Of a stretch of 64,000 nucleotides of DNA, positions 1 through 64,000 are shown piece after piece; position 1 is the stretch's first letter, and each line of letters starts with the position of its first letter. The DNA comes from Eubacteriales bacterium mix99 (GTDB taxonomy: Bacteria; Bacillota; Clostridia; Caldicoprobacterales; DTU083). The notes beneath the pieces were generated by a model. That model did not search any database, was not told where the DNA came from, and was given only the letters and a program-made list of their open reading frames with translations. Position numbers and translations under genes: made by a program. The stretch spans positions 1,086,500 to 1,150,499 of the forward strand of contig CP121690.1 in assembly GCA_038396605.1 (NCBI GenBank), given 5' to 3'.

Positions 1-833
1 TTTCTTCCTGTCACCTCAGTGATCTCGGCGGTTGCAGTAATCTTTGCACCCCGGGGACTTGCTGCGGTATGTTCGACAGAGATTGCCGTTCCTACGGAAG
101 TCTGACCGGATTCCAGGCAATCGGACAGGCATTTGCAGGAAGCCTGTTCCATGAGCGCCGTCAGGGCTGGTGTGGCAAGCACCGGCAGCGACCCGCTTTT
201 TATCGAGGCAGCGGTATCGGTATCCTCCGCCGTTTTGCTTACAATGGCGGTTTTCCCTATCAGCGGATGAGGACTTTTCTGCGCCTGATAGTCTTCTGCA
301 AGGATGGCATAGTAAGCACTGTCGCAGATCCCCTGTTTGTTTCTGTCTGCCTGTCGCATGGTACCTTCATAATGCATGCCGGCTTTTTTCATTACATTTC
401 CGGAATGGGGGTTTCGTATGTCATGCCGGGAATCGATACGATTCACACCGACTTCCTCAAAGAAGAACCGGATCAATTCGGATAAAGCTTCTGAAGTATA
501 GCCATGATGCCACCAGGCTTTGCCGATGCAATAGCCGATATGAACGCTGTTCACCTTGTCGTCGCGATGGACGACGCTGATGCTGCCGATTGGCTCTCCA
601 GGGAATTTTGGTACAATTGCCCAGCAGTAAAAGTCGGATTTCTCATAGGACTCTGTCCAGTTTTTCAGTATTCGTCTGGTTTCCACAATGTCTCCATGGG
701 GGCTCCACGTCAGATACTTTGTCACTTCCGGGTCATTTGCCCAGTTGCGGAACATGGCCTCCGCATCGTTCCCCGTGAAGCGGCGCAGCAGCAACTGCTT
801 TGTTTCAAGTGTACACGTGCCTTTGTGTGTCAT
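1..833 (-). CDS. GNAT acetyltransferase fused to FlK-like thioesterase domain (3' end outside window)
   Basis: The frame opens at ATG 833 behind a GGGAGGAAGGA ribosome binding site and stays open for 277 codons to the window edge. Residues 1 to about 185 look like a RimJ-type GNAT acetyltransferase: LLLRRFTGNDAEAMF at the start, the acetyl-CoA-binding segment GKAWWHHGYTSEAL, and RNPHSGNVMKKAGMHYEG near the end. From about residue 192 the chain continues in frame into a hot-dog fold resembling fluoroacetyl-CoA thioesterase FlK, with GSLPVLATPALTALMEQA and VGTAISVEHTAASP. The Thr, Glu and His that form the catalytic triad in FlK all have candidates here. Inferred role: acetyl transfer to an amine or N-terminus plus acyl-CoA hydrolysis; the substrates are unknown. 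I translated the whole segment base by base and saw no stop or frame change at the junction. Confidence 0.82.
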   Translation of the reverse strand, partial: MTHKGTCTLETKQLLLRRFTGNDAEAMFRNWANDPEVTKYLTWSPHGDIVETRRILKNWTESYEKSDFYCWAIVPKFPGEPIGSISVVHRDDKVNSVHIGYCIGKAWWHHGYTSEALSELIRFFFEEVGVNRIDSRHDIRNPHSGNVMKKAGMHYEGTMRQADRNKQGICDSAYYAILAEDYQAQKSPHPLIGKTAIVSKTAEDTDTAASIKSGSLPVLATPALTALMEQASCKCLSDCLESGQTSVGTAISVEHTAASPRGAKITATAEITEVTGR

Positions 834-889
834 ATCATCCTTCCTCCCTGGATCCATTGAAAATCAGCAAAGACTTTTTGTTGGGCTTT

Positions 890-918
890 ATTTTATCACA
901 CAAATATTGTCCTGTCAT
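890..918 (-). promoter_or_regulatory. Sigma-A type promoter for the GNAT-thioesterase gene
   Basis: On the minus strand, ATGACA (918-913) and TAAAAT (895-890) are 17 bases apart. The -35 box overlaps the last codons of nrdG. The predicted transcription start near 883 leaves a leader of about 50 bases before the ATG at 833. Confidence 0.5.
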
Positions 919-1484
919 CTTTCTTCCGCCAGAACTACCCGGCCGGAGTGCCGGGTGCTCTTCATGTCAATGATCCGCTGATTGGAAGAGCCGCGGAACA
1001 GCAGCTCATAACTCTTCTTTTCCTGTACGAACGGGCCGTCCACCAGAATATCCACGGCATTCAGCAGACTGCTCCAATCGGGATGAACCGCAGCACGGCG
1101 GAAAAGTTCCTCATAGGTATAGCCGCTGTAAACAAGGACATTCCAATCCTTATTTTGTTTTTTCACTTGCCTGGCCAGCTCTGCAAAGGCAGCTGCCTGT
1201 TCAAAAGGCTCCCCGCCGCTGAACGTGATGCCATCCAGCAGCGGGTTTTTCTTCATATCCCGGAGGACAGAGCCGATCTTCAACACGCTTCCCCCGTCAA
1301 AGGGCTGGGTCTGGGGATTGTGGCATCCCGGACAGCGGTGTCTGCACCCCTGGGCAAAGACCACATACCGGATCCCCGGACCGTCGACAATGGATTCCGG
1401 AATGACACCGGCGACCTGTAATGTGGCCGATGGAGCTATTGTCCGGATTGTTTTCACCATATTTGTTGTTGCTTTAGTTAACAT
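915..1484 (-). CDS. nrdG: Anaerobic ribonucleoside-triphosphate reductase-activating protein
   Basis: This radical-SAM enzyme makes the glycyl radical on NrdD, using S-adenosylmethionine and a [4Fe-4S] cluster. The cluster motif CRHRCPGC appears at about residues 47-54, after the typical VDGPGIRYVVFAQG. GITFSGGEPF is the SAM-binding GGE motif. The 189-residue length is normal to slightly long. Translation could also begin at the internal Met at 1460, which would remove eight residues, but no better ribosome binding site is visible there. The gene begins 28 bases after nrdD ends, so the two are cotranscribed and fall under the same cobalamin riboswitch. Confidence 0.93.
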   Translation of the reverse strand: MLTKATTNMVKTIRTIAPSATLQVAGVIPESIVDGPGIRYVVFAQGCRHRCPGCHNPQTQPFDGGSVLKIGSVLRDMKKNPLLDGITFSGGEPFEQAAAFAELARQVKKQNKDWNVLVYSGYTYEELFRRAAVHPDWSSLLNAVDILVDGPFVQEKKSYELLFRGSSNQRIIDMKSTRHSGRVVLAEER

Positions 1485-1512
1485 AACATCTCATGCCCTT
1501 TCTTCCAATGGT

Positions 1513-3834
1513 TCAGAAACTGCCGGCAAAATGCTTGACCCGGTCCCTTACTTCCGCTTTCTTGGCATCGTTGAAGTTGTCCAGGGTTCCCACCAGATAG
1601 CCGGTGATTCTCCGGATCCGCTCAAATTTCACATCTCCTTCCTTTCTGCCGCAGGATGGGCAGGTGTCATTTATAATTCCCGTAAACCCGCACACCGGAT
1701 CCCGATCCACCGGATGGTTTATGGATCCGTAACCCACTCCGGTCTCCTTCATGGCCCGGATAATCTTTTCAAAGGCGGGAAGATTCTTCAGGGGATCCCC
1801 GTCCAGCTCCACATAGGTGATGTGTCCGGCATTGGTCAGCTCGTGATACGGAGCCTCCAGGCGGATCTTATCAAAGGCGCTGATCTCATAATAGACCGGG
1901 ATATGGAAGCTGTTTGTATAGTATTCCCGATCGGTGATTCCCGGTATGGAGCCATAGATTTTCCGATCCATTTCAACAAAACGACCGGACAGTCCTTCCG
2001 CAGGAGTCGCAAACAAGCTGAAATTCAGCTGATGGTCTTTGCTTGCCTCATCCATCCGTTTGCGCATATGACCGATTATACGGAGACCAAGCTTCTGTGC
2101 TTCCTCCGACTCTCCATGATGTTTCCCGATCAGGGCTTTCAGACATTCGGCCAGCCCGATGAATCCCATGGAAAGGGTGCCATGCTTCAGGACTTCCCGT
2201 ACTTCATCCTCCGGCCCCAGCTTTTCTGAATCCATCCAGACGCCTTGTCCCATCAGGAAGGGAAAATTTTTTACTTTTTTCCTTGCCTGGATCTCAAAGC
2301 GATCCAGCAGCTGATCGATGACCAGATCGATGATTTTGTCCAGCTCTTCAAAGAAACCGTCCACATCCTGCCTGTGCTTCAGTCCCAGCCTTGGAAGGTT
2401 TACCGAGGTAAAGCTCAGGTTTCCCCTCCCGTTGACAATTTCTCTGGAGGGATCATAAACGTTGCCGATGACGCGGGTCCGGCAGCCCATATAGGCAATT
2501 TCTGTTTCAGGATGCCCCGGCTTATAGTATTTCAGGTTATAGGGCGCATCCAGGAAAGAGAAGTTGGGGAACAGCCTTTTTGCACTGACCTTGCAGGCAA
2601 GCTGAAACAGATCGTAATTGGGATCTCCCGGGTTGTAGTTGATCCCTTCCTTCACCTTGAAGATATGGATGGGGAATATGGGAGTTTCCCCGTTTCCCAG
2701 ACCTGCATCGGTTGCCAGCAGCACGTTCTTCATGGCCATTCTCCCTTCCGGGGAGGTATCTGTCCCATAATTGAGGGAGCTGAAGGGAACCTGTGCCCCT
2801 GCCCGGCTGTGCATGGTATTCAGATTGTGGATCAGGGCTTCCATTGCCTGATAGGTATTCCGGTCCGTTTCCTTTTCCGCACTTTCGGCTGCGAAGGACT
2901 GAATCCGCTGAACGGCTGATTTTTCGGGAACGATGCGGTTCAGCATCTGCTTCTCGATAGTTTGATAGTTTTCAACGTTTCCCAGAGTGGGACGAAGATG
3001 GTATTCCTTTCGGATGGAATCCCGTATGCTTTGGGCCTGCTTTGCTGCATTTTCCACATTGCCCAGGAGCTCCAGTGCCTTGGCAAGATTCTGAAAGTAG
3101 AGCCGGGCATAGGTTTTGGCGACACCGGGAGCCATGCCGTAATCAAAGTTCGGGATGCTCTGTCCGCCGTGCTGGTCATTTTGATTGGACTGAATGGCAA
3201 TGCAGGCAAGGGCTGCATAGCTTTGGATGTCCTGCGGTTCCCGGAGATGTCCGTGGCCGGTGGCAAACCCATGGCGGAACAGCTTCCTGATGTCAATCTG
3301 GCAGCAGGTTGTGGTCAGGGTCAGAAAGTCCATGTCGTGAATGTGGATGTCGCCGTTATTGTGCGCTTTGGAATGCTCCGGCTTCAATACATACAGACTG
3401 TTGAACCGCTTTGCTCCTTCCGAACCGTATCTCAGCATGGTACCCATGGCGGTATCCCCGTTGATGTTGGCGTTTTCCCGTTTCAGGTTATTGTTCCTGG
3501 AATCCTGGAAGGTCAGTCCTTCGTATGTCTTCATCAGCTGTGTGTTCTTTTCCCGGATACGGGTGCGCTCTGCCCGGTAGAGAATAAACTTTTTGGCCGT
3601 CCGGGCATGGCCGGATTCAATGAGTGTCTTTTCCACGGTGTCCTGGATTTCCTCCACGGAAGGAACCTTTTCCTTGCCGTGCTCCAGAGTTTCCGCCACC
3701 TGCTCCGCCAGGGATTCGGCGGTATGATAATCACTGCCTCCTGCAGCAACGGCTGCCTTGAAAATGGCATTGGTAATTTTCTCGATATTGAACGGTACTT
3801 CCCTGCCGTCCCTTTTCCTTATCTTTGTGATCAT
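1513..3834 (-). CDS. nrdD: Anaerobic (class III) ribonucleoside-triphosphate reductase
   Basis: The enzyme reduces ribonucleoside triphosphates to deoxyribonucleotides for DNA synthesis without oxygen. Residues 1-95 form an ATP-cone allosteric domain (KIRKRDGREVPFNIEKITNAI). The catalytic barrel follows, with NGDIHIHDMDF and FSSLNYGTDTSPEGR. The glycyl-radical loop near the C-terminus reads RRITGYLVGTL. The zinc-binding region shows VCGF and CPSCG, which is three cysteines where many family members have four. The length of 773 residues is typical. The start ATG at 3834 has AGGTAGGA upstream. A cobalamin riboswitch lies 210 bases upstream, and nrdG follows in the same transcript. Confidence 0.96.
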   Translation of the reverse strand: MITKIRKRDGREVPFNIEKITNAIFKAAVAAGGSDYHTAESLAEQVAETLEHGKEKVPSVEEIQDTVEKTLIESGHARTAKKFILYRAERTRIREKNTQLMKTYEGLTFQDSRNNNLKRENANINGDTAMGTMLRYGSEGAKRFNSLYVLKPEHSKAHNNGDIHIHDMDFLTLTTTCCQIDIRKLFRHGFATGHGHLREPQDIQSYAALACIAIQSNQNDQHGGQSIPNFDYGMAPGVAKTYARLYFQNLAKALELLGNVENAAKQAQSIRDSIRKEYHLRPTLGNVENYQTIEKQMLNRIVPEKSAVQRIQSFAAESAEKETDRNTYQAMEALIHNLNTMHSRAGAQVPFSSLNYGTDTSPEGRMAMKNVLLATDAGLGNGETPIFPIHIFKVKEGINYNPGDPNYDLFQLACKVSAKRLFPNFSFLDAPYNLKYYKPGHPETEIAYMGCRTRVIGNVYDPSREIVNGRGNLSFTSVNLPRLGLKHRQDVDGFFEELDKIIDLVIDQLLDRFEIQARKKVKNFPFLMGQGVWMDSEKLGPEDEVREVLKHGTLSMGFIGLAECLKALIGKHHGESEEAQKLGLRIIGHMRKRMDEASKDHQLNFSLFATPAEGLSGRFVEMDRKIYGSIPGITDREYYTNSFHIPVYYEISAFDKIRLEAPYHELTNAGHITYVELDGDPLKNLPAFEKIIRAMKETGVGYGSINHPVDRDPVCGFTGIINDTCPSCGRKEGDVKFERIRRITGYLVGTLDNFNDAKKAEVRDRVKHFAGSF

Positions 3835-3917
3835 TTTTGCATCCTACCTTTCTCCTCTTCCTTTTTTCCGGAACTTTGACTTCTGTTTTGCAGAAAGCAA
3901 AGAATGACAGCATTTTA

Positions 3918-3950
3918 TGTAAAATAAGAGCCTCGCGAAAAATGCGGAGG
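3918..3950 (-). terminator. Possible terminator hairpin between cobalamin riboswitch and nrdD
   Basis: Read on the minus strand, CCTCCGC and GCGAGG form an imperfect stem around ATTTTTC (3950-3931). CTCTTATTTT follows. The hairpin lies between the riboswitch aptamer and nrdD, where the expression platform is expected. The single-base bulge and interrupted T run make it only a candidate. Confidence 0.35.
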
Positions 3951-4044
3951 CGGAAGGGAAAAAGCACGGCAATGCGGAATATATGGCAGCCCGTTATACC
4001 TGTCCCTGGTCACACCCCCTATCGTCCGTAGAGTTCCGGTGTGG

Positions 4045-4285
4045 CGATATGGCAGGTCTTCTGACTCCGGATCCTGAATTTTTCAACCCTTCCCGGCAAA
4101 AGCCAGTGGATTGTTTGAAAAATCTCCCCGATACAGCGGCGGGACCGTGCAGGAATTTCACCTGCTTCCCTTTTCACCTTTCCCCGGCAGAATGCATGCG
4201 ATCCACCCAATGCAGGAACATGTGATCCATCCGGCAATGCAGCGATGACAGCGATGTCTTCCGGGGTTCGGCACCATATTACCCT
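4045..4285 (-). promoter_or_regulatory. Cobalamin (B12) riboswitch upstream of nrdDG
   Basis: The minus strand carries the conserved blocks of the cobalamin aptamer in order: ATGGTGCCG (about 4277-4269), the B12 box core GTGAAATTCCTGCACGGTCC (near 4163-4144), GCCGCTGTA (4140-4132), CCACTGGC (4109-4102), GGGAAGGG (4095-4088), and the closing AGTCAGAAGACCTGCC (4066-4051). The element lies within the 5' leader of nrdDG, starting about 15 bases after the predicted transcription start. In this family B12 binding usually turns expression off, so the anaerobic reductase would be repressed when cobalamin is plentiful. Confidence 0.9.
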
Positions 4286-4301
4286 ATATATTGTTTTCTT
4301 T

Positions 4302-4330
4302 ATAATATCATATACTATATATAGTGTCAA
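4302..4330 (-). promoter_or_regulatory. Consensus sigma-A promoter of the riboswitch-nrdDG transcript
   Basis: On the minus strand, TTGACA (4330-4325) and TATTAT (4307-4302) are separated by exactly 17 bases. The predicted start near 4295 is just upstream of the cobalamin aptamer. Confidence 0.8.
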
Positions 4331-4506
4331 TTGGGTATTTCAAATATGTTTGGAAGCCATGGTATACAGCAGAAAGCTGAAGGGTATATAATTTTGGAGG
4401 CATTTTCCCCCGGGTTTTGAAGAAAAACTAATAGGATTTTGACACAGGCGGTAGAATAAAAAGATCATGGAAGAAAAACAGATGGTGGGAAATGGAGTGA
4501 ATTGAA

Positions 4507-5832
4507 TTGAATAAAAAGCGTTTCGCAATGGGTTCTTTTGGTCAAAGCGGGGTTTGTCTCCTTTTGGTGTGTGTATTGCTGTCCGCCTGCAGTCCGCAGA
4601 CGGGGCAGAACGGAGGCAGCCCGTCTCCTTCCGGGGAAGGGATGAATCCGCCGGCCGAATCGGGCCAGCCGGCGGATTCGGCTCCCGGAAGCGGCACTTT
4701 CCCGTCAAAGAAGCCGGTTCCGTCGGAAGATCCGGACCTTCCCTATCGAAAGATTCTGGAGTCCATGACCCCGGATGAGAAAATCGGTCAGCTGGTGGTG
4801 GTGGGATGCCGGAACAATGAGGAAGCCGCGCAGATGATCCGGGAACGTAAGGTCGGCGGCGTGGTGCTGTTCCGGGATAATTTTGAAAACTTTGACCAAT
4901 TGTATCAACTGACAAAGCAGTGGAAGGGATACAATGAGGGAAATCCGCTTCCGCTTTGGATTGCCATGGATGAGGAAGGCGGCACGGTAACCCGTCTTCC
5001 GGAAGGGAGAACCCCGATTCCCGGCGCCAGGGAGGTGGGCCGGCATGAGGATGCCCAGCTGACAAGAGCCACGGGGAAAGTAATTGGAAGGGAATTGGCG
5101 GCAGCAGGTGCAAATCTGGATTTTGCCCCCGTGGTGGATGTGGTGGACAATCCGGAAAACAAATTTATGCTTGGCCGTTCCTACGGGGATACCCCGGAGA
5201 AAGTGTCCGATCAGGCGGCGGCTTTTCTGGAAGGGCTGAAAGAAACCGGGGTTCAGGGCTGCGCGAAGCACTTTCCCGGGCATGGCGGCACGGTGGTGGA
5301 TTCCCACAGGGACATGCCGGTGATTCCGGCTTCCCTGGAGGAATGGAAGCAGAAGGATGCGGTTCCGTTTCAGGCAATGATCGATGCTGGTGTGGATATG
5401 ATCATGGTGGGACACCTGTCTTATCCCAATATCGATCCGTCCGGAAAGCCGGCCAGCATGTCCTCTGTTTTCGTGCAGGAGCAGCTGCGGGACAGAATGG
5501 GTTATCAGGGAGTGGCGATTACCGATGCCATTGATATGAAAGGGTATCCCCAGGGAGAGGAAAGGAAAGAAGCCGTTGTGGCGTCAATTCTGGCTGGGGT
5601 GGATCTTTTTGCCATAGGATTTGGACAGGAGATGCAGACGGATGTGCTGGAAGCACTGAAGGGAGCCGTGGCATCCGGCCGGATCACGGAAGAGCGGCTG
5701 AATGCCTCTGTGATGCGGATTATAAAGGCAAAAGCCGGGCTGGAGGACATACCGGAATATACTGCAGGGGAGGCCGGACAAATTTTCGGCAGCCCAGAGA
5801 ACCGGGAAGCGGTTTCCGATCTATTGAAGTAA
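4507..5832 (+). CDS. Beta-N-acetylhexosaminidase-type glycoside hydrolase family 3 lipoprotein
   Basis: Family 3 hydrolases of the NagZ branch remove terminal beta-N-acetylglucosamine from peptidoglycan fragments. The signature KHFPGHGGTVVDSHRDMP holds the catalytic His of the NagZ His/Asp dyad, and AITDAIDMKG supplies the nucleophile Asp. The N-terminus is a lipoprotein signal (LLLVCVLLSACS), followed by a disordered Pro/Ser/Gly linker of about 50 residues, so the enzyme should be anchored outside the membrane. The catalytic domain starts near residue 80 (TPDEKIGQLVVVG). Translation starts at TTG 4507 with GGAG nine bases upstream. The gene is divergent from nrdDG and is followed by its own terminator, so it is probably monocistronic. 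Confidence 0.9.
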   Translation: MNKKRFAMGSFGQSGVCLLLVCVLLSACSPQTGQNGGSPSPSGEGMNPPAESGQPADSAPGSGTFPSKKPVPSEDPDLPYRKILESMTPDEKIGQLVVVGCRNNEEAAQMIRERKVGGVVLFRDNFENFDQLYQLTKQWKGYNEGNPLPLWIAMDEEGGTVTRLPEGRTPIPGAREVGRHEDAQLTRATGKVIGRELAAAGANLDFAPVVDVVDNPENKFMLGRSYGDTPEKVSDQAAAFLEGLKETGVQGCAKHFPGHGGTVVDSHRDMPVIPASLEEWKQKDAVPFQAMIDAGVDMIMVGHLSYPNIDPSGKPASMSSVFVQEQLRDRMGYQGVAITDAIDMKGYPQGEERKEAVVASILAGVDLFAIGFGQEMQTDVLEALKGAVASGRITEERLNASVMRIIKAKAGLEDIPEYTAGEAGQIFGSPENREAVSDLLK

Positions 5833-5855
5833 CGCTCTTTTGAAGCAATGCATAA

Positions 5856-5880
5856 GATCCCCTCAGGGGACCTTTTTTTC
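5856..5880 (+). terminator. Rho-independent terminator after the family 3 hydrolase
   Basis: The stem TCCCC/GGGGA has a three-base loop TCA and is followed by CC and seven T residues. It lies 24 bases after the stop codon. Confidence 0.7.
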
Positions 5881-5955
5881 ATAATCACAGAAGACGGCCG
5901 CATATAAATGGATACCGACGGGATTTCAGTGGAAAGAGGAAGGCGGGGTCGTTTT

Positions 5956-7488
5956 ATGAAAATATGGAAAAACCGGAAACTGAGGTATTCGCTCATTGGT
6001 CTGCTGGCCGCCATTGGTCTGCTGGCCGGGCTGTTCTTTACCGATGCTCCGGGATGGAAGAGCCGGCTGGAAGGGAATTCGGTGCTTGCCAGGGCATCCC
6101 GGGATCTGAGTCAATATGAAATATCAGCTACCTTTGATCCGTCACGGAAAACCCTTGCGTGCAGACAAAAGGTGGAATATCGGAATCGTTCCGGCCAGAA
6201 TCTGACGCGGCTTTATTTTCATCTTTATCCCAATGCTTACCGCTATGAGGAGAAGCCGGTCTTTGAGGAAAGGGACAGGATGCGCGCCTATCCCAACGGC
6301 TTTTCTCCCGGTTCCCTGGATATGGATACCATTTGGATCAATGGAAAGGAAACGGACTTCGTCATTGGCGGAGACAGTGAGAATGTGTTGATGCTGATTC
6401 CGGAGAGAAGCCTGAAACCGGGGGAGGCCCTATCCATTGAAATGCATTACCTGGTCCGGATGCCAAACTGTTTCGGACGGTTTGGATATGGGGATCATAC
6501 CTACAAGGCGGCAAACTGGTATCCCATTGCCTGTGTACATGATGAAAACGGATGGAATCTTGACCGGTATTATGCCATAGGGGATCCCTTTTACAGCGAT
6601 ACCGCCAATTATGAGGTTACCATAAAGGTGCCGTCGGACTATGTTCTTGCTGCCACCGGTGACTGTAAAAAGGAAGATGGGAAAAGCGGAAATACAGTCT
6701 GGAAGTTTCATGCACCGGCCGTCCGGGACTTTGCATGGATCGCCAGCAAGGATTTTCAGACGGCATCCCGCAGGGTGGGATCTGCCACTGTGACTTCCTA
6801 TTATTACACGGAGGAAACCGGGGAAAGGGCTCTGGATTATGCGGCTTCCGCCATGAAATTCTATAATCAATCCTTTGGGAAATATCCTTATCGCCATTTT
6901 TCCGTAGTGGAGGCGGATTTCTTTATCGGCGGAATGGAATATCCGAATCTGATTATGATGGATCACAATTTGTATGCTCCGGGAGAAACGGATTCCCTGG
7001 AGCTGGTTACCGCTCATGAAACCGCGCATCAGTGGTGGTATGGCCTGGTCGGCAACAATGAGGTCAGGGATGCCTGGATGGATGAAGGCCTGACGGAGTA
7101 TTCCACTGTTCTGTATTATGGGAACCGCTATGGGGCAAATCAGGAGAAAAGGGTCTATCACAGCACAATGGGGGAAGGAAAGTACAGCTATCTCCCCTAC
7201 TATATAAAATCCGCGGAGGTGGATGAAACCATTCACCGTCCTGCCTATGAGTTTTCCGACGGGACGCTTTATGACCTGCTGGTTTACGGCAAAGGGGCAA
7301 TGATGTTTCATGATCTTCAAAGAAAGATGGGAAGGGAGACCTTTCTTCAGGTTCTCCAGGAATACTGCAGGGAGTATCAGTTCCGGAATGCGGGCAAGGA
7401 AGATATGGTCCGGACGTTCCATCGTGTAACGGGTAAGAACTGGGAAGGGGATTTCAACAAATGGCTCTATGATGAAAAGCATGAATAA
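5956..7488 (+). CDS. M1 family zinc metallopeptidase, membrane-anchored
   Basis: This protein is related to M1 aminopeptidases, which remove N-terminal residues from peptides. The zinc site is HETAH at residues 354-358 with the third ligand Glu 377 in DEGLTEY, the HExxH-x18-E spacing of the family. The exopeptidase motif is GGMEYP (about residue 326), a known variant of GAMEN. Residues 10-30 (YSLIGLLAAIGLLAGLFF) form one N-terminal membrane segment, so the catalytic domain is extracellular. The start ATG 5956 is preferred over the in-frame ATG 5908 because GAGGAAGGCGGGG precedes it and the membrane segment then begins normally. It has no C-terminal ERAP-like domain, so it is the short M1 form. 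Confidence 0.9.
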   Translation: MKIWKNRKLRYSLIGLLAAIGLLAGLFFTDAPGWKSRLEGNSVLARASRDLSQYEISATFDPSRKTLACRQKVEYRNRSGQNLTRLYFHLYPNAYRYEEKPVFEERDRMRAYPNGFSPGSLDMDTIWINGKETDFVIGGDSENVLMLIPERSLKPGEALSIEMHYLVRMPNCFGRFGYGDHTYKAANWYPIACVHDENGWNLDRYYAIGDPFYSDTANYEVTIKVPSDYVLAATGDCKKEDGKSGNTVWKFHAPAVRDFAWIASKDFQTASRRVGSATVTSYYYTEETGERALDYAASAMKFYNQSFGKYPYRHFSVVEADFFIGGMEYPNLIMMDHNLYAPGETDSLELVTAHETAHQWWYGLVGNNEVRDAWMDEGLTEYSTVLYYGNRYGANQEKRVYHSTMGEGKYSYLPYYIKSAEVDETIHRPAYEFSDGTLYDLLVYGKGAMMFHDLQRKMGRETFLQVLQEYCREYQFRNAGKEDMVRTFHRVTGKNWEGDFNKWLYDEKHE

Positions 7489-7591
7489 TTTTTCAGGAAC
7501 AGTAAATATTAATATATATTAAATTTATATTAAAACATGGCACTAAAAGATGAGCCATAAATAATAATAATGAAATAATTTCGTAATAATA

Positions 7592-7620
7592 TTGAAATAT
7601 TTTTAACTTTAATGTAAAAT
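7592..7620 (+). promoter_or_regulatory. Sigma-A promoter for the M23 peptidase gene
   Basis: TTGAAA (7592-7597) and TAAAAT (7615-7620) are 17 bases apart in a very AT-rich intergenic stretch. They lie just upstream of the GGAAAGGAG ribosome binding site of the next gene. Confidence 0.65.
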
Positions 7621-7647
7621 ATACTCCGTTGGAAAGGAGCAGCGACA

Positions 7648-9117
7648 ATGAATTCTTTTCTTACCAAAGCGAAAAAAAGTCTGGCCGGGATGAAAAACAG
7701 GATTTCCGGCATGGCAGACGATAAGTTCTTTCGGATTTATCAGCATCAGCTGTCCATTCTGCTGACGCTGATGATTTTCCTGGCAGCCGGGATTCTGGAG
7801 GCGGACGGGGCAGCCGTGCGTCCGGATGACGGGCAGACTCTCTCCGGCCTGGTACCAGCCTATAAGGTATCCATGGATGGGACGGAGCTGGTTTATGTAT
7901 CCGATCCGGGTCCGGTGAAGTCCGCTCTTGCTCAGAAGATCGAAGAGACAAAGCGGCAGTATGACATGGATGTTTCCCTGGATCAGGAGATTACATTTGA
8001 GAAAAAGCTGGTGTCCCCGAAACGGGTTTACCTGCCGCCGGATACCCAAAACGTGATCCGAAGGGAAGCAAAAGTCCAATGCAATGCTTCTGCTGTTTAT
8101 GCAAACGACGTACGGATCGGAACAGTAAAGAACGAAAAAGAAGCGAATGAATTCCTGAATCGGTTCAAATCCCAATATGTTGAAGATGGGACGAAGCCGG
8201 AAAGCGTAACCTTTCAGGAGGAAATCAAGATTGTTCCGATATCCGTTCCGCCGGATCAGGTTCAGGATATGGACACGGTATTGGCGGAAACGGCAAAGGG
8301 CAGGGAAACCGTTCAGGAATATACCGTAGCGGATGGAGATACTCTCACCACGGTTGCAGAATCCCATGATATGGATTTGGACAGGCTCGTTGCGGAAAAT
8401 TCCCATGTTCCGGATCCGGACCATCTGAAGCCCGGCCAGAAGCTTCGTTTATACTGTAACAGGAGCCCTTTGAATGTGGTAACCACCGAAGTGATTTCCC
8501 AGGAGGAAGCGATCCCCTTTGAAACAGAGGTACGGGAAGACGAATCCATGGACAGGAGCCGGACCAAAACCCTTCAGAAAGGCAGGGAAGGGAGAAAGAA
8601 AATGGATATCCGGGTGGAAAAGGTGAACGGGGAAGAAAAAAACAGGGCAGTCCTGTCCGGGCAGGTCCTTTCCGAGCCGGTAAAGAAAATCATTGCCAAA
8701 GGGTTCGGAAAAGCGGAGCAATCCGCCCTGTCCTCCCGCGGGGGAGGCGGTTCCCTATATAAGCCGACCAGCGGCAGACTTACCTCCGGCTTTGGACAGA
8801 GATGGGGCAGGCTGCATAAAGGCATTGACATAGCAAACTCCGTCGGCACCCCCATTTATGCAGCGGATTCCGGCAAGGTCATTTTTGCAGGTACCAGCCG
8901 CGGCTATGGGAATTTCATACAAATTGATCACGGAAGCAGCGGCCTGATAACCTGCTACGGCCATTTGAAAAGCTTTGACGTATCTTCCGGCGAAGTTGTC
9001 AGACGGGGACAGTTGATTGCACATATGGGAAGCACCGGCAACAGCACCGGACCGCATCTGCATTTTGAAGTCCGCGTGAACAATGCCCCGCAGAATCCGA
9101 TCAAATATCTGTCCTGA
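7648..9117 (+). CDS. Cell-wall endopeptidase with LysM, G5 and M23 domains
   Basis: The protein is predicted to cleave peptide cross-links of peptidoglycan at the cell surface. A membrane segment lies near residues 46-58 (SILLTLMIFLAAG). A LysM domain that binds glycan occupies about 226-272 (EYTVADGDTLTTVAESHDMD). A G5 domain follows (about 277-352). The C-terminal M23 domain (about 372-489) has the zinc ligands in HKGIDIANS and HLHFEV, with YGHL between them. The start ATG 7648 sits behind GGAAAGGAG. A strong terminator follows the gene. The architecture matches peptidases acting in growth or sporulation in Clostridia. The sequence does not decide between those roles. Confidence 0.92.
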   Translation: MNSFLTKAKKSLAGMKNRISGMADDKFFRIYQHQLSILLTLMIFLAAGILEADGAAVRPDDGQTLSGLVPAYKVSMDGTELVYVSDPGPVKSALAQKIEETKRQYDMDVSLDQEITFEKKLVSPKRVYLPPDTQNVIRREAKVQCNASAVYANDVRIGTVKNEKEANEFLNRFKSQYVEDGTKPESVTFQEEIKIVPISVPPDQVQDMDTVLAETAKGRETVQEYTVADGDTLTTVAESHDMDLDRLVAENSHVPDPDHLKPGQKLRLYCNRSPLNVVTTEVISQEEAIPFETEVREDESMDRSRTKTLQKGREGRKKMDIRVEKVNGEEKNRAVLSGQVLSEPVKKIIAKGFGKAEQSALSSRGGGGSLYKPTSGRLTSGFGQRWGRLHKGIDIANSVGTPIYAADSGKVIFAGTSRGYGNFIQIDHGSSGLITCYGHLKSFDVSSGEVVRRGQLIAHMGSTGNSTGPHLHFEVRVNNAPQNPIKYLS

Positions 9118-9209
9118 GTGCACCTTTCGCCTCGAATTCCTGATAATATCCTCTCCAGAAGCCGACTGAATTTTGGCCTGAACCGCAATACCTGTCAGAA
9201 TACCAGAAA

Positions 9210-9244
9210 GCCCACAGAATATCGACACTGTGGGCACTTTTTTT
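9210..9244 (+). terminator. Rho-independent terminator after the M23 peptidase
   Basis: The 8-bp perfect stem GCCCACAG/CTGTGGGC (9210-9217 and 9228-9235) is followed by AC and a run of seven T residues. Confidence 0.88.
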
Positions 9245-9255
9245 AGAAATGCTAA

Positions 9256-9284
9256 TTGATTTTTCGGCATATTACTGATATACT
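9256..9284 (+). promoter_or_regulatory. Sigma-A type promoter upstream of the Peptidase_MA-like gene
   Basis: TTGATT (9256-9261) and TATACT (9279-9284) are 17 bases apart. A second candidate is an extended -10, TG-T-TATAAT at 9337-9345, much closer to the start codon at 9377 and lacking a good -35. Confidence 0.5.
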
Positions 9285-9376
9285 GAAGAAGAGCATTAAA
9301 ATCCATCATTTACCTGTTCGGTTTTCCCGGCAGAGATGTTATAATAAATTATGTCTTATATCCCTGTAAAGGGGGT

Positions 9377-10234
9377 ATGGCTGTGAGGTCAAACAGAAAA
9401 TGGTGGAAGATCGGCTTACTGCTTATTTTGGCAGGTGTAATGCTGCTGGTTCGGTATAAGGGCATTTTGTATACCGGTGTACATCCGGTTATGACATATG
9501 TGGAGAGCCAGCGTATTTCCGACGGTACGGAGGACTACAAACAGTTGGAAAATGGCCGGTTTGTGATCCGTTACAAGGCGGGAGACAGGGAAGCCGCAGA
9601 TCGGGTTGAAACCATTGCAGCTGCCTGGGGATCGAAAGTGCTGGATTATTTTGGATATCAGCCTTCGGATCCTATCGATATTATAATATTTTCCCGTGAA
9701 GAGGACTTGAAAGGCGTTCTGCGGATTCCCCACGGGCAATCTGCGACTGGTGCCTATGCAGGCGGCATGATTAATCTGCTGTCTCCGGACAGCCTGAAAG
9801 GAATGAATCAGGATCCGGATTCCCTGGTCAATGTTTTTGTCCATGAGCTGGCTCATTTGGCGATGGATGGGATTTGCAGGGGGAATTATCCTCTGTGGTT
9901 TGCAGAGGGCAGTGCGCTTTATATGGAATATGTATTACTGGGTTATGAATGGGGCAGCGGATTGCCCGAGGAACCGAATTATACCATGGAGGACCTGACT
10001 TATCGCTTTCATGCCCTGGATGATCAGAAGGCCTATCGACAGTCTTTTCTGTTGGTAAAAGGCCTGGCGGACAGGTATGGGAAGGATTCCTGTATGGAGT
10101 TCCTGCACAGACTGGGGAGTGGACAGGATTTTGAAAAGGCCCTCAGGGATGGTTTCGGTATCCAATCCGTGACCGATATCAGGGACTGGAGGAGCATGGC
10201 ATCCGGGAAAAGCCGGTGCCGTGCATGGATATAA
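9377..10234 (+). CDS. Peptidase_MA-like zinc metalloprotease, membrane-anchored
   Basis: The gluzincin signature HELAH lies at about residues 156-160. WFAEGSALYMEY follows and provides the third zinc ligand, Glu. This is the pattern of the Peptidase_MA-like family, whose substrates are mostly unknown. Residues 10-24 (IGLLLILAGVMLLVR) form an N-terminal membrane anchor, so the 260-residue remainder should lie outside the cell. The start ATG 9377 has AAAGGGGG upstream. The gene ends 78 bases before murA and may be cotranscribed with it; no terminator is visible between them. The last 15 residues are basic and not conserved in appearance. Confidence 0.8.
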   Translation: MAVRSNRKWWKIGLLLILAGVMLLVRYKGILYTGVHPVMTYVESQRISDGTEDYKQLENGRFVIRYKAGDREAADRVETIAAAWGSKVLDYFGYQPSDPIDIIIFSREEDLKGVLRIPHGQSATGAYAGGMINLLSPDSLKGMNQDPDSLVNVFVHELAHLAMDGICRGNYPLWFAEGSALYMEYVLLGYEWGSGLPEEPNYTMEDLTYRFHALDDQKAYRQSFLLVKGLADRYGKDSCMEFLHRLGSGQDFEKALRDGFGIQSVTDIRDWRSMASGKSRCRAWI

Positions 10235-10312
10235 GACATTCCGGATAAACTTAAAAATACAAAAGAATAGATTCAGGAGGTGAAGCCCTTTGCTGTCCGG
10301 CTGGGGCGTGTG

Positions 10313-11611
10313 TTGGAGAAATTTCATATCATCGGTGGGAAACGGCTCACCGGCACCGTATCCATTGGAGGAGCGAAAAATGCGGCTGTAGCCATAATGC
10401 CTGCGGCTTTATTGGCGGACGGGCCTTGCGTAATAGATAATTTACCTTATATTGATGACGTTATTATACTGGCAGATATTCTTTCTGAACTGGGAGCCAG
10501 GGTGAATCTGAGCCAATCCGGCAGGGTGGTGATTGACGGAACAACGCTGAAGCATCATAAAGCTCCGTTTGAAATGGTAAAGTGCCTGCGCGCTTCCTAC
10601 TATCTGCTGGGTGTTCTTCTTGGAAGGTTTGGAAAGGTGGAGGTACCGTTTCCCGGAGGCTGTGAAATCGGGGCGCGTCCCATTGATCAGCACATCAAGG
10701 GGCTGGAAGCTCTTGGCGCGAAGGTCGATATTGAACATGGCGTGATCCGGGCCAAAGCGGACCGCCTTGTTGGCAATGAGATCTATATGGACGTAGTCAG
10801 CGTAGGGGCCACCATCAACATCATGTTGGCTGCGGTAAAGGCAAAGGGGCAGACCATCATTTCCAACGCGGCAAAGGAGCCTCATGTGGTTGATGTGGCC
10901 AACTTTCTCAATGCCATGGGTGGAAATGTAAAGGGCGCCGGTACGGATGTGATCCGCATCAACGGAGTGAAACAGCTGAACGGCTGTGAGTATACCATTA
11001 TCCCTGATCAGATTGAAGCCGGTACGTTTATGATAGCTGCAGCGGCCACTGCAGGAGATGTAGTGGTGTCCGGAGTCATTCCGAAGCATCTGGAGTCCAT
11101 TTCCGCAAAGCTGTTGGAAATGGGAGAGGACATTACGGAAGGAGACGATTTTGTCCGGGTCCGGGGGACACGCAAGCCCAGGAAGGTAAACATCAAGACA
11201 CTTCCTTATCCCGGGTTTCCGACGGATTTGCAGCAGCCCATGTCTGTACTGTGCAGCATCGCCAAAGGGACCAGTGTCATAAATGAGAGTCTGTTTGATC
11301 ATCGGTTCCGCCATGTGGAAGAGTTGCGCAAAATGGGTGCAAATATCAAGGTGGAGGATCGTATCGCCATTTTTGAAGGCGTAAAAAAGCTGACCGGGGC
11401 GCCGGTGTCCGCATCCGATCTGAGGGCGGGGGCGGCATTGATCATTGCAGGCCTGGTTGCAGAAGGTGTTACGGAGATTGATCATATCCATTATATTGAC
11501 CGGGGATATGAAAACATTGAAGACAAGCTGAACAGTCTGGGAGCCGATATCCGGAGGCTGGCAGACGGAGAAAGCCTGTTGAAGGAAATAAAGAAAGCCA
11601 GAACGGTTTGA
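10313..11611 (+). CDS. murA: UDP-N-acetylglucosamine 1-carboxyvinyltransferase
   Basis: MurA transfers enolpyruvate from phosphoenolpyruvate to UDP-GlcNAc, the first committed step of peptidoglycan synthesis in the cytoplasm. [16 protein letters not shown] at the N-terminus and [18 protein letters not shown] with the catalytic Cys are diagnostic. The Cys is the residue that fosfomycin alkylates, so the enzyme should be fosfomycin-sensitive at that position. I place the start at TTG 10313 (MEKFHIIGG), which aligns with known MurA starts and has GGGG six bases upstream. A perfect AGGAGG at 10275-10280 has no suitable in-frame start just after it. The length of 432 residues is typical. Confidence 0.95.
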
Positions 11612-11708
11612 AAGGATTGCCTTTGGAGGGCGGTTTCATCCGCCGATCCGGTTTGGTCAGCAAAAAGTAATCGGCGAAAGTAAAACGAAGAGTTGAAAGG
11701 AGCACGCA

Positions 11709-11735
11709 ATGCGGATTTGTTTCTCAGTCCGGTAA
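11709..11735 (+). CDS. Eight-residue leader peptide MRICFSVR
   Basis: The ATG at 11709 lies six bases after GAAAGGAG, one of the best ribosome binding sites in the region. It opens an ORF of eight codons closed by TAA (11733-11735). Its end contains TTGTTTCTCAG (11717-11727), which is repeated exactly in the terminator at about 11987-11997, so leader translation could alter the fold of the downstream RNA. The inferred job is to sense stalled ribosomes. Confidence 0.5.
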   Translation: MRICFSVR

Positions 11736-11969
11736 ACGGAATCGGTAAAAAGTTCATACATACTTGTTTTGCCTTTTTGCCAAAAACTGAGGGATATTTT
11801 TCCGCTTCAAAAAGCAGGATGGTTCTCATCTGATCTTTTTTGTCAGATTGGTTTTCCTGCCATTTTATTTGGATCTTCTCTTTCCTGCATGACAGTAAAA
11901 GCAATCGTAATGCAGGGACCGAACTATAATAGGATGGTGTATTGTGTTTCGGTATAATGAAAGACGAAG

Positions 11970-12009
11970 AGACTGCAGTGGGAGTTTTGTTTCTCAGCAG
12001 TCTTTTTTT
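11970..12009 (+). terminator. Attenuator-type terminator ahead of the ABC-F gene
   Basis: AGACTGC (11970-11976) and GCAGTCT (11997-12003) form a perfect 7-bp stem with further pairing inside the loop. The T run (12003-12009) follows directly. It lies 260 bases after the leader peptide and 133 bases before the ABC-F start, so transcription must read through it to express the gene. Confidence 0.75.
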
Positions 12010-12141
12010 AATATCCGGAAAGTACACATAAAGTCCGGTTTTTGGATGGGGATAAAAAGCATGATGCTTAAGACGGCAGGGCAAAACGTTCCGGAAGTTT
12101 TGGCAATACTGGAAGTTCTGTTGAAAAAGGAGAGGATCGGA

Positions 12142-13914
12142 TTGCTGCTGCAATGTCATAATATCAAAAAGGAATTTGGAATCCATGAAGTGCTGAAATC
12201 GGTCAGTCTGGACCTGGAGGAAGGGGAGTGTGTGGGCCTTGTTGGGAAAAACGGGGCGGGTAAGACCACCCTGGCCAATATCCTGTACGGGGAATTGAAA
12301 CCGGAGGGAGGAGAGATCATCTGGCATCGGAAAGACGTCCGGATAGGATATCTGCGCCAGTCTGTTTATTATACCTCGGATGTTCTGCATGATTTTCATT
12401 CCGGGCAGGAAGATCCTGCGCAGATACAGGAATTCCTTCATGCCGCCGGTGAGCTGGGTACAGAAAAAGTGTCCCGGTGGGAGGAGGAGCGGTTCGCCAA
12501 TCTGAGCGGCGGGGAAAGGACCAAGCTTGCGCTGGCGCAGATATGGTCTGCACAGCCTGATCTGCTGATCCTGGATGAGCCCACCAACCACCTGGATTTT
12601 CAGGGAGTCGAATGGCTGGTCGGCGAGCTGGCTGGATACCCGGGCACCATATTGGTCATTTCCCATGACCGCTATTTTCTGGATCAGACGGTAAACCGCA
12701 TCCTGGAAGTGGAAGACGGTGTTCTTTGTGAATATCACGGAAACTATTCGTTTTACAGGAAAGAGAAGCGCAAACGACAGGAAGATCAGATGCATGCCTA
12801 TGAGGTGCAGGAGAAGCGGAAGGAAAAGCTGGATTCGGAAATCCGACAGCTGAGACAATGGTCCGGAAAAGCTCATAGGGATTCCACAAAGAAGGGAGCA
12901 AAAAGCGGCAATAAATTTGGTACCAAGGAGTTTTACCGGGTCAAGGCAAAAAAGATGGATCGCCAGGTAAAGTCCAGGACAAAACGGCTGGAGAAACTGA
13001 GAACGGAAGGCATTTCAAAACCGAAAGAGGAATTTCAGGTTTCCTTTGCCCTGAATGATGCGCAAAAGCATGGAAAAAGAGTGATGGAGGCATCCAATAT
13101 CCAAAAAAGATTTGGAGATCGGGTATTGTTTCGGAAAAGCAGCTTTACTCTGCTGCGTGGTGAGAAAGTGGGGCTTTTCGGCCCCAATGGGTGCGGTAAA
13201 ACGACACTGGTAAAGGCCATCATCGGGCAGGAGCCCATAGAGGGAACTTTGTTTGTCTCTTCTTCTGTTTCCATCGGTTACATGAGTCAGGACGTTCTGG
13301 ATCTGGAGAGTTCAAAGACCGCCATAGATCTGTTTCCTGCGCCAAACCGCAGGGAGCAGGGTAAAATACGTACCATGCTGGCCAATCTGGGCTTTGATGG
13401 AGAAATGCTGAGGGAACCACTGAAGAGTCTGAGCCTGGGGGAGCGGACCAGGCTGAAGCTGGCGGCGCTGGTCCTGGGGGGAGATGATCTGCTGATATTG
13501 GACGAACCGACCAACCATCTGGATCTTCATGCGAGGGAACAGTTGGAAGAGGCGCTGGATCAGTATGAAGGCACGATTCTGCTCATTACCCATGACCGAT
13601 ATATGCTGGAACGGGTCTGTGAGAAACTGCTGGTGTTTGAAGACGGCCGTATCCGACGGGTGGAATATGGTGTGGAGGAATATCTGAAAAAGACGGGGAG
13701 TTGCGGACTCCACAAAAAGGAATCGGAGGTCAAAAAGCAAAATCGGCCCGGGAAACGGGCCGAGCCAATACGCTCTTCGGACGAAGAAAGAATGCTTCTG
13801 GAAAACCGGATCACCGCCGTGCTGGGAAAGCTCAGTGCGGAAAAGCCAGGTACGCCGGAATATCAGGCTTTGGATGCGGAATTCAGGGAATTGATTGCGA
13901 TGAGAGAATCCTGA
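12142..13914 (+). CDS. ABC-F family ATPase, probable ribosome-protection or translation factor
   Basis: ABC-F proteins have two ATP-binding cassettes and no membrane segments. They act on the ribosome, and some confer antibiotic resistance. Cassette 1 has GKNGAGKTTLANIL, signature LSGGERTKLALA and LLILDEPTNHLDF. The basic linker (about residues 205-290) is rich in Lys and Arg. Cassette 2 has GPNGCGKTTLVKAI, signature LSLGERTRLKLA (SLGE in place of SGGE) and a second LLILDEPTNHLDL. The start at TTG 12142 follows AAAGGAGAGG. The longer frame upstream would translate through the attenuator and is rejected. Length is 590 residues. A resistance role is inferred from the leader, not shown by the protein. 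The stop codon abuts the convergent fumarase gene. Confidence 0.88.
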   Translation: MLLQCHNIKKEFGIHEVLKSVSLDLEEGECVGLVGKNGAGKTTLANILYGELKPEGGEIIWHRKDVRIGYLRQSVYYTSDVLHDFHSGQEDPAQIQEFLHAAGELGTEKVSRWEEERFANLSGGERTKLALAQIWSAQPDLLILDEPTNHLDFQGVEWLVGELAGYPGTILVISHDRYFLDQTVNRILEVEDGVLCEYHGNYSFYRKEKRKRQEDQMHAYEVQEKRKEKLDSEIRQLRQWSGKAHRDSTKKGAKSGNKFGTKEFYRVKAKKMDRQVKSRTKRLEKLRTEGISKPKEEFQVSFALNDAQKHGKRVMEASNIQKRFGDRVLFRKSSFTLLRGEKVGLFGPNGCGKTTLVKAIIGQEPIEGTLFVSSSVSIGYMSQDVLDLESSKTAIDLFPAPNRREQGKIRTMLANLGFDGEMLREPLKSLSLGERTRLKLAALVLGGDDLLILDEPTNHLDLHAREQLEEALDQYEGTILLITHDRYMLERVCEKLLVFEDGRIRRVEYGVEEYLKKTGSCGLHKKESEVKKQNRPGKRAEPIRSSDEERMLLENRITAVLGKLSAEKPGTPEYQALDAEFRELIAMRES

Positions 13915-14517
13915 TCACAGCTGCCGGTATTGCCGGGGTCCAATGTCGTATAGATTGTTTCCCCGTGCGTCAATGGCGACGATCAGGGGAAAGTTTCTCA
14001 CTTCCAGCCGGTAAACGGCTTCCGGCCCCAGATCATCAAATGCAATCACCTGCGCCTTTTTGACGCATTGGGCAATCAGGGCGCCGGCTCCCCCGACGGC
14101 AGCCAGATAAACCGCCCCGTTCCGGACCATGGCGTCGATTACCTCCGGACTGCGCTGACCTTTGCCGATCATGATCTTCAGTCCCAGATCCAGCAGCAGG
14201 GGCGTGTAGCGGTCCATCCGGGAACTGGTGGTGGGACCGCAGGAACCGATGATTTTTCCCGGAGCGGCAGGACACGGCCCGGTATAATAGATTCCCTGAT
14301 TCTTTATATCAAAGGGCAGTGCAATTCCCTTGTTCAGGTATTCCATCATTCGTTTATGGGCGGCGTCCCTGCCGGTCAGGATGCACCCCGACAGGCTTAC
14401 TACGTCCCCTGCCTTCAGAAGGGATATTTTCTCCGGAGAAGCGGGTACAGTGAGCTTCCACTCCTGTTCCATGCTTTTGCGCTGATTCCTTCGTCCTGTG
14501 TTTTTTTGCAGTACCAT
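13915..14517 (-). CDS. fumB: Fumarate hydratase class I, beta subunit
   Basis: This is the beta subunit of the iron-sulfur fumarase/tartrate dehydratase family, which interconverts fumarate and malate. Typical features are SLSGCILTGRDAAHKRM, GPTTSSRMDRYTP and the C-terminal AVGGAGALIAQCVKKA. The subunit pairs with the alpha subunit encoded 200 bases upstream. ATG 14517 has GGAAGGAAGGA in good position. An internal Met at 14472 is also possible, but its ribosome binding site is too far away. The 200-base gap between the two subunit genes is unusually long for this pair and shows no promoter or hidden gene. The stop codon touches that of the convergent ABC-F gene with no bases between. Confidence 0.92.
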   Translation of the reverse strand: MVLQKNTGRRNQRKSMEQEWKLTVPASPEKISLLKAGDVVSLSGCILTGRDAAHKRMMEYLNKGIALPFDIKNQGIYYTGPCPAAPGKIIGSCGPTTSSRMDRYTPLLLDLGLKIMIGKGQRSPEVIDAMVRNGAVYLAAVGGAGALIAQCVKKAQVIAFDDLGPEAVYRLEVRNFPLIVAIDARGNNLYDIGPRQYRQL

Positions 14518-14717
14518 GTGCTGTCCTTCCTTCCGGCTGCTTTTCCTGCTGTTCCATTTTTCCGCCTATCGTATGCCCTTCACCTTTATTCCATCTTCTT
14601 TTATGATACGTTCTGGTTCTATTATTTCTTTATTTCTTATGTTTCTATATTGTGGCTTTCGCTTCGCTTATTTGCCCGTCTGCGCTGCCGGACATGCCAT
14701 TGCTCACAGGATACCTG

Positions 14718-15557
14718 CTACAGAATCGCTTCGGCATGCCGTGCCACGTGGCATTGAATATTGACTGCCACGGGCAGTGCGGCCAGGTGGGTGGGAAAGG
14801 TTTCGACAGAAACAGCCAGGGCGGTGGTTCTTCCGCCCAGCCCCTGGGGACCGATCCCCGTTTTGTTGACAGACACAAGCAGCTCCTGTTCCAGGGAAGC
14901 CAGATCCGGATCCGGATTGGGGGCTCCCGCCTTTCTCAGAAGGGCTTTTTTGGAAAGATACGCTGCCTTTTCCATCGTGCCGCCGATCCCCACTCCCAGT
15001 ATCACGGGAGGGCATGGGTTGGCGCCTGCCCGGATCACCGTATCCAGTACAAACTTCCTGACACCGTCGATTCCATCGGAAGGTTTCAGCATGCCGATCC
15101 GGCTCATATTTTCACTGCCGAATCCTTTGGGAGCCACGGTGATTTTCATCCGGTCCCCTCTGGTGATCTCCGTATGAAGGACAGCCGGAGTATTGTCGCC
15201 GGTGTTTTCCCTTTCCAGCGGGGTCAGGACGGACTTGCGGAGATATCCTTTTTGATATCCGCGGCGCACTCCTTCGTTGACGGCATCCGTCAGACCGCCT
15301 CCGATGATATGCACATCCTGACCGATTTCAAGGAATATGACCGCCATGCCGGTATCCTGACAAACCGGCAGGCGCTCTGTCTCTGCCGTATCGATATTCC
15401 GGAGCAGCTGATCCAGAATCTGAATACCAAAGGGAGATTCCTCCTTTTCCCGGGCCTGCATTAGCAAGCTCTTCACATCCTCCCCCAAATGGCAGCATGC
15501 CTTCACGCACAGCTTTTCCACGGTGCCGGAAATTGTTTCTGCACTGATTTCTTTCAT
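14718..15557 (-). CDS. fumA: Fumarate hydratase class I, alpha subunit
   Basis: The alpha subunit carries the [4Fe-4S] cluster of the oxygen-sensitive two-subunit fumarase. Cluster ligands are expected in LPVCQDTGMAV, in GANPCPPVILGVGIGG and in the late PVAVNIQCHVARHAE. GPQGLGGRTTALAV is also typical. ATG 15557 has AAAGGAAAGGAAG upstream. The gene lies between malic enzyme and the beta subunit on one transcript, so fumarate can be hydrated to malate and then decarboxylated to pyruvate, or the flow may run the other way in fermentation. Confidence 0.94.
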   Translation of the reverse strand: MKEISAETISGTVEKLCVKACCHLGEDVKSLLMQAREKEESPFGIQILDQLLRNIDTAETERLPVCQDTGMAVIFLEIGQDVHIIGGGLTDAVNEGVRRGYQKGYLRKSVLTPLERENTGDNTPAVLHTEITRGDRMKITVAPKGFGSENMSRIGMLKPSDGIDGVRKFVLDTVIRAGANPCPPVILGVGIGGTMEKAAYLSKKALLRKAGAPNPDPDLASLEQELLVSVNKTGIGPQGLGGRTTALAVSVETFPTHLAALPVAVNIQCHVARHAEAIL

Positions 15558-15643
15558 GAGCTTCCTTTCCTTTATCGTTTCTTGTTGACTGTCGCCTTAT
15601 GGCTTCTGCTCTGTTCCGTTTCCTGCTCCATGGAGCGTAAGCA

Positions 15644-16816
15644 TTACGCCCGGGCTACCCCGCTTTTTCGCGCAGCCTGTGCAACAGCTGCTGCAACAGC
15701 CGGCGGCACATTCTTATCAAATGGGGACGGCAGGATATTGTCTTCGTTCCGTTTCTCTTCCGGAACGGCGGATGCAATGGCATAAGCCGCTGCCATCTTC
15801 ATTTCTTCGTTGATATCGGAGGCCCGCACATCCAGTGCTCCGCGGAAGATGCCGGGAAAGGCCAGTACATTGTTGACCTGATTGGAATAATCCGACCGTC
15901 CGGTGCCGACAATCCGGGCGCCGGCTTTCTTTGCCTCATCCGGATCAATCTCCGGAACCGGATTGGCCATAGCCAGTACAATGGAATCCGGATTCATGGA
16001 ATGGATCATTTCCGGGGAAACGATATTTGGCGCGGATACGCCGATAAAGACATCCGAATTTTTCATGGCTGCAGTCAGGTCACCCTTTCTTCCCTGTGGG
16101 TTGGTGATGCCCGCCAGCTTTTCCTTCATAAAATCATTTTTAGGGTCTCCCGGGAAAAGGATCCCGTCCCGGTCGCAAAGTGTCATGGATTTTACACCCA
16201 GCTGAAGCAGCAGTCTGGCAACAGCGGAGCCGGCGGAGCCGATTCCATTGATTACTACCTTGATTTCGTCAAATTTTCTTCCTGTGATCTTCAGGGCGTT
16301 GATCAATGCCGCGCTGCATACCACTGCTGTTCCATGCTGGTCATCATGGAAGACCGGGACATCCAGCGATTCTTTCAGGCGACTCTCCACTTCATAACAC
16401 CGGGGTGCCCCGATATCCTCCAGATTGATGCCTCCGAAAGAAGGTGCAATGTTTTCCACTGTACGGACGATTTCATCCGCATTCTGGGTATTCAGGCAGA
16501 TCGGAAAAGCATCTACGCCGGCAAATTCCTTGAACAGGATGGATTTTCCCTCCATGACGGGCATGGCAGCCAGAGGGCCGATGTTTCCCAGCCCCAATAC
16601 GGCGGATCCGTCGGATACCACAGCCACCAGATTGCCGCGTGCCGTATAACGGTATACATCCTCCGGGTTCTGATGGATTTTCCGGCAGGGTTCTGCCACG
16701 CCGGGGGTATAGGCTGTGCTTAAATCATCCCGGTTGTTCACCGGTACTTTTGACCGTATCTCAATTTTTCCTTTTGCTTTTTCGTGAAGGGACAATGCCT
16801 TTTGTCCATAATCCAT
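15644..16816 (-). CDS. NAD(P)-dependent malic enzyme (oxaloacetate-decarboxylating)
   Basis: The enzyme oxidises and decarboxylates malate to pyruvate. The short bacterial form of about 390 residues is seen here. Catalytic and metal-binding motifs include STAYTPGVAEPC, SDGSAVLGLGNIGPLA (Tyr/Lys region), FHDDQHGTAVV and the nucleotide-binding INGIGSAGSAVARLLLQLG. The Rossmann motif GIGSAGSA does not by itself settle NAD versus NADP. The start ATG at 16816 follows TTAGGAGG. It is the first gene of the malic enzyme-fumarase operon. Upstream, a palindrome and two TATAAT boxes suggest transcriptional control. Confidence 0.95.
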   Translation of the reverse strand: MDYGQKALSLHEKAKGKIEIRSKVPVNNRDDLSTAYTPGVAEPCRKIHQNPEDVYRYTARGNLVAVVSDGSAVLGLGNIGPLAAMPVMEGKSILFKEFAGVDAFPICLNTQNADEIVRTVENIAPSFGGINLEDIGAPRCYEVESRLKESLDVPVFHDDQHGTAVVCSAALINALKITGRKFDEIKVVINGIGSAGSAVARLLLQLGVKSMTLCDRDGILFPGDPKNDFMKEKLAGITNPQGRKGDLTAAMKNSDVFIGVSAPNIVSPEMIHSMNPDSIVLAMANPVPEIDPDEAKKAGARIVGTGRSDYSNQVNNVLAFPGIFRGALDVRASDINEEMKMAAAYAIASAVPEEKRNEDNILPSPFDKNVPPAVAAAVAQAARKSGVARA

Positions 16817-16857
16817 TTCGTGGGCCTCCTAATGTAAAGTTTGAATACTTATCACGA

Positions 16858-16906
16858 CCCAAATTATTGGTTTGGGAACGTCATAATTTATTATATCATG
16901 ATTATA
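16858..16906 (-). promoter_or_regulatory. Upstream region of malic enzyme: two -10 boxes and an operator-like palindrome
   Basis: On the minus strand two TATAAT hexamers lie at 16906-16901 and 16895-16890, with no clear -35 partner. Downstream of them the inverted repeat CCCAAA-N7-TTTGGG (16858-16876) lies in the leader, 42 bases before the start codon, where a repressor could block transcription. Confidence 0.4.
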
Positions 16907-16949
16907 TCATGCGGGAATCCTTCCGGGAAATTAAAATCTGTTTCTTTGA

Positions 16950-16979
16950 TTGAAGCGGTCTGCCCTGGTGTGATATAAT
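16950..16979 (+). promoter_or_regulatory. Sigma-A promoter of the walJ-htrA cluster
   Basis: TTGAAG (16950-16955) and TATAAT (16974-16979) are 18 bases apart, 34 bases before the walJ start codon. Confidence 0.6.
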
Positions 16980-17012
16980 CGCTTCCAGAGAGAAACAAAC
17001 GGGGGGTCGTCA

Positions 17013-17810
17013 ATGGATTTCAGGGTTTGTTCGCTTTTCAGCGGAAGCAGCGGAAATTCCACCTATATCGGTACAGAAAAGACACATATCCTGGTGGATG
17101 CAGGGCTGCCGGGCAGGAATATTATTGCCGGGCTAAAACAGGTCGGCATTGACGGCAGGGATCTGAAGGGAATTCTGATTACCCATGAGCATTCGGATCA
17201 CATCAAAGGGGCCGGGGTTTTGTCCCGGAAATTCAATCTTCCCATTTATGCCAATGAAGGCACCTGGGAAGCCATGGACGCCAAAATTGGAAGAGTGGCT
17301 CCGAATAACCGCAGGGTGTTTGACAATGATATGGATTTTTATATTGAGGATATCAATGTCCAGCCTTATGAAATCCCCCATGATGCAGCAGATCCGGTCG
17401 GCTTCAGCTTTTATTTCCAAAACAAAAAAATTAGTATCGCCACCGATTTGGGGCACACTAACAGTAATATTATAAAAACTGTTATGGACTCGGATCTGGT
17501 GATTCTTGAGGCCAATCATGATCTGGATATGCTGAAGGCCGGACCGTATCCCGTATATCTGAAGAAGAGGATCCTGGGCAGAAAAGGGCATCTTTCCAAT
17601 GAAGACTCCGGTAAAACCTTACTGGAACTGATCAAGGGAAGCGTGACCCACGTTCTGCTGGCTCATTTAAGCAAGCAAAACAATTATCCCCAGCTGGCCT
17701 ATCAGACCGTGACGGATATTCTGGAATCCAACGGCGTACGGGTGGGCCGGGATATTTTGGTGGATATGACGTATCGGGACAGAGCCAGTAATTTCTATCA
17801 TATCAGATGA
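17013..17810 (+). CDS. walJ: Metallo-beta-lactamase fold hydrolase, WalJ/YycJ family
   Basis: The metal-binding motif HEHSDHIKG sits at about residues 59-67. The N-terminus reads FSGSSGNSTYIG, typical of WalJ (YycJ). This family is implicated in coordinating cell division with DNA replication or in DNA repair; its exact substrate is not settled. The length of 265 residues is normal. In Bacillus it follows the WalRK two-component genes and precedes an HtrA protease. Here walRK is absent upstream but htrA follows by 67 bases and rlmH closes the group, so part of that conserved neighbourhood is kept. AACGGGGGGTCGTCA precedes the ATG. Confidence 0.9.
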   Translation: MDFRVCSLFSGSSGNSTYIGTEKTHILVDAGLPGRNIIAGLKQVGIDGRDLKGILITHEHSDHIKGAGVLSRKFNLPIYANEGTWEAMDAKIGRVAPNNRRVFDNDMDFYIEDINVQPYEIPHDAADPVGFSFYFQNKKISIATDLGHTNSNIIKTVMDSDLVILEANHDLDMLKAGPYPVYLKKRILGRKGHLSNEDSGKTLLELIKGSVTHVLLAHLSKQNNYPQLAYQTVTDILESNGVRVGRDILVDMTYRDRASNFYHIR

Positions 17811-17877
17811 TTTTATCGGAATCCTGTGTCACACCGGAATCCAAAGCAAGTCCTGACAGCATTCTGGAGGGAAAGGC

Positions 17878-19017
17878 TTGCGCAGAAAATTCTTTTTGAG
17901 CATGATTGTTTTTGCAATGTTTTTTTTATCTTCCTGCAGTGTTTCCCGACGTCCTGGTACTTCGGGGAATTCGGGAAATTCCGGGAAGACCTATCAGTAT
18001 ACACAGCCCCGGTCTTCTGATCCCGTGGAAGAGTCGCAATCTTCCGGGGACCCTGTGGCATCCGGGGCAGTGGCAAATGCCGCGGCAAGGGTGAGGCCGT
18101 CTGTGGTCGGAATATCGGCAACGCATATCCAGCGGGACAAGGGCATGGGAAGGGCGGAGGCCGTGGAAGGGGTTGGATCCGGTCTGATTGTCAGTGCCGA
18201 TGGATATATTCTGACCAATGATCATGTGGCGGGTGCCAGTGTGCAAAACCTTGTCGTCATCCTGCAAAACGGGGATGAGCTGAATGGAAAAGTGCTGTGG
18301 ACGGATCCCACCCTGGATCTGGCTGTAGTCAAAGTCAACGCTTCCGGCCTCCCGGCTGCAGAGCTGGGCAACAGCGAAAAGCTGGTCGTCGGCGAATCCG
18401 CCATTGCCATTGGGACTCCACTGGGACTTCAGTTTCAGCACACCACTACGGCAGGGATTATCAGCGCTCTCGATCGCACGGTACAGGTGGGGACCGAAAA
18501 GGGCCAGAACTTCATGGAGGATTTGATACAGACCGACGCATCCATTAATCCCGGCAACAGCGGTGGGCCCCTGATCAATGTCCGGGGACAGGTTGTGGGG
18601 ATCAACACGGTAAAAGTGGTCAGTGCGGAGGGGATTGGATTTGCCATTCCCATTGACGTGGCCAAACCCATTGTAAGGCATTTTATGGAGGACGGTAAAT
18701 TTACAACTCCCTATATTGGAATCGTCGGTTATGATAAGGATATTGCCCATTACTACAAACAGGATGACAGTCTGGCTGACGGAGTATATATCGTGGATCT
18801 GGATCCAAGAGGACCGGCGTATCAAAGCGGTATCCGGGTGGATGACATCATAACCCGGGTGGATGGCCAGCCGGTCACCAGGATGGTGGAACTCCGGACA
18901 GCCGTTTATTCCAACCGGATCGGGGATACCATCGAAGTTGTTGTCAGTCGGAACGGAAAGCAGAAGAGCTTCAACATGACACTGAAACAGAATCCTGTTT
19001 CCACGACGACGGAATGA
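17878..19017 (+). CDS. htrA: HtrA-type serine protease with PDZ domain
   Basis: This surface quality-control protease degrades misfolded exported proteins. The catalytic triad is visible: His in LTNDHVAG, Asp in TLDLAVVKV, Ser in NPGNSGGPLIN. A single PDZ domain covers about residues 280-375 (DDIITRVDGQPV). The N-terminus MRRKFFLSMIVFAMFFLSSC resembles a lipoprotein signal with Cys at residue 20. Most Bacillota HtrA proteins keep an uncleaved membrane anchor instead, so either is possible. Translation starts at TTG 17878 behind TGGAGGGAAAGGC. It follows walJ and is probably cotranscribed. Confidence 0.93.
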   Translation: MRRKFFLSMIVFAMFFLSSCSVSRRPGTSGNSGNSGKTYQYTQPRSSDPVEESQSSGDPVASGAVANAAARVRPSVVGISATHIQRDKGMGRAEAVEGVGSGLIVSADGYILTNDHVAGASVQNLVVILQNGDELNGKVLWTDPTLDLAVVKVNASGLPAAELGNSEKLVVGESAIAIGTPLGLQFQHTTTAGIISALDRTVQVGTEKGQNFMEDLIQTDASINPGNSGGPLINVRGQVVGINTVKVVSAEGIGFAIPIDVAKPIVRHFMEDGKFTTPYIGIVGYDKDIAHYYKQDDSLADGVYIVDLDPRGPAYQSGIRVDDIITRVDGQPVTRMVELRTAVYSNRIGDTIEVVVSRNGKQKSFNMTLKQNPVSTTTE

Positions 19018-19092
19018 TGATTTCCGTGCCCGACTATTTACTTGCTGCTACTCATACTATATGATAGTACAATAGGGAAGGGAGGAGTTACA

Positions 19093-20097
19093 TTGGACAA
19101 CAAAACGGAACCGATCCGATTGGAAGAAGAGGGGGGAAGAGCTCCGACTCCTTTGGCAGGCAGCGTTCTGTATCTGCTTGTCCTGCTGTTGATGATGCTG
19201 AATTCCATTGTGTCCCAACGAATCCGCCCGACCGGAAATTTTTATTATATTTATATGCTTCTTGTTCAGATCGCTACCATAGGCCTGCCGTCGTTTCTTT
19301 ATCTGATCATCCATCGGATGGATATCCGAAAAACAGTGCGATGGAATAAGATCCGGGTTTCGGAAGCTTTGCTGTGTGTGGGGATGGCATTTTTTGGATA
19401 CGGCGTGATTGTCTTTGTCAATCTGTTATGGACATTGTTCCTGAATCGGTTTGGCACGCCGCCGGCTCAGCAGCTTCCGCCCATTGAGTCAGGATCGGAT
19501 CTTTTGGTGTCGATTATTGTGATTGCCGGAATCCCTGCCCTGTTGGAGGAGTTCCTGTTCCGGGGCACCATCCAGAGAGGATATGAAAGATTCGGGAAAA
19601 CAGCTTCCATTCTGCTGACCGGCATCCTGTTTGCCCTTCTGCACCTGGACATCGCCTCCATACCATCCATTCTTCCTATGGGTGTGCTGCTTTGCTTTCT
19701 TACCTACCGGGCGGATTCCCTTTTTGCCGGCGCCATTTATCATTTCACGAACAATATCATTGCTGTCACGATCACCTATCTGTCCGGCGTGATATCCAGG
19801 CGTTTTCCCATGGAAGGCATGGCAGATTCCCTGACGGATATTCCTCCGGAAACATTGAAGATGACGATTGCCGCGTGGGGTGTGACAGGGATCATCTCTT
19901 TTGTCCTGTTCCTCGGCTGCCTGATCGGGTTTTACCGGATTACCGAAGGAAAGCAGAAGGTTTTGCCTGCAGATCCTGACCATGCGCCCAGCCGAAGGTT
20001 CCTTCAGCTTTTTCCGGCAATTCTGGCAGTTGTCATTATACTGATTCTCCTGGTATTTCAGGTTGTGGAAATGATCCACCCCCTGCCGGCCCTATGA
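19093..20097 (+). CDS. CPBP family intramembrane metalloprotease
   Basis: The family (also called Abi or CAAX protease-like) cleaves within membranes. Motif 1 is PALLEEFLFRG with the EE and R residues; motif 2 is FALLHLD; motif 3 is YHFTNNIIA. About eight hydrophobic segments span the 334 residues. The start at TTG 19093 (MDNKTEPIR) has GGGAGGAG six bases upstream; the longer frame from 19042 is rejected. The gene lies between htrA and rlmH, and its end overlaps the rlmH start by four bases (ATGA), so the pair is translationally coupled. The substrate is unknown. Confidence 0.88.
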   Translation: MDNKTEPIRLEEEGGRAPTPLAGSVLYLLVLLLMMLNSIVSQRIRPTGNFYYIYMLLVQIATIGLPSFLYLIIHRMDIRKTVRWNKIRVSEALLCVGMAFFGYGVIVFVNLLWTLFLNRFGTPPAQQLPPIESGSDLLVSIIVIAGIPALLEEFLFRGTIQRGYERFGKTASILLTGILFALLHLDIASIPSILPMGVLLCFLTYRADSLFAGAIYHFTNNIIAVTITYLSGVISRRFPMEGMADSLTDIPPETLKMTIAAWGVTGIISFVLFLGCLIGFYRITEGKQKVLPADPDHAPSRRFLQLFPAILAVVIILILLVFQVVEMIHPLPAL

Positions 20098-20576
20098 TGG
20101 ATATACAGATCCTTTGCGTTGGGAAAATAAAAGAGGAATATTTTGCCCGCGCAATAGCCGAATACCTCAGGCGGCTCCACCGCTATGCAAATATGAAAAT
20201 CACGGAAGTGGCGGATGAGCGGGCTCCTGAGACCCTGTCACCGGCTGAAAGGGCTGCGGTAAAGAAAAAGGAAGGTGCCCGGCTTCATAAATTTCTCCGG
20301 AAAGACGCCGTAACCATTGTGCTGGCTGTGGAAGGCAAATCCATGACTTCAGAGCAGTTTGCGGAAACCATCCGTCAATATGGTCTGGTGGGGCGAAGCC
20401 GCCTGGACTTTGTCATAGGCGGATCTTTGGGACTGGATCCTTCCATTCTCCGGCAGGCAGATCTTCTCCTGTCTTTTTCCCGGTTCACATTTCCCCATCA
20501 GCTGATGCGTCTGATTGCACTGGAGCAGATCTACCGGGCATTCCGTATCATCAATGGAGAGCCGTATCATAAATAG
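20094..20576 (+). CDS. rlmH: 23S rRNA (pseudouridine-1915-N3)-methyltransferase
   Basis: RlmH, a SPOUT methyltransferase with a trefoil knot, methylates pseudouridine 1915 in helix 69 of 23S rRNA. Diagnostic segments are ILCVGKIKEEYF at the start, FVIGGSLGLDPSIL (SAM-binding knot) and the C-terminal LALEQIYRAFRIINGEPYHK. The length of 160 residues is standard. The ATG overlaps the stop of the preceding protease gene. A weak hairpin with arms AGCT lies after the stop, but no clear terminator is seen before the next promoter at 20682. Confidence 0.97.
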   Translation: MMDIQILCVGKIKEEYFARAIAEYLRRLHRYANMKITEVADERAPETLSPAERAAVKKKEGARLHKFLRKDAVTIVLAVEGKSMTSEQFAETIRQYGLVGRSRLDFVIGGSLGLDPSILRQADLLLSFSRFTFPHQLMRLIALEQIYRAFRIINGEPYHK

Positions 20577-20681
20577 GAAATCAATTTTTCGAAGCTGCGT
20601 TACATGTAAAATGTGAAAAGCTTTTCTATATGATGCGAACCTTGTCTTTTATGCTCGAATGAATAAAATTTTGTAAATGGA

Positions 20682-20710
20682 TTGACAGATAACTATGCAG
20701 AGGCTATAAT
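20682..20710 (+). promoter_or_regulatory. Consensus sigma-A promoter of the metal-sensing regulator
   Basis: TTGACA (20682-20687) and TATAAT (20705-20710) are exactly 17 bases apart. It is followed at 20724 by an ArsR/SmtB-type operator. Confidence 0.85.
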
Positions 20711-20723
20711 TGTCGTAGAACAA

Positions 20724-20739
20724 ATGAATAGTTGTTCAT
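20724..20739 (+). promoter_or_regulatory. ArsR/SmtB-type operator upstream of the regulator
   Basis: The inverted repeat ATGAATA-GT-TGTTCAT spans 20724-20739, 14 bases after the -10 box. It closely resembles the ATGAACA-n2-TGTTCAT half-site arrangement of SmtB/CadC operators. A bound repressor would cover the transcription start region. Confidence 0.7.
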
Positions 20740-20843
20740 ACAATCAAGTAATAGGACGGGGAGACCCATAAATGGCTGGGCTACCTGCCGGCTGATAAAG
20801 ATAAGGAGTGCAGAGAACAGCGAAAGGCAAAGAAGGTGATGGA

Positions 20844-21212
20844 TTGACCAGGGATTATCCTCCCGTGGAAAAGTGTGATACGGTCGTCATCCATAAAGAT
20901 GTGGTAAACCGGGTAAAGGGCAAAATGCCTCAGGAGGAGACTCTGTATGATCTGGCGGAGTTGTTCAAGGTATTTGGTGATACCACCAGGATTCGAATTC
21001 TGTGGGCTTTGGATGAATCGGAAATGTGTGTCTGTGATATAGCCAATCTGCTGGGTATGACGCAGTCCGCCATTTCCCATCAGCTTCGTATTTTAAAGCA
21101 GGCGGATCTGGTGAAAAACCGGAGGGATGGAAAGGTGGTCTATTATTCCCTGGATGATGAGCATGTAAAGCAGATACTGGATAAGGGACTGACCCATATC
21201 AACGAGAAATAA
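20844..21212 (+). CDS. ArsR/SmtB family metal-sensing repressor (CadC-like)
   Basis: The 122-residue winged-helix regulator releases DNA when it binds toxic metal ions. The ELCVCDL-type metal box is present as SEMCVCDIANLLG, the alpha-3 site that binds Cd(II), Pb(II) or As(III). An N-terminal Cys (PVEKCDTVV) could supply the extra ligand of the CadC alpha-3N site. The DNA-recognition helix is MTQSAISHQLRILKQA. I choose TTG 20844 because AAGGTGATGG precedes it and the GTG at 20808 overlaps its own ribosome binding site. It is followed by a metallochaperone and a P-type ATPase, which gives a cadmium/lead/zinc resistance role. Confidence 0.9.
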   Translation: MTRDYPPVEKCDTVVIHKDVVNRVKGKMPQEETLYDLAELFKVFGDTTRIRILWALDESEMCVCDIANLLGMTQSAISHQLRILKQADLVKNRRDGKVVYYSLDDEHVKQILDKGLTHINEK

Positions 21213-21337
21213 GGGGAGAATGACAAGAACGGCCGCTGAAGCAGGGATAAGCGGCGGGTTGCTCCTGATAACAAGAAAGCGAAGGGAAATTCTCAGGGAA
21301 AATGAGAGCTTTCCATAAGTACATTTGCAGCTTAATA

Positions 21338-21371
21338 TATGAACAGTTGATCACTTGTACAACCGTTCATA
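21338..21371 (+). promoter_or_regulatory. Second ArsR/SmtB-type operator, with overlapping weak promoter
   Basis: The arms TATGAACAGTTG (21338-21349) and CAACCGTTCATA (21360-21371) match at 11 of 12 positions as an inverted repeat. The pattern TTGATC-N17-TAAATA (21347-21375) overlaps it. The chaperone and ATPase genes can therefore be transcribed separately from the regulator yet under the same repressor. Confidence 0.65.
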
Positions 21372-21493
21372 AATATACTGCCGGATATGGAATAATGGAA
21401 GTGGAATGGAAAAGCAGAACAGTAAACGGGAAGGCAACCGCAAAAGTAGAAAAAGAGAAGGAAAAGGGATAGAAAAGACAGGGGGAAGAAAAA

Positions 21494-21715
21494 ATGAGAA
21501 AGAAGTTTTTGTTAAACGGACTGGGTTGTGCCAATTGCGCAGCGAAAATGGAACGATCCATCGGTAAACTGGATGGGGTAAAGCAGGCGTCTGTCAATTT
21601 TATGACTACAAAACTGATCATTGAAGGAGAAGAGGAAAAGATGCCTTCCATTGTTCAGGGAGCAGAAAGGATCATTCGGAAAATTGAGCCGGATGTTGTT
21701 ATGAAGAAGGCCTGA
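21494..21715 (+). CDS. Free-standing heavy-metal-associated (HMA) domain protein
   Basis: This 73-residue protein is a single ferredoxin-like HMA domain. The metal motif GLGCANCAAKME has the CxxC pair near residue 12. Such domains bind Cu(I), Zn(II) or Cd(II) and pass the ion to a partner. The ATPase 59 bases downstream lacks the N-terminal HMA domain usual for this family, so this gene probably provides it as a separate chain. The start ATG 21494 has a purine-rich AGGGGGAAGA upstream. Confidence 0.9.
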   Translation: MRKKFLLNGLGCANCAAKMERSIGKLDGVKQASVNFMTTKLIIEGEEEKMPSIVQGAERIIRKIEPDVVMKKA

Positions 21716-21774
21716 GGCAGAAAGGATCGGGCTGGAAAGCAGCATGAGGAAGGGCAAAAGGAGATTTGTGGATT

Positions 21775-23625
21775 ATGATGGGGAAACGTCTTTGGAGGAT
21801 TGTTGCCGGCGCAGCCGTGTGGGTTGTGGCAGTCCTGATCCCGCCTGACAGGCAGTGGATCCGGCTTGTTTTGTTTCTGGCAGGCTATGGGATTGTAGGA
21901 TGGGATATCGTTGCAAAGGCTTTAAGAAATATCCGGCATGGCAATATGCTGGATGAAAACTTCCTGATGAGCATTGCCACTATTGGCGCTTTTTTGATCG
22001 GCGAGTATTCTGAAGGCGTGGCAGTCATGGTGTTCTATCAGATCGGCGGATTGTTTCAGGATTATGCGGTGGGGAAATCCCGGAGGTCCATTGCCGATCT
22101 GATGGATATCCGGCCGGATTATGCCAATGTCAGGAAAGGAGAGGAACTGACCCGCGTGGATCCTGATGAAGTCCGGATCGGGGATATTATCGTGGTGAAG
22201 CCGGGGGAGAGGATTCCGCTGGACGGCAATGTTCTGGAGGGAAGTTCCCAGATTGATACTTCCGCACTGACAGGGGAATCCGTGCCCCGGGAGGCAGAAG
22301 CCGGAAGCGGGATTCTGAGCGGCTGCGTCAACCTGAGCGGAGTGCTGACGGTTGAGGTGACCAGGGAATATGAGGAATCCACGGTCAGCAAGATCCTGGA
22401 TCTGGTGGAGAACGCCAGCAGCCGAAAATCCAGGTCGGAGCAGTTCATTACCCGGTTTTCTCAGTACTATACACCTGTTGTAGTGGCTCTTGCCGTGCTT
22501 CTGGCGGTTATTCCGCCTTTCTTTACCGGCTGGCAGACTTTTTCAGGATGGCTGTACCGGGCTCTTTCCTTTCTTGTGATTTCCTGCCCCTGCGCTCTTG
22601 TTCTCTCCATTCCGCTGAGCTTTTTCGGCGGAATCGGCGGCGCTTCCTCCCAGGGGATCCTGATCAAGGGTGGCAATTATCTGGAGGCATTGGCCGGGAC
22701 GGAGATCATGGTTTTTGATAAAACCGGTACCCTGACAAAAGGCGTATTTCACGTCCAGGAGATTCATCCGGCAGGCGTTTCTAAACAGGAACTGCTGGAG
22801 CTGACTGCCTATGCGGAAAGCTATTCAAGTCACCCCATTTCCCTTTCCCTGAAGCAGGCATACGGAAAGGAAATTGACAACTCCCGCATTTCGGATGCGG
22901 AAGAGATTTCCGGACATGGGGTCCGTGCCACAGTGGACGGGAAAAAGATTCTGGCCGGCAATCAGAAGCTGATGGAACAGGAAGGCATCCCGTGTTCGGA
23001 AAACGGAATGACAGGTACAGTGGTCTATGTTGCAGTGGATCAAACCTATATCGGCTGCATACGGATTGCGGATGAGGTGAAGGAGGACTCCGCCAGGACC
23101 ATAAAGGAATTGAAAGCGACCCCCAATATCAGGCGGACGGTCATGCTGACGGGGGATAATGCACAGATCGGCTCCGGAGTCGCAGAGGAGCTTGGGGTGG
23201 ATGAAGTATACTCCGAACTCCTGCCCGCCGATAAAGTGGAGAAGCTGGAAGAGCTGTTTGCTGAAAAATCCCCGAAGGGCAGGCTGGCTTTTGTCGGCGA
23301 CGGTATCAATGACGCTCCTGTCCTGGCCCGGGCGGATATTGGAATTGCCATGGGAGGCCTTGGATCGGATGCGGCCATTGAGGCAGCGGATGTGGTGCTT
23401 ATGACGGATGAGCCTTCCCGGATCATTACGGCGATGAACATTTCAAAGAAAACATTGAAGATAGTAAATCAGAACATTGTCTTTGCCATAGGAATTAAAA
23501 TACTGGTTCTGTTCCTCAGCGCTTTTGGGATTACAACCATGTGGGCGGCCATATTTGCGGATGTTGGCGTGGCAGTTCTGGCTGTACTGAATTCCCTGAG
23601 AGCTTTGAATGTTCGCAATTTATAG
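21775..23625 (+). CDS. cadA: Heavy-metal P1B-type ATPase (Zn/Cd/Pb exporter), without N-terminal metal domain
   Basis: The pump exports divalent heavy metals with ATP hydrolysis. The transmembrane metal site is SCPCAL, the CPC motif of zinc/cadmium P1B-2 pumps. The phosphorylation site is DKTGTLTKG; the hinge is GDGINDAPVLARADIGIAMGG; the actuator loop is TGESVPRE. The nucleotide-binding His is in SSHPISLSL. Around eight membrane segments are visible, the last pair near the C-terminus. Length is 616 residues, short because no HMA domain precedes the first membrane helix. ATG 21775 is chosen from several candidates (TTG 21766, ATG 21778) on the position of AAAAGGAG. Confidence 0.93.
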   Translation: MMGKRLWRIVAGAAVWVVAVLIPPDRQWIRLVLFLAGYGIVGWDIVAKALRNIRHGNMLDENFLMSIATIGAFLIGEYSEGVAVMVFYQIGGLFQDYAVGKSRRSIADLMDIRPDYANVRKGEELTRVDPDEVRIGDIIVVKPGERIPLDGNVLEGSSQIDTSALTGESVPREAEAGSGILSGCVNLSGVLTVEVTREYEESTVSKILDLVENASSRKSRSEQFITRFSQYYTPVVVALAVLLAVIPPFFTGWQTFSGWLYRALSFLVISCPCALVLSIPLSFFGGIGGASSQGILIKGGNYLEALAGTEIMVFDKTGTLTKGVFHVQEIHPAGVSKQELLELTAYAESYSSHPISLSLKQAYGKEIDNSRISDAEEISGHGVRATVDGKKILAGNQKLMEQEGIPCSENGMTGTVVYVAVDQTYIGCIRIADEVKEDSARTIKELKATPNIRRTVMLTGDNAQIGSGVAEELGVDEVYSELLPADKVEKLEELFAEKSPKGRLAFVGDGINDAPVLARADIGIAMGGLGSDAAIEAADVVLMTDEPSRIITAMNISKKTLKIVNQNIVFAIGIKILVLFLSAFGITTMWAAIFADVGVAVLAVLNSLRALNVRNL

Positions 23626-23639
23626 ATTTACAAAAAAAG

Positions 23640-23664
23640 CGGGAATGAAGTGTCCCCATTTTTT
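23640..23664 (+). terminator. Weak terminator-like hairpin after cadA
   Basis: GGGA (23641-23644) and TCCC (23653-23656) form a short stem, followed by CA and a run of six T residues. The 4-bp stem makes this only a candidate. Confidence 0.35.
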
Positions 23665-23673
23665 CGGAAGGTA

Positions 23674-23701
23674 TTGCATAATAAGAAATTTCTGATATAA
23701 T
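23674..23701 (+). promoter_or_regulatory. Sigma-A type promoter of the candidate small RNA
   Basis: TTGCAT (23674-23679) and TATAAT (23696-23701) are 16 bases apart. The start expected near 23707 coincides with the first base pairs of the RNA structure described next. Confidence 0.55.
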
Positions 23702-23705
23702 ATTG

Positions 23706-23810
23706 CAGGTGAGCAGATTGCAGATAAAGCAACAGCTTACGGCAACGTAAAAAGATTACCTGAATATGCAATGAAGGGCTTGGCGGAGTCTTTTATTGCA
23801 TATCTTTTTT
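23706..23810 (+). ncRNA. Candidate structured small RNA of about 105 bases, family not recognised
   Basis: No ORF lies between the promoter at 23674 and the T run at 23805. The sequence folds by inspection into a three-way junction: outer stem CAGGTGA/TTACCTG (23706-23712 and 23756-23762), hairpin TTGC/GCAA (23718-23732), and hairpin TTACG-GCAA-CGTAA (23737-23750) capped by a GNRA-type loop. A 9-bp terminator stem ATATGCAAT/ATTGCATAT (23764-23772, 23795-23803) and six T residues follow. It is convergent with the small membrane protein gene and overlaps its last codons. I compared it mentally with cyclic-di-GMP, purine, preQ1, THF and fluoride riboswitches and found no match. Confidence 0.5.
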
Positions 23811-23975
23811 GTCAATGTCCAATGTAACTTCAGAGGAAATCTCTTTGTCCTTTATCTTTGTTTTGGAATGAAACAGTGTCTTCAGGATTTCCTGCCGATA
23901 GCAGAAACCAAGCAGCATGGCAATACTCCCAATCACAGTAATACACACAACGGCAAAAATGAAATTCAGATTCAC
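23793..23975 (-). CDS. Small membrane protein with one transmembrane helix (60 residues)
   Basis: I do not recognise the family. The GTG start at 23975 has AAGGAG nine bases upstream, which favours it over the longer frame beginning at 24032. The first 24 residues form one hydrophobic helix (FIFAVVCITVIGSIAMLLGF). A charged tail with repeated Lys and Asp/Glu follows (KTKIKDKEISSEVTLDIDKK). The size and layout, and a convergent small RNA overlapping its 3' end, recall type I toxins such as TxpA of Bacillus, but no sequence match can be claimed. It could equally be an ordinary small membrane protein. Confidence 0.5.
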   Translation of the reverse strand: MNLNFIFAVVCITVIGSIAMLLGFCYRQEILKTLFHSKTKIKDKEISSEVTLDIDKKDMQ

Positions 23976-24214
23976 GGGATCACTCTCCTTTGTCCAACGG
24001 TAGGTGGGGAATGGCAAACGCAAGCTGCTCACCTGATGCCATGGTCATTTCTGCTCTTCTATTTTATCATGGATTTGCATAAGTAAATGGGTAAACGCAC
24101 CAATGTTCCTTTATTTGTAATTAATCCACCAGGCTTTTCAAATTTTTAGAGAAGGTATTTTCATACAGATATAGAATTATTGTATAGAACCACCCAATAA
24201 GGGGTTGAGGCGCA

Positions 24215-24981
24215 ATGTGCAAGGTTTTGATTTTGGAAGACAACAGAATTCAGCGGAAAGCACTTTCTGATATCATAAGACAGTGCAGCAGCTTATACCG
24301 GGTGTATGAGGCGGGCCATGTTGCAGAGGCGGTTTCCATTGCGCGAAAAATGCAGATTGATCTTTTTTTGTAGATATCGGCCTGAATCACTCGAAGGGCG
24401 AGTCCGGCCTGAGATTTGCGGAGGAGATCCGGAAAATGGAAAACTATCGGCTGACCTGGATCGTGTTTGTGACGATTCATAAGGAATATATGCTTCCCGC
24501 TTTCCGGAAGGTTCATTGCTATGACTATATTGTAAAGCCGTATGACAAGGCTGAAATCCAAAATATGACAGGGCTTCTGCTGTCCAGGAGCCGGGAAAAA
24601 GGCAATGCTGCGAGAACCCGGAGAAAGTTTATCATTATACCTGTAAAGAATATTCAGGTAAAAATTTTTACGGATGAAATTATTTTTGCGGAAGTATTTC
24701 TCCGGACTTCCGTGATTCATACCATCAATGATTCCTTTGCGATTGATTACTTGTCCCTGAAAAAGCTGAAGTCCATGATAACCGATAAGAATATCCTGCA
24801 AAGCCACAGATCTTATATGGTAAATATATCCTATATCAGCAAGATAGAAAAAAGCAACGATCGCACTTCCTATAGGATCTATTTCTATCAGACAGAGAAG
24901 ACGGCTTTGCTGGGATATAATTACAGAAAGAATGTAATGGATCAATTTCATAAGTTATGCGGGTGGGAAGAAGATGAGTGA
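24215..24981 (+). pseudogene. LytTR-type response regulator interrupted by a one-base frame change
   Basis: The ATG at 24215 opens a receiver domain (KVLILEDNRIQRKALSDII) that runs for 52 codons to TAG 24371-24373. The receiver continues in the -1 frame as VDIGLNHSKGESGLRFAEEIRKM, then VTIHKEYML and the conserved Lys in IVKPYDKAEI. A LytTR DNA-binding domain follows (LQSHRSYMVNISYISKIEK) and ends at TGA 24979-24981. The break lies in C-TTTTTTT-G (T tract 24363-24369), right at the predicted phospho-acceptor Asp; one extra T would restore FFVDIG. The heptamer T-TTT-TTG also fits a -1 ribosomal slippery site. The break could be a pseudogene, a phase-variable tract, programmed frameshifting or a sequencing error. 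Confidence 0.75.
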
Positions 24982-25240
24982 TTCGAAAGTTTTTATCCTG
25001 ATGGTCCTGGAAGTGGGGAGTTTTATGATCCTGTGGAATATATTCAACAGAGATGAATTTTCCTTTCTGCTGCCTGCAGATTCTGTCTGCGCTGTACTCA
25101 GCCTTTTCCTTTATCGATATGCACCATACGGGAGGATGCTTGTTTTTCACAGGCAGGCAAGTTCCGGGATATACTGCCTGTCCAAATCTGATCATCTATA
25201 TGATCGTTGTAAAATGGATCTGGAATTTCAAAATGACTGA
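24974..25240 (+). pseudogene. Stub of a membrane protein coupled to the LytTR regulator, possibly a sensor kinase remnant
   Basis: ATG 24974 overlaps the stop of the regulator gene. It opens a hydrophobic start (VFILMVLEVGSFMILWNIF) typical of the first helix of membrane sensor kinases that partner LytTR regulators. The frame ends after 88 residues. A second frame (25053-25340) holds NLIIYMIVVKWIWNFKMTDF, which also looks like membrane helix sequence, so a frame change may have occurred. No histidine kinase domain follows, and the region runs into the convergent GNAT gene. I infer a decayed or truncated kinase; a genuine small protein cannot be excluded. Confidence 0.35.
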
Positions 25241-26229
25241 TTTTCTGGAAAACGTTCTCTATAACAAATTGAATGAAGCGCAGGAAAATGGGATTTTTGT
25301 GTTCTGGTTTTCTCATTCTGGACTTCATGGTAATCCGTAACGAATTCCTTCCGGAACCCGCAGGATTCATATAAATGCAGGGCGTTTTTGTTGTCCGGGT
25401 TCACTTCCAGTGTGATGTTTTTGATGCCCTTCCGGTTCAGGATCCCAAGGGCGGCCTGCAGTGCCTGCTTTCCATATCCCTTTCCCTGATAGTCCGGGAG
25501 GATTCCAAAACCGCTCACGAACCCATTTTTGCCATATTGTTCCATACGAATTTTTCCGATGGGGCCGGAGGGCAGCATGATCAGACAGGTAATGCGATCC
25601 CGTTCTTCCTCTTCTTCCGGGAGCATGCCAATGTAACCGGTTACACCGAAGCAGGAATAATTGATCCGGGCGATCGTTGCCGCATCGGAATTGCGGGCCT
25701 TCTGCAGGGAGACAGCGGGTTTGCCGGCAGGTGTCTGCGCATTTGTTTCAAGCCCGGAATCAGCGGCAGATACCTGCAGCTTCATTTCAAACTCGGAAAA
25801 GGAACGGGCGGCGCCGATGGAACGGAGGAATGCCAGTCCGGAGGAAGAGCGATGGTCACAGACCAGCAGGATTTCTGCGAATTTTCTCTTTTGGCATTCC
25901 TTGTATGCCAGGCAATAAAGCCGGGTAAAGATTTTTCTCCTCCGGTACCGTGGATGAACCATTCCGGTCAGTTCCGCCGTGTCTCCGCCCAGATTGAAGA
26001 TGCCCAGATATCCAACCAGCATCCCGCCTTTGCGGCAGAAAAATTCATTGAACGATTTTTCGTATTTCCGTCCTTTCGCCCGGGGAAAATTCATTTTCAA
26101 GTCCAGTTCCAGTTTGAGGAACAGATTTTCCTTTTGGGTACAGATCTTCTTTAATTCCCGGATGTTCTGAACATCTTTTACATGGAGGGAATGCTTTCGA
26201 TAAAATTTCATTTTTCCCAGATTTTCCAA
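25228..26229 (-). CDS. Tandem-GNAT acetyltransferase
   Basis: The protein contains two GNAT folds. The N-terminal one (about residues 30-150) has LTGMVHPRYRRRKIFTRLY, in which the acetyl-CoA-binding Q/R-x-x-G-x-G/A is degenerate, so it may be inactive. The C-terminal one (about 170-315) has the intact GILPDYQGKGYGKQAL and NPDNKNALHLYESCGF. Tandem GNAT proteins with one dead half occur in the mycothiol synthase group, but substrate cannot be inferred here. TTG 26229 is chosen because CAAGGAGG precedes it; the longer frame up to 26466 has no such signal and crosses the sigma-D promoter and repeats of cheA. It is divergent from the chemotaxis operon. Confidence 0.8.
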   Translation of the reverse strand: MENLGKMKFYRKHSLHVKDVQNIRELKKICTQKENLFLKLELDLKMNFPRAKGRKYEKSFNEFFCRKGGMLVGYLGIFNLGGDTAELTGMVHPRYRRRKIFTRLYCLAYKECQKRKFAEILLVCDHRSSSGLAFLRSIGAARSFSEFEMKLQVSAADSGLETNAQTPAGKPAVSLQKARNSDAATIARINYSCFGVTGYIGMLPEEEEERDRITCLIMLPSGPIGKIRMEQYGKNGFVSGFGILPDYQGKGYGKQALQAALGILNRKGIKNITLEVNPDNKNALHLYESCGFRKEFVTDYHEVQNEKTRTQKSHFPALHSICYRERFPENQSF

Positions 26230-26312
26230 TTGAATTCCTCCTTGTCTTTCAAGGAATAACAAAATCATACAACAGAAAGGTCCTTTCATCAATAACAATT
26301 TGTCCGGCATCT

Positions 26313-26339
26313 TAAACAACCTGCCCTTATAGCCGATAG
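26313..26339 (+). promoter_or_regulatory. Sigma-D (sigma-28) promoter of the cheA operon
   Basis: TAAA (26313-26316), exactly 15 bases, then GCCGATAG (26332-26339) matches the Bacillus sigma-D consensus TAAA-N15-GCCGATAT at all but the last base. The predicted leader to cheA is about 140 bases. A TTGACA at 26359 is followed by a poor -10 and is less likely. Confidence 0.82.
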
Positions 26340-26408
26340 TTATGTTAAGGAAAGTATTTTTGACAGGATTCCAGGTGTTTGCAAAATTCCTGGAGGGACA
26401 GGCAGTCA

Positions 26409-26480
26409 ATAACGAACAAGGCAATCTATAACGAACAAGGCAATCTATAACGAACAAGGCAATCAATAATGAACAAGAGG
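26409..26480 (+). repeat. Tandem repeat, 19-base unit, three copies plus a partial fourth, before cheA
   Basis: The unit ATAACGAACAAGGCAATCT occurs at 26409-26427 and 26428-26446, then with one change at 26447-26465. A diverged partial copy at 26466-26480 reads ATAATGAACAAGAGG. The AAGAGGG of this last copy serves as the cheA ribosome binding site. The array lies between the sigma-D promoter and the start codon. Confidence 0.92.
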
Positions 26481-26487
26481 GATTCGG

Positions 26488-28506
26488 TTGAACGATACGT
26501 TAAGGAATGCATTTTATGAAGAAGCGGAGGAGCTGTTTCAGGAAATCGAGGACTGTCTTCTGGATTTGGACAGCACCGGGACCACCGGGGATAAGATCAA
26601 CAATCTGTTCCGATACATGCATACTCTGAAAGGCTCTTCCGCTGCCATGAAGATTCAGGATATGGCAGAGCTGGCGCATCATATTGAAGATGTTCTGGGC
26701 CTGGTCCGGGATCAGAAGCTGGAGCTCACCGGGGACCAGATTGACTGGATCCTGCAGGGCCTGGATGAAATGAAGGTTCGCGTGGCAAAGCATAGGGAAA
26801 ATGAGGCATACGAAATCGATGTCGATGCCATTACAGCCGGCCTGGATGCATGCCCATCCCGGGCTGCCGTTTCGTCAGACAAAAAAGCAGCCGGAAAAGC
26901 AGAGGATACGGGAGCCTTTCTTTCAGAAAAGGAAAAAAGTAGTATGCTGAAATCTCTGGGCCCGGAGGAAAAGGCTTTTCAGATCCGGATTCGTCTGACC
27001 CACGATACGCCCATGAAGGGTGCGAGACTGTTTCTTGTGACAGACAGACTGGAGCAGGCGGGCCGGATTTATAAAACCAGCTGGGAGAACACAGAGCCTG
27101 AGAATATAGCGGGAGATCGTTTTTCAGTTTTTTTGGTCAGTCAGCTGCCCAAAAAAGAAATCGAAGGCAGGATTCATACCATATCGGAAATTGAAGAGAC
27201 AGATGTTTCAGAAATCTGCGGCGGCAGGAACCCGGTCCCGGCAGCAAAGTCCGGGACATCCGGAGACAGGGAAGAGCTTCAGTCCGTGATCCGGGTCAAT
27301 ATCAAAAAGCTGGATCAGCTAATGCGGATTGTGGAAGAGCTGTCTGTGGACAAGGAAAGGCTGAAACAGCTGATGAAGAAGGTAAGTCAGAGATACAGGG
27401 GGGATGAAGATGTAACGTCCCTGAGTGCTCTGACCAATCAGATCGATTTTATCGGAAATGAGCTGCAGGAATCCGTGATGTCCACCAGGATGTATACCCT
27501 GGACAGTGTCTTTAATCGCTTTCCCAGAATGATCCGCGATTTGTCCAAAAAAGAGGGGAAAGAAATCGCGTTTCAGGTGGAAGGGGAGAGCACGGAGCTG
27601 GATCGCAGCATCATGGAAAAGATCATTGATCCACTGAACCACATGATACGGAATTCGGTGGATCATGGGATTGAATCCCCGGAGGAAAGGGAAAAGCACG
27701 GGAAAAGCCGGAAAGGGACCATTAAGCTGTCTGCCGGTCAGGAACAGGGCCATATTTTTATCAGTCTGAAGGATGATGGAAAAGGGATCAACCTGCGGAG
27801 AGTAAAGGAGAAAGCCATTGCCAGGGGCCTGATCACGCAGGCTCAGGCGGGGTCCATGACGGAAAGGGAGGCCCTGGAGCTGATCTTTCTGCCCGGGTTT
27901 TCCACTTCCGACAAGGTCACGGAGGTATCCGGACGGGGAGTCGGAATGAATGTGGTAAAGGAGAACATCGAGGCGATCAACGGGATGATTGACATGGACA
28001 ATGAAGAAGGCAGGGGCCTTGCGATAACCATGAAGCTTCCCCTGACCCTTGCCATCATTCAGTCCCTTCTCATCCGGACCAATACGTTTCGCTTTGTGCT
28101 GCCTTTGCTTTCTGTTGTTGAAATCATCCGGGTCAGGGAGACGGAGTACGACAAAAAGGTCCGGTTTATTCAGGAAAAGGAAGTTATGAACTGGAGGGGG
28201 GAGGTGCTCCCGGTCCTGCGGGGATCCGATTTGTTTCACAGCGGCGGGGAGAGGGGGAAGTCCTTTGCCGGGATTGTGCTGGGGCTTTCCACCCATAAGA
28301 TTATCCTGGCGGTGGAGGAGATCATTGGACAGCAGCAGGTCGTCATCAAACCCCTGGACCGATTCACCGGAAAAGGAAAGATTCTGGGTGAACTGAGGGG
28401 AATATCGGGTACGGTGATTCTCGGGGATGGGGATTTTGCCTATGTCCTGGATGTTCAGGCCCTTTTGAAAGATGTCATGGAAAAGAGAAAGGATGAAAAA
28501 AAATGA
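26488..28506 (+). CDS. cheA: Chemotaxis histidine kinase
   Basis: CheA autophosphorylates in response to receptors and passes phosphate to CheY. The P1 domain carries the phosphorylated His 45 in [13 protein letters not shown] CheY-binding P2-like domain covers about residues 160-245. The P3 dimerisation helices begin near [17 protein letters not shown]. The P4 ATPase has [12 protein letters not shown] (N box), DDGKGIN (G1), [21 protein letters not shown] (F and G2 boxes). The P5 CheW-like domain fills the C-terminus. Start is TTG 26488, six bases after AAGAGGG. Its stop overlaps the next gene by four bases (ATGA). Full-length family member at 672 residues. Confidence 0.96.
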
Positions 28507-30842
28507 AAAGTCTCAAGACAAAGATGATTTTGATTATAGCGGTGCTTTTGATATGCATTATCGGATTCATAGGGATGATCTCCTATGTCAATGCCAGCAA
28601 TGCCGTTACGCATGAAGTGACCGAAGCGATCAAACTGGCGTCCGGCCAGGCGGTGAAACTGGTCACCAGCCGGATCGAAACGCAGACCACCTTTTTGGAG
28701 GCGGTCACCCGGTACCAGCCTTTTATTGATTATGCAGGCTCCGGCACAAAGCTTCAGGATGCAGATTTTCAGTATATGGAAGATGAGAAGAAAAGAATGG
28801 GATTTGAGACATTGGCAGTCGCCAATCAGGAAGGAGAGGCAATAAGAAGTGACGGCACGGCCCTGAACGTTGCAGACCGGGACTATTTTGTTACTGCAAA
28901 AAAGGGGAAGCCTGCCATATCGGATGTTGTCATTGACAAGGTGACCGGCAAACCGGTTGTGATGTATGCTGCACCGGTTCCCGACAACGGCAGGACAGTG
29001 GGTGTCCTGTACGGCGTACGTGATGTCCGGGGACTAAGCAGTATTCTGGAGGGCATTACCATCGGGAAAAGCGGCTATGCCTATATGATCAATCAGGAGG
29101 GTACAACCATTGCCCATCCGGATTTTGTTTCCGGGAATTCGAAAAAAGGCCAGGGGGACGGCAAGGTGGATGTCACCGGTTCCGCAAGCCTGAAGTATGA
29201 GAATACCACAAAGGAAGCAAAAAAGAATAAAGACCTGGCAGAGCTGGCGCAGCTGGAAGGCCGGATGCGAAAGCGGGAATCCGGAGTGGGTCAGTATACC
29301 TACAAGGGTGAGGAAAAAATGATGGCCTTTGCCCCGGTTCCGGGAACCAACTGGTCTCTTGGAGTAACGGCAGATCTGTCAGATGCCATGGGCGGTGTCA
29401 ACAAAATGAGGAATCAAATTCTTATCCTGGCAATGACTTTTGTTATTATTGGTGTTGTGTGTGCATTCTTCATTTCGAAAGCCTTCGCATATCCCATTAT
29501 GGCCATGACATCCGCTCTCGATCGGTTTGCCGGTTATGACCTGACCCTGGATGAAGGTATAGCGAAAAAATACCTGAAACGAAAGGACGAGATCGGAAGA
29601 ATTGCCAACTCTCTTATCACAATGCAGAAGGCGTTTGGCGATCTGCTGAGGCAGGCCGTGGCTTCTTCCGAGATGGTGGGGGCGACTTCCCAGCAGCTGA
29701 GCGCCAGCATTCAGGAAATCGCCACTACCGCTCAGAATCAGGCCTCCAATACAGAGGAAATCTCCGGCTCCCTGGAGGAAGTAACCGCCAATATCAGCAC
29801 AGTGAACGGGGACATGCAGACAACGGTACAAAATGTTCAGTCTATGGCCCAAACGATGACAGGAATTGAGAAGGCAGTCGGCGATAATACAGAGAACCTG
29901 GAAAGTGTCAATCAATCCATAAGTGGGATTCTGAAATCCCTGGATGAGGCGAGGCAGTCCATCCAGACCATATCAGAGCGGTCCAAATCCGCTTCCGGCA
30001 AGGCACAGAGTACCGTAGAGCTGGCAGGGGAAGGAAAAAAGAATCTCGACCGAACCGTGACGCAGATGGACAGCATCCAGGAGACCATATTCAATCTGTC
30101 CGCAGTGATCAACGGATTGGGAGAGTCTGCCGGCCGGATCGGGGACATCACCGAGCTGATCAAGGATGTGGCAGAGCAGACCAATCTGCTGGCGCTGAAT
30201 GCATCCATTGAAGCAGCACGGGCCGGAGAACACGGCAAGGGGTTCGCGGTTGTCGCCCAGGCCATCGGCAGTCTGGCGGAGCAGTCACAGAATGCCACCA
30301 AGGAGATTTCCAAGGTGATCAAGGACATCCAGTCCGAGATCGGAAAGGCCGTGCAGAGCAGTCAGAAAGGGAACGAAGTCGTGCAGAGCGGGACATCGCT
30401 GGTAAAGGATACCGGCTCATCCCTGGGAAAGATCTTTACCGCCATTCAGACGACTGCTGAAGTCATCAACGATATTACGGACCGCATGGACAAGCAGTCC
30501 CGGGATATCAACGATGTCTATGATTCCGCCAATGATATCGGCGGCAGGGCGGATCTCCTGATGGAGGCCATGAAGCAGCAAAGGGAAAGCGCGGCGGAAA
30601 TGAAGGAGAAACTGGATTCCATGAATCATATGGCCTCCGAAATCAGCGAGTCCATGGGGCAGCAGTCGGCAGCATCCCAGCAAATCAGCAGTGCGGTAAA
30701 TGACAACGCAGCTGGTGTGGAAGAGGTTTCCACGGGCAGTGAAGAAATCTCCAGGAGTGCGGAGGAGCTGGCGAAAAACGCGCAGGAACTGGTGGAACAG
30801 GTGCAGAAGTTTAAAATAGGAGAGGCAGGCAATGAGGAGTGA
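28503..30842 (+). CDS. Methyl-accepting chemotaxis protein with a periplasmic-type sensor (dCache-like)
   Basis: The receptor has a first membrane helix at about residues 8-29, a 270-residue extracellular sensor with the dCache-type segment [21 protein letters not shown], a second helix at about 302-322, a HAMP domain, and a long cytoplasmic coiled coil. The signalling tip near residue 560 reads [20 protein letters not shown]. Just after it, where most receptors have the E-[IV]-R contact for CheA/CheW (AEEIRKLAE), this one reads [11 protein letters not shown]. The ligand is unknown. Being embedded between cheA and cheW, it may be a main receptor of this cell. It shows no CheR-tethering pentapeptide at the C-terminus. 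Confidence 0.93.
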
Positions 30843-30848
30843 TAACGA

Positions 30849-31334
30849 ATGGAGGATATCAACCAGTTTGTCATATTTAAAGTCGGGACAGAAGAATATG
30901 CCGTTCCGATTCTGAAGGTGAATGAGATCATCCGGCTGAAGGGGATCCGTATTACAGAGGTTCCCAATACAAAAAAATATGTCGTTGGCATTATGAACCT
31001 GCGCGGGGAAGTCATACCAATCATGGATCTGAGAATGAAGTTCCGTATGCCAAAAAAGAAAATGGACGACGACACCAGGATTATGATCGTCAACATTCAG
31101 GATGGCAGCATCGGATTTCTGGTCGATTCCGTTTCAGAGGTGGCCCGCATTCCTTCCGGGGATATCATTGATCCTCCGGAGGAGGTCTCGGATGTTGACA
31201 GTAAGTACATAACAAAGATCGCCAAATACGACGACCGGGTCTTCATAATCCTGGATGTTGATATGGTGGTCAGCGATAAACCCGGTGAGCCGGATGAAAT
31301 GAAATCCGGAAAGGGAGAAGGGGATATCGGGTAG
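30849..31334 (+). CDS. cheW: Chemotaxis coupling protein
   Basis: CheW links receptors to CheA at the array. The protein starts with QFVIFKVGTEEYAVPILKVNEII, and MNLRGEVIPIMDLR is the conserved core of the beta-barrel. Length is 161 residues, typical. The gene is six bases after the receptor gene and four bases before cheR, so the cluster is tightly packed. The C-terminal 20 residues (from KPGEPDE) are charged and probably disordered. Confidence 0.95.
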   Translation: MEDINQFVIFKVGTEEYAVPILKVNEIIRLKGIRITEVPNTKKYVVGIMNLRGEVIPIMDLRMKFRMPKKKMDDDTRIMIVNIQDGSIGFLVDSVSEVARIPSGDIIDPPEEVSDVDSKYITKIAKYDDRVFIILDVDMVVSDKPGEPDEMKSGKGEGDIG

Positions 31335-31338
31335 GACT

Positions 31339-32136
31339 ATGAGGGAATGGGATTACAACGATTTTACCATCGCGGTATATCGGCTGACCGGTGTGGAACT
31401 GGCTGCGTATAACGAGAGACAGATGAAACGGCGGATTGATTCTTTTCTTATGCGCAATCAATGCCGGAACTATTATGAATACTATATGATGATTTCATCC
31501 GATCCGGAACAACGGAAGAGGTTTACGGACTTTATCACCATTAATGTGACAGAGTTCTTTCGAAATCCCCTTCAATGGGAAGCACTGAAAACGGAGGTTC
31601 TGCCGGAGCTGCTGAGACTTCCCGGTCCGGTGAAGATCTGGAGTTCCGCCTGCTCCACCGGGGAGGAGCCCTACTCCGTGGCTTTGCTGATGAACGAATC
31701 CCTGCATTCCTGCGCGTTTCCTGTTCGCGTGATGCCGGTTCTGGCCACTGATATTGACGACCAGGCGCTTGTGAAAGCAAAACAGGGGGATTATCTGCCA
31801 AGCAGCCTGAAAAACCTGCCGGAGCGGTATTGTGAAAAGTATTTTGATTTTCAAAACGGCTGGTTTCATATAAAGGACAGGCTAAAGTCCTTTGTCAGAT
31901 TTCAAAAGCTGAATCTGCTGAAGGATCTCTATCCGCGGGAATGCCATTTGATCCTTTGCAGGAATGTTATGATCTATTTTACCCAGGAGGCAAAGGATCG
32001 GATGTACCGACAGTTTTATAATGCGCTGCTGCCTGGCGGAGTGCTGTTCCTGGGAAGTACGGAGCAGATCCTAAACCCGGAAAGATATGGACTGACTCTG
32101 GTGAGGCCGTTCTTTTACCGGAAAGATATGGACTGA
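31339..32136 (+). CDS. cheR: Chemotaxis receptor methyltransferase, C-terminus altered by a duplication
   Basis: CheR methylates glutamates of chemoreceptors using S-adenosylmethionine. The SAM-binding motif is IWSSACSTGEEPYSVALLM (about residue 97), ILCRNVMIYFT and GGVLFLGSTEQIL follow. The N-terminal helical domain is complete (NVTEFFRNP). The last codons are affected by a perfect 41-base tandem duplication, so the protein ends FYRKDMD where the undamaged copy would end FYRKK. Only the last few residues change, and the enzyme should remain active. The length of 265 residues is normal. Confidence 0.94.
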   Translation: MREWDYNDFTIAVYRLTGVELAAYNERQMKRRIDSFLMRNQCRNYYEYYMMISSDPEQRKRFTDFITINVTEFFRNPLQWEALKTEVLPELLRLPGPVKIWSSACSTGEEPYSVALLMNESLHSCAFPVRVMPVLATDIDDQALVKAKQGDYLPSSLKNLPERYCEKYFDFQNGWFHIKDRLKSFVRFQKLNLLKDLYPRECHLILCRNVMIYFTQEAKDRMYRQFYNALLPGGVLFLGSTEQILNPERYGLTLVRPFFYRKDMD

Positions 32137-32160
32137 CTCTGGTGAGGCCGTTCTTTTACC
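32079..32160 (+). repeat. Perfect 41-base tandem duplication at the end of cheR
   Basis: Positions 32079-32119 and 32120-32160 are identical over 41 bases, beginning GGAAAGATATGG. Since 41 is not a multiple of three, the second copy is read in a new frame and a stop comes four codons past the junction. The intact ending GGAAAAAATAA is left stranded after the second copy. Confidence 0.95.
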
Positions 32161-32242
32161 GGAAAAAATAAGTGAAATCGCCTGTTCCGCGGAATAGCCG
32201 GAGAATTCGCACGAAAATTCATAAAAAATCTACAGGGGAAAT

Positions 32243-32737
32243 ATGGAAGAAGAAATCAAGGTAGGAATAGCAGATTATAAAACAGCCGGCAGCCCAAACC
32301 GGATCACGACACTGGGATTGGGTTCCTGCGTGGGGGTCTGTATTTATGACCGATATCCGGAGGAAAGTGGTCTGGGAGGGATGGCTCATATCCTGCTGCC
32401 CGACAGCAGACTGTTTAAAAAGAACATTAAAATCGGGAAGTTTGCTGACCTGGCTATCCCGCAGATGGTGGAAGAGCTTTCTGCCGGCGGGATTTCAACC
32501 CGGAATATGGTAGCCAAAATCGCGGGAGGGGCCAATATGTTCCACTTTTCAGACAGCAGCCCGGATCTTGATATCGGAATGAGAAATGTCCTTGCGGTCC
32601 GGGCCATACTGAAACAGCTTGGTATCCCCCTGCTGGCGGAAGACACAGGCGGACATCTGGGCCGGACCATGATACTGGATCTGGAGGAACGATCGGTCCG
32701 GATTGTAACGGCAGGAAGGCAGGTAAAGTTATTATAG
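32243..32737 (+). CDS. cheD: Chemoreceptor glutamine deamidase
   Basis: CheD deamidates receptor glutamines to glutamates and in Bacillus also regulates receptor activity through CheC. The catalytic Cys is in LGLGSCVGVCIYD and the His in GLGGMAHILLPDS. KIAGGANMF is the other family hallmark. Length is 164 residues, normal. CheC, its usual partner, is not encoded in the window; FliY carries the CheC-like fold here. The TACAGGGGAAAT ribosome binding site precedes ATG 32243. Confidence 0.95.
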   Translation: MEEEIKVGIADYKTAGSPNRITTLGLGSCVGVCIYDRYPEESGLGGMAHILLPDSRLFKKNIKIGKFADLAIPQMVEELSAGGISTRNMVAKIAGGANMFHFSDSSPDLDIGMRNVLAVRAILKQLGIPLLAEDTGGHLGRTMILDLEERSVRIVTAGRQVKLL

Positions 32738-32760
32738 GCATCCGGGCCCTTTCAAACATA

Positions 32761-32789
32761 TTGGCAATTGCCGGAGAAAATGGTATGAT
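32761..32789 (+). promoter_or_regulatory. Possible sigma-A promoter ahead of cheY
   Basis: TTGGCA (32761-32766) and TATGAT (32784-32789) are 17 bases apart in the 156-base gap between cheD and cheY. It could provide cheY, fliM and fliY independently of the sigma-D promoter. Confidence 0.5.
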
Positions 32790-32893
32790 ATTATGTGAAT
32801 ATTTGTCGGATAAGAAGAGCTGTCTGAAACCGGATCTGTGAGAAACGGATGGACGGGCCGGAATCAGAAACAGGGTTAAATGGAGGAACCGAA

Positions 32894-33256
32894 ATGGCAA
32901 AACGTGTACTGATTGTGGATGACGCAGCATTTATGCGGATGATGATAAAGGATATACTGGAAAAGAACGGCTTCGAGGTTGCTGCGGAGGCATCCAATGG
33001 CATCGAGGCCGTTGAGGCATATAAGGAAAAAAAGCCCGATATTGCGACAATGGATATTACCATGCCGGAGATGAACGGAATTGAAGCTGTGAAATCGATC
33101 CGAAAAATCGATCCGGATGCCAGAATTATTATGTGCAGTGCCATGGGACAGCAGGGCCTGGTGATGGAAGCCATTCAGGCGGGTGCCAGAGACTTTATCG
33201 TAAAGCCTTTTCAGGCGGATCGGGTCCTGGATGCGCTGCATAAGGCGCTGGCATAG
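32894..33256 (+). CDS. cheY: Chemotaxis response regulator
   Basis: CheY-P binds the flagellar switch to set rotation direction. The 120-residue single receiver domain has the acidic pair in IVDDAAFMR, the phospho-acceptor Asp in IATMDITMPEMNG (about residue 54), the Thr/Ser position in IIMCSAMGQ and the Lys in FIVKPFQ. The start ATG 32894 follows TGGAGGA. The frame extends upstream to 32849 but without a ribosome binding site. It lies next to fliM and fliY, encoding its binding partner and its phosphatase. Confidence 0.96.
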   Translation: MAKRVLIVDDAAFMRMMIKDILEKNGFEVAAEASNGIEAVEAYKEKKPDIATMDITMPEMNGIEAVKSIRKIDPDARIIMCSAMGQQGLVMEAIQAGARDFIVKPFQADRVLDALHKALA

Positions 33257-33293
33257 GATCAATCGCTGAATGGCTGCAAAAGGAGGCGTTGCC

Positions 33294-34289
33294 ATGGCAA
33301 AAGTATTATCACAGCAGGAAATTGACTCGTTGTTGACAGCATTGTCCTCCGGTGAAATTGATGCGGAGGAGGTTCAAAAGGAAGGCGAAAAGCATAAGGT
33401 GCGGCCGTATGATTTCAGGCGGCCGAACAAATTTTCCAAGGAACAGATTCATTCCCTGGAAATCATCTATGAAAATTATGCAAGAATCGCATCCAATTCT
33501 CTCTCTTCGCAGGTGCGTTCCAACATAAAGATGAAGAAGGTGTCCATTGAACAGGTTACCTATGAGGAATTTATCCGATCCATACCCAATCCCACACTGC
33601 TTTTGAATATCAAAGTGCCTCCTCTCAGCGGGGCATTGCTTCTGGAAGTCAATTTACAGTTTGCCTTTCAGATTATTGAGCTGCTGTGCGGCGGCGGGTC
33701 GGGAGCACCGATCGGGGACCGGGAGCTGACGGATATTGAAAAGGGCATTGTCCGGGGAATGCTGGATGGTTTTGTCCGAAGCATGAAGGAAGCATGGCAG
33801 GATGTTGTGGCAGTGGAGCCCTCCCTGGAGTCCGTGGAGAGCAATCCCCAGCTGAACCAGATGATGTCGCCCACCGAATCGGTTGCCCTTGTTACGTTTG
33901 TATTGGAAGTGGCGGATGTACAAAGCTTTGCCAATCTGTGCATTCCCTATCTGTCCATAGAAAAAGTCAGTGACAAGCTGACAGGACAGTCCTGGTTCCA
34001 GAAAAGCGGCTCCGAAGGGAACATGGAGTATGCAGCAGCTCTCCAGGACAGGATCCGGTCTTCCAGAGTGAACCTCAGTATCTTTTTGGGAAGTACGGAT
34101 ATTACGGTGAGGGATTTTTTGAATTTATCCGAAGGGGACGTTCTTCCACTGGACAAACCGACCGATGCACCTCTTTCCATGTATGTGGAAGACAGGATGC
34201 ATTTTCATGTCCAGCCCGGGATCTATGACGGCAAGCTGGCTGTGCAGGTAACAGATATCGTAGAAAAGGATGTGGACCGTGATGAATGA
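33294..34289 (+). CDS. fliM: Flagellar motor switch protein FliM
   Basis: FliM forms the C ring middle layer and binds CheY-P. The N-terminal CheY-binding peptide is visible as LSQQEIDSLLTAL. The middle CheC-like domain (about 40-230) includes PNKFSKEQIHSLEIIYENYAR. The C-terminal SpoA domain (about 250-325) includes LGSTDITVRDFLNLSEGDVLPLD. ATG 33294 has AAAAGGAGG upstream. The last eight bases overlap fliY. Length is 331 residues, normal. Confidence 0.97.
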   Translation: MAKVLSQQEIDSLLTALSSGEIDAEEVQKEGEKHKVRPYDFRRPNKFSKEQIHSLEIIYENYARIASNSLSSQVRSNIKMKKVSIEQVTYEEFIRSIPNPTLLLNIKVPPLSGALLLEVNLQFAFQIIELLCGGGSGAPIGDRELTDIEKGIVRGMLDGFVRSMKEAWQDVVAVEPSLESVESNPQLNQMMSPTESVALVTFVLEVADVQSFANLCIPYLSIEKVSDKLTGQSWFQKSGSEGNMEYAAALQDRIRSSRVNLSIFLGSTDITVRDFLNLSEGDVLPLDKPTDAPLSMYVEDRMHFHVQPGIYDGKLAVQVTDIVEKDVDRDE

Positions 34290-35412
34290 AAACGAAGAAG
34301 ATCTGTCCCGACAGGAAACGGATGCTCTGAGAAGCATCGGGAAAGAGGGGGAAGGCGCTCTTCTGACAGATGCGGAGAAGGATATGCTGGGGGAAGTTGG
34401 CAATATATCCATGTCAACCGCGGCAACAGCACTGTCCAAGATACTGTCCGAAAAGGTTTCGATCACAACGCCGCAGGTTTCGGTCACAACGCTGTCTGAA
34501 GTGAAGGAATCCATGACCATACCCAATGTGGTGTTTCAGGTAAAATTCCTGCAGGGATTAACGGGGTTCAATGTGCTGCTGATGAACATAGAGGATGCTT
34601 CCGTTATCGCCAGCCTGATGATGGGCGGCAACGGAAAAGGCCATACGGATCCCCTTTCGGATCTGGAGATCAGTGCCGTGTCAGAGGCCATGAACCAGAT
34701 GATCGGTTCTGCTTCCACCTCCATGGCGACCATGTTGCATCGGGATATCGACATTACTCCGCCGAGCACGCAGATTTGGGAAACCAATGCGAATATTGAA
34801 ATGGAAGGGGTCGGACAGAACCAGCCCATTGTAAAAATCGCATTCCGTATGACGGTGGAGGATCTGCTGGACAGCCAGATCATGCAGATTTTTAACCTGG
34901 AGACGGTGAAGGACATTGCCGGCAGTTTGCTGGGCGGAACGGAGCCCAAAACGGAAAAGCAATCCAAAATGCAGGGGCAGTCCAAAAAGGAATCGGATAC
35001 GGAATCGGAACAGGAATTCAAGAGAGCTACGGAAAAAACGGAATCCGGATCGGCAGGATCCGATCCGGCGCGGGGGAAATCCCGGCAGCAGCCGGTCACC
35101 ATACGGAAACCCGGCTTTGGGGAACTGGAAAACAAGCCTGTTTCGGACAAGCCGCGCAATCTGAGCCTGATCATGGATGTTCCCCTGGAGCTCAGTGTTC
35201 TTCTCGGCAGGACAAAAAAGACGATACGGGATGTACTGTCCCTGAGCCCGGGTTCTGTCGTGGAACTGGACAAGCTGGCAGAAGAGCCGCTGGAGATCTA
35301 TGTGAACGGCAAACGGATTGCCGAGGGGGAAGTGGTGGTCATCAACGAGAGTTTTGGGATTCGGATTACCAATATCATCAATGCGAAGGAACGGGTAAAA
35401 AATCTGGAATAA
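34282..35412 (+). CDS. fliY: Flagellar motor switch phosphatase FliY (CheC-FliN fusion)
   Basis: FliY occupies the FliN position of the C ring and dephosphorylates CheY-P. The N-terminal CheC-like domain has both phosphatase helices with their E-x3-N residues: MLGEVGNISMS and AVSEAMNQMIGSA. A linker of about 70 residues rich in Lys, Glu and Ser (about 222-290) follows. The C-terminal SpoA/FliN domain reads LGRTKKTIRDVLSLSPGSVVELDKLA. ATG 34282 overlaps the fliM end; AAAAGGATG lies upstream. No separate fliN or cheC exists in the window, so this protein is the likely CheY-P phosphatase. Confidence 0.95.
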   Translation: MNENEEDLSRQETDALRSIGKEGEGALLTDAEKDMLGEVGNISMSTAATALSKILSEKVSITTPQVSVTTLSEVKESMTIPNVVFQVKFLQGLTGFNVLLMNIEDASVIASLMMGGNGKGHTDPLSDLEISAVSEAMNQMIGSASTSMATMLHRDIDITPPSTQIWETNANIEMEGVGQNQPIVKIAFRMTVEDLLDSQIMQIFNLETVKDIAGSLLGGTEPKTEKQSKMQGQSKKESDTESEQEFKRATEKTESGSAGSDPARGKSRQQPVTIRKPGFGELENKPVSDKPRNLSLIMDVPLELSVLLGRTKKTIRDVLSLSPGSVVELDKLAEEPLEIYVNGKRIAEGEVVVINESFGIRITNIINAKERVKNLE

Positions 35413-35431
35413 TTTTTCCCGTCCTTTCTCC

Positions 35432-35458
35432 TAAACTATTTGGAGGGGAAACCGATTA
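35432..35458 (+). promoter_or_regulatory. Sigma-D (sigma-28) promoter of the flgM operon
   Basis: TAAA (35432-35435), 15 bases, then ACCGATTA (35451-35458). The spacing is exact and the CCGAT core is kept. The leader to flgM would be about 55 bases. Confidence 0.7.
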
Positions 35459-35521
35459 CATAAGTAGAGTGCTTAGGGAGCGGAGTTCAGAAAGCGCCAG
35501 AGAAGTGCAGGGAGGGTGAAT

Positions 35522-35839
35522 ATGAGGATCAACAGGGCAGACTATGCGGATCATGTGAGATACGTGAACCAGGCTTGTCAAAAGGAGAAGGAAAAGGAAA
35601 GCCGTTTGGGCCGGGAAGCAGATACTTCTGCGCAGAAGGATCAGATTACCCTATCGAAAACCAGCAGGGATGTCCGGAAATTTGTTGAGATGGCAGACCA
35701 GGCAGAGACAAAGGACAGCGGGAAAGTCGACCGCATCCGGCGTGCATTGGAGAACGGAGACTATAAGGTGTCTCCGGAAGAGCTGGCAGACGCGATCCTT
35801 TATAATATTTCGGAGCAGAACGGCGGCGGGGAGAAATAA
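35522..35839 (+). CDS. flgM: Anti-sigma-28 factor FlgM
   Basis: FlgM holds sigma-28 inactive until the hook is complete and FlgM is exported. The 105-residue protein has a disordered, charged N-terminal half and the C-terminal sigma-binding helices (VDRIRRALENGDYKVSPEELADAIL), the usual FlgM signature. ATG 35522 lies six bases after AGGGAGG; a GTG at 35516 is less well placed. It is the first gene of flgM-flgN-flgK-flgL and sits behind a sigma-D promoter, which closes a feedback loop with the sigma factor encoded at 62749. Confidence 0.93.
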   Translation: MRINRADYADHVRYVNQACQKEKEKESRLGREADTSAQKDQITLSKTSRDVRKFVEMADQAETKDSGKVDRIRRALENGDYKVSPEELADAILYNISEQNGGGEK

Positions 35840-36280
35840 ATGGAGCTGATTACATTTCTCACGCAGCAGAATCAAATATTGCAGAGTCTTCTGGACAGCC
35901 TGGAGAAGGAAAAGCAGGCATTGATACAGGATGACATCCAGGTGATTACGGAGGTCCTGGAAGACAAAAAGCAGGATATGAACCGATTGGAGCAGTTGGA
36001 GAAAAGCCGGAGAGAAGCTTATCCCGATGTTTCGTTGTCGAAGCTGAGGGAATCCGGCCGGCTGACAGATGGGTTGGAAGCGGCAGGAAAGGAAAGAAAG
36101 CGCCTGGCAGAGTCCATTTCGGAACTGCAGGAAACCAATCAGATGCTGACAAAGCAGTCCCTATACCATACCAGCAGGCTTCTGGACATTTTGCTGGGAG
36201 ACCGGAAGCCGACCTATAATGCCAGCGGCAAAGTGGGGGAGCAGGCTGACCGGACTTCCATACTGGATCAGTCCATATAA
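35840..36280 (+). CDS. flgN: FlgN-type flagellar export chaperone
   Basis: FlgN guards the hook-filament junction proteins FlgK and FlgL before export. The 146-residue protein is a long antiparallel helical coil (LLDSLEKEKQALIQDDIQVITEVLEDKKQDMNRL appears across residues 13-46), the FlgN pattern. The C-terminal tail (from TYNASGKV) is flexible. Its ATG directly follows the flgM stop. The genes for its two clients come next in the operon, which supports the assignment more than the low-complexity sequence does. Confidence 0.85.
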   Translation: MELITFLTQQNQILQSLLDSLEKEKQALIQDDIQVITEVLEDKKQDMNRLEQLEKSRREAYPDVSLSKLRESGRLTDGLEAAGKERKRLAESISELQETNQMLTKQSLYHTSRLLDILLGDRKPTYNASGKVGEQADRTSILDQSI

Positions 36281-36355
36281 AATAGATAAGCAGGAACGGA
36301 AGCAAAAGAGCAGGACCAGCTCAACAGGATTCATTATCCAAAGGAAGTGAAATCA

Positions 36356-38017
36356 TTGTCCGGTATATTTCTAACCATAAACACGGCCAAAAGAGGGATG
36401 TTTGCCGTACAGCAGGGGATTCAGACGGCGGGCCACAATATTGCTAATGCGGATACCGACGGGTTTTCCAGACAAAGGGTGGAGCTGGTAACCACGCCCG
36501 GTTATCGGATCCCGGGAGCGGGACTGGTTGGGACGGGAGTGGATATTTCCACCATTGCCCGTGTGCGGGATGCCTATCTGGATACCCAGATCCGTTATGA
36601 AAGCAGTATTGCCGGCCAATACAAGGCGAGGCAGGAAACCCTGGAGCAGGTTGAAATGACCTTTATGGAGCCCGGGGAAAACGGGCTCAATACCTATATC
36701 GGAAAAATGTGGGATGCGTGGCAGGACCTTGGCGATCACCCGGAGAACCCCAATACCCGTATTCTGGTTCGGGAAAATGCCCGGACTCTGACAGACAATA
36801 TAAATCATCTGTATCGTCGGCTGGATACCCTGAAGTCTGACAGCATTCATCTGGAAGAGAAAAGCGTACAGGATGTCCATTCGATACTTACGCAGGTCCG
36901 GAATCTGAACCGACAGATCTCCAGAATCCGGATTTCCGGGGAGCAGCCCAATGATCTGCTGGACCAGCGGGATCTGTTGCTGGATCAGCTTTCCGGGATG
37001 ATCGATTTTTCTTCTTCGGAGGATAAATACGGACAGGTCACCATTACCCATTCGTGCGGGCCGGATTCCACGGAATCCATTGAGCTCCTGGGGACCCAAA
37101 AGGGATCGGAAATAAAATACGAAATGGCCGTTGTCCGAAGTGTGGAGAGGGACAGCGACGGCATGTACCATGTATCCGTGGTCCGGGGCGGCAGTTCGCC
37201 GGGCGGCGCGGAAACCCTGACCCTGTCCGAAGAGGAATACCAGGATTCCGGTTTGACGGAAGGCGCTGTTTTATATGATGAAAGGCCAGGGGAGGCCATT
37301 GTCAGCAAAGATCTGAAGCCGCTTCCCGTTTCCGGTGGTTCATTGAAGGGCTATCCGTCCGTCAGTCAGGAGATATCCGGCTATCAGGATCAATTGGATG
37401 GTCTGGCCAGGGCAATTGCCTATACCGTGAATACGGTTCATACGACCAAGCTGAACGGGGAAAAGGCCGCAACCAAATACTCTTTCTTTGTCGGGGACGG
37501 CGGGAGTGATGATCCGGAGCACATCAATGCCGGTAATATTACGGTAAATCCGGAGATCATGAAGGACGCAAGCCGGATCAATGCCGGAAAAATGCTGGAC
37601 GGCGGTCTCCCGGGAAATGGAGACCGTGCTTTGTCGATTGCCCGGCTTCGGAATGTCAGACTGCCGATACAGGAATTCATGGACGATCCCATCGCTGCGG
37701 CCCGGCATCTGGATGAAAATTACCAGGCAGGGGATATGCAGTTCGATCCGGTTGCCGGCGGCAGCACCATAGAAGGATATTTCAAGGATATCATCGCGGA
37801 ACTGGGCGTATCCTCCCAGGAAGCTGTAAAAATGGGGAAAAACCAGGATGCCCTGACCAATCAGCTGATTCAGAGACGCTATTCGGTTTCGGGGGTATCC
37901 ATTGATGAGGAAATCACCAATCTCATACAACTCCAGCATGTTTACCAGGCCAATGCCAATGTCCTGTCCACACTGACCACCATGCTGGATACGCTGATCA
38001 ATCGGATGGGGGTATAA
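36356..38017 (+). CDS. flgK: Hook-associated protein 1
   Basis: FlgK forms the first ring of the hook-filament junction. The N-terminus has the axial-protein motif QGIQTAGHNIANADTDGFSRQRVEL, and the C-terminus ends in a long helix (IDEEITNLIQLQHVYQANANVLSTL). The middle (about residues 180-440) is the variable outer domain. I choose TTG 36356, nine bases after AAAGGAAG, over the GTG at 36347 that overlaps that site; the protein then begins MSGIFLTINTAKRG. Length is 553 residues. flgL follows four bases downstream. Confidence 0.95.
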   Translation: MSGIFLTINTAKRGMFAVQQGIQTAGHNIANADTDGFSRQRVELVTTPGYRIPGAGLVGTGVDISTIARVRDAYLDTQIRYESSIAGQYKARQETLEQVEMTFMEPGENGLNTYIGKMWDAWQDLGDHPENPNTRILVRENARTLTDNINHLYRRLDTLKSDSIHLEEKSVQDVHSILTQVRNLNRQISRIRISGEQPNDLLDQRDLLLDQLSGMIDFSSSEDKYGQVTITHSCGPDSTESIELLGTQKGSEIKYEMAVVRSVERDSDGMYHVSVVRGGSSPGGAETLTLSEEEYQDSGLTEGAVLYDERPGEAIVSKDLKPLPVSGGSLKGYPSVSQEISGYQDQLDGLARAIAYTVNTVHTTKLNGEKAATKYSFFVGDGGSDDPEHINAGNITVNPEIMKDASRINAGKMLDGGLPGNGDRALSIARLRNVRLPIQEFMDDPIAAARHLDENYQAGDMQFDPVAGGSTIEGYFKDIIAELGVSSQEAVKMGKNQDALTNQLIQRRYSVSGVSIDEEITNLIQLQHVYQANANVLSTLTTMLDTLINRMGV

Positions 38018-38021
38018 TGGA

Positions 38022-38966
38022 ATGAGAATCACCAATCAGGGGATCCTACAGAACTATCTGACCAACCTGAACCGCAACCTTGAAAATATGTCCGTTTATC
38101 AGAATCAGCTTTCCTCCGGAAAGGAAATCAGCAGGCCCTCTGATGATCCGTTTGCTGTAACACGCACCATGTCCCTTACCACCTCCATTCATCAGAATGA
38201 ACAGTATCTGCAGAATATTGAGGATGCCATGGACTGGGTGGATATGTCGGATTCTGCCATGGACAGCATCGGCAGTGCCATGAATCGTTTAAGGGAGTTG
38301 GTTCTGGAAGGCGCCAACGGTACGAATGACGGGTCTGCGGAAGATGCCATATCCGATGAAGTGAAACAGATTGTAAGCCAGCTGGCTCAGTTGGGAAACA
38401 CTAATTATGACGGCAGATATATTTTTGGCGGTCAGGAAACGACAAAGCCTCCCTTTCGTGTGGATGAGAATGGGATGCTGTATTATGATGGTGCAGAGGG
38501 TGCGGGGGAGACGATGCTGTCCAGGGAGATTTCCCAGGATGTAGTGATCGAAATCAATGTGCCCGGCATCTGGATCATGAACGGGAAAAACGGTGAGTTT
38601 TCAGAAACTTCGGATCCTGCGGATTTTTCCAATACGTTGGCCGGAACACTCACTGACATATTAAAAGCTCTGGAGGAAGGGGACGTGGAAGCTCTGGGCG
38701 GGAAGCTGCTGGAGCAGATCGACGGCCATATTGATAATATGCTGTCCATCCGATCCGAATTGGGCGCAAAATCCAATCGGCTGGATGCCGCAAAGAAAAA
38801 AAATGAAGAAGAGAGCTTCAATATGACAAAGATGAAGTCCAAAACGGAGGACATTGATTTTGCAGAAAAGATCATGCAGTACATGACGATGACCAATGTT
38901 TACGTTGCTTCCCTGTCTGTCGGGGCAAAGATTCTGCAGCCGACAATTCTTGACTTTCTCAAATAG
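38022..38966 (+). CDS. flgL: Hook-associated protein 3
   Basis: FlgL is the second junction ring, next to the flagellin filament. It begins MRITNQGILQNYLTNLNRNLENMSVYQNQLSSGKEISRPSDDP over the first 43 residues, the flagellin-like D0/D1 region, and ends with the matching helix (YMTMTNVYVASLSVGAKILQPTILDFL). Length is 314 residues. It ends the flgM operon; a strong hairpin terminator follows at 39059. Confidence 0.94.
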   Translation: MRITNQGILQNYLTNLNRNLENMSVYQNQLSSGKEISRPSDDPFAVTRTMSLTTSIHQNEQYLQNIEDAMDWVDMSDSAMDSIGSAMNRLRELVLEGANGTNDGSAEDAISDEVKQIVSQLAQLGNTNYDGRYIFGGQETTKPPFRVDENGMLYYDGAEGAGETMLSREISQDVVIEINVPGIWIMNGKNGEFSETSDPADFSNTLAGTLTDILKALEEGDVEALGGKLLEQIDGHIDNMLSIRSELGAKSNRLDAAKKKNEEESFNMTKMKSKTEDIDFAEKIMQYMTMTNVYVASLSVGAKILQPTILDFLK

Positions 38967-39058
38967 ATAAAAAAGCTTCCATAAATCCATATAATGTTAT
39001 CAGAGAGGTCCGTCCGGGATATCCTGGTTGAGTGATTGGGCTTTTTTGGGGCGGAGAG

Positions 39059-39097
39059 AAGGAAAACACGGTGGTTTTGCCGTGTTTTCCTTATTTT
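39059..39097 (+). terminator. Strong terminator between flgL and fliC
   Basis: A perfect 13-bp stem, AAGGAAAACACGG (39059-39071) and CCGTGTTTTCCTT (39080-39092), encloses an 8-base loop. ATTTT follows. It separates flagellin transcription from the flgM operon. Confidence 0.85.
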
Positions 39098-39130
39098 CCG
39101 GGATTTTCTTCATATTTCTGACGTCCGCGC

Positions 39131-39157
39131 TAAACTTATTTTACAAGGTTCCGATAG
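39131..39157 (+). promoter_or_regulatory. Sigma-D (sigma-28) promoter of flagellin
   Basis: TAAA (39131-39134), 15 bases, then TCCGATAG (39150-39157). The leader to fliC is about 85 bases and contains AAGGAGGAAAG just before the ATG. Confidence 0.85.
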
Positions 39158-39249
39158 ATAATAATGAAAAGGGAAATCAGGCGGCCGCCGGTTTTCCGTT
39201 CCATGCAGACCAGGCAGAAATGCCAACGAAGATTGAAGGAGGAAAGATT

Positions 39250-40503
39250 ATGAGAATTAACAATAACCTGATGGCCATGAATACTTATCGCCAGTTGGGA
39301 TTGGGCGAAGCTGCAGCCTCCAGATCCATGGAAAAGCTGTCTTCCGGTTATCGAATCAACCGTGCGGGAGATGACGCAGCAGGGCTGGCTATTTCAGAAA
39401 AGATGAGAGGACAGATCCGGGGCCTGACACAGGCTTCCAGGAATGCACAGGACAGTATCTCCCTGGTTCAGTCCGCAGAGGGTGCCCTGAGTGAGACACA
39501 GGCGATCCTTCAGAGAATGCGGGAGCTGGCGGTACAATCCGCAAGTGACACAAATGTAAATGCAGACCGGACAGCTGTACAAAATGAAATGGATCAGCTG
39601 GCCGAAGAAGTATCCAGAATATCCAATGATACCGAGTTCAACACGCAGAAGCTTTTGGACGGCAGTTTCAGCGGGACATTCCATATTGGCGCAAACGAAA
39701 GCCAGAACCTGCGGCTGTCGATCAGCAATATGTCATCTTCCGCGCTGGGCACCACTGCAGTGAATGTTACCGCTGATGAAGCCGGAACCGTTGTGAACAC
39801 AGGGAATTCTTTCAGTGATGGAGTTTATAACGTAACGGCAGAAGACGAGAAATATTATCTGGCGGACAGCAACGGCAAGAACGTCGCCAGCAGTGATGAT
39901 GGATTGACTTTCACATCCCTGACAGTGGAGGGGGACACCGTTACCTTTACCGATGAAGTGCTGTCCGGTACCGTAGCCATCAAGGGTGATGCGGCTGTGG
40001 GATCGGCCAGGGTGGCCAATAACGGTTTGGAAGCCGGGACTTATACGGTTTCCGGTACGAATCTGATTGACAAGAATGGCAATGTCATTGCAAAAGCAGG
40101 CGATTCCGGAGAGGGCACGGCGTTTACGGCATTGGACGGTGAAACCGTTCTCTTCACCGTGAACGATGCGCTGGAAGACGGCGCTTCGGTAAAGGTCGGC
40201 GGGATTGATGTGTCCAGCCAGACCGCTGCGGATCATGCCATTACCACCATCAATGATGCCATTACCAGTGTTTCCAATGAAAGGGCAAAACTTGGTGCGA
40301 CGCAGAACAGACTGGATCACACCATCAAGAATCTGGATACTTCCTCAGAGAACCTGCAGTCTGCCGAGTCCCGTATCCGCGACGTGGATATGGCCAAGGA
40401 AATGATGGAATTTACAAAGGACAGCATTCTGCAGCAGGCGGCACAGGCCATGCTTGCGCAGGCAAACCAGGCTCCTCAGGGAGTACTGCAGTTACTCCGG
40501 TAA
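39250..40503 (+). CDS. fliC: Flagellin
   Basis: Flagellin builds the filament outside the cell. The N-terminal D0/D1 region (about residues 1-165) starts MRINNNLMAMNTYRQLG and has KLSSGYRINRAGDDAAGLAISEKMR. The C-terminal region (about 330-417) ends NAITS-type helix then AQAMLAQANQAPQGVLQLLR. The centre (about 170-325) is a surface-exposed variable domain, 155 residues with repeated beta-rich VTADE and TFTDEV segments. ATG 39250 follows AAGGAGGAAAGATT; the frame begins upstream at 39028 but this is leader RNA. Single gene with its own sigma-D promoter and terminator. Length is 417 residues. Confidence 0.97.
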   Translation: MRINNNLMAMNTYRQLGLGEAAASRSMEKLSSGYRINRAGDDAAGLAISEKMRGQIRGLTQASRNAQDSISLVQSAEGALSETQAILQRMRELAVQSASDTNVNADRTAVQNEMDQLAEEVSRISNDTEFNTQKLLDGSFSGTFHIGANESQNLRLSISNMSSSALGTTAVNVTADEAGTVVNTGNSFSDGVYNVTAEDEKYYLADSNGKNVASSDDGLTFTSLTVEGDTVTFTDEVLSGTVAIKGDAAVGSARVANNGLEAGTYTVSGTNLIDKNGNVIAKAGDSGEGTAFTALDGETVLFTVNDALEDGASVKVGGIDVSSQTAADHAITTINDAITSVSNERAKLGATQNRLDHTIKNLDTSSENLQSAESRIRDVDMAKEMMEFTKDSILQQAAQAMLAQANQAPQGVLQLLR

Positions 40504-40537
40504 AGATAGAATAATTGGACAGGATAGAATGCAGAAA

Positions 40538-40571
40538 ACCGGTCAGATAAAACTGATCGGTCTTTTTTTTT
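40538..40571 (+). terminator. Rho-independent terminator after fliC
   Basis: ACCGGTCAG (40538-40546) and CTGATCGGT (40553-40561) form a 9-bp stem with one G-T pair, followed by TC and eight or more T residues. Confidence 0.9.
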
Positions 40572-40679
40572 ATAAATACCTGTACGAAGCTGGCTTTGTG
40601 TTGTATAATGAATTCCGACATCATTTGGCCTTTCGGACAGGAAATCCTATAAAATCTATAAAAAAAATATACTTTTCCC

Positions 40680-40706
40680 TAAAGTAATTTAAAATTCATC
40701 CGATAA
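40680..40706 (+). promoter_or_regulatory. Sigma-D (sigma-28) promoter of the fliD operon
   Basis: TAAA (40680-40683), 15 bases, then TCCGATAA (40699-40706). It lies in the 303-base gap between fliC and fliD, whose other content is the fliC terminator and an AT-rich stretch. Confidence 0.8.
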
Positions 40707-40806
40707 TATTATCAGAGGTTCTTACCATTGAGCCGGATCGGTTTTCATACAGGAAACCGGTAAACATATGGCGGAACAAAGCAGGGAATACAGGGGGGAA
40801 TGAGCA

Positions 40807-42618
40807 ATGCCTGTCAGAATAGGCGGATTGGCATCCGGCATGGATATTGACGGAATTGTCAGTGACCTTATGAAAGCAGAGCGTACGCGGACAGATAAAG
40901 TGACGCAGGAGAAGACTCTTCTGGAGTGGACCCGGAAGGCTTATACCGATGTCAACAAGCTGTTTGCGGAGTTTATTTTAAGAACACGGGAGTCCTTTGG
41001 GCTGACGGATTCTTCGTCCGGTTTCCTTGTCAATCAATCCGTACGCGGCCTGAAATGGATTCGCAGGGCTACGGTTGGGGATGTCGGCATTGCGGATGTT
41101 TCTGCCAGGGCGGGGGCCGCGAACGGAGCCAATGAACTGACGGTCACACAGCTGGCGGCCAACTGGTCTGCCGCAAGCAGCGACGGGATATCTGCGGCGG
41201 GACAGAGCCGCTCCAATCTGGCCTCCCAGTTTGGGCTGACAGATGAGGATGTCGTTCATCTTACCATCTCCACCGGAACCGGCACAAAGGAGCAAAAGGT
41301 TCAGATAACGATTGAAAATGGCATGGCATCGGTAATAAAAACATCATATGGGGCAGGAGAGGACGGGGAAGATTCCGTAATTTCACTTCTGAGCGGAAAG
41401 GATATCTCCGATCTGTCCCTGAAAGAGCTGACCCGTCAAATCAACAGGGCGGATATTGGAGTGACCGCCTCCTATGAGGAATCCATTGACCGGTTTTTCC
41501 TGCAGACAAATCAGACAGGAGCGGAAAATACGGTTTCCTTTTCCGATGAAAGTGTCCTGCATGATGAAACAGGGCAGCCCATTCTGGATATGGATGGGAA
41601 TGCAACTTCCTTTCTGAGCAAATTGAAGCTGAAGTACGAAACAATGGGAACCAATGCGGCCGGTCAGCCGGTACAGATGCCGGCCGATGTTTTGCCGGGC
41701 ACTTATGCAGGCCGGGATGCGGTGTTTGATTTTGGTGCCGCCCTTGGCATTACCAGGCCCTCCAATCAGTTTACCGTCAATGACATCGATTTCGATTTGA
41801 AAGCAGTGGGTCGGACAACGGTCCATGTGGATACGGATGAAGATGCTGTTATGGAAAAAATAACGGAGTTTCAAAGTTCGTACAACGAGCTGATCGATAA
41901 AATCGATTCATTGCTCAGGGAAGAAGAGTATCGGGATTATCCGCCTCTGACCGCAGAGCAGAAAAGTGAAATGACGGAAAAGGAAATTGAACTTTGGGAG
42001 GGTAAGGCCAAAAGCGGATTGCTGCGAAACGACTCCCTTATCGGCCAGGTCATGCAGAAAGCCCGCCTGGGTCTGTATGAAAGAGTAAAGGGCCTGGACG
42101 GAAGCTTTGATCAGCTGACAGAGATCGGGATTACGACGGAGCGGTATGCCGCAGGCACCATGGGCGGCCGGCTGGAAATTGATGAAGGCAAACTGCGGGA
42201 AGCCATACGCAAGGATCCGGAAGGTATTGTGGATCTTCTTTTTCATCAGCCCGATCCCGGTATTTCAGATGAAACGGAGAAGCGACAGGATACGGGACTG
42301 GTTGGCAGGATGTATGGGGACATGATATCCGGCATGAAGGAAATCATCCTCCGGGCGGGTCCGGGAGAAGACGCAAAACTGTATCGCAGTGTGAATTCCA
42401 CCATGCTGTTGGATTTTGTGACAAAGCACGGCAGCATCAGCATGCTGGATGAATCCATCAGCGATTATGAGGAGAAGGTTTATCGCATGGGGCTTCGCCT
42501 GGCAGACAAGGAAGAGAGTTACTGGAAAAAATTTACTGCCATGGAGACAGCGCTCAATAAAATGTATTCCCAGAGTAACTGGCTGACGCAGCAGCTGGGG
42601 ATGAAGTCCGGCAACTGA
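40807..42618 (+). CDS. fliD: Flagellar filament capping protein
   Basis: FliD caps the growing filament and folds incoming flagellin. The N-terminus MPVRIGGLASGMDIDGIV is diagnostic, as is the early KVTQEKTLLEWTRKAYTDVN. The C-terminal half has ERVKGLDGSFDQLTEIGITTERYA and the final helix KKFTAMETALNKMYSQSNWL. The middle (about residues 75-330) is variable. Length is 603 residues, at the larger end. ATG 40807 lies nine bases after GGGGGG. Two chaperone genes follow. Confidence 0.95.
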   Translation: MPVRIGGLASGMDIDGIVSDLMKAERTRTDKVTQEKTLLEWTRKAYTDVNKLFAEFILRTRESFGLTDSSSGFLVNQSVRGLKWIRRATVGDVGIADVSARAGAANGANELTVTQLAANWSAASSDGISAAGQSRSNLASQFGLTDEDVVHLTISTGTGTKEQKVQITIENGMASVIKTSYGAGEDGEDSVISLLSGKDISDLSLKELTRQINRADIGVTASYEESIDRFFLQTNQTGAENTVSFSDESVLHDETGQPILDMDGNATSFLSKLKLKYETMGTNAAGQPVQMPADVLPGTYAGRDAVFDFGAALGITRPSNQFTVNDIDFDLKAVGRTTVHVDTDEDAVMEKITEFQSSYNELIDKIDSLLREEEYRDYPPLTAEQKSEMTEKEIELWEGKAKSGLLRNDSLIGQVMQKARLGLYERVKGLDGSFDQLTEIGITTERYAAGTMGGRLEIDEGKLREAIRKDPEGIVDLLFHQPDPGISDETEKRQDTGLVGRMYGDMISGMKEIILRAGPGEDAKLYRSVNSTMLLDFVTKHGSISMLDESISDYEEKVYRMGLRLADKEESYWKKFTAMETALNKMYSQSNWLTQQLGMKSGN

Positions 42619-42674
42619 CCGTTCGTGAGGCTGCCGGGAAGGCAGCGGAGACGGTACGGAGGATGGAGGATACG

Positions 42675-43106
42675 ATGAATCAGAAGGATTCCCCGCATGA
42701 CGTGTTACGGATGTATGGGGAAATTCTGCAGAATGCAGAAGGGATCCTGAGCATTACGGAAGAGATGACAAGGGCTCTGGAGCAAAAGGATACGGATGCC
42801 CTGAACCGGGCATTGGTCCGAAAGCAGAAAAAGATTGATCGGATCCGTGAAAGGACTGTTTTTCCGGAAGGGACAGATCAATTTGCAGGCCCGGAGGCAG
42901 AGAAGATATCTGTCATGGAAAGCCGGGTGGAGGAGACGTATGGAAGGATCCATGATCTGGAAAAAAGCAATCTTCGGATGGCGCAGGATTTGATGGAGGA
43001 ATTCCGGGATGCGATTCAGGGGATTCAAAAGAATCAGAAGGTTATGCGTGCTTATGCCGGAGAAAGGCCGGAGGGGCAGTCCATCCTGCTGAACAGGGTA
43101 AAATAG
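42675..43106 (+). CDS. FliT/FlgN-like helical flagellar chaperone
   Basis: The 143-residue protein is almost entirely helical and charged, with heptad patterns (LSITEEMTRALEQKDTDALNRALVRK) like FlgN and FliT chaperones. Its place between fliD and fliS suggests FliT, the FliD chaperone, though FlgN-like is equally fitting by sequence. The start at ATG 42675 has GGAGG five bases before it; ATG 42663 would leave no spacing. A perfect 8-bp hairpin (GACAACCG/CGGTTGTC, 43113-43135) without a T run lies between this gene and fliS and might affect mRNA stability. Confidence 0.65.
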   Translation: MNQKDSPHDVLRMYGEILQNAEGILSITEEMTRALEQKDTDALNRALVRKQKKIDRIRERTVFPEGTDQFAGPEAEKISVMESRVEETYGRIHDLEKSNLRMAQDLMEEFRDAIQGIQKNQKVMRAYAGERPEGQSILLNRVK

Positions 43107-43177
43107 AAGGTTGACAACCGGCTTTTTCGGTTGTCCGCGTATTTCGGAGAAGGGGAAGGATGAAAAGGGGGGATTCT

Positions 43178-43552
43178 ATGGATCGGTATTCCAACGGCTA
43201 TGAAGTCTATCAGGAGAATCAGATCAGCACTTCATCCCGCAGCGGGCTGTTGCTGATGCTGTATGACGGGGCACTGAAATTTTTAAGATTTGCCCTGACG
43301 GCCATGGAGGAGAAAAAGGTGGAAGAGGCCCATGGCAATCTGGTAAAGGTGCAGGATATCCTGAATGAGCTGATGGCTACCCTGAACTTTGATGCCGGTG
43401 AGATTGCAGGGAAGTTATACAGCCTGTATGAATATATGAACCAGGAGTTAATCGATGCAAACATTCAAAAGGACAGTGAAAAAGTGGAAAAGGTATATGG
43501 CATGCTGGAAGAATTGCGGAATGCGTGGGCGAAGGCGATGGATCCGGCCTGA
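43178..43552 (+). CDS. fliS: Flagellin export chaperone
   Basis: FliS binds the disordered C-terminus of flagellin in the cytoplasm and delivers it to export. Motifs include YEVYQENQISTSSRSGLLLMLYDGALKFL near the start (positions 8-36) and LNELMATLNFDAGEIAGKLYSLYEYM. Length is 124 residues, typical. ATG 43178 has AAAAGGGGGG upstream, better placed than the ATG at 43160. It ends the fliD operon. Confidence 0.95.
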   Translation: MDRYSNGYEVYQENQISTSSRSGLLLMLYDGALKFLRFALTAMEEKKVEEAHGNLVKVQDILNELMATLNFDAGEIAGKLYSLYEYMNQELIDANIQKDSEKVEKVYGMLEELRNAWAKAMDPA

Positions 43553-43592
43553 AGATTTCCGGCAGAAACAGCCATGGATTCTGTCAAAACAG

Positions 43593-43620
43593 TCGGAGGT
43601 TCCATTGTCCGATTTTTTTT
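43593..43620 (+). terminator. Terminator after fliS
   Basis: TCGGA (43593-43597) and TCCGA (43608-43612) form a 5-bp stem followed directly by eight T residues. The stem is short but the T run is strong. Confidence 0.55.
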
Positions 43621-43762
43621 GTTTCTGTCTGAAAAAGAGGAAATACGGCGGCCTGAGTCGAATATATTAATTTAAGAATTAGGAACGAGTGGCAAAAGGG
43701 CCAATATATTCTGCCATTCTGTATGATCCTTTGCATGTATTTCATGAAAGGGGGGAAGGGAA

Positions 43763-44170
43763 TTGATCCGGATTCTGGAGGATCCGACATACGAATTACT
43801 GAAAAAGGCGCTGGACGCATCCTGGCTGCGGCAGCAAGCCATTTCCGACAATATCGCAAATATCAACACACCCGGTTATCAGGCAGAGAGAGTGGTTTTT
43901 GAAGAAGAGCTGGAGAAGTCCATGTCAGACAGGCCGGCATCCCTGAATGCAGTACAGGAGGGTTCCGGCAGCCTGAGGGAAGCAGACCGGGAAGTTGAGC
44001 CAAGATTGGTAAGGGACAAATCTCCTGCCATGAGAAACGACAAAAACAATGTGGATATTGATCTTGAGGTGTCGAATATGGCGGCAAATCAGCTTTTGTA
44101 CAGCACTTTAGTTGAGCAGGCCAATCAAAAATTAAATACTCTGCGATATCTGGTCCGGGGAGGAAGTTGA
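43763..44170 (+). CDS. flgB: Flagellar basal-body rod protein FlgB
   Basis: FlgB is the proximal rod subunit. The axial motif [24 protein letters not shown] lies at about residues 28-51, and the C-terminal helix [27 protein letters not shown] matches. Length is 135 residues. Start is TTG 43763 behind GGGGGGAAGGG. It opens the long flagellar operon. The 211 bases upstream hold AT-rich boxes (TATATT at 43662, TATGAT at 43722) but no promoter I can call with confidence and no sigma-D site. Confidence 0.95.
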
Positions 44171-44172
44171 TC

Positions 44173-44607
44173 ATGAAGGTATTTGACACAATGCAGATCA
44201 GTGCCAGCGGGTTGACAGCGGAACGTCTGCGGATGGATACCATTGCTTCCAATATAGCAAATGTAAATACCACGCATACCGAGCAGGGCGGTCCCTATCG
44301 GCGGAAAATAGCAGTTTTTCAGGAGAATCTGGCGACGGAACGGGACAGGGAGTCCGGCAAAATCGGGAGCGTCAGCAGGGGGATCAAGGCAGTGGGGGTT
44401 GTGGAGGACAAAAGTCCCCTGCAAAGTGTGTTCGATCCAACCCATCCGGATGCTGATGCAAACGGATATGTCAGTATGCCGAATGTCAATATATTGAATG
44501 AGATGGTGGATCTGATTGCATCCACCAGAGCCTACGAAGCCAATGTCACCGCAGTGAATGCCACAAAGGGTATGATGGCCAGGGCCTTGGAGATTGGCAG
44601 AGGATAG
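44173..44607 (+). CDS. flgC: Flagellar basal-body rod protein FlgC
   Basis: FlgC is a rod subunit next to FlgB. Motifs are [28 protein letters not shown] split across residues 6-33 and the C-terminal [29 protein letters not shown]. Length is 144 residues. ATG 44173 follows GGGGAGGAAG; the TTG at 44167 overlaps the flgB stop and is less likely. Proximity to flgB and fliE gives the usual rod gene trio. Confidence 0.96.
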
Positions 44608-44684
44608 AGGCGTATACCGTACATATGGAAAACAATCCGGTTTTCTGCCGGATACAGCATTTTTCAAAATAAAGAGGGGTAGGT

Positions 44685-44978
44685 ATGGAAATCAATCCGA
44701 TAGCAGAGGCTCCTTCCGTTGCCGCCATCGGGACAGTGAAACCGGCCAGGACGGAAAAGGCGGATTTTGGATCGGTCCTGAAGGAAGAGCTGAATAAGGT
44801 GAACGATATGCAGATAAAGGCGGATGAAGCGAGCCGGCAGCTGGTAACGGGGGAAGCGAAGGATATTCATTCCGTTTTGCTGGCTGCGGAGGAAGCAAGA
44901 CTGGCACTGGAAGTAACGGTACAGATACGAAACAAACTGATAGAATCCTATCAGGAGATTAATCGGATACAGCTGTAG
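44685..44978 (+). CDS. fliE: Flagellar hook-basal body protein FliE
   Basis: FliE joins the MS ring to the rod. The 97-residue protein has the core FGSVLKEELNKVNDMQIKAD and the C-terminal LEVTVQIRNKLIESYQEINRIQL split over the last 25 residues, the conserved FliE end. ATG 44685 follows GAGGGGTAGGT. A 116-base gap with a terminator-like hairpin separates it from fliF. Confidence 0.95.
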   Translation: MEINPIAEAPSVAAIGTVKPARTEKADFGSVLKEELNKVNDMQIKADEASRQLVTGEAKDIHSVLLAAEEARLALEVTVQIRNKLIESYQEINRIQL

Positions 44979-45013
44979 CAGGAATGCACGGATTCTGCAG
45001 GGATGGACATCAT

Positions 45014-45042
45014 GGAATGCCAGACAGGCAGTCCGGTTTTTT
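45014..45042 (+). terminator. Terminator-like hairpin inside the flagellar operon, between fliE and fliF
   Basis: GGAATGCC (45014-45021) and GGCAGTCC (45027-45034) pair except for one A-G mismatch around the loop AGACA. GG and six T residues follow. Placed after the first three genes, it could reduce read-through into the rest of the operon. Confidence 0.5.
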
Positions 45043-45094
45043 CGTTCCTTTTAAGAAAAGATAGAATAAGGAAAGCGTTAGGAGTCTAAGCAGA

Positions 45095-46726
45095 GTGGGT
45101 AAAATCGTCGGAATATGGAATAAGCTATCAGGCGCCTGGATCAAATTGAGCAAGGTGAAGAAGATCAGTTTCATAATCGTGCTGTGTTCCCTTATCGCCG
45201 CAATTTCCGTTTACAACCTGAGCGGAAATAAAAAAGCAGAATATGTTCCCCTGTTTACAAACCTGGATATCAAGGATGCCTCCCAGATGGTGGAGAAGCT
45301 GGATGAGAGGAAGTACACAGACTACAAAATCGCAGACAACGGCACGGCTCTGCTGGTGCCGGAAAACGATGTGGACCGGCTTCGCCTGGATCTGGCAATT
45401 GACGGAGCTTTGCCGGACAGCGGGGAAGGCTTTGAACTGTTTGATAAATCAAATTATGCCATGACAGATGCGGACAGGGAAATCCTGTATCAAAGGGCGC
45501 TGGAGGGAGAACTGCAGCGCTCCATTCAATCTCTGGAAGAAGTGGATAAAGCGCGGATTCATCTGGCCTTATCCGAGGAATCCATTTTCATGAAGGAACA
45601 GAAACCGGCCACTGCATCCATTATACTGACTTTGAAGCCGGGCAGGGATTTGGTTCCGGAACAAATCAAGGGAATCATATCGCTGGTGTCCGGTGCAGTG
45701 AAAAATCTTCCGGAGAAAAATGTCCGGGTGGTGGATTCCAGTGCACATCTGCTCAGTGATGAAGTGTTGAATGAAGAGGATACCTATTCGTCTGCGGGGA
45801 GCAGCACGCGGATAATGGATCTGGAAAAACAGTTTGAAAACAAGCTGGAAAAGGATTTAAAGGATTTGCTGGAGCAGGTCTTTGGAGTCGGTAAGGTGGC
45901 GGTATCCGTGAAGACCGATCTGGATTTTGATTCCCAGGACAAAACCAGGATTTCCTATGATCCTCAGGAAGTGATCCGCAGTCAGGAGGTTCGGATCAAT
46001 CAGAACGGAACGACGACAGAAGGACAGGGCAGCAGCCCGATTGACAACAATACCCAAAACTACATTGATGAAAACGTAACAGAGGTTTTGGATCAGAATG
46101 GCGTGACCTCCTACGAATCCACAACGAATAATGAAATTGGGGAAACCAAAACCCATACTACAAAGGCTCCCGGCGAAGTCAAGCGGATTACCGCGTCTGT
46201 TGTCTACAATGGCAAACTGAATGAGGAAACCCAACAGGCCATGCAGAATATTGTGTCGGCTGCCATCGGATACGATGAACGCCGCGGAGATACGATTCAG
46301 GTGGAAGGAGTATCGTTTGATACTTCCCTGAAGGATGAACTGGATCAGCAGATGCAGGAAGAAGAGGCCCGGCGGCAGAAGGAAGCCGCGATAAAAGCCC
46401 AAAGGCAGGCAGCTTCCCAAAGAAAGATTCTTTTTGTGGCCCTGGGAGTTCTGTCAGTTTGCATTATCGCTGTCCTGATCGGTTTGTTCCGATCTGTAAG
46501 GAAAAAGAAAAGGAAGCGGGAACCAGAGCCCGAATCCCCGCCAATGGTTGATGCAGTGGCAGACGAGCCGATTCCTGTGGAGGACATTCTGCGGGAAGAG
46601 CCGCTGATCAACATTGAGCCAAAGGAGAATAAGGAAGAGCGCAGCTTAAAGGAATATGCCCGAAAGAATCCGGATGACATGGCGGATTTGGTCCGGGCAT
46701 GGATACTGGAGGATGAGGACGGATAG
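45095..46726 (+). CDS. fliF: Flagellar MS-ring protein
   Basis: FliF forms the MS ring in the membrane and is the assembly base. Membrane helices are at about residues 24-46 (ISFIIVLCSLIAAISVYNL) and 447-467 (ILFVALGVLSVCIIAVLIGLF). The ring-building motif region DREILYQRALEGELQRSIQSLEEVDKARIHLALS lies across residues 127-160. The C-terminal tail that binds FliG (EYARKNPDDMADLVRAWILEDE) is intact. Start is GTG 45095, with TTAGGAGT about a dozen bases upstream. Length is 543 residues. Confidence 0.96.
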   Translation: MGKIVGIWNKLSGAWIKLSKVKKISFIIVLCSLIAAISVYNLSGNKKAEYVPLFTNLDIKDASQMVEKLDERKYTDYKIADNGTALLVPENDVDRLRLDLAIDGALPDSGEGFELFDKSNYAMTDADREILYQRALEGELQRSIQSLEEVDKARIHLALSEESIFMKEQKPATASIILTLKPGRDLVPEQIKGIISLVSGAVKNLPEKNVRVVDSSAHLLSDEVLNEEDTYSSAGSSTRIMDLEKQFENKLEKDLKDLLEQVFGVGKVAVSVKTDLDFDSQDKTRISYDPQEVIRSQEVRINQNGTTTEGQGSSPIDNNTQNYIDENVTEVLDQNGVTSYESTTNNEIGETKTHTTKAPGEVKRITASVVYNGKLNEETQQAMQNIVSAAIGYDERRGDTIQVEGVSFDTSLKDELDQQMQEEEARRQKEAAIKAQRQAASQRKILFVALGVLSVCIIAVLIGLFRSVRKKKRKREPEPESPPMVDAVADEPIPVEDILREEPLINIEPKENKEERSLKEYARKNPDDMADLVRAWILEDEDG

Positions 46727-47740
46727 ATGGCAAAGGTAAAAAAGTTGAGCGGAGTTCAGAAAGCTGCGATCCTTATGATAGCCCTTGGGCCGGATGTCTC
46801 ATCCAGCATCATAAAGAGGCTGCCTGACCAAATGATTCAAAAGGTAACCTACGAGATTGCCAACATGACGAAGATCACTTCGCAGCAAAGAAATGAGGTC
46901 CTGAAGGAATTTCTGGATATGACGGTGGCTCAGGACTATATCAGCGAAGGGGGATTGGATTATGCCAGAAATATTCTTACCAAAGCCCTGGGGACCCAGA
47001 AAGCGAAGGAAATGATTGATACGGTGTCTGAAATCACGCAGCAGCGCCGTCCCTTTGCCATGGCAAGAAAGGCGGATGCCCAGCAGCTGTTTCATACGAT
47101 ATCCAGGGAGCATCCGCAGACCATAGCATTGATTCTTTGCTATCTTCAGCCAGATAAGGCAGCCACCATTCTGTCCGGTCTGCCCCAGGAGCTGCAGGCT
47201 GATGTCGCAAGCCGGATCGCCACCATGAACCGGACGTCTCCGGTAATAATCCGACAGGTGGAATCCGTATTGGAAAAAAAGTTGTCCTCCATTATTGGCA
47301 ACGATTACGAGACGGTAGGCGGCGTGGGAACTCTGGTCGACATTTTGAATTCCTCGGATCGGGGCACGGAAAAGAACATTATCAATGATCTGGAGAAAGA
47401 AAAACCGGATTTGGCAGAAAAGGTCCGGTCCAATATGTTTGTGTTCGAAGATATCATTACCCTCGATTCCGCTTCCATTCAGAGAATTCTCCGGGAAGTG
47501 GACAGCAGGGATCTTGCCCTTGCCCTGAAGATTTCCTCTGAAGATGTGGCCAATTCCATTTATCAGAACCTTTCAAAGAGAGCAGCCCAGACACTGAGGG
47601 AAGATATCGAGTTTATGGGCCCGGTCCGGCTGGTGGAGGCGGAAGAGGCACAGCAGAAAATTGTTGCGCTCATACGTAAGCTGGATGAAACCAACGAGAT
47701 TATCATTGCGCGAGGTGGCGAAAATGTTGTTGTCCCGTAG
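46727..47740 (+). CDS. fliG: Flagellar motor switch protein FliG
   Basis: FliG transmits torque from the MotA stator and binds FliF and FliM. The N-terminal part is LSGVQKAAILMIALGPDVSS; the middle EHPQTIALILCYLQPDKAATIL contains the EHPQ motif; the C-terminal torque domain has DLALALKISSEDVANSIYQNLSKRA. Length is 337 residues, normal. Its ATG directly follows the fliF stop. The end overlaps the fliH start by 17 bases. Confidence 0.97.
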   Translation: MAKVKKLSGVQKAAILMIALGPDVSSSIIKRLPDQMIQKVTYEIANMTKITSQQRNEVLKEFLDMTVAQDYISEGGLDYARNILTKALGTQKAKEMIDTVSEITQQRRPFAMARKADAQQLFHTISREHPQTIALILCYLQPDKAATILSGLPQELQADVASRIATMNRTSPVIIRQVESVLEKKLSSIIGNDYETVGGVGTLVDILNSSDRGTEKNIINDLEKEKPDLAEKVRSNMFVFEDIITLDSASIQRILREVDSRDLALALKISSEDVANSIYQNLSKRAAQTLREDIEFMGPVRLVEAEEAQQKIVALIRKLDETNEIIIARGGENVVVP

Positions 47741-48500
47741 GCTGATCAAAAGCAATCAGGTAAATATGGAGGCAGACAGCCGTGAGATCCCCCTGTCCCC
47801 TGTCAGGGAAATGAGCCCTGCAGACCGGGAAACGGACGACGGGGGGATGGCTTGTGACAGCAAATGGGAAGAGGATCTCAGGCAGGCCCGGAGCAAAGCG
47901 GAAGAAAAGCTCCGTGATGCGGAGCATGAGGCAGAGGCGCGGATTCGCCGGGCGGAAGAGCAGGCAGGGTCCATCCGGAAGCAAGCCAGGGAAAACGGGT
48001 ATCAGGCCGGATTTCAGGAAGGCCATAAGGAAGGTTACCAGTCCGGCTGGAAGGAGGCTGATCGGAAGACCAGGGAGATGCAGGGGCAGGCAAGGGCTCT
48101 GCTGTCCGATGCCCATCGTGAAACCAGGCAGTATATCGCCAGGACGAGGGAAGAGATCATTCAACTGGCTGCCTCCATGGCGAAAGGCATGATCCGTTAC
48201 AGCGTGGATGTCCGGGAAGAGAGCATTGTGGAAATGGTAAAAAACGCATTGCATCAGGCAGAAGAAAGAAAGCAGATCCTGATCCGGTGTCCTGCGCAAT
48301 ATGTTTCCGTGCTGGAGGAGAACATCGGGAATTTCAAAAAGGTATGCCCCAATGCCAATTTTGCCATTTTGGAGGATCCTTCCGTGAAAAGTCCAGGATG
48401 TATCATTGAAACGGAAGATCAGGTCATGGATCTTGAAATAGACAGGCAGCTGGACAACATCGTCAATGCCTTGCAGGATTGGAAAGAAGGGAAAGGGTAA
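47724..48500 (+). CDS. fliH: Flagellar export apparatus regulator FliH
   Basis: FliH controls the FliI ATPase and ties it to the C ring. The protein has a charged coiled coil (about residues 50-125), including ENGYQAGFQEGHKEGYQSGW with the Gx3G glycine repeats typical of FliH, and a C-terminal domain homologous to the V-ATPase E subunit (VDVREESIVEMVKNAL onward). ATG 47724 with GAGGTGG upstream gives 258 residues; the frame runs further upstream but inside fliG. The stop overlaps the fliI start by one base. Confidence 0.9.
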   Translation: MLLSRRLIKSNQVNMEADSREIPLSPVREMSPADRETDDGGMACDSKWEEDLRQARSKAEEKLRDAEHEAEARIRRAEEQAGSIRKQARENGYQAGFQEGHKEGYQSGWKEADRKTREMQGQARALLSDAHRETRQYIARTREEIIQLAASMAKGMIRYSVDVREESIVEMVKNALHQAEERKQILIRCPAQYVSVLEENIGNFKKVCPNANFAILEDPSVKSPGCIIETEDQVMDLEIDRQLDNIVNALQDWKEGKG

Positions 48501-49843
48501 TGGGCTTTGCTTTCGATTTTGACCGCTGCAGGCAATTTGTTGAGAATGGAAACTTTTATTCCACAGCCGGAAAGGTGACCCAGGTGATTGGCCTGACCAT
48601 CATGGTGCAGGGAATAAAGGGATTTGTTGGGGAGGTTTGCCGGATTTTGCTGGATGGGAAAGGCTCGGCGGTAATGGCAGAGGTGGTTGGGTTCCGGGAC
48701 CGGCAGGTGCTGCTGATGCCGCTGGGGGATCTGAAAGGCGTCGGGTCGGGATGCAAGGTCATACCGACGGGCAAGGCACTTACCATCCAGGCAGGCGAGG
48801 ACTTGCTGGGAAAGGTGCTCAACGGTCTGGGTGAGCCAATGGAAGAGGAGGAAAGGGGAATAGCGCTGTCCCGGGAGAGCTGCCCTGTGGACCGGACCCC
48901 TCCCAACCCCCTGAAAAGGAACCGGATTACCAATATCATGCCTACGGGAATCCGGGCAATCGACGGACTTCTGACGTGCGGGGAAGGCCAGAGAATCGGT
49001 ATTTTTTCGGGCAGCGGCGTGGGCAAAAGCACTTTGCTTGGCATGATCAGCCGGTACTGTAAGGCAGACGTCAACGTCATCGCATTGATTGGAGAAAGAG
49101 GGCGTGAGGTACGCGATTTTATCGAAAAGGATCTGGGAGAAGATGGACTGAAGAAATCGGTTGTTGTGTGTGTCACATCCGATCAGCCTGCTTTGGTGCG
49201 AATCAAGGGAGCCTATGTGGCCACCACGATTGCGGAATACTTTCGTGACCGGGGGAAGAAGGTCATGCTGATGATGGATTCGGTGACCCGGTTTGCCATG
49301 GCCAAACGAGAGGTGGGCCTGGCCATAGGGGAACCTCCTGCCACCAAAGGGTATACTCCCTCCGTTTTTGCGGAGCTTCCCAGGCTTCTGGAGCGTTCCG
49401 GCACCTCCGAACGGGGCTCCATTACCGCTTTTTACACGGTGCTGGTGGATGGAGACGATATGAACGAGCCCATATCGGATGCCGTGCGCGGGATTCTGGA
49501 CGGACATATCGTTTTGTCCAGAAAGCTGGCTGGTCAGAATCATTTTCCGGCGATTGATGTGCAGCAAAGCATCAGCCGTCTGGCCAGGGAGATTACTTCT
49601 GCAAATCAGGATCAAATGGCCGGGGAGATCCGCAATTCCCTGGCTGTTTATGAAAAGTCCGAGGACCTGATCAACATCGGTGCGTATGCGAAAGGGTCCA
49701 ACCCGCAGATCGACCGTGCCATTGCATTGAATGGACCGATCAATGACTTTTTGACGCAGGATGTCACGGAAAGGGTGGAATACAACGATACCCTGCAGCA
49801 GATGCAGGAAATTCTGAAGAAAGGCCCGGGTGAAGGGAAATGA
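48500..49843 (+). CDS. fliI: Flagellum-specific ATP synthase FliI
   Basis: FliI is the ATPase of flagellar type III export. Walker A is SGSGVGKSTLLGM (about residue 171), Walker B lies in VMLMMDSVTRFA, and the family signature PPATKGYTPSVFAELPRLLERSG is present. The N-terminal beta-barrel covers about residues 1-90. Length is 447 residues. ATG 48500 shares a base with the fliH stop and has GAAAGGG upstream. It overlaps fliJ by four bases (ATGA). Confidence 0.97.
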   Translation: MGFAFDFDRCRQFVENGNFYSTAGKVTQVIGLTIMVQGIKGFVGEVCRILLDGKGSAVMAEVVGFRDRQVLLMPLGDLKGVGSGCKVIPTGKALTIQAGEDLLGKVLNGLGEPMEEEERGIALSRESCPVDRTPPNPLKRNRITNIMPTGIRAIDGLLTCGEGQRIGIFSGSGVGKSTLLGMISRYCKADVNVIALIGERGREVRDFIEKDLGEDGLKKSVVVCVTSDQPALVRIKGAYVATTIAEYFRDRGKKVMLMMDSVTRFAMAKREVGLAIGEPPATKGYTPSVFAELPRLLERSGTSERGSITAFYTVLVDGDDMNEPISDAVRGILDGHIVLSRKLAGQNHFPAIDVQQSISRLAREITSANQDQMAGEIRNSLAVYEKSEDLINIGAYAKGSNPQIDRAIALNGPINDFLTQDVTERVEYNDTLQQMQEILKKGPGEGK

Positions 49844-50313
49844 AGGCGTTTCAGTATTCCATGGAAAGTGTGCTGGATTATCGAAGAAGTGTGGAAGAGC
49901 AGGAAAAGCAAAAATACTCGCAGATATGGAGAGAGCTGATCCGGCACAAAAGAACGCTGAGGGATTATGAAGAAAAACTGGATGCTGCGGTTGCTTCCCG
50001 GTGCACCTGCACAAATCACAAGGTTTTTGAGTGGAAAAATCTTCAGCAATATATCCTTTCTCTGAAGAAAAAGGTAGATATGCAAAGGCAATTGGTGGCG
50101 GAGACGGAAAAGGCAGCGGAAGAGAAACGCCGACAGCTGATTCATGCGCAGAGAGATCGGAAGACGATCGAAAAGCATAAGGAACGGGCCCGGGAGAAAT
50201 ACGATTTTGATCTGCAGCAGGCGGAGCAGAAAATTACGGATGAACTGGCCCTGTATTCCTATATGCGGAGTGACCCGGGGACAGAATCCATGAAAGGAGG
50301 GGAGTGGAAATGA
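49840..50313 (+). CDS. fliJ: Flagellar export protein FliJ
   Basis: FliJ is the coiled-coil stalk of the export ATPase, similar in shape to the gamma subunit of F1. The 157-residue sequence begins MKAFQYSMESVLDYRRSVEE and is a continuous charged coiled coil up to about residue 140, the FliJ pattern. It overlaps fliI at its start and fliK at its end. Two nearby Cys residues (RCTCTN, about 54-59) are unusual for a coiled coil and mark the turn region. Confidence 0.9.
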   Translation: MKAFQYSMESVLDYRRSVEEQEKQKYSQIWRELIRHKRTLRDYEEKLDAAVASRCTCTNHKVFEWKNLQQYILSLKKKVDMQRQLVAETEKAAEEKRRQLIHAQRDRKTIEKHKERAREKYDFDLQQAEQKITDELALYSYMRSDPGTESMKGGEWK

Positions 50314-52337
50314 AAATCAGCTCAGAAAAGGCAATGCAGCCGGAGTGTGTTCTGAATATCGGGAACCGGCAGAAAGAAAATGGGAAAGGGGAAAGTCCAG
50401 GTTTCTCAGATATGATTGTTCGGATTCTTGCCATGTTATACAGACCGCAGGGAGAATCCCTTTCTTCGGATCAGGCTTCCGCTGGTGAGGGGAAGGGGGA
50501 TGGCGATCCGCTGTTGGGAAGCACCGGTATTTCTGAGACTGCCCGGATGACGGATCCGCAGGCTTTTCAGGCCGGACTGCACAGTGCAGCAGTACAGGAG
50601 ACCGGCTCATGGATGGATGCCGGTCCGCAGAATACGGGAGAACAGGAAGCTGTTCCCGCTGTCGTGCCGCAGGCGGAGACAGGGCAGGAGGGAGCCGCTT
50701 TATCGGATGCCGGGACACAAAGCGCCGGGACATCAGGAAGCTTATTGACGGATATCCATGTACAAGGCAGCGGGATACCGGGGAGCCTGGCGCCGAATGT
50801 CGGCCTGGACAGTGCGGGGATGCAGGCAGCTGGCCCACTGCCGGATGTTGGCTTGCAGAATACGGGCGTACAGGAGGCTGGCTCGTCGCCGGATGCTGCT
50901 GACAGCGCGGGAGATCAGGAAGATGCCCCCGCCGGTACACCGCAGGCGGAGGCAGGACAGGAAGGTATCCGTTCGCAGGATGCCGGAGAACAAAGTACCG
51001 GGATATCAAGGAATCCTTTGTTGGATGTTCGTCTGCAGAATACGAAGGTACAGGGAGTGGGAGCTGGCCCACTGCCGGATGCTGGCTTGCAGAATACGGG
51101 CGTACAGGAGGCTGGTTTACCGCCGGATGCCGGCATTCACAATGCGGAAATAAGGGAAGCGGTTCCCGCGGATGCACCGCAGGCGGAGGCAGGGAAAAAA
51201 GGTTCCGGTTTACAGAGCACCGCAATACAGGATTCCGGGATCCGGGAAGCAAGTCCTCCATTGGATACTGACCTGCAGGGCGCCGGGATGCCGGGGAGCC
51301 TGGCGCCGGCTGTGGGCCTGCACAGTGCGGAGGTACAGGAGACGGAAGCTGGTTTACCGTCGGATGCCGGCATTCACAATGCGGAAATAAGGGAAGCGGT
51401 TCCCACGGATGCACCGCAGGCGGAGGCAGGGAAAAAAGGTTCCGGTTTACAGAGCACCGCAATACAGGATTCCGGGATCCGGGAAGCAAGCCCTTCATTG
51501 AATGCTGACTTGCAGGGCGCCGGGGTACCGGACGGCGGGGATGTGAGATCTGTCCCGGCTGATGTGAAGATGGCGTCGGGCCCGGATTTTTTACAGGTGC
51601 GGAAAGAAGACAGCAGCGGAATTCTCCCGGGAGGGATCGAAAACGTGGGGCTGCCGGATTCATCAGCCCCGGTGATGGAACCGGCAAGGGAAATTGCCCG
51701 GCAGACTCCGTCCCCCTCAATGGGAAATCCGGTTTGGAAGGAGGACCTCTCCGTTTTAATGTCAGCGGCGCCAAAAAACACCCTGGAAGAAGATATAAAC
51801 AGGAAAATGGATGGAAAGGCAGGGCAGGCCGGAAACATTTTAGAAGGTTCGGAAGCCAGCAGGACTTCTTTCCACCCGGTCATCCGGAATCTGGAGGACA
51901 TTGCGTCCCGGATGACGGAGAGGGTTACCATGAGCCGCCAGGAGAATTTGTCCGGCCTGAAGGTGCAGCTGAGCCCCAGGGAACTTGGGGAGATCGAAAT
52001 ACTGGTACACATGAAGGACGGGCATTTGTCCGGCACCATCCTGGTGGAAAATTCGGCTGCTGCGGAAGCACTGGAAAAACAGCTCCCGGATCTGGCGGGC
52101 CGGTTAAAGGAACAGAATGTCCGGCTTCAGGATGTAAACATCAGCCTGCAACAAAACGATGCGGAATGCGGCCAGGGAGGAGAGAACCCTTTTTACCGGG
52201 AAAACCGCCCCGTCCGCCGGTATTTCCGCAGAGGCATATGGAAAGAAGAACCGATCTGTCCGGAAACGCCATCCGTTTCGTCCCGAAATGCTTATCTGGG
52301 CTGGGACACGGGCTTTTCCCTGGATCGGCTGATCTAA
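50310..52337 (+). CDS. fliK: Flagellar hook-length control protein FliK with an internal repeat region
   Basis: FliK measures hook length and switches export specificity. The C-terminal Flg_hook domain (about residues 535-615) has LSGLKVQLSPRELGEIEILVHMKDG over residues 547-571. The middle (about 90-420) consists of imperfect repeats of 30-40 residues such as GLQNTGVQEAG, DAGIHNAEIREAVP and GSGLQSTAIQDSGIREAS. FliK length sets hook length in model systems, and 675 residues is long. ATG 50310 has AAAGGAGGGGAG upstream and overlaps the fliJ end. The end (from about 630) is rich in Arg and Pro. Confidence 0.92.
   Translation: MKISSEKAMQPECVLNIGNRQKENGKGESPGFSDMIVRILAMLYRPQGESLSSDQASAGEGKGDGDPLLGSTGISETARMTDPQAFQAGLHSAAVQETGSWMDAGPQNTGEQEAVPAVVPQAETGQEGAALSDAGTQSAGTSGSLLTDIHVQGSGIPGSLAPNVGLDSAGMQAAGPLPDVGLQNTGVQEAGSSPDAADSAGDQEDAPAGTPQAEAGQEGIRSQDAGEQSTGISRNPLLDVRLQNTKVQGVGAGPLPDAGLQNTGVQEAGLPPDAGIHNAEIREAVPADAPQAEAGKKGSGLQSTAIQDSGIREASPPLDTDLQGAGMPGSLAPAVGLHSAEVQETEAGLPSDAGIHNAEIREAVPTDAPQAEAGKKGSGLQSTAIQDSGIREASPSLNADLQGAGVPDGGDVRSVPADVKMASGPDFLQVRKEDSSGILPGGIENVGLPDSSAPVMEPAREIARQTPSPSMGNPVWKEDLSVLMSAAPKNTLEEDINRKMDGKAGQAGNILEGSEASRTSFHPVIRNLEDIASRMTERVTMSRQENLSGLKVQLSPRELGEIEILVHMKDGHLSGTILVENSAAAEALEKQLPDLAGRLKEQNVRLQDVNISLQQNDAECGQGGENPFYRENRPVRRYFRRGIWKEEPICPETPSVSSRNAYLGWDTGFSLDRLI
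51114..51524 (+). repeat. Direct repeats of about 174 bases inside fliK
   Basis: Positions 51114-51287 and 51351-51524 are nearly identical, 237 bases apart from start to start. 237 is a multiple of three, so copy gain or loss keeps the frame. A shorter pair of about 48 bases (GGCTTGCAGAATACGGGCGT core) lies near 50840-50882 and 51069-51116. Confidence 0.9.
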
Positions 52338-52347
52338 AAGGCTGATC

Positions 52348-52371
52348 TTTCCATGGATATATCCATGGAAA
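52348..52371. repeat. Perfect 24-base palindrome between fliK and flgD
   Basis: The 12-base arm TTTCCATGGATA is followed by its exact reverse complement. The hairpin lies 11 bases after the fliK stop and has no T run, so it is not a classical terminator. Confidence 0.85.
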
Positions 52372-52471
52372 CGGAAGGTCGGATCGATTGGAGGATTACG
52401 AACCATAAGGGCTCGGCACGCCTGGGATGCTTTGGAGTTTCAGGAAAAGGAAAACAGAAAGGATGATCCAT

Positions 52472-52945
52472 ATGGGGATTTCAGAAATTGCTTCACAGGG
52501 AGTGTACGCAGCCGCGTCGCCTGGAACGGCGGAACGGACTCCCGATAATAAGCTGGGCAAGGATGCCTTCCTGCAGATCCTGGCTGCGCAGCTTCGTTAT
52601 CAGGATCCGTTGGGCGGAGGGGACAATACGCAGTTTATAGCACAGATGGCACAGTTCAGTACTCTGGAGCAGATCCAGAATCTGAACAATACCATGACGG
52701 ATATGCTTTCCTTTCAGTATCTTCAGTTTGGAAGCCAGCTTGTGGGAAAAAATGTTACCCTGAATGACGGAGGGCAGACGGTTCAGGGACTGGTGGACAA
52801 GGTGCGGCTGACCGGAGGGGATATCGAGCTTGTGGTGAATGGTACGCCCTATACCATGGATCAGATAGAAGATATCGGCGTTCCGGGATCGGAACCGGAA
52901 ATTCCGACAGGTCCATCCGGCTCCGGGGAAGCGGAGGAAGCATAA
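52472..52945 (+). CDS. flgD: Flagellar hook assembly (scaffold) protein
   Basis: FlgD caps the growing hook. The N-terminal export and capping region has LGKDAFLQILAAQLRYQDPLGG and NTQFIAQMAQFSTLEQIQNLN. A short FlgD Ig-like/Tudor part follows (about 85-130). The C-terminal 20 residues are Pro/Gly/Glu-rich. Start is taken as ATG 52472, nine bases after AAAGGA; an ATG at 52463 is possible and adds three residues. Length is 157 residues. Confidence 0.93.
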   Translation: MGISEIASQGVYAAASPGTAERTPDNKLGKDAFLQILAAQLRYQDPLGGGDNTQFIAQMAQFSTLEQIQNLNNTMTDMLSFQYLQFGSQLVGKNVTLNDGGQTVQGLVDKVRLTGGDIELVVNGTPYTMDQIEDIGVPGSEPEIPTGPSGSGEAEEA

Positions 52946-52997
52946 AAGGCAGTGTGCAGGATTTCAAAAGACTTACTCTTTAAAGGAGGAAAAAATT

Positions 52998-53855
52998 ATG
53001 TTACGTTCCATGTATTCCGGTGTGTCCGGCATGAAGACCAACCAAACAAAAATGGATGTGATAGGAAATAACATCGCAAATTCAACCACAACGGCATTTA
53101 AGGCCGGCCGTGTTCAGTTCCGGGATCTGTTCAGTCAGTCGCAGGCACGTGCCCAGGGACCGTCGGCAGCGGGACGCGGAGGCGTGAACCCAAAGCAGGT
53201 CGGTCAGGGCGTTTCCGTGTCGGCGATTGACACCCTGTTTGAAGGGGGAAGCATGCAGCCTACCGGCCGGGATCTGGATCTGGGGATTGAAGGGGAAGGC
53301 TTTTTCGTCGTGGCAACGGACAGGGAAGGCAGCAAACTGCGATTTACCCGGGACGGCGCCTTTTATAAGGATCAGGACGGCTTTCTGGTTAATGCGGAAG
53401 GGTTTCGCCTTCTGGGCGATCGTTTTCAATCAACTGAACTGCCGGATGTCGATCCGTCCGTCCGGGAGCCTCTCAGTATACCAAACGAAATCGAAGGCCA
53501 CAAACTGGATTCCTTTTCCATTGATGAATCCGGGCTGATCACCGGAGTTTATGACGATGGCTCCGTTTATTATCTCGGGTCCATTACCCTGGCAAAGTTT
53601 GAAAACAACGGAGGACTGGAAAAGAAGGGCGGGAACACCTATGAAGAAAGCCTCAATTCCGGAGAACCGGTGTATGAAACCGCCGCGGCAGGTGGTATGG
53701 GGGTCGTCCGGCAGGGCTGCCTGGAATCGTCCAATGTGGATCTTGCCAACGAGTTTACCGACATGATTGTTACCAGCAGAGCCTATCAGGCCAATTCCCG
53801 GATCATCACGACTTCGGATGAAATGCTGCAGGAGCTGATCAATCTGAAAAGATAG
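52998..53855 (+). CDS. flgE: Flagellar hook protein FlgE (short FlgE/FlgG type)
   Basis: The protein starts MLRSMYSGVSGMKTNQTKMD and has VIGNNIANSTTTAFKAGRVQF, the rod/hook axial motif. It ends EFTDMIVTSRAYQANSRIITTSDEMLQELINLKR over its last 34 residues. Position after flgD and before flbD marks it as the hook subunit, in the short form (285 residues) long annotated as FlgG in Bacillus. The outer hook domain is small. ATG 52998 has AAAGGAGGAAAAA upstream. A distal rod FlgG cannot be excluded from sequence alone. Confidence 0.88.
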   Translation: MLRSMYSGVSGMKTNQTKMDVIGNNIANSTTTAFKAGRVQFRDLFSQSQARAQGPSAAGRGGVNPKQVGQGVSVSAIDTLFEGGSMQPTGRDLDLGIEGEGFFVVATDREGSKLRFTRDGAFYKDQDGFLVNAEGFRLLGDRFQSTELPDVDPSVREPLSIPNEIEGHKLDSFSIDESGLITGVYDDGSVYYLGSITLAKFENNGGLEKKGGNTYEESLNSGEPVYETAAAGGMGVVRQGCLESSNVDLANEFTDMIVTSRAYQANSRIITTSDEMLQELINLKR

Positions 53856-53896
53856 AAAGAACAGGAGAAGTGGTTCTTTGCTAAGGAGACGATTCG

Positions 53897-54100
53897 ATGA
53901 TTGAACTGACAACGCTGAAGGGAAACCTGTTCTATCTGAATCCGGAAAAGATTGAACAGGTTGAGGAACTGCATGATACGATCATTACCCTGACAGGCGG
54001 GAAAAGGATAAGGGTCATGGAAAGTGCCAATGAGGTATCGGGAAAGGTAATGGCGTATCGAAAGGAAATCAATCGGGTGGAGTGGGAGGGGTCGGAATGA
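53897..54100 (+). CDS. flbD: FlbD/SwrD family flagellar protein
   Basis: This 67-residue cytoplasmic protein belongs to FlbD (SwrD), which in Bacillus raises flagellar motor power and is needed for swarming. The fold signature IELTTLKGNLFYLNPEKIEQVE then TIITLTGGKRIRVMESANEV is clear. It lies directly before motA, whose start overlaps its stop, which fits an action on the stator. Confidence 0.93.
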   Translation: MIELTTLKGNLFYLNPEKIEQVEELHDTIITLTGGKRIRVMESANEVSGKVMAYRKEINRVEWEGSE

Positions 54101-54915
54101 AAAAGAATCTGGTTCCGGTTCTTGCCTTGACAATCGGCATGATTTTGATTGTTCTGGCAATTTCCATGGACGGCGGAACCTTTATAATGTTCTGGAGTGT
54201 TACGTCCGTTCTGATTACGTTTTTTGGTTCCCTGGCGGCGGTTCTGATCAGTTATCCTTTTCAGTACGTGAGATCCATACCGGTTATTCTCAGGAAAGTC
54301 GTGAGCGAGCCATCCAATTTGAAGGAGAACTATGTTTCCTATTTCTCTGACCTTTCCAGAAAAGCACGGCGGGAAGGCCTGTTGTCTCTGGAAGATGACG
54401 CGGCGGATCTGGACGACCCCTTTTTGAAGAGGGGACTGCAAATGGCGATTGACGGCATGGAGCAGGATACCATCCGGGATATTATGGAAATGGAAATTGA
54501 TTCCCTGGAGGAAAGGCATAAGCCGGGAGAAAATATTTTCCGGACCTGGGGGGAGCTGGCGCCTGCTTTTGGCATGTTGGGCACCCTGATCGGCCTTATC
54601 ATCATGCTCAGCGGCCTGGATGATCCGTCCCGTATCGGTGCGGGAATGGCGACTGCCCTGATTACCACCTTTTATGGATCCCTGCTGGCCAATCTGATCT
54701 TTATTCCCATTGCAAACAATCTGAAATCCCAGACGGAGATCGAGTCATTTCAGATGGAAATGATCATTGACGGAGTACTGGCAATTCAGTCGGGAGCCAA
54801 TCCCCGGATTGTAGAGGAAAAGCTGTCCGCTTATTTATCGCCGAAGGAGCGGCAGGAATGGCAGGAAAAAGCGGAAAGGGAAGACAACTCGGAGGCGGTG
54901 TCCGGACATGCGTAG
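54097..54915 (+). CDS. motA: Flagellar stator protein MotA
   Basis: MotA forms the proton or sodium channel of the stator together with MotB and pushes on FliG. Four membrane helices are visible: about residues 5-25, 30-50, 145-170 and 178-200. The conserved channel proline region is GELAPAFGMLGTLIGLIIML. The cytoplasmic loop (60-140) holds the charged residues that contact FliG. Length is 272 residues. ATG 54097 overlaps the flbD stop and has GGGAGGGG upstream. Its end overlaps motB by eight bases. Confidence 0.95.
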   Translation: MKKNLVPVLALTIGMILIVLAISMDGGTFIMFWSVTSVLITFFGSLAAVLISYPFQYVRSIPVILRKVVSEPSNLKENYVSYFSDLSRKARREGLLSLEDDAADLDDPFLKRGLQMAIDGMEQDTIRDIMEMEIDSLEERHKPGENIFRTWGELAPAFGMLGTLIGLIIMLSGLDDPSRIGAGMATALITTFYGSLLANLIFIPIANNLKSQTEIESFQMEMIIDGVLAIQSGANPRIVEEKLSAYLSPKERQEWQEKAEREDNSEAVSGHA

Positions 54916-55711
54916 GAGAAGGCGGAGAGAGTCCGAAGGCGGAGGAGCGGGTTGGCTGACAACCTATTCGGATATGGCCACACTTCTGCTGACTTTCTTT
55001 ATTCTGCTGTTTACGTACTCCAATGTGGATGCGCAGAAGTTCAGGGCGTTATCCTCTTCCCTGCAGTTTTCCCTGAACGGTTCCGCCGGAGGAGGTTCCA
55101 TACTGGAAGGCAATCCGCCTGCCAACTCCATTAAAGCTGTTGTGCCGGGTTCAAAAGGTTCGTCGGGAGAGGCAGAGGGGTATACGCCGGAGCCATCCGG
55201 GGGGAAAACCATGCGAAGCAGGGAGATCCAGGGGATCTATCGGACCGTCCATGGTTTTGTGGAAAAGGAAGGCCTGTCCGCGGATGTGAAGCTGCGGACA
55301 GATCGAAGAGGCGTGATCATTGATATTAATGAAAGCATCCTTTTTGACAGAGGGAAAACGGAGCTGAAGCCGGACAGTCTGGTGATACTGAATAAGCTCA
55401 CCAAATTGATCCGCTCCTTTGACAACAATATCATTGTGGAAGGGCACACCGATGATGTGCCCATGCACAGGGCCCCGTTTCCGTCGAACTGGGAGCTTTC
55501 CGTCATCCGGGCGACCACAGTGGTGCGTTATTTCGCGGAGGAAAAACACATTGATCCGCGCAGATTGTCTGCGGCAGGCTATGGGGAATACCGGCCCGTT
55601 GTCCCCAACGATTCCGAAAAGAACCGTGCCCGGAACCGCAGGGTCAATATGCTGATCGTAGCATCAATGGAAGGAGGTACTGAAGATGGCGAAGGAAGCA
55701 GGCACAGGTAA
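54908..55711 (+). CDS. motB: Flagellar stator protein MotB
   Basis: MotB anchors the stator to peptidoglycan. The single membrane helix (about residues 20-38) holds the ion-binding Asp in WLTTYSDMATLLLTFFILLF. A flexible plug/linker (about 50-105) follows. The C-terminal OmpA-like domain has VEGHTDDVPM and NWELSVIRATTVVRYF, which bind peptidoglycan. Length is 267 residues. It overlaps fliL by 26 bases. The Tyr before Ser-Asp in the helix leaves proton versus sodium coupling open. Confidence 0.95.
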   Translation: MRRRRRRESEGGGAGWLTTYSDMATLLLTFFILLFTYSNVDAQKFRALSSSLQFSLNGSAGGGSILEGNPPANSIKAVVPGSKGSSGEAEGYTPEPSGGKTMRSREIQGIYRTVHGFVEKEGLSADVKLRTDRRGVIIDINESILFDRGKTELKPDSLVILNKLTKLIRSFDNNIIVEGHTDDVPMHRAPFPSNWELSVIRATTVVRYFAEEKHIDPRRLSAAGYGEYRPVVPNDSEKNRARNRRVNMLIVASMEGGTEDGEGSRHR

Positions 55712-56126
55712 AAAAAGAACGGCCCTTTTGTTTTTCGTGATTCCCCTGGTTACTCTGGTGATGGCATTCCTGGCGTTTTCCTATTACAGCAAGACCTTTG
55801 TTTTTGCAGAAGAGCCCAGGGCCTATAAGACCCATCACACGTACTCCATGGACGAGATCATTGTCAATTTGAAAGACGAAGGGCGGTATTTGAAAATAAA
55901 GATTGCCCTGGGCTATGACCGGGAGGAAGATCAGAAGGTGATTGAGGAAAAGGAAGCCCAGGAAAGGGACGCCATCTTGTCCGTATTGAGGAGTAAAAGT
56001 GTAAAGGATATTATGCCGATTGCATCGACAGAAGGGCTGAAGAAGGAGATGCTGGGTAAGCTGAATCAGTTTTTCCCGGAAAAAATGATAACCGACGTGT
56101 TTATTACGGACTTTCTGGTCCAATGA
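55686..56126 (+). CDS. fliL: Flagellar basal body-associated protein FliL
   Basis: FliL surrounds the stator and supports motor function. One membrane helix lies at about residues 14-36 (LLFFVIPLVTLVMAFLAFSYY), followed by the extracellular SPFH-like domain (DEIIVNLKDEGRYLKIKIAL). The end (FPEKMITDVFITDFLVQ) is typical. Length is 146 residues. The start lies inside motB and has GGAGG upstream. Confidence 0.92.
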   Translation: MAKEAGTGKKRTALLFFVIPLVTLVMAFLAFSYYSKTFVFAEEPRAYKTHHTYSMDEIIVNLKDEGRYLKIKIALGYDREEDQKVIEEKEAQERDAILSVLRSKSVKDIMPIASTEGLKKEMLGKLNQFFPEKMITDVFITDFLVQ

Positions 56127-56175
56127 AGCCAGGCATCTGTATAAAATGGCTTCGGGAATGGAAAAGAGGAATGCC

Positions 56176-56553
56176 ATGGATCGGGAATTGATAAACAGCG
56201 CTTTAAAGCTTCTGGCTGCCTTGCCGGCAGTGATCCTTCTTGCCTGTGTCAGCCTGAGACTGACCGGCCGGTATCTGCACCGGCAGAATCCGTCCGGAGG
56301 AATTCAGATACTGGAAAAGGTCCCTGTTTCCAATAAATCGGCGTTGTATGTCGTGAAACTGTTTGACGAAGTTGTGGTGCTCGGGATAAGCGAGAACAAT
56401 ATACAGCGGATCAGGACACTTTCTCCGGAGGAAGCGAAGGCTTATCTGGAGAAAAAAGCAGGGAAAGACCCGGGAAGGAACCGGGAGCAAAAGGTACAGG
56501 GGTGGTTCCATAACGAAAAGTGGAAGAAAGTCTGGGACAAATATGGAAAATAG
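56176..56553 (+). CDS. fliO: Flagellar biosynthesis protein FliO
   Basis: FliO assists assembly of the FliP ring of the export gate. The 125-residue protein has one membrane helix (about residues 10-30) and a cytoplasmic domain with GGIQILEKVPVSNKSALYVVKLFDEVVVLGI over residues 42-72, the FliO core. ATG 56176 has AAGAGGAA upstream; earlier Met codons lack this. The end overlaps fliP by 11 bases, and position before fliP supports the call. Confidence 0.9.
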   Translation: MDRELINSALKLLAALPAVILLACVSLRLTGRYLHRQNPSGGIQILEKVPVSNKSALYVVKLFDEVVVLGISENNIQRIRTLSPEEAKAYLEKKAGKDPGRNREQKVQGWFHNEKWKKVWDKYGK

Positions 56554-57325
56554 AAAATGCAGGGGAAAAGAAGCGGCTTTTCTTCTTCTGATCGTTCTGC
56601 TTCCATTTATCGTGCAGCCGGTCGCTCATGCGGCTTCGAAAACCATCGCCGTATCTCCGGACTGGGAGATTGCGCTTCATCCTCCGGAGGAGCCAAAACA
56701 ACTGGTGGACAGCATACGTTTGCTCATCGTGATGTCCATACTGACTCTGGCGCCCTCCATTCTGACGCTGCTGACGTCCTTTACCCGGATCATTGTGGTT
56801 TTTTCCCTGCTGCGAAGCGCTCTGGCAACTCAGCAGACGCCTCCCAATCAGGTATTGATCGGTCTGGCTCTGTTCCTGACCTTTTTTATTATGTCGCCGG
56901 TAGTGAACCAGATCATGGATCAGGCAGTAAACCCTTATCTGGACGGAACCATCACGCAGGACGAAGCAATCCGGACCGGCATCAAACCGGTAAAGGAATT
57001 TATGCTGCGGCAGACCAGGGAAAAGGATCTGGCCCTGTTTGTGGATATTTCCCGGGAGAAGATGCCGAAAGACCGGATGGATGTGAGTATGACGACATTG
57101 ATCCCGGCATTTGTCATCAGTGAACTGAAAACGGCCTTTACCATTGGATTTTTATTGTATATTCCCTTTATTGTCATTGATATGGTGGTTTCCGGGATCC
57201 TGATGTCCATGGGGATGTTTATGCTGCCTCCGGCAGCCATTTCCCTGCCCTTTAAACTGCTGCTGTTCATTTTGGTGGACGGCTGGCATCTGATCGTAAA
57301 ATCCCTGGTGGAAGGTTTTCTGTAA
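56543..57325 (+). CDS. fliP: Flagellar export gate protein FliP
   Basis: FliP makes the core of the export gate (FliP5-FliQ4-FliR1). A cleavable signal peptide (LLLIVLLPFIVQPVAHA, about residues 14-30) is present as in other FliP. Core segments include ILTLLTSFTRIIVVFSLLRSAL, PPNQVLIGLALFLTFF and the end IVIDMVVSGILMSMGMFMLPP. Length is 260 residues. The methionine-rich stretch after IVIDMVV is the gating loop region. Confidence 0.97.
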   Translation: MENRKCRGKEAAFLLLIVLLPFIVQPVAHAASKTIAVSPDWEIALHPPEEPKQLVDSIRLLIVMSILTLAPSILTLLTSFTRIIVVFSLLRSALATQQTPPNQVLIGLALFLTFFIMSPVVNQIMDQAVNPYLDGTITQDEAIRTGIKPVKEFMLRQTREKDLALFVDISREKMPKDRMDVSMTTLIPAFVISELKTAFTIGFLLYIPFIVIDMVVSGILMSMGMFMLPPAAISLPFKLLLFILVDGWHLIVKSLVEGFL

Positions 57326-57368
57326 GCGGATCTTTTTTACAGGGAACAGGAGAAAAGGAGGAAAATCC

Positions 57369-57638
57369 ATGAATCAGGAAGTGATACTGGATATTATGAA
57401 GGATGCTTTGCTTACAACCGTGAAGACCTCTGCACCAATTTTGCTTGTTGCTCTGGTGGTGGGCCTGCTTATCAGTATTCTGCAGGCAACCACCCAGATC
57501 CAGGAGCAGACCCTGACCTTTGTTCCAAAAATCCTGGCAGTATTCTTTACCATGATTTTGTTGGGCTCGTTTATGATGAATACATTAGTCAGCTTTACCA
57601 ATCGGATATTCGGCTATATTGCCAATATCGTCTCGTAG
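57369..57638 (+). CDS. fliQ: Flagellar export gate protein FliQ
   Basis: FliQ is the small gate subunit with two membrane helices (about residues 16-40 and 52-76). LLVALVVGLLISILQATTQIQEQTLTFVPK over residues 25-54 is the invariant family core. Length is 89 residues. ATG 57369 follows AAAAGGAGGAAAATCC. The next gene begins ten bases after its stop. Confidence 0.97.
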   Translation: MNQEVILDIMKDALLTTVKTSAPILLVALVVGLLISILQATTQIQEQTLTFVPKILAVFFTMILLGSFMMNTLVSFTNRIFGYIANIVS

Positions 57639-57648
57639 GTGGTTTTCC

Positions 57649-59535
57649 GTGTTGCAGTTTAATGCAGAGCAATTGTCCGTCGGCTTTCTGATCTGGATGC
57701 GGGTTCTAAGCTTTCTCGCAGCCATCCCCCTGCTCCGTCTGAACGGGGTTCCGGGCAGGGTGAAAGCCGGTTTGTCCCTGATTTTGGCCTATCTTCTGTA
57801 CCTGGCTGTTCCGGCTTCGTCGCTGCAGATCGAAACGGATTCCATTCTTGCCTATGGAATTCTCGCAGGGAAGGAAGTATTGTTCGGATTGGCGCTGGGG
57901 TATGCTGTAAATCTGATCTTTGCCTGTGTGCAGATGGCAGGCCAGATGGTCGACTTTCAGATTGGATTTTCCATGGCGACCTATTATGATCCCATGTCCG
58001 GAGCCCAGATATCGCTTTTTGGCAATCTGTATGAGTGGGTGGGAGTTACGTTGTTTTTTGCTGTGAACGGGCATCATGCTCTTATTTATGCCCTGGCGCA
58101 AAGTTTGGAAGCCATTCCTCCGGGACAGCTGAACTTGGGGAAAATGAATCCGGAAGCGATCGTTACCATATTTGTGGATATGTTCCGGATTTCCTTTGAA
58201 ATTGCCATGCCGATTCTTTTTGTGATATTGCTGACGGATTTGGTCATGGGGATCCTGTCCAGATCCGTTCCGCAGATCAATATCCTGATGTTGAGCCTTC
58301 CTCTGAAAATGTTGATCGGACTTCTGGCTATTATTGTATTGCTTCCGGCTTTCGGCAATATGCTGACTTCCCTCTTTGGGAGCCTGCCCTCGCGGATACG
58401 GGATTTCATGAAGGATATGCCGGTTGCCATGATGGCTTTCGCTGCCGGGGAAAAAACAGAAGAAGCCACTCCAAAGAGGAAGGAAGATGCAAGGAAAAAA
58501 GGTCAGGTTGTCAAAAGCTATGACCTCACCTCGGCGGTCACGCTGATGCTCCTGGTATTGGTGTTTCAGCTGATGGGCAATTCCGTCCTGACGGCCCTGC
58601 ACAGCTATCTGACGCATTCCCTGGAGAATGGTATGAGCCGGATTGTCACACAGGGAAACCTGACGGCCCTGTTTCTGCAGGATTCCGGTATTTACCTGAA
58701 AGCGGTCCTGCCGATGATGGGAGCCGTCATGGGGATCGGGGCCCTGGCCAACATTGTGCAGACCGGTCTGCTTTGGACAACCGATCCGCTGAAGCCACAC
58801 GGGCAAAGGCTGAATCCCATTGAGGGATTGAAAAATATATTTTCCAAAAAGGTACTCCTCCAATTTGTAAAAAACCTACTGAAGCTGATTCTGGTGGGCG
58901 CTCTTTCCTGGTCCTTTGTGAAGGAGAACCTGGAGGAGATCCTTTCCCTCTCCCGGATGAGTATTTACGGGGTGTTTCCTGTACTGAAGGATATTGTTCT
59001 GGGGCTGTTCTCGCGGGTGGGAATTTGTCTGTTGGCACTGGCAGCCGTGGACTATGTGTATCAGCGTTTTGAGTTTCAGAAGGATCTGCGGATGACCAGG
59101 GAAGAAGTGAAGGAAGAGTGGAAGCAGATGGAAGGGGATCCCCAGGTTCGGTCCCTGAGAAGACAAAAGCAGCGGCAGATGGCTACGACCCGCATGATGT
59201 CGGCACTTCCGGATTCCACAGTGGTGGTGACCAATCCGACACATCTGGCTGTGGCGCTTCGGTATGAGGACTCCATGAAAGGTGCTCCGGTAGTGACAGC
59301 AAAAGGAATGGATTTTATGGCGGACAGGATTCGTAAGGTTGCCGGAGAGCATGAAATTCCCATTCTGGAAAACAAACCTCTGGCCAGAGCCTTGTTCCGG
59401 CATGTGGAAGTCGGTCAGGAAATTCCGGTGGAGCTGTATCAGGCGGTGGCTGAAATATTGGCCACAGTGTATCGCATGGAAGAAAAAACCAAAATGGGAA
59501 CAGGGATGAGAGAAAATGTCGGTCCGAACCGGTAA
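57649..59535 (+). CDS. fliR-flhB: Fused export gate protein FliR-FlhB
   Basis: One reading frame of 628 residues joins FliR (about 1-262) and FlhB (about 265-628). FliR completes the gate with FliP and FliQ; FlhB recognises export substrates and switches specificity. The FliR part begins LQFNAEQLSVGFLIWMRVLS and includes GYAVNLIFACVQMAGQMVDF. The FlhB part begins EKTEEATPKRKEDARKKGQV and has the self-cleavage site NPTH at residues 529-532. The fusion matches one described in Clostridium. GTG 57649 is favoured by TAGGTGG upstream. It overlaps flhA by 20 bases. Confidence 0.95.
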   Translation: MLQFNAEQLSVGFLIWMRVLSFLAAIPLLRLNGVPGRVKAGLSLILAYLLYLAVPASSLQIETDSILAYGILAGKEVLFGLALGYAVNLIFACVQMAGQMVDFQIGFSMATYYDPMSGAQISLFGNLYEWVGVTLFFAVNGHHALIYALAQSLEAIPPGQLNLGKMNPEAIVTIFVDMFRISFEIAMPILFVILLTDLVMGILSRSVPQINILMLSLPLKMLIGLLAIIVLLPAFGNMLTSLFGSLPSRIRDFMKDMPVAMMAFAAGEKTEEATPKRKEDARKKGQVVKSYDLTSAVTLMLLVLVFQLMGNSVLTALHSYLTHSLENGMSRIVTQGNLTALFLQDSGIYLKAVLPMMGAVMGIGALANIVQTGLLWTTDPLKPHGQRLNPIEGLKNIFSKKVLLQFVKNLLKLILVGALSWSFVKENLEEILSLSRMSIYGVFPVLKDIVLGLFSRVGICLLALAAVDYVYQRFEFQKDLRMTREEVKEEWKQMEGDPQVRSLRRQKQRQMATTRMMSALPDSTVVVTNPTHLAVALRYEDSMKGAPVVTAKGMDFMADRIRKVAGEHEIPILENKPLARALFRHVEVGQEIPVELYQAVAEILATVYRMEEKTKMGTGMRENVGPNR

Positions 59536-61606
59536 ATTGTATTCCAAACCAGTCAAAAATCTTGATGTGCTCACCGCCTTTGGCATACTGGGTGTCATAT
59601 CCCTGATTATCGTGCCGATTCATACGGGTATGCTGGATATTCTGTTGTCCATGAACATTGCGTTGTCCGTGATCGTACTGCTGCTGTCCATGTTTACAAC
59701 AGAAGTCCTTCAATTTTCGGTATTTCCCACCCTTTTGCTGGTCCTGACCCTGTTTCGGCTGGGCCTCAACATCTCTTCCACCCGGCTGATTCTGGGACAG
59801 GGGTATGCGGGGAAAGTGGTGGAGGCCTTCGGCGTTTTTGTCACGGGCGACAATTACATCGTCGGGATCATTATCTTCATTATCCTGATCGTCATTCAGC
59901 TCATTGTCGTGACCAACGGGGCCGGCAGGGTATCCGAGGTATCCGCACGGTTCACGCTGGACGCCATGCCTGGAAAACAAATGAGCATTGATGCGGATTT
60001 GAATACCGGTGCCATAAATGATGAGCAGGCAAGGGTACGGAGGCAAAAGCTGGAAAAGGAAGCCAATTTTTATGGGGCCATGGACGGTGCCATGAAATTT
60101 GTAAAAGGGGATTCCATTGCCGGCATTTTAATTATCCTCATTAATTTCATCGGAGGTATCGCCATTTATGTACTCCAGCAGGGCAAACCCATCCAGGAAG
60201 CCCTGTCCCAGTTTGCCCTGCTGACCATCGGCAACGGATTGGTCAGCCAGATCCCTTCCCTTCTGGTATCCGTGGCAGCCGGGATTCTGGTTACCCGATC
60301 TGCTTCGGATGAGAATTTCGGCACCGCTCTGGGGACCCAGCTCTTTGGCTTTCCAAAGGTAATGCTGATCACCTCTGCGGTTATGGCGGTCCTGGGCATC
60401 ATTCCCGGTCTTCCCACGCTTCCGTTTCTTTTGCTCGCAGCAGGATGCGGCACCGGAGGAGCCCTTCTGCACAGGGAGGAAAAAAGCAAGGGAAAGGCGG
60501 AGGAAAAGGCAGCGGTTGCAGAGGCAAACCGTTCCGCTGCGGAGCGGAAAAAGGAACCGGAGGATTACATGGAATATGCCCGGGTGGAGCTTCTGGAGGT
60601 GGAGATCGGCTATGGCCTGATCCCTCTGGCGGATGATCGGAACGGAGGAGACTTACTGGAGCGGATCGCCGGGATCCGAAAGCAATGTGCTCTTGATATG
60701 GGGATTATCGTGCAGCCTATTCGTATCCGGGATAATCTGCAGCTGAACACCAATGAATATAAGCTGAAAATAAAAGGGATTGTGGTTGCCGGAGGGGAAA
60801 TCCTGCCCGGACATATGATGGTAATGAATCCTGCTGATGAGAAAATCGACCTGGAAGGCGTTCCGGCCACCGAGCCGGCCTTTGGGCTGCCGGCTCTCTG
60901 GATCGGGGAAAAGGACCGGGAAAAGGCGGAGATGAAAGGATACACCATTGTGGATGCCGCCACCGTCATGGTAACGCATTTGGGAGAAGTCATCCGGGAA
61001 CACAGCTATGAGCTGATCGGGAGACAGGAAGTAAAGAAAATGATTGATGCGCTCAAGCCCAACTACAGTGCTGTGGTGGAGGAACTGATACCAAATCTGC
61101 TGTCTCTGGGGCAGGTGCAGAAAGTATTGCAGAATCTGCTGAAGGAAAAGGTACCTGTCCGGGACCTTGTCACCATTCTGGAGACATTGGCGGACTATGC
61201 ACCTGGTACCAAGGACATAGAACTTCTTACTGAGTATGTAAGATACTCCCTGAGCAGGACGATTGTCCTTCCTTATCTGGATTCGGGCAAGGTCCTGCAT
61301 GTGGTTACCATCCACCCCAAGCTGGAGAAGTATATTTCGGATAATATCCAGCAGTCCTTTCAGGGATCCTTTCCTGCCATTGAACCGGATGTCAACACAA
61401 AAATACTGGAAAATGTCCATGATCTGGTGGAACGATTGTCGCTGGGTCATATCCGTCCGGTAATCCTGGCATCTCCCGGGATACGTGCACCTTTTAAAAA
61501 GATGATTGGAATGGCGTTTCCCGACATTGCTGTCCTTTCCCTGAATGAGATTCCAAACTCCATCGGGATCGAGGTGGCGGGGATGGTGAATATCTATGAC
61601 AATTAG
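59516..61606 (+). CDS. flhA: Flagellar export protein FlhA
   Basis: FlhA forms the nine-subunit export ring. Eight membrane helices fill the first 310 residues. The FHIPEP-family core SARFTLDAMPGKQMSIDADLN (split at about 143-163) and GAINDEQARVRRQKLEKEANFYGAMDGAMKF are intact. The linker (about 320-345) is Lys/Glu/Ala-rich. The cytoplasmic domain binds chaperone-substrate complexes. Length is 696 residues. ATG 59516 lies within flhB; its stop overlaps flhF by 11 bases. Confidence 0.97.
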   Translation: MSVRTGKLYSKPVKNLDVLTAFGILGVISLIIVPIHTGMLDILLSMNIALSVIVLLLSMFTTEVLQFSVFPTLLLVLTLFRLGLNISSTRLILGQGYAGKVVEAFGVFVTGDNYIVGIIIFIILIVIQLIVVTNGAGRVSEVSARFTLDAMPGKQMSIDADLNTGAINDEQARVRRQKLEKEANFYGAMDGAMKFVKGDSIAGILIILINFIGGIAIYVLQQGKPIQEALSQFALLTIGNGLVSQIPSLLVSVAAGILVTRSASDENFGTALGTQLFGFPKVMLITSAVMAVLGIIPGLPTLPFLLLAAGCGTGGALLHREEKSKGKAEEKAAVAEANRSAAERKKEPEDYMEYARVELLEVEIGYGLIPLADDRNGGDLLERIAGIRKQCALDMGIIVQPIRIRDNLQLNTNEYKLKIKGIVVAGGEILPGHMMVMNPADEKIDLEGVPATEPAFGLPALWIGEKDREKAEMKGYTIVDAATVMVTHLGEVIREHSYELIGRQEVKKMIDALKPNYSAVVEELIPNLLSLGQVQKVLQNLLKEKVPVRDLVTILETLADYAPGTKDIELLTEYVRYSLSRTIVLPYLDSGKVLHVVTIHPKLEKYISDNIQQSFQGSFPAIEPDVNTKILENVHDLVERLSLGHIRPVILASPGIRAPFKKMIGMAFPDIAVLSLNEIPNSIGIEVAGMVNIYDN

Positions 61607-62747
61607 GCGTTATCTGGTGAAGGATATGAAGGAAGCCAGGGCCCGCATCCGATATGAGCTGGGAAGCGATGCGATTATTGTCAGCAGCCGAAAGGTCCGG
61701 CCAAAGGGATGGAAGAACCTGTTCCGGAAAAAACGGCTGGAGGTTACAGCTGCGTTGGATTCTCCCCGGAGTGCACCTTCCTTTCCGAATCCGCCGGCCG
61801 GGAAAATACCGGAGGGCACGGTGCGATCCTCGGTTCGTCCGGAGGCACAGCGACAGCAGCCACAGCAGCTGTTGCAGCAAGGCAGCAGGGAAGAGCATCT
61901 GGAAAAGGAGATCCGTGAGCTGAAAAAGATGATGGACCGGCTCATGGAAGAAAAAGAAGGATCGGAAGGCAGCGAAGGGAGATCGTTTCCGGTTTGTCTC
62001 ATGCAGCACCTGAAGACGATGGACCTGGACGATTCGGTACTCCGGGAGGTTACCGCTTTCTGCAGTCAGGTCGGAAATGCCGGCATGGATCTTCGGAAAG
62101 CGAGACAGTTCTTTTCGGATTTCTTTCACAGGAGCATTTTGACGGAAGAAAAGGCGGAGCAGCGTGTATGGGTTTTCATCGGTCCGACGGGGGTGGGGAA
62201 AACCACGACAATCGCAAAACTCGCTGCCCGGGAGGTTTTAAAGGGGAGGAAGACCGGCCTCATTACCCTGGATACTTTTCGGATCGGTGCGGTAGGTCAG
62301 CTCCGAACCTATGCTGATATTCTGCATATTCCACTGGAGGTGATTTCTTCCAGGCAGGATATGTCCGGCGCAGCGGACCGCCTTCAGAACTGTGACCGGA
62401 TTTTGGTGGATTCGGCGGGAAGCAATTCCAGGAGGATGGATCAGTTGCTGGAGATCCAGGCTTGTCTGGATGAGATAAAAGAGAAGCAGACGATTCTGGC
62501 GGTGAGTGCAACGACCCGAAGGAGCGACTTGAAAATGATACTGGAGAATTACGGAAACGTCGGCTATGATTCCATTATTTTGACCAAACTGGACGAAACG
62601 CAGTGTTATGGAAGCATTCTGAACATTGGCTGCTACAGTGACAAGCCGATTCGTTATTTTACCGTGGGACAGGCCGTCCCGGAAGATATCCGGCAGGTGT
62701 CCGGGGAGAATCTGCTGGATTATGTTCTGAAGGGGATGGAGGTGTAA
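61596..62747 (+). CDS. flhF: Flagellar SRP-type GTPase FlhF
   Basis: FlhF places or numbers flagella and belongs with Ffh and FtsY. The B domain (about 1-110) begins TIRRYLVKDMKEARARIRYELG and has a variable Pro/Gln linker. The NG domain has G1 GPTGVGKTTTIAKLA (about residue 198), G2/G3 TLDTFRIGAVGQL and DSAGSNS, G4 TKLDET. DSAGSN carries Asn-Ser where many members have Gly-Arg. Length is 383 residues. The gene usually next to it, flhG, is absent: the sigma factor begins two bases after its stop. Confidence 0.95.
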   Translation: MTIRRYLVKDMKEARARIRYELGSDAIIVSSRKVRPKGWKNLFRKKRLEVTAALDSPRSAPSFPNPPAGKIPEGTVRSSVRPEAQRQQPQQLLQQGSREEHLEKEIRELKKMMDRLMEEKEGSEGSEGRSFPVCLMQHLKTMDLDDSVLREVTAFCSQVGNAGMDLRKARQFFSDFFHRSILTEEKAEQRVWVFIGPTGVGKTTTIAKLAAREVLKGRKTGLITLDTFRIGAVGQLRTYADILHIPLEVISSRQDMSGAADRLQNCDRILVDSAGSNSRRMDQLLEIQACLDEIKEKQTILAVSATTRRSDLKMILENYGNVGYDSIILTKLDETQCYGSILNIGCYSDKPIRYFTVGQAVPEDIRQVSGENLLDYVLKGMEV

Positions 62748-62748
62748 C

Positions 62749-63471
62749 ATGAGGAATGTGGTATATGAGCAGCAGCCGGATCTGGAAAAAACCATTCAGA
62801 AGTATCTTCCGTTAATCTCAAAAATCGTGGACCAGATTAGTCTGTCGCATACACAGTATGAAAAAGAGGATATGATTCATACAGGGGTACTGGGCCTGAT
62901 TGATGCCTTTCAGCGTTTTGACAGCCAAAAAGGGATTCCGTTCCAGCATTACGCAAAATGGCGGATCAAGGGAACGATTATCGATGAGATGAGGAAAAAC
63001 GGAAGAGTTTCCAGAGACAAGATGAAAAAAATCAAGCAATACTATCAGACACAGAATGATTTGCGGCAGCAGCTCATGCGGGAGCCGACGGATGAGGAAA
63101 TTTGCAGAGCCCTGTCCCTTTCCCGACAGGAGCTTTATGAAATAGAAGACAACATTCATTATCTCTCCCAGTACTCCCTGGAGGACATTCTGTTTTCCGG
63201 AGAAGGAGGGGAGTATGAACGGATCGAGGTTCTGGAGGATCAGAACACACAGACACCGGAAGAAAGGCTCCTGGAAAAGGAACGGAAGGAGAAACTGGTG
63301 GAAGCCATGGGCCAGCTGACGGAAAGGGAGCAGCTGATCCTGAATCTGTATTATAAAGAGGAAATGACTTTGAAGGAAATTGCAGAAGTTCTTGGAGTTT
63401 CCCTGTCCAGGGTCTCTCAGATTCATGGGAAAATCCTGCTGAAGCTGAGAAGTTATCTGAAGACGTTGTAA
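62749..63471 (+). CDS. sigD: RNA polymerase sigma-28 factor (FliA/SigD)
   Basis: This sigma factor transcribes late flagellar and chemotaxis genes. Region 2 reads YEKEDMIHTGVLGLIDAFQRFDSQKGIPFQHYAKWRIKGTIIDEMRK across residues 39-84, with the FliA-type region 2.4. Region 3 follows at about 100-150. Region 4 has LTEREQLILNLYYKEEMTLKEIAEVLGVSLSRVSQIHGKILLKL over 192-235. Length is 240 residues. The matching TAAA-N15-NCCGATNN promoters are at 26313, 35432, 39131 and 40680, and FlgM (35522) is the antagonist. Confidence 0.96.
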   Translation: MRNVVYEQQPDLEKTIQKYLPLISKIVDQISLSHTQYEKEDMIHTGVLGLIDAFQRFDSQKGIPFQHYAKWRIKGTIIDEMRKNGRVSRDKMKKIKQYYQTQNDLRQQLMREPTDEEICRALSLSRQELYEIEDNIHYLSQYSLEDILFSGEGGEYERIEVLEDQNTQTPEERLLEKERKEKLVEAMGQLTEREQLILNLYYKEEMTLKEIAEVLGVSLSRVSQIHGKILLKLRSYLKTL

Positions 63472-63489
63472 GGCAAGGGAGGGTAAAAA

Positions 63490-64000
63490 TTGCTGTATTT
63501 ATTGCTGTCGGTCGGAGTCTTCCTGATTTTGTGCGGAGGGTATCTCATTTTGCGGGAGAAGCGAGCCAGAGGGAGGATCTTCCGGGAAGTGGTGAAGAGT
63601 CAGAGCCAGGAGAATGGGGACTGGATCCGGCTGCTGGCAGCAAGTCAGGAATTGAAGGTACAGATGGAAACCGTGGAGAAAAAGCTGGACGGAATCTCTG
63701 TCCGGCTGGGGCAGACAGGGCAGCAGGTAAAGTCTCAGGCGGAGGTTCCGTCAAGGTCGCAGACGGAGGTTCCGTCAAAGCCACAAACGGGGAACCGGTC
63801 CAGGTCTCAGGAAAGGTTTCCGGAGAAGCCATCCGGGAAAGGATTATCGGTTCATAGGGACTATCGGGAGGCAGCCTGCCGTGTTGCGGATATGAGGAAA
63901 CAAAACAAGTCTGTGGAGGATATGGCGTCCTCCCTGCATATGGAAAAGGGGGAGATCCTATTTATACAGGGACTGCTGGAACAGAAAAGAAAAGATTCGT
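63490..64000 (+). CDS. SwrB-like membrane-anchored coiled-coil protein (3' end outside window)
   Basis: The TTG at 63490, seven bases after AAGGGAGGG, opens a frame to the window edge (170 codons). Residues 2-21 form one membrane helix (LYLLLSVGVFLILCGGYLIL). A coiled coil covers about 40-75. A Ser/Arg/Pro/Glu-rich linker with a 24-base internal repeat (EVPSRSQTEVPSKPQ) follows. The visible end resembles a helix-turn-helix (VADMRKQNKSVEDMASSLHMEKGEI split over 132-156). Same layout and same position after the sigma factor as Bacillus SwrB (YlxL), which promotes export gate maturation, so I infer a similar role. Sequence similarity itself is low. Confidence 0.7.
   Translation, partial: MLYLLLSVGVFLILCGGYLILREKRARGRIFREVVKSQSQENGDWIRLLAASQELKVQMETVEKKLDGISVRLGQTGQQVKSQAEVPSRSQTEVPSKPQTGNRSRSQERFPEKPSGKGLSVHRDYREAACRVADMRKQNKSVEDMASSLHMEKGEILFIQGLLEQKRKDS

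Follow-up and report, generated by a model that had tools for sequence, protein, structure and literature searches.

The small RNA locus and the facing membrane protein gene

The window analysed in this work is a 64,000-nt stretch of DNA corresponding to positions 1,086,500–1,150,499 of the 3.13 Mb genome of Eubacteriales bacterium mix99, which is assembled as a single contig. Within it, between the end of a P-type ATPase operon and the remains of an agr-like gene set, lie a small RNA (sRNA) gene and a gene encoding a 60-residue membrane protein (Table 1). The two genes are convergent, and the sRNA overlaps about 20 nt of the 3' end of the protein gene. The ORFs that precede the P-type ATPase gene resemble, by eye, an ArsR-type regulator and a metal-binding domain. 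The hairpin that follows the ATPase gene falls below the threshold of the terminator scan, and could end both the ATPase operon on the plus strand and a long small-protein mRNA on the minus strand. The whole pair is kept at ~93% identity in the sister genome UBA4874 (G001).

An initial annotation of the region had proposed a promoter, an RNA of about 105 bases overlapping the 3' end of the facing gene, and a single-helix membrane protein with a strong ribosome-binding site. All of these were recovered: the promoter consists of a −35 box, a 16-bp spacer and an extended −10 box, the RNA is more stable than shuffled sequence (z = −4.7), and the protein contains one hydrophobic stretch (Kyte-Doolittle 2.61 over 19 residues) and is preceded by the ribosome-binding site AAAGGAGA. 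The terminator is also present, though not as the 9-bp hairpin first described; the hairpin spans 23764–23803 with ~17 bp, including G-U pairs, followed by TTTTTT. In relatives, TATAAT-like −10 boxes are found upstream of the sRNA. For the small-protein promoter, inspection of the sequence gave a probable −10 box and no clear −35.

After the membrane helix, the protein carries an invariant FCY[K/R]Q motif and then a charged C-terminal tail that is conserved and near charge-balanced (8 K/R vs 7 D/E). Between the window and UBA4874 its gene differs by two synonymous and four non-synonymous changes, giving a pS of 0.05 compared with 0.22 in the neighbouring genes. The excess synonymous constraint that this pair of genomes hints at was not seen in the agr-linked loci described below. 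An upstream ORF in the window leader is not conserved as such: there it lies in a different frame, whereas UBA4874 has it as an in-frame fusion. A peptide-coding role for the sRNA was rejected because UBA4874 interrupts the window's open frame with a stop. As the initial annotation had stated, neither the RNA nor the protein could be placed in a known family: searches of Pfam, NCBIfam, PHROGs, PADLOC and Rfam gave nothing that reached cut-off. Protein families returned sub-threshold chance matches, and Rfam 15 gave no family for the sRNA at its gathering threshold, an SgrS match at 14 bits being noise. A cobalamin riboswitch elsewhere in the window, at 4034–4218 on the minus strand (RF00174, 96 bits), is unrelated.

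Table 1. Features of the sRNA and small-protein locus, in window coordinates.
Feature	Position	Strand	Basis
P-type ATPase gene, operon end	21766–23625	+	Pfam
Hairpin GGGA..TCCC with A-run and T-run at its flanks	23636–23669		Sequence; kept in UBA4874
sRNA promoter: −35 TTGCAT (23674–23679), 16-bp spacer, extended −10 TGATATAAT (23693–23701)	23674–23701	+	Sequence
Antisense-type small RNA, candidate antitoxin, ~105 nt	about 23707–23811	+	Fold z −4.7; E 2.4e-10 with covariance model R1, which includes this sequence
sRNA conserved 5' hairpin (GUGAGC..UUGC / GCAA..GCUUAC)	23709–23740	+	Covariation, 20 loci
Shared element, sRNA copy GTGAGCAGATTGC	23709–23721	+	Sequence comparison, permutation test
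sRNA intrinsic terminator, hairpin and TTTTTT, overlapping the facing gene's stop codon	23764–23810	+	Fold, terminator scan, covariation
60-aa membrane protein gene, candidate toxin, GTG start	23793–23975	−	ORF, homologues, pN/pS in agr-linked loci
Ribosome-binding site AAAGGAGA of the small-protein gene	23984–23991	−	Sequence
Leader hairpin ATGGCA/TGCCAT, shared element in loop	24011–24042	−	Predicted fold; kept in UBA4874
Shared element, mRNA-leader copy GTGAGCAGCTTGC	24020–24032	−	Sequence comparison, permutation test
Probable −10 TAAAAT of the small-protein promoter	24061–24066	−	Sequence; aligns with TACAAT of relatives
AgrA-like LytTR response regulator, frameshift at 7-T run 24363–24369	24215–24981	+	Intact in UBA4874
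AgrC-like histidine kinase remnant	24974–25240	+	By eye like the N-terminus of the L087 kinase; no Pfam match

Relatives of the pair among Clostridia

Homologues of the small protein with 59–66% identity were found in Clostridiaceae, a family other than that of the window organism. Clade A includes C. carboxidivorans, C. drakei, C. muellerianum, C. liquoris, C. tunisiense, C. rhizosphaerae and others, and more distant homologues form clade B (C. guangxiense, C. hydrogenum) and clade C (isolate BL-3 and others). With weak matches set aside, a profile search located homologous pairs in 21 of 207 Clostridiaceae genomes, and among 391 genomes drawn across the class the small protein occurred only in Clostridiaceae and in the genus of the window organism. 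Because this genus alone within its family has the pair, the distribution suggests horizontal arrival there.

A second and more distant group, D, was reached via weak profile matches and consists of proteins of about 55–65 aa (for example MGGYIVIAAMVCVTIIGIVGIFAMLAYLKEKAILKYKNSSKVGDNEISITVDDNKDKNSKN). A single genome can have as many as 11 matches to it, some of them containing internal stops. Some genomes carry multiple copies of the family, and members of groups C and D are present on viral contigs; group D small proteins are carried on L150–L152. Searches of viral, plasmid and phage collections with a clade A protein returned no match. A weak relative (33% identity) lies on an Alkaliphilus plasmid (NZ_CP058558.1:50203-50382).

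The sRNA has a conserved two-hairpin fold and accompanies the protein gene

A homologous RNA was present on the opposite strand downstream of the small-protein homologues examined, with a common architecture of 5' hairpin, variable linker and terminator. Across 20 loci, 95.3% of the pair cells in this two-hairpin fold are paired, 13 pairs have changed on both sides, and the covariation score is 0.400 compared with 0.274 ± 0.015 for shuffles, slid structures scoring about 0.1 at most, in an alignment fitted to the two-hairpin structure and hence somewhat favouring it. The three-way junction originally drawn for this RNA is specific to the window, where it is one of several near-equal folds; it is not the minimum free energy fold in UBA4874, and both covariation and the folds of relatives rule it out as the conserved structure. 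The covariation analysis suggested by the initial annotation has in this way upheld a fold for the RNA, through compensating base pairs, but not the one proposed. A terminator-like hairpin on the sRNA strand was found in 22 of 22 loci, whereas on the mRNA strand the terminator scan found nothing at the overlap in all 22. An mRNA-strand terminator is located 100–220 nt further on in some loci only.

A covariance model (R1), built from 14 homologous loci including the window sequence, was searched against the 207 Clostridiaceae genomes and gave 13 matches at E < 0.01, each of them at a small-protein gene. Most of these matches were themselves in the model, so the informative part of the search is the absence of orphan sRNA copies. 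Weak matches (L111–L113 and L116) were unrelated sequence and not homologous loci. Good conservation of the RNA in genomes lacking the small protein, which the initial annotation had named as evidence against a pair, was not found, because all 13 matches sit at a small-protein gene and the weaker ones are unrelated. The sRNA could in principle act in trans, its placement beside the small gene being incidental, and its own promoter, 5' hairpin and terminator would suit such a role. This reading, already disfavoured, is very improbable given that every credible sRNA match in the 207 genomes and a further 61 sits at a small-protein gene.

An element of the sRNA 5' end recurs in the mRNA leader

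The first ~13–16 nt of the sRNA recur in the leader of the small-protein mRNA, 24–41 nt upstream of the start codon. This shared element is a new observation that the initial annotation had missed. In the window it reads GTGAGCAG(A)TTGC, with the leader copy inverted relative to the sRNA copy on the DNA. The element varies between loci and does so in step at both sites within a locus: L040 has GTGAGTGTTTTACA/ATGAGTGTTTTACA, L063 has GTGGGCAGATTGCA at both sites and L067 has ..TTGTAAA at both. Group D shows the same anatomy with a wholly different element, either AAAAGAAGCCGTTGCGGT in the sRNA and AAAAGAGGTCGTTGCGGT in the leader, or AGAAAAGCTGTTATGG in both. Over 37 loci, identity between the two copies of the same locus averaged 13.4 of 16 positions, compared with 9.5 for permuted leaders and 11.6 for leaders permuted within groups, and 0 of 20,000 permutations reached the observed value; the 14 group D loci in this test were picked because the element was visible, and related loci are non-independent. 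In many other group D loci the scan did not find the element.

Simple pairing of the sRNA 5' hairpin with the leader does not account for the element in co-folds, which gave no net binding (no gain over self-folding), as the sRNA folds preferentially on itself. Of the candidate partners, the complement of the sRNA 5' end paired most strongly and consistently with the leader element, at −16 to −28 kcal/mol, a value that expresses the sequence identity as an energy; the sRNA hairpin's 3' arm gave −6 to −18 kcal/mol. Only this 3' arm forms a degenerate direct repeat with the leader element, and the full-length repeats are inverted. For the complement of the sRNA 5' end to exist as RNA, the mRNA must continue across the sRNA gene. 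No consistent pairing site for the element was found inside the coding region.

The repeats might instead be a site for an RNA- or DNA-binding protein, or for a recombinase acting by inversion, within a pair that is otherwise real. In favour of this, besides the lack of net sRNA-leader binding in co-folds, the core TGAG is kept where it forms only G-U wobbles with the sRNA's own 3' arm. The element is, however, wholly different between groups (GTGAGCGGATTGC, AGAAGCCGTTGCGG, AGAAAAGCTGTTATGG) and yet matched within each locus, and no constant host motif emerges. As for a recombinase, inspection of the copies by eye revealed none in inverted orientation, and the similarity of paralogues runs past the repeats, which also led us to reject them as the ends of a mobile element. 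We regard a protein or recombinase site as unlikely.

The leader is predicted to hide the ribosome-binding site in most relatives

Type I toxin mRNAs are described as typically having their Shine-Dalgarno (SD) sequence occluded in the primary transcript, and some of them also as forming 5'-3' interactions (PMC6733600). For 12 clade B and clade C loci, folding predicts that the ribosome-binding site is paired with a probability of 0.84–1.00, by a leader stem of about 9–13 bp that holds the shared element in its loop. These stems are built from differing sequences, such as ACCTCTTTTCC/GGAAAAGAGGT and TTACCTTCTCCC/GGGAGGAGGTAA. The group D leader is likewise predicted to hide the ribosome-binding site (GCCACCTCC/GGAGGTGGC), and in clade A the shared element GGATTGCACCT is itself predicted to pair partly with it. 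In the window the site is predicted to be only half paired (0.45).

One clade is linked to agr

In staphylococci, RNAIII and delta-toxin fill the niche of an agr-driven, membrane-active small protein. In seven named Clostridium genomes (L086–L092) the small gene is divergent from a gene for an AgrA-like LytTR response regulator, which is followed by an AgrC-like GHKL histidine kinase gene. In six of the seven (L086–L091) an AgrB homologue and a typical AgrD ORF (..GEPEIPE..) follow, completing an agrBDCA set; the AgrB homologue of L087 matches Pfam PF04647 with an E-value of 1e-27, and L092 has no listed AgrB. Within these loci pN is well below pS in the small-protein gene, which by this measure of its codons is under purifying selection, and it evolves at a pace equal to that of agrA. 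About 150 bp upstream of the start codon, ahead of the small-protein promoter, the seven loci share a conserved block, ATTAATgACAAaAATt.Gg..TTTtATG, a candidate AgrA/LytTR site.

These features raise an alternative in which the small protein is an output or modulator of agr, switched on by AgrA at the divergent promoter, which is placed like the P3/RNAIII side of staphylococcal agr, with the sRNA setting its timing or threshold. The divergent placement, the conserved upstream block and the shared pace of evolution all count in favour of such an output. Against it, agr was not adjacent in the clade B, clade C and group D loci examined, copies are multiple in some genomes and those of groups C and D reach viral contigs, and in the window the pair persists while its agr neighbours have decayed. 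Moreover, for the small number of clostridial agr systems under study, RNAIII is reported to be undescribed (PMC8748961). We consider this alternative unlikely.

In the window itself the agr copy is degenerate, with a frameshifted response regulator gene and a kinase remnant. The run at the frameshift has 7 T in the window and 8 T in UBA4874, a difference that is possibly an assembly error, phase variation or decay. The broken neighbours, together with the weak pairing of the ribosome-binding site in the window leader, could mean that the window copy of the pair is a decaying, non-functional remnant. This is improbable, as the promoter, sRNA hairpins, shared element, ribosome-binding site and ORF are intact in two species, and the few substitutions in the gene stand against a pS of 0.22 in its neighbours.

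A probable antisense-regulated small protein gene of the type I kind

Type I toxin-antitoxin pairs are hard to find, as the toxins are tiny and the antitoxins are RNA. In our view the locus is, with a probability of roughly 0.6, a gene for a small membrane protein under antisense control that functions in the manner of a type I toxin-antitoxin module and belongs to an undescribed family. The small hydrophobic protein gene and overlapping antisense RNA gene by which type I systems are generally recognized are both present in sequence and conserved. The case for a toxin-antitoxin module is one of anatomy and distribution. The type I proposal of the initial annotation gains from the conservation of the pair as a unit, the predicted occlusion of the ribosome-binding site in relatives, the multiple copies and the viral contigs, while the likeness to TxpA/RatA that it invoked is one of geometry only. 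Weighing against this reading are the charge-balanced tail, unlike the lysine-rich tails of C. difficile type I toxins, the half-paired ribosome-binding site of the window, and the steady agr linkage with agrA-like evolution, which an agr output would explain equally well.

Under the type I reading, the protein would be made only when its mRNA escapes control, and over-production would be expected to disturb the membrane. The ribosome-binding site would be folded away in the leader of most relatives, and weakly so in the window. The sRNA, expressed from its own putative promoter, would have complementarity to the mRNA 3' end as well as to whatever transcript continues across its gene; repression would proceed by duplex formation, probably with decay by RNase III. 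Because the leader repeats the opening ~16 nt of the sRNA, a read-through mRNA would carry a 3' segment able to pair with its own leader, for which sRNA and leader may compete. As co-folds gave no net binding between sRNA and leader, we propose that a 5'-3' panhandle of the mRNA, disrupted by the sRNA, could serve as the switch. The panhandle would depend on putative mRNA read-through, a point against it: the scan found no mRNA-strand terminator at the overlap, and a downstream one in some loci only. In the agr-linked relatives quorum sensing may drive the small gene, given its divergence from agrA; the window has decayed agr genes beside the pair, which alone survives. A broader proposal is more tentative and on balance not the favoured outcome: that an undescribed superfamily of small membrane proteins under antisense control in Clostridiaceae is set by one structural rule and not by sequence, the first ~16 nt of the antitoxin RNA being copied into the leader loop of the toxin mRNA as a panhandle switch in which sRNA and leader vie for one mRNA 3' segment, with one clade placed in agr loci as a toxin-antitoxin-like pair under cell-density control.

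Among known systems, TxpA/RatA, BsrG/SR4 and YonT/SR6 of Bacillus are likewise convergent, with an sRNA overlapping the 3' end of a small membrane toxin gene. Compared through family models alone, TxpA/RatA differs in that the present pair has no Pfam, NCBIfam or Rfam 15 match at cut-off. To our knowledge the shared 5' element is not known from any of these three pairs. SR6 has a similar length of ~100 nt (PMC5848175). The par locus of pAD1 (RNA I/RNA II), of the Fst/Ldr family, is similar in layout, with a convergent mRNA and sRNA, a small single-helix membrane protein, complementarity in the terminator region, a leader structure hiding the SD, as predicted for most relatives here, and a second repeated element tying the 5' regions (PMC7472228). 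Fst/Ldr toxins are of ~33 aa with a PXXXG(C) motif and a conserved tryptophan (PMC7472228), whereas the present protein has 60 aa with FCYKQ, and its alignment contains neither the PXXXG motif nor a conserved tryptophan. The terminator of Fst/Ldr is bidirectional, in contrast to the sRNA-strand terminator seen here in all 22 loci with none on the mRNA strand at the overlap, and its repeats are direct, in contrast to full-length inverted repeats without net sRNA-leader binding in co-folds. The present pair gave no Rfam or Pfam match.

The RCd-type pairs of C. difficile (CD0977.1-RCd11 and others) share a clostridial host, convergence, multiple copies and prophage-linked small membrane proteins (PMC6563280, PMC7699646). 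Set apart by their descriptions, those toxins have 34–53 aa and lysine-rich tails, compared with the near charge-balanced 60 aa here, and several are tied to prophages or CRISPR arrays, where one clade of the present family is tied to agr. With hok/Sok and AapA/IsoA the pair shares an occluded SD, here a predicted one, and possible pairing of mRNA 5' and 3' ends (PMC6733600). In those systems the anti-SD lies in the 3' end, whereas here the 3' segment, bounded by the start of the sRNA, would pair with an element in the loop that separates anti-SD from SD.

The conserved RNA/protein pair with a covarying fold, the rule joining the two transcripts, the wider multi-copy family and the agr-linked clade are a real advance on the initial annotation. 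The structural rule (an sRNA 5' end repeated in the leader, an occluded SD and a convergent terminator) offers a way to find more pairs. If the panhandle proposal is true, it would represent a separate mode of translational control by antisense RNA. With the agr-linked clade one could ask by experiment whether a membrane-active small protein is driven by quorum sensing in clostridia.

Partial and outlying copies

A protein at L139, in a large-genome Clostridiaceae species, has the same C-terminal signature (YKQ..SELSVDID) but no obvious facing sRNA. Genome G320 contains two partial copies (L069 and L082): in one the sRNA is intact and the leader and protein N-terminus are replaced, and in the other the protein is intact and the sRNA promoter region is replaced. 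Near a group D locus, a group II intron (RF02005) is present at L163:87-321.
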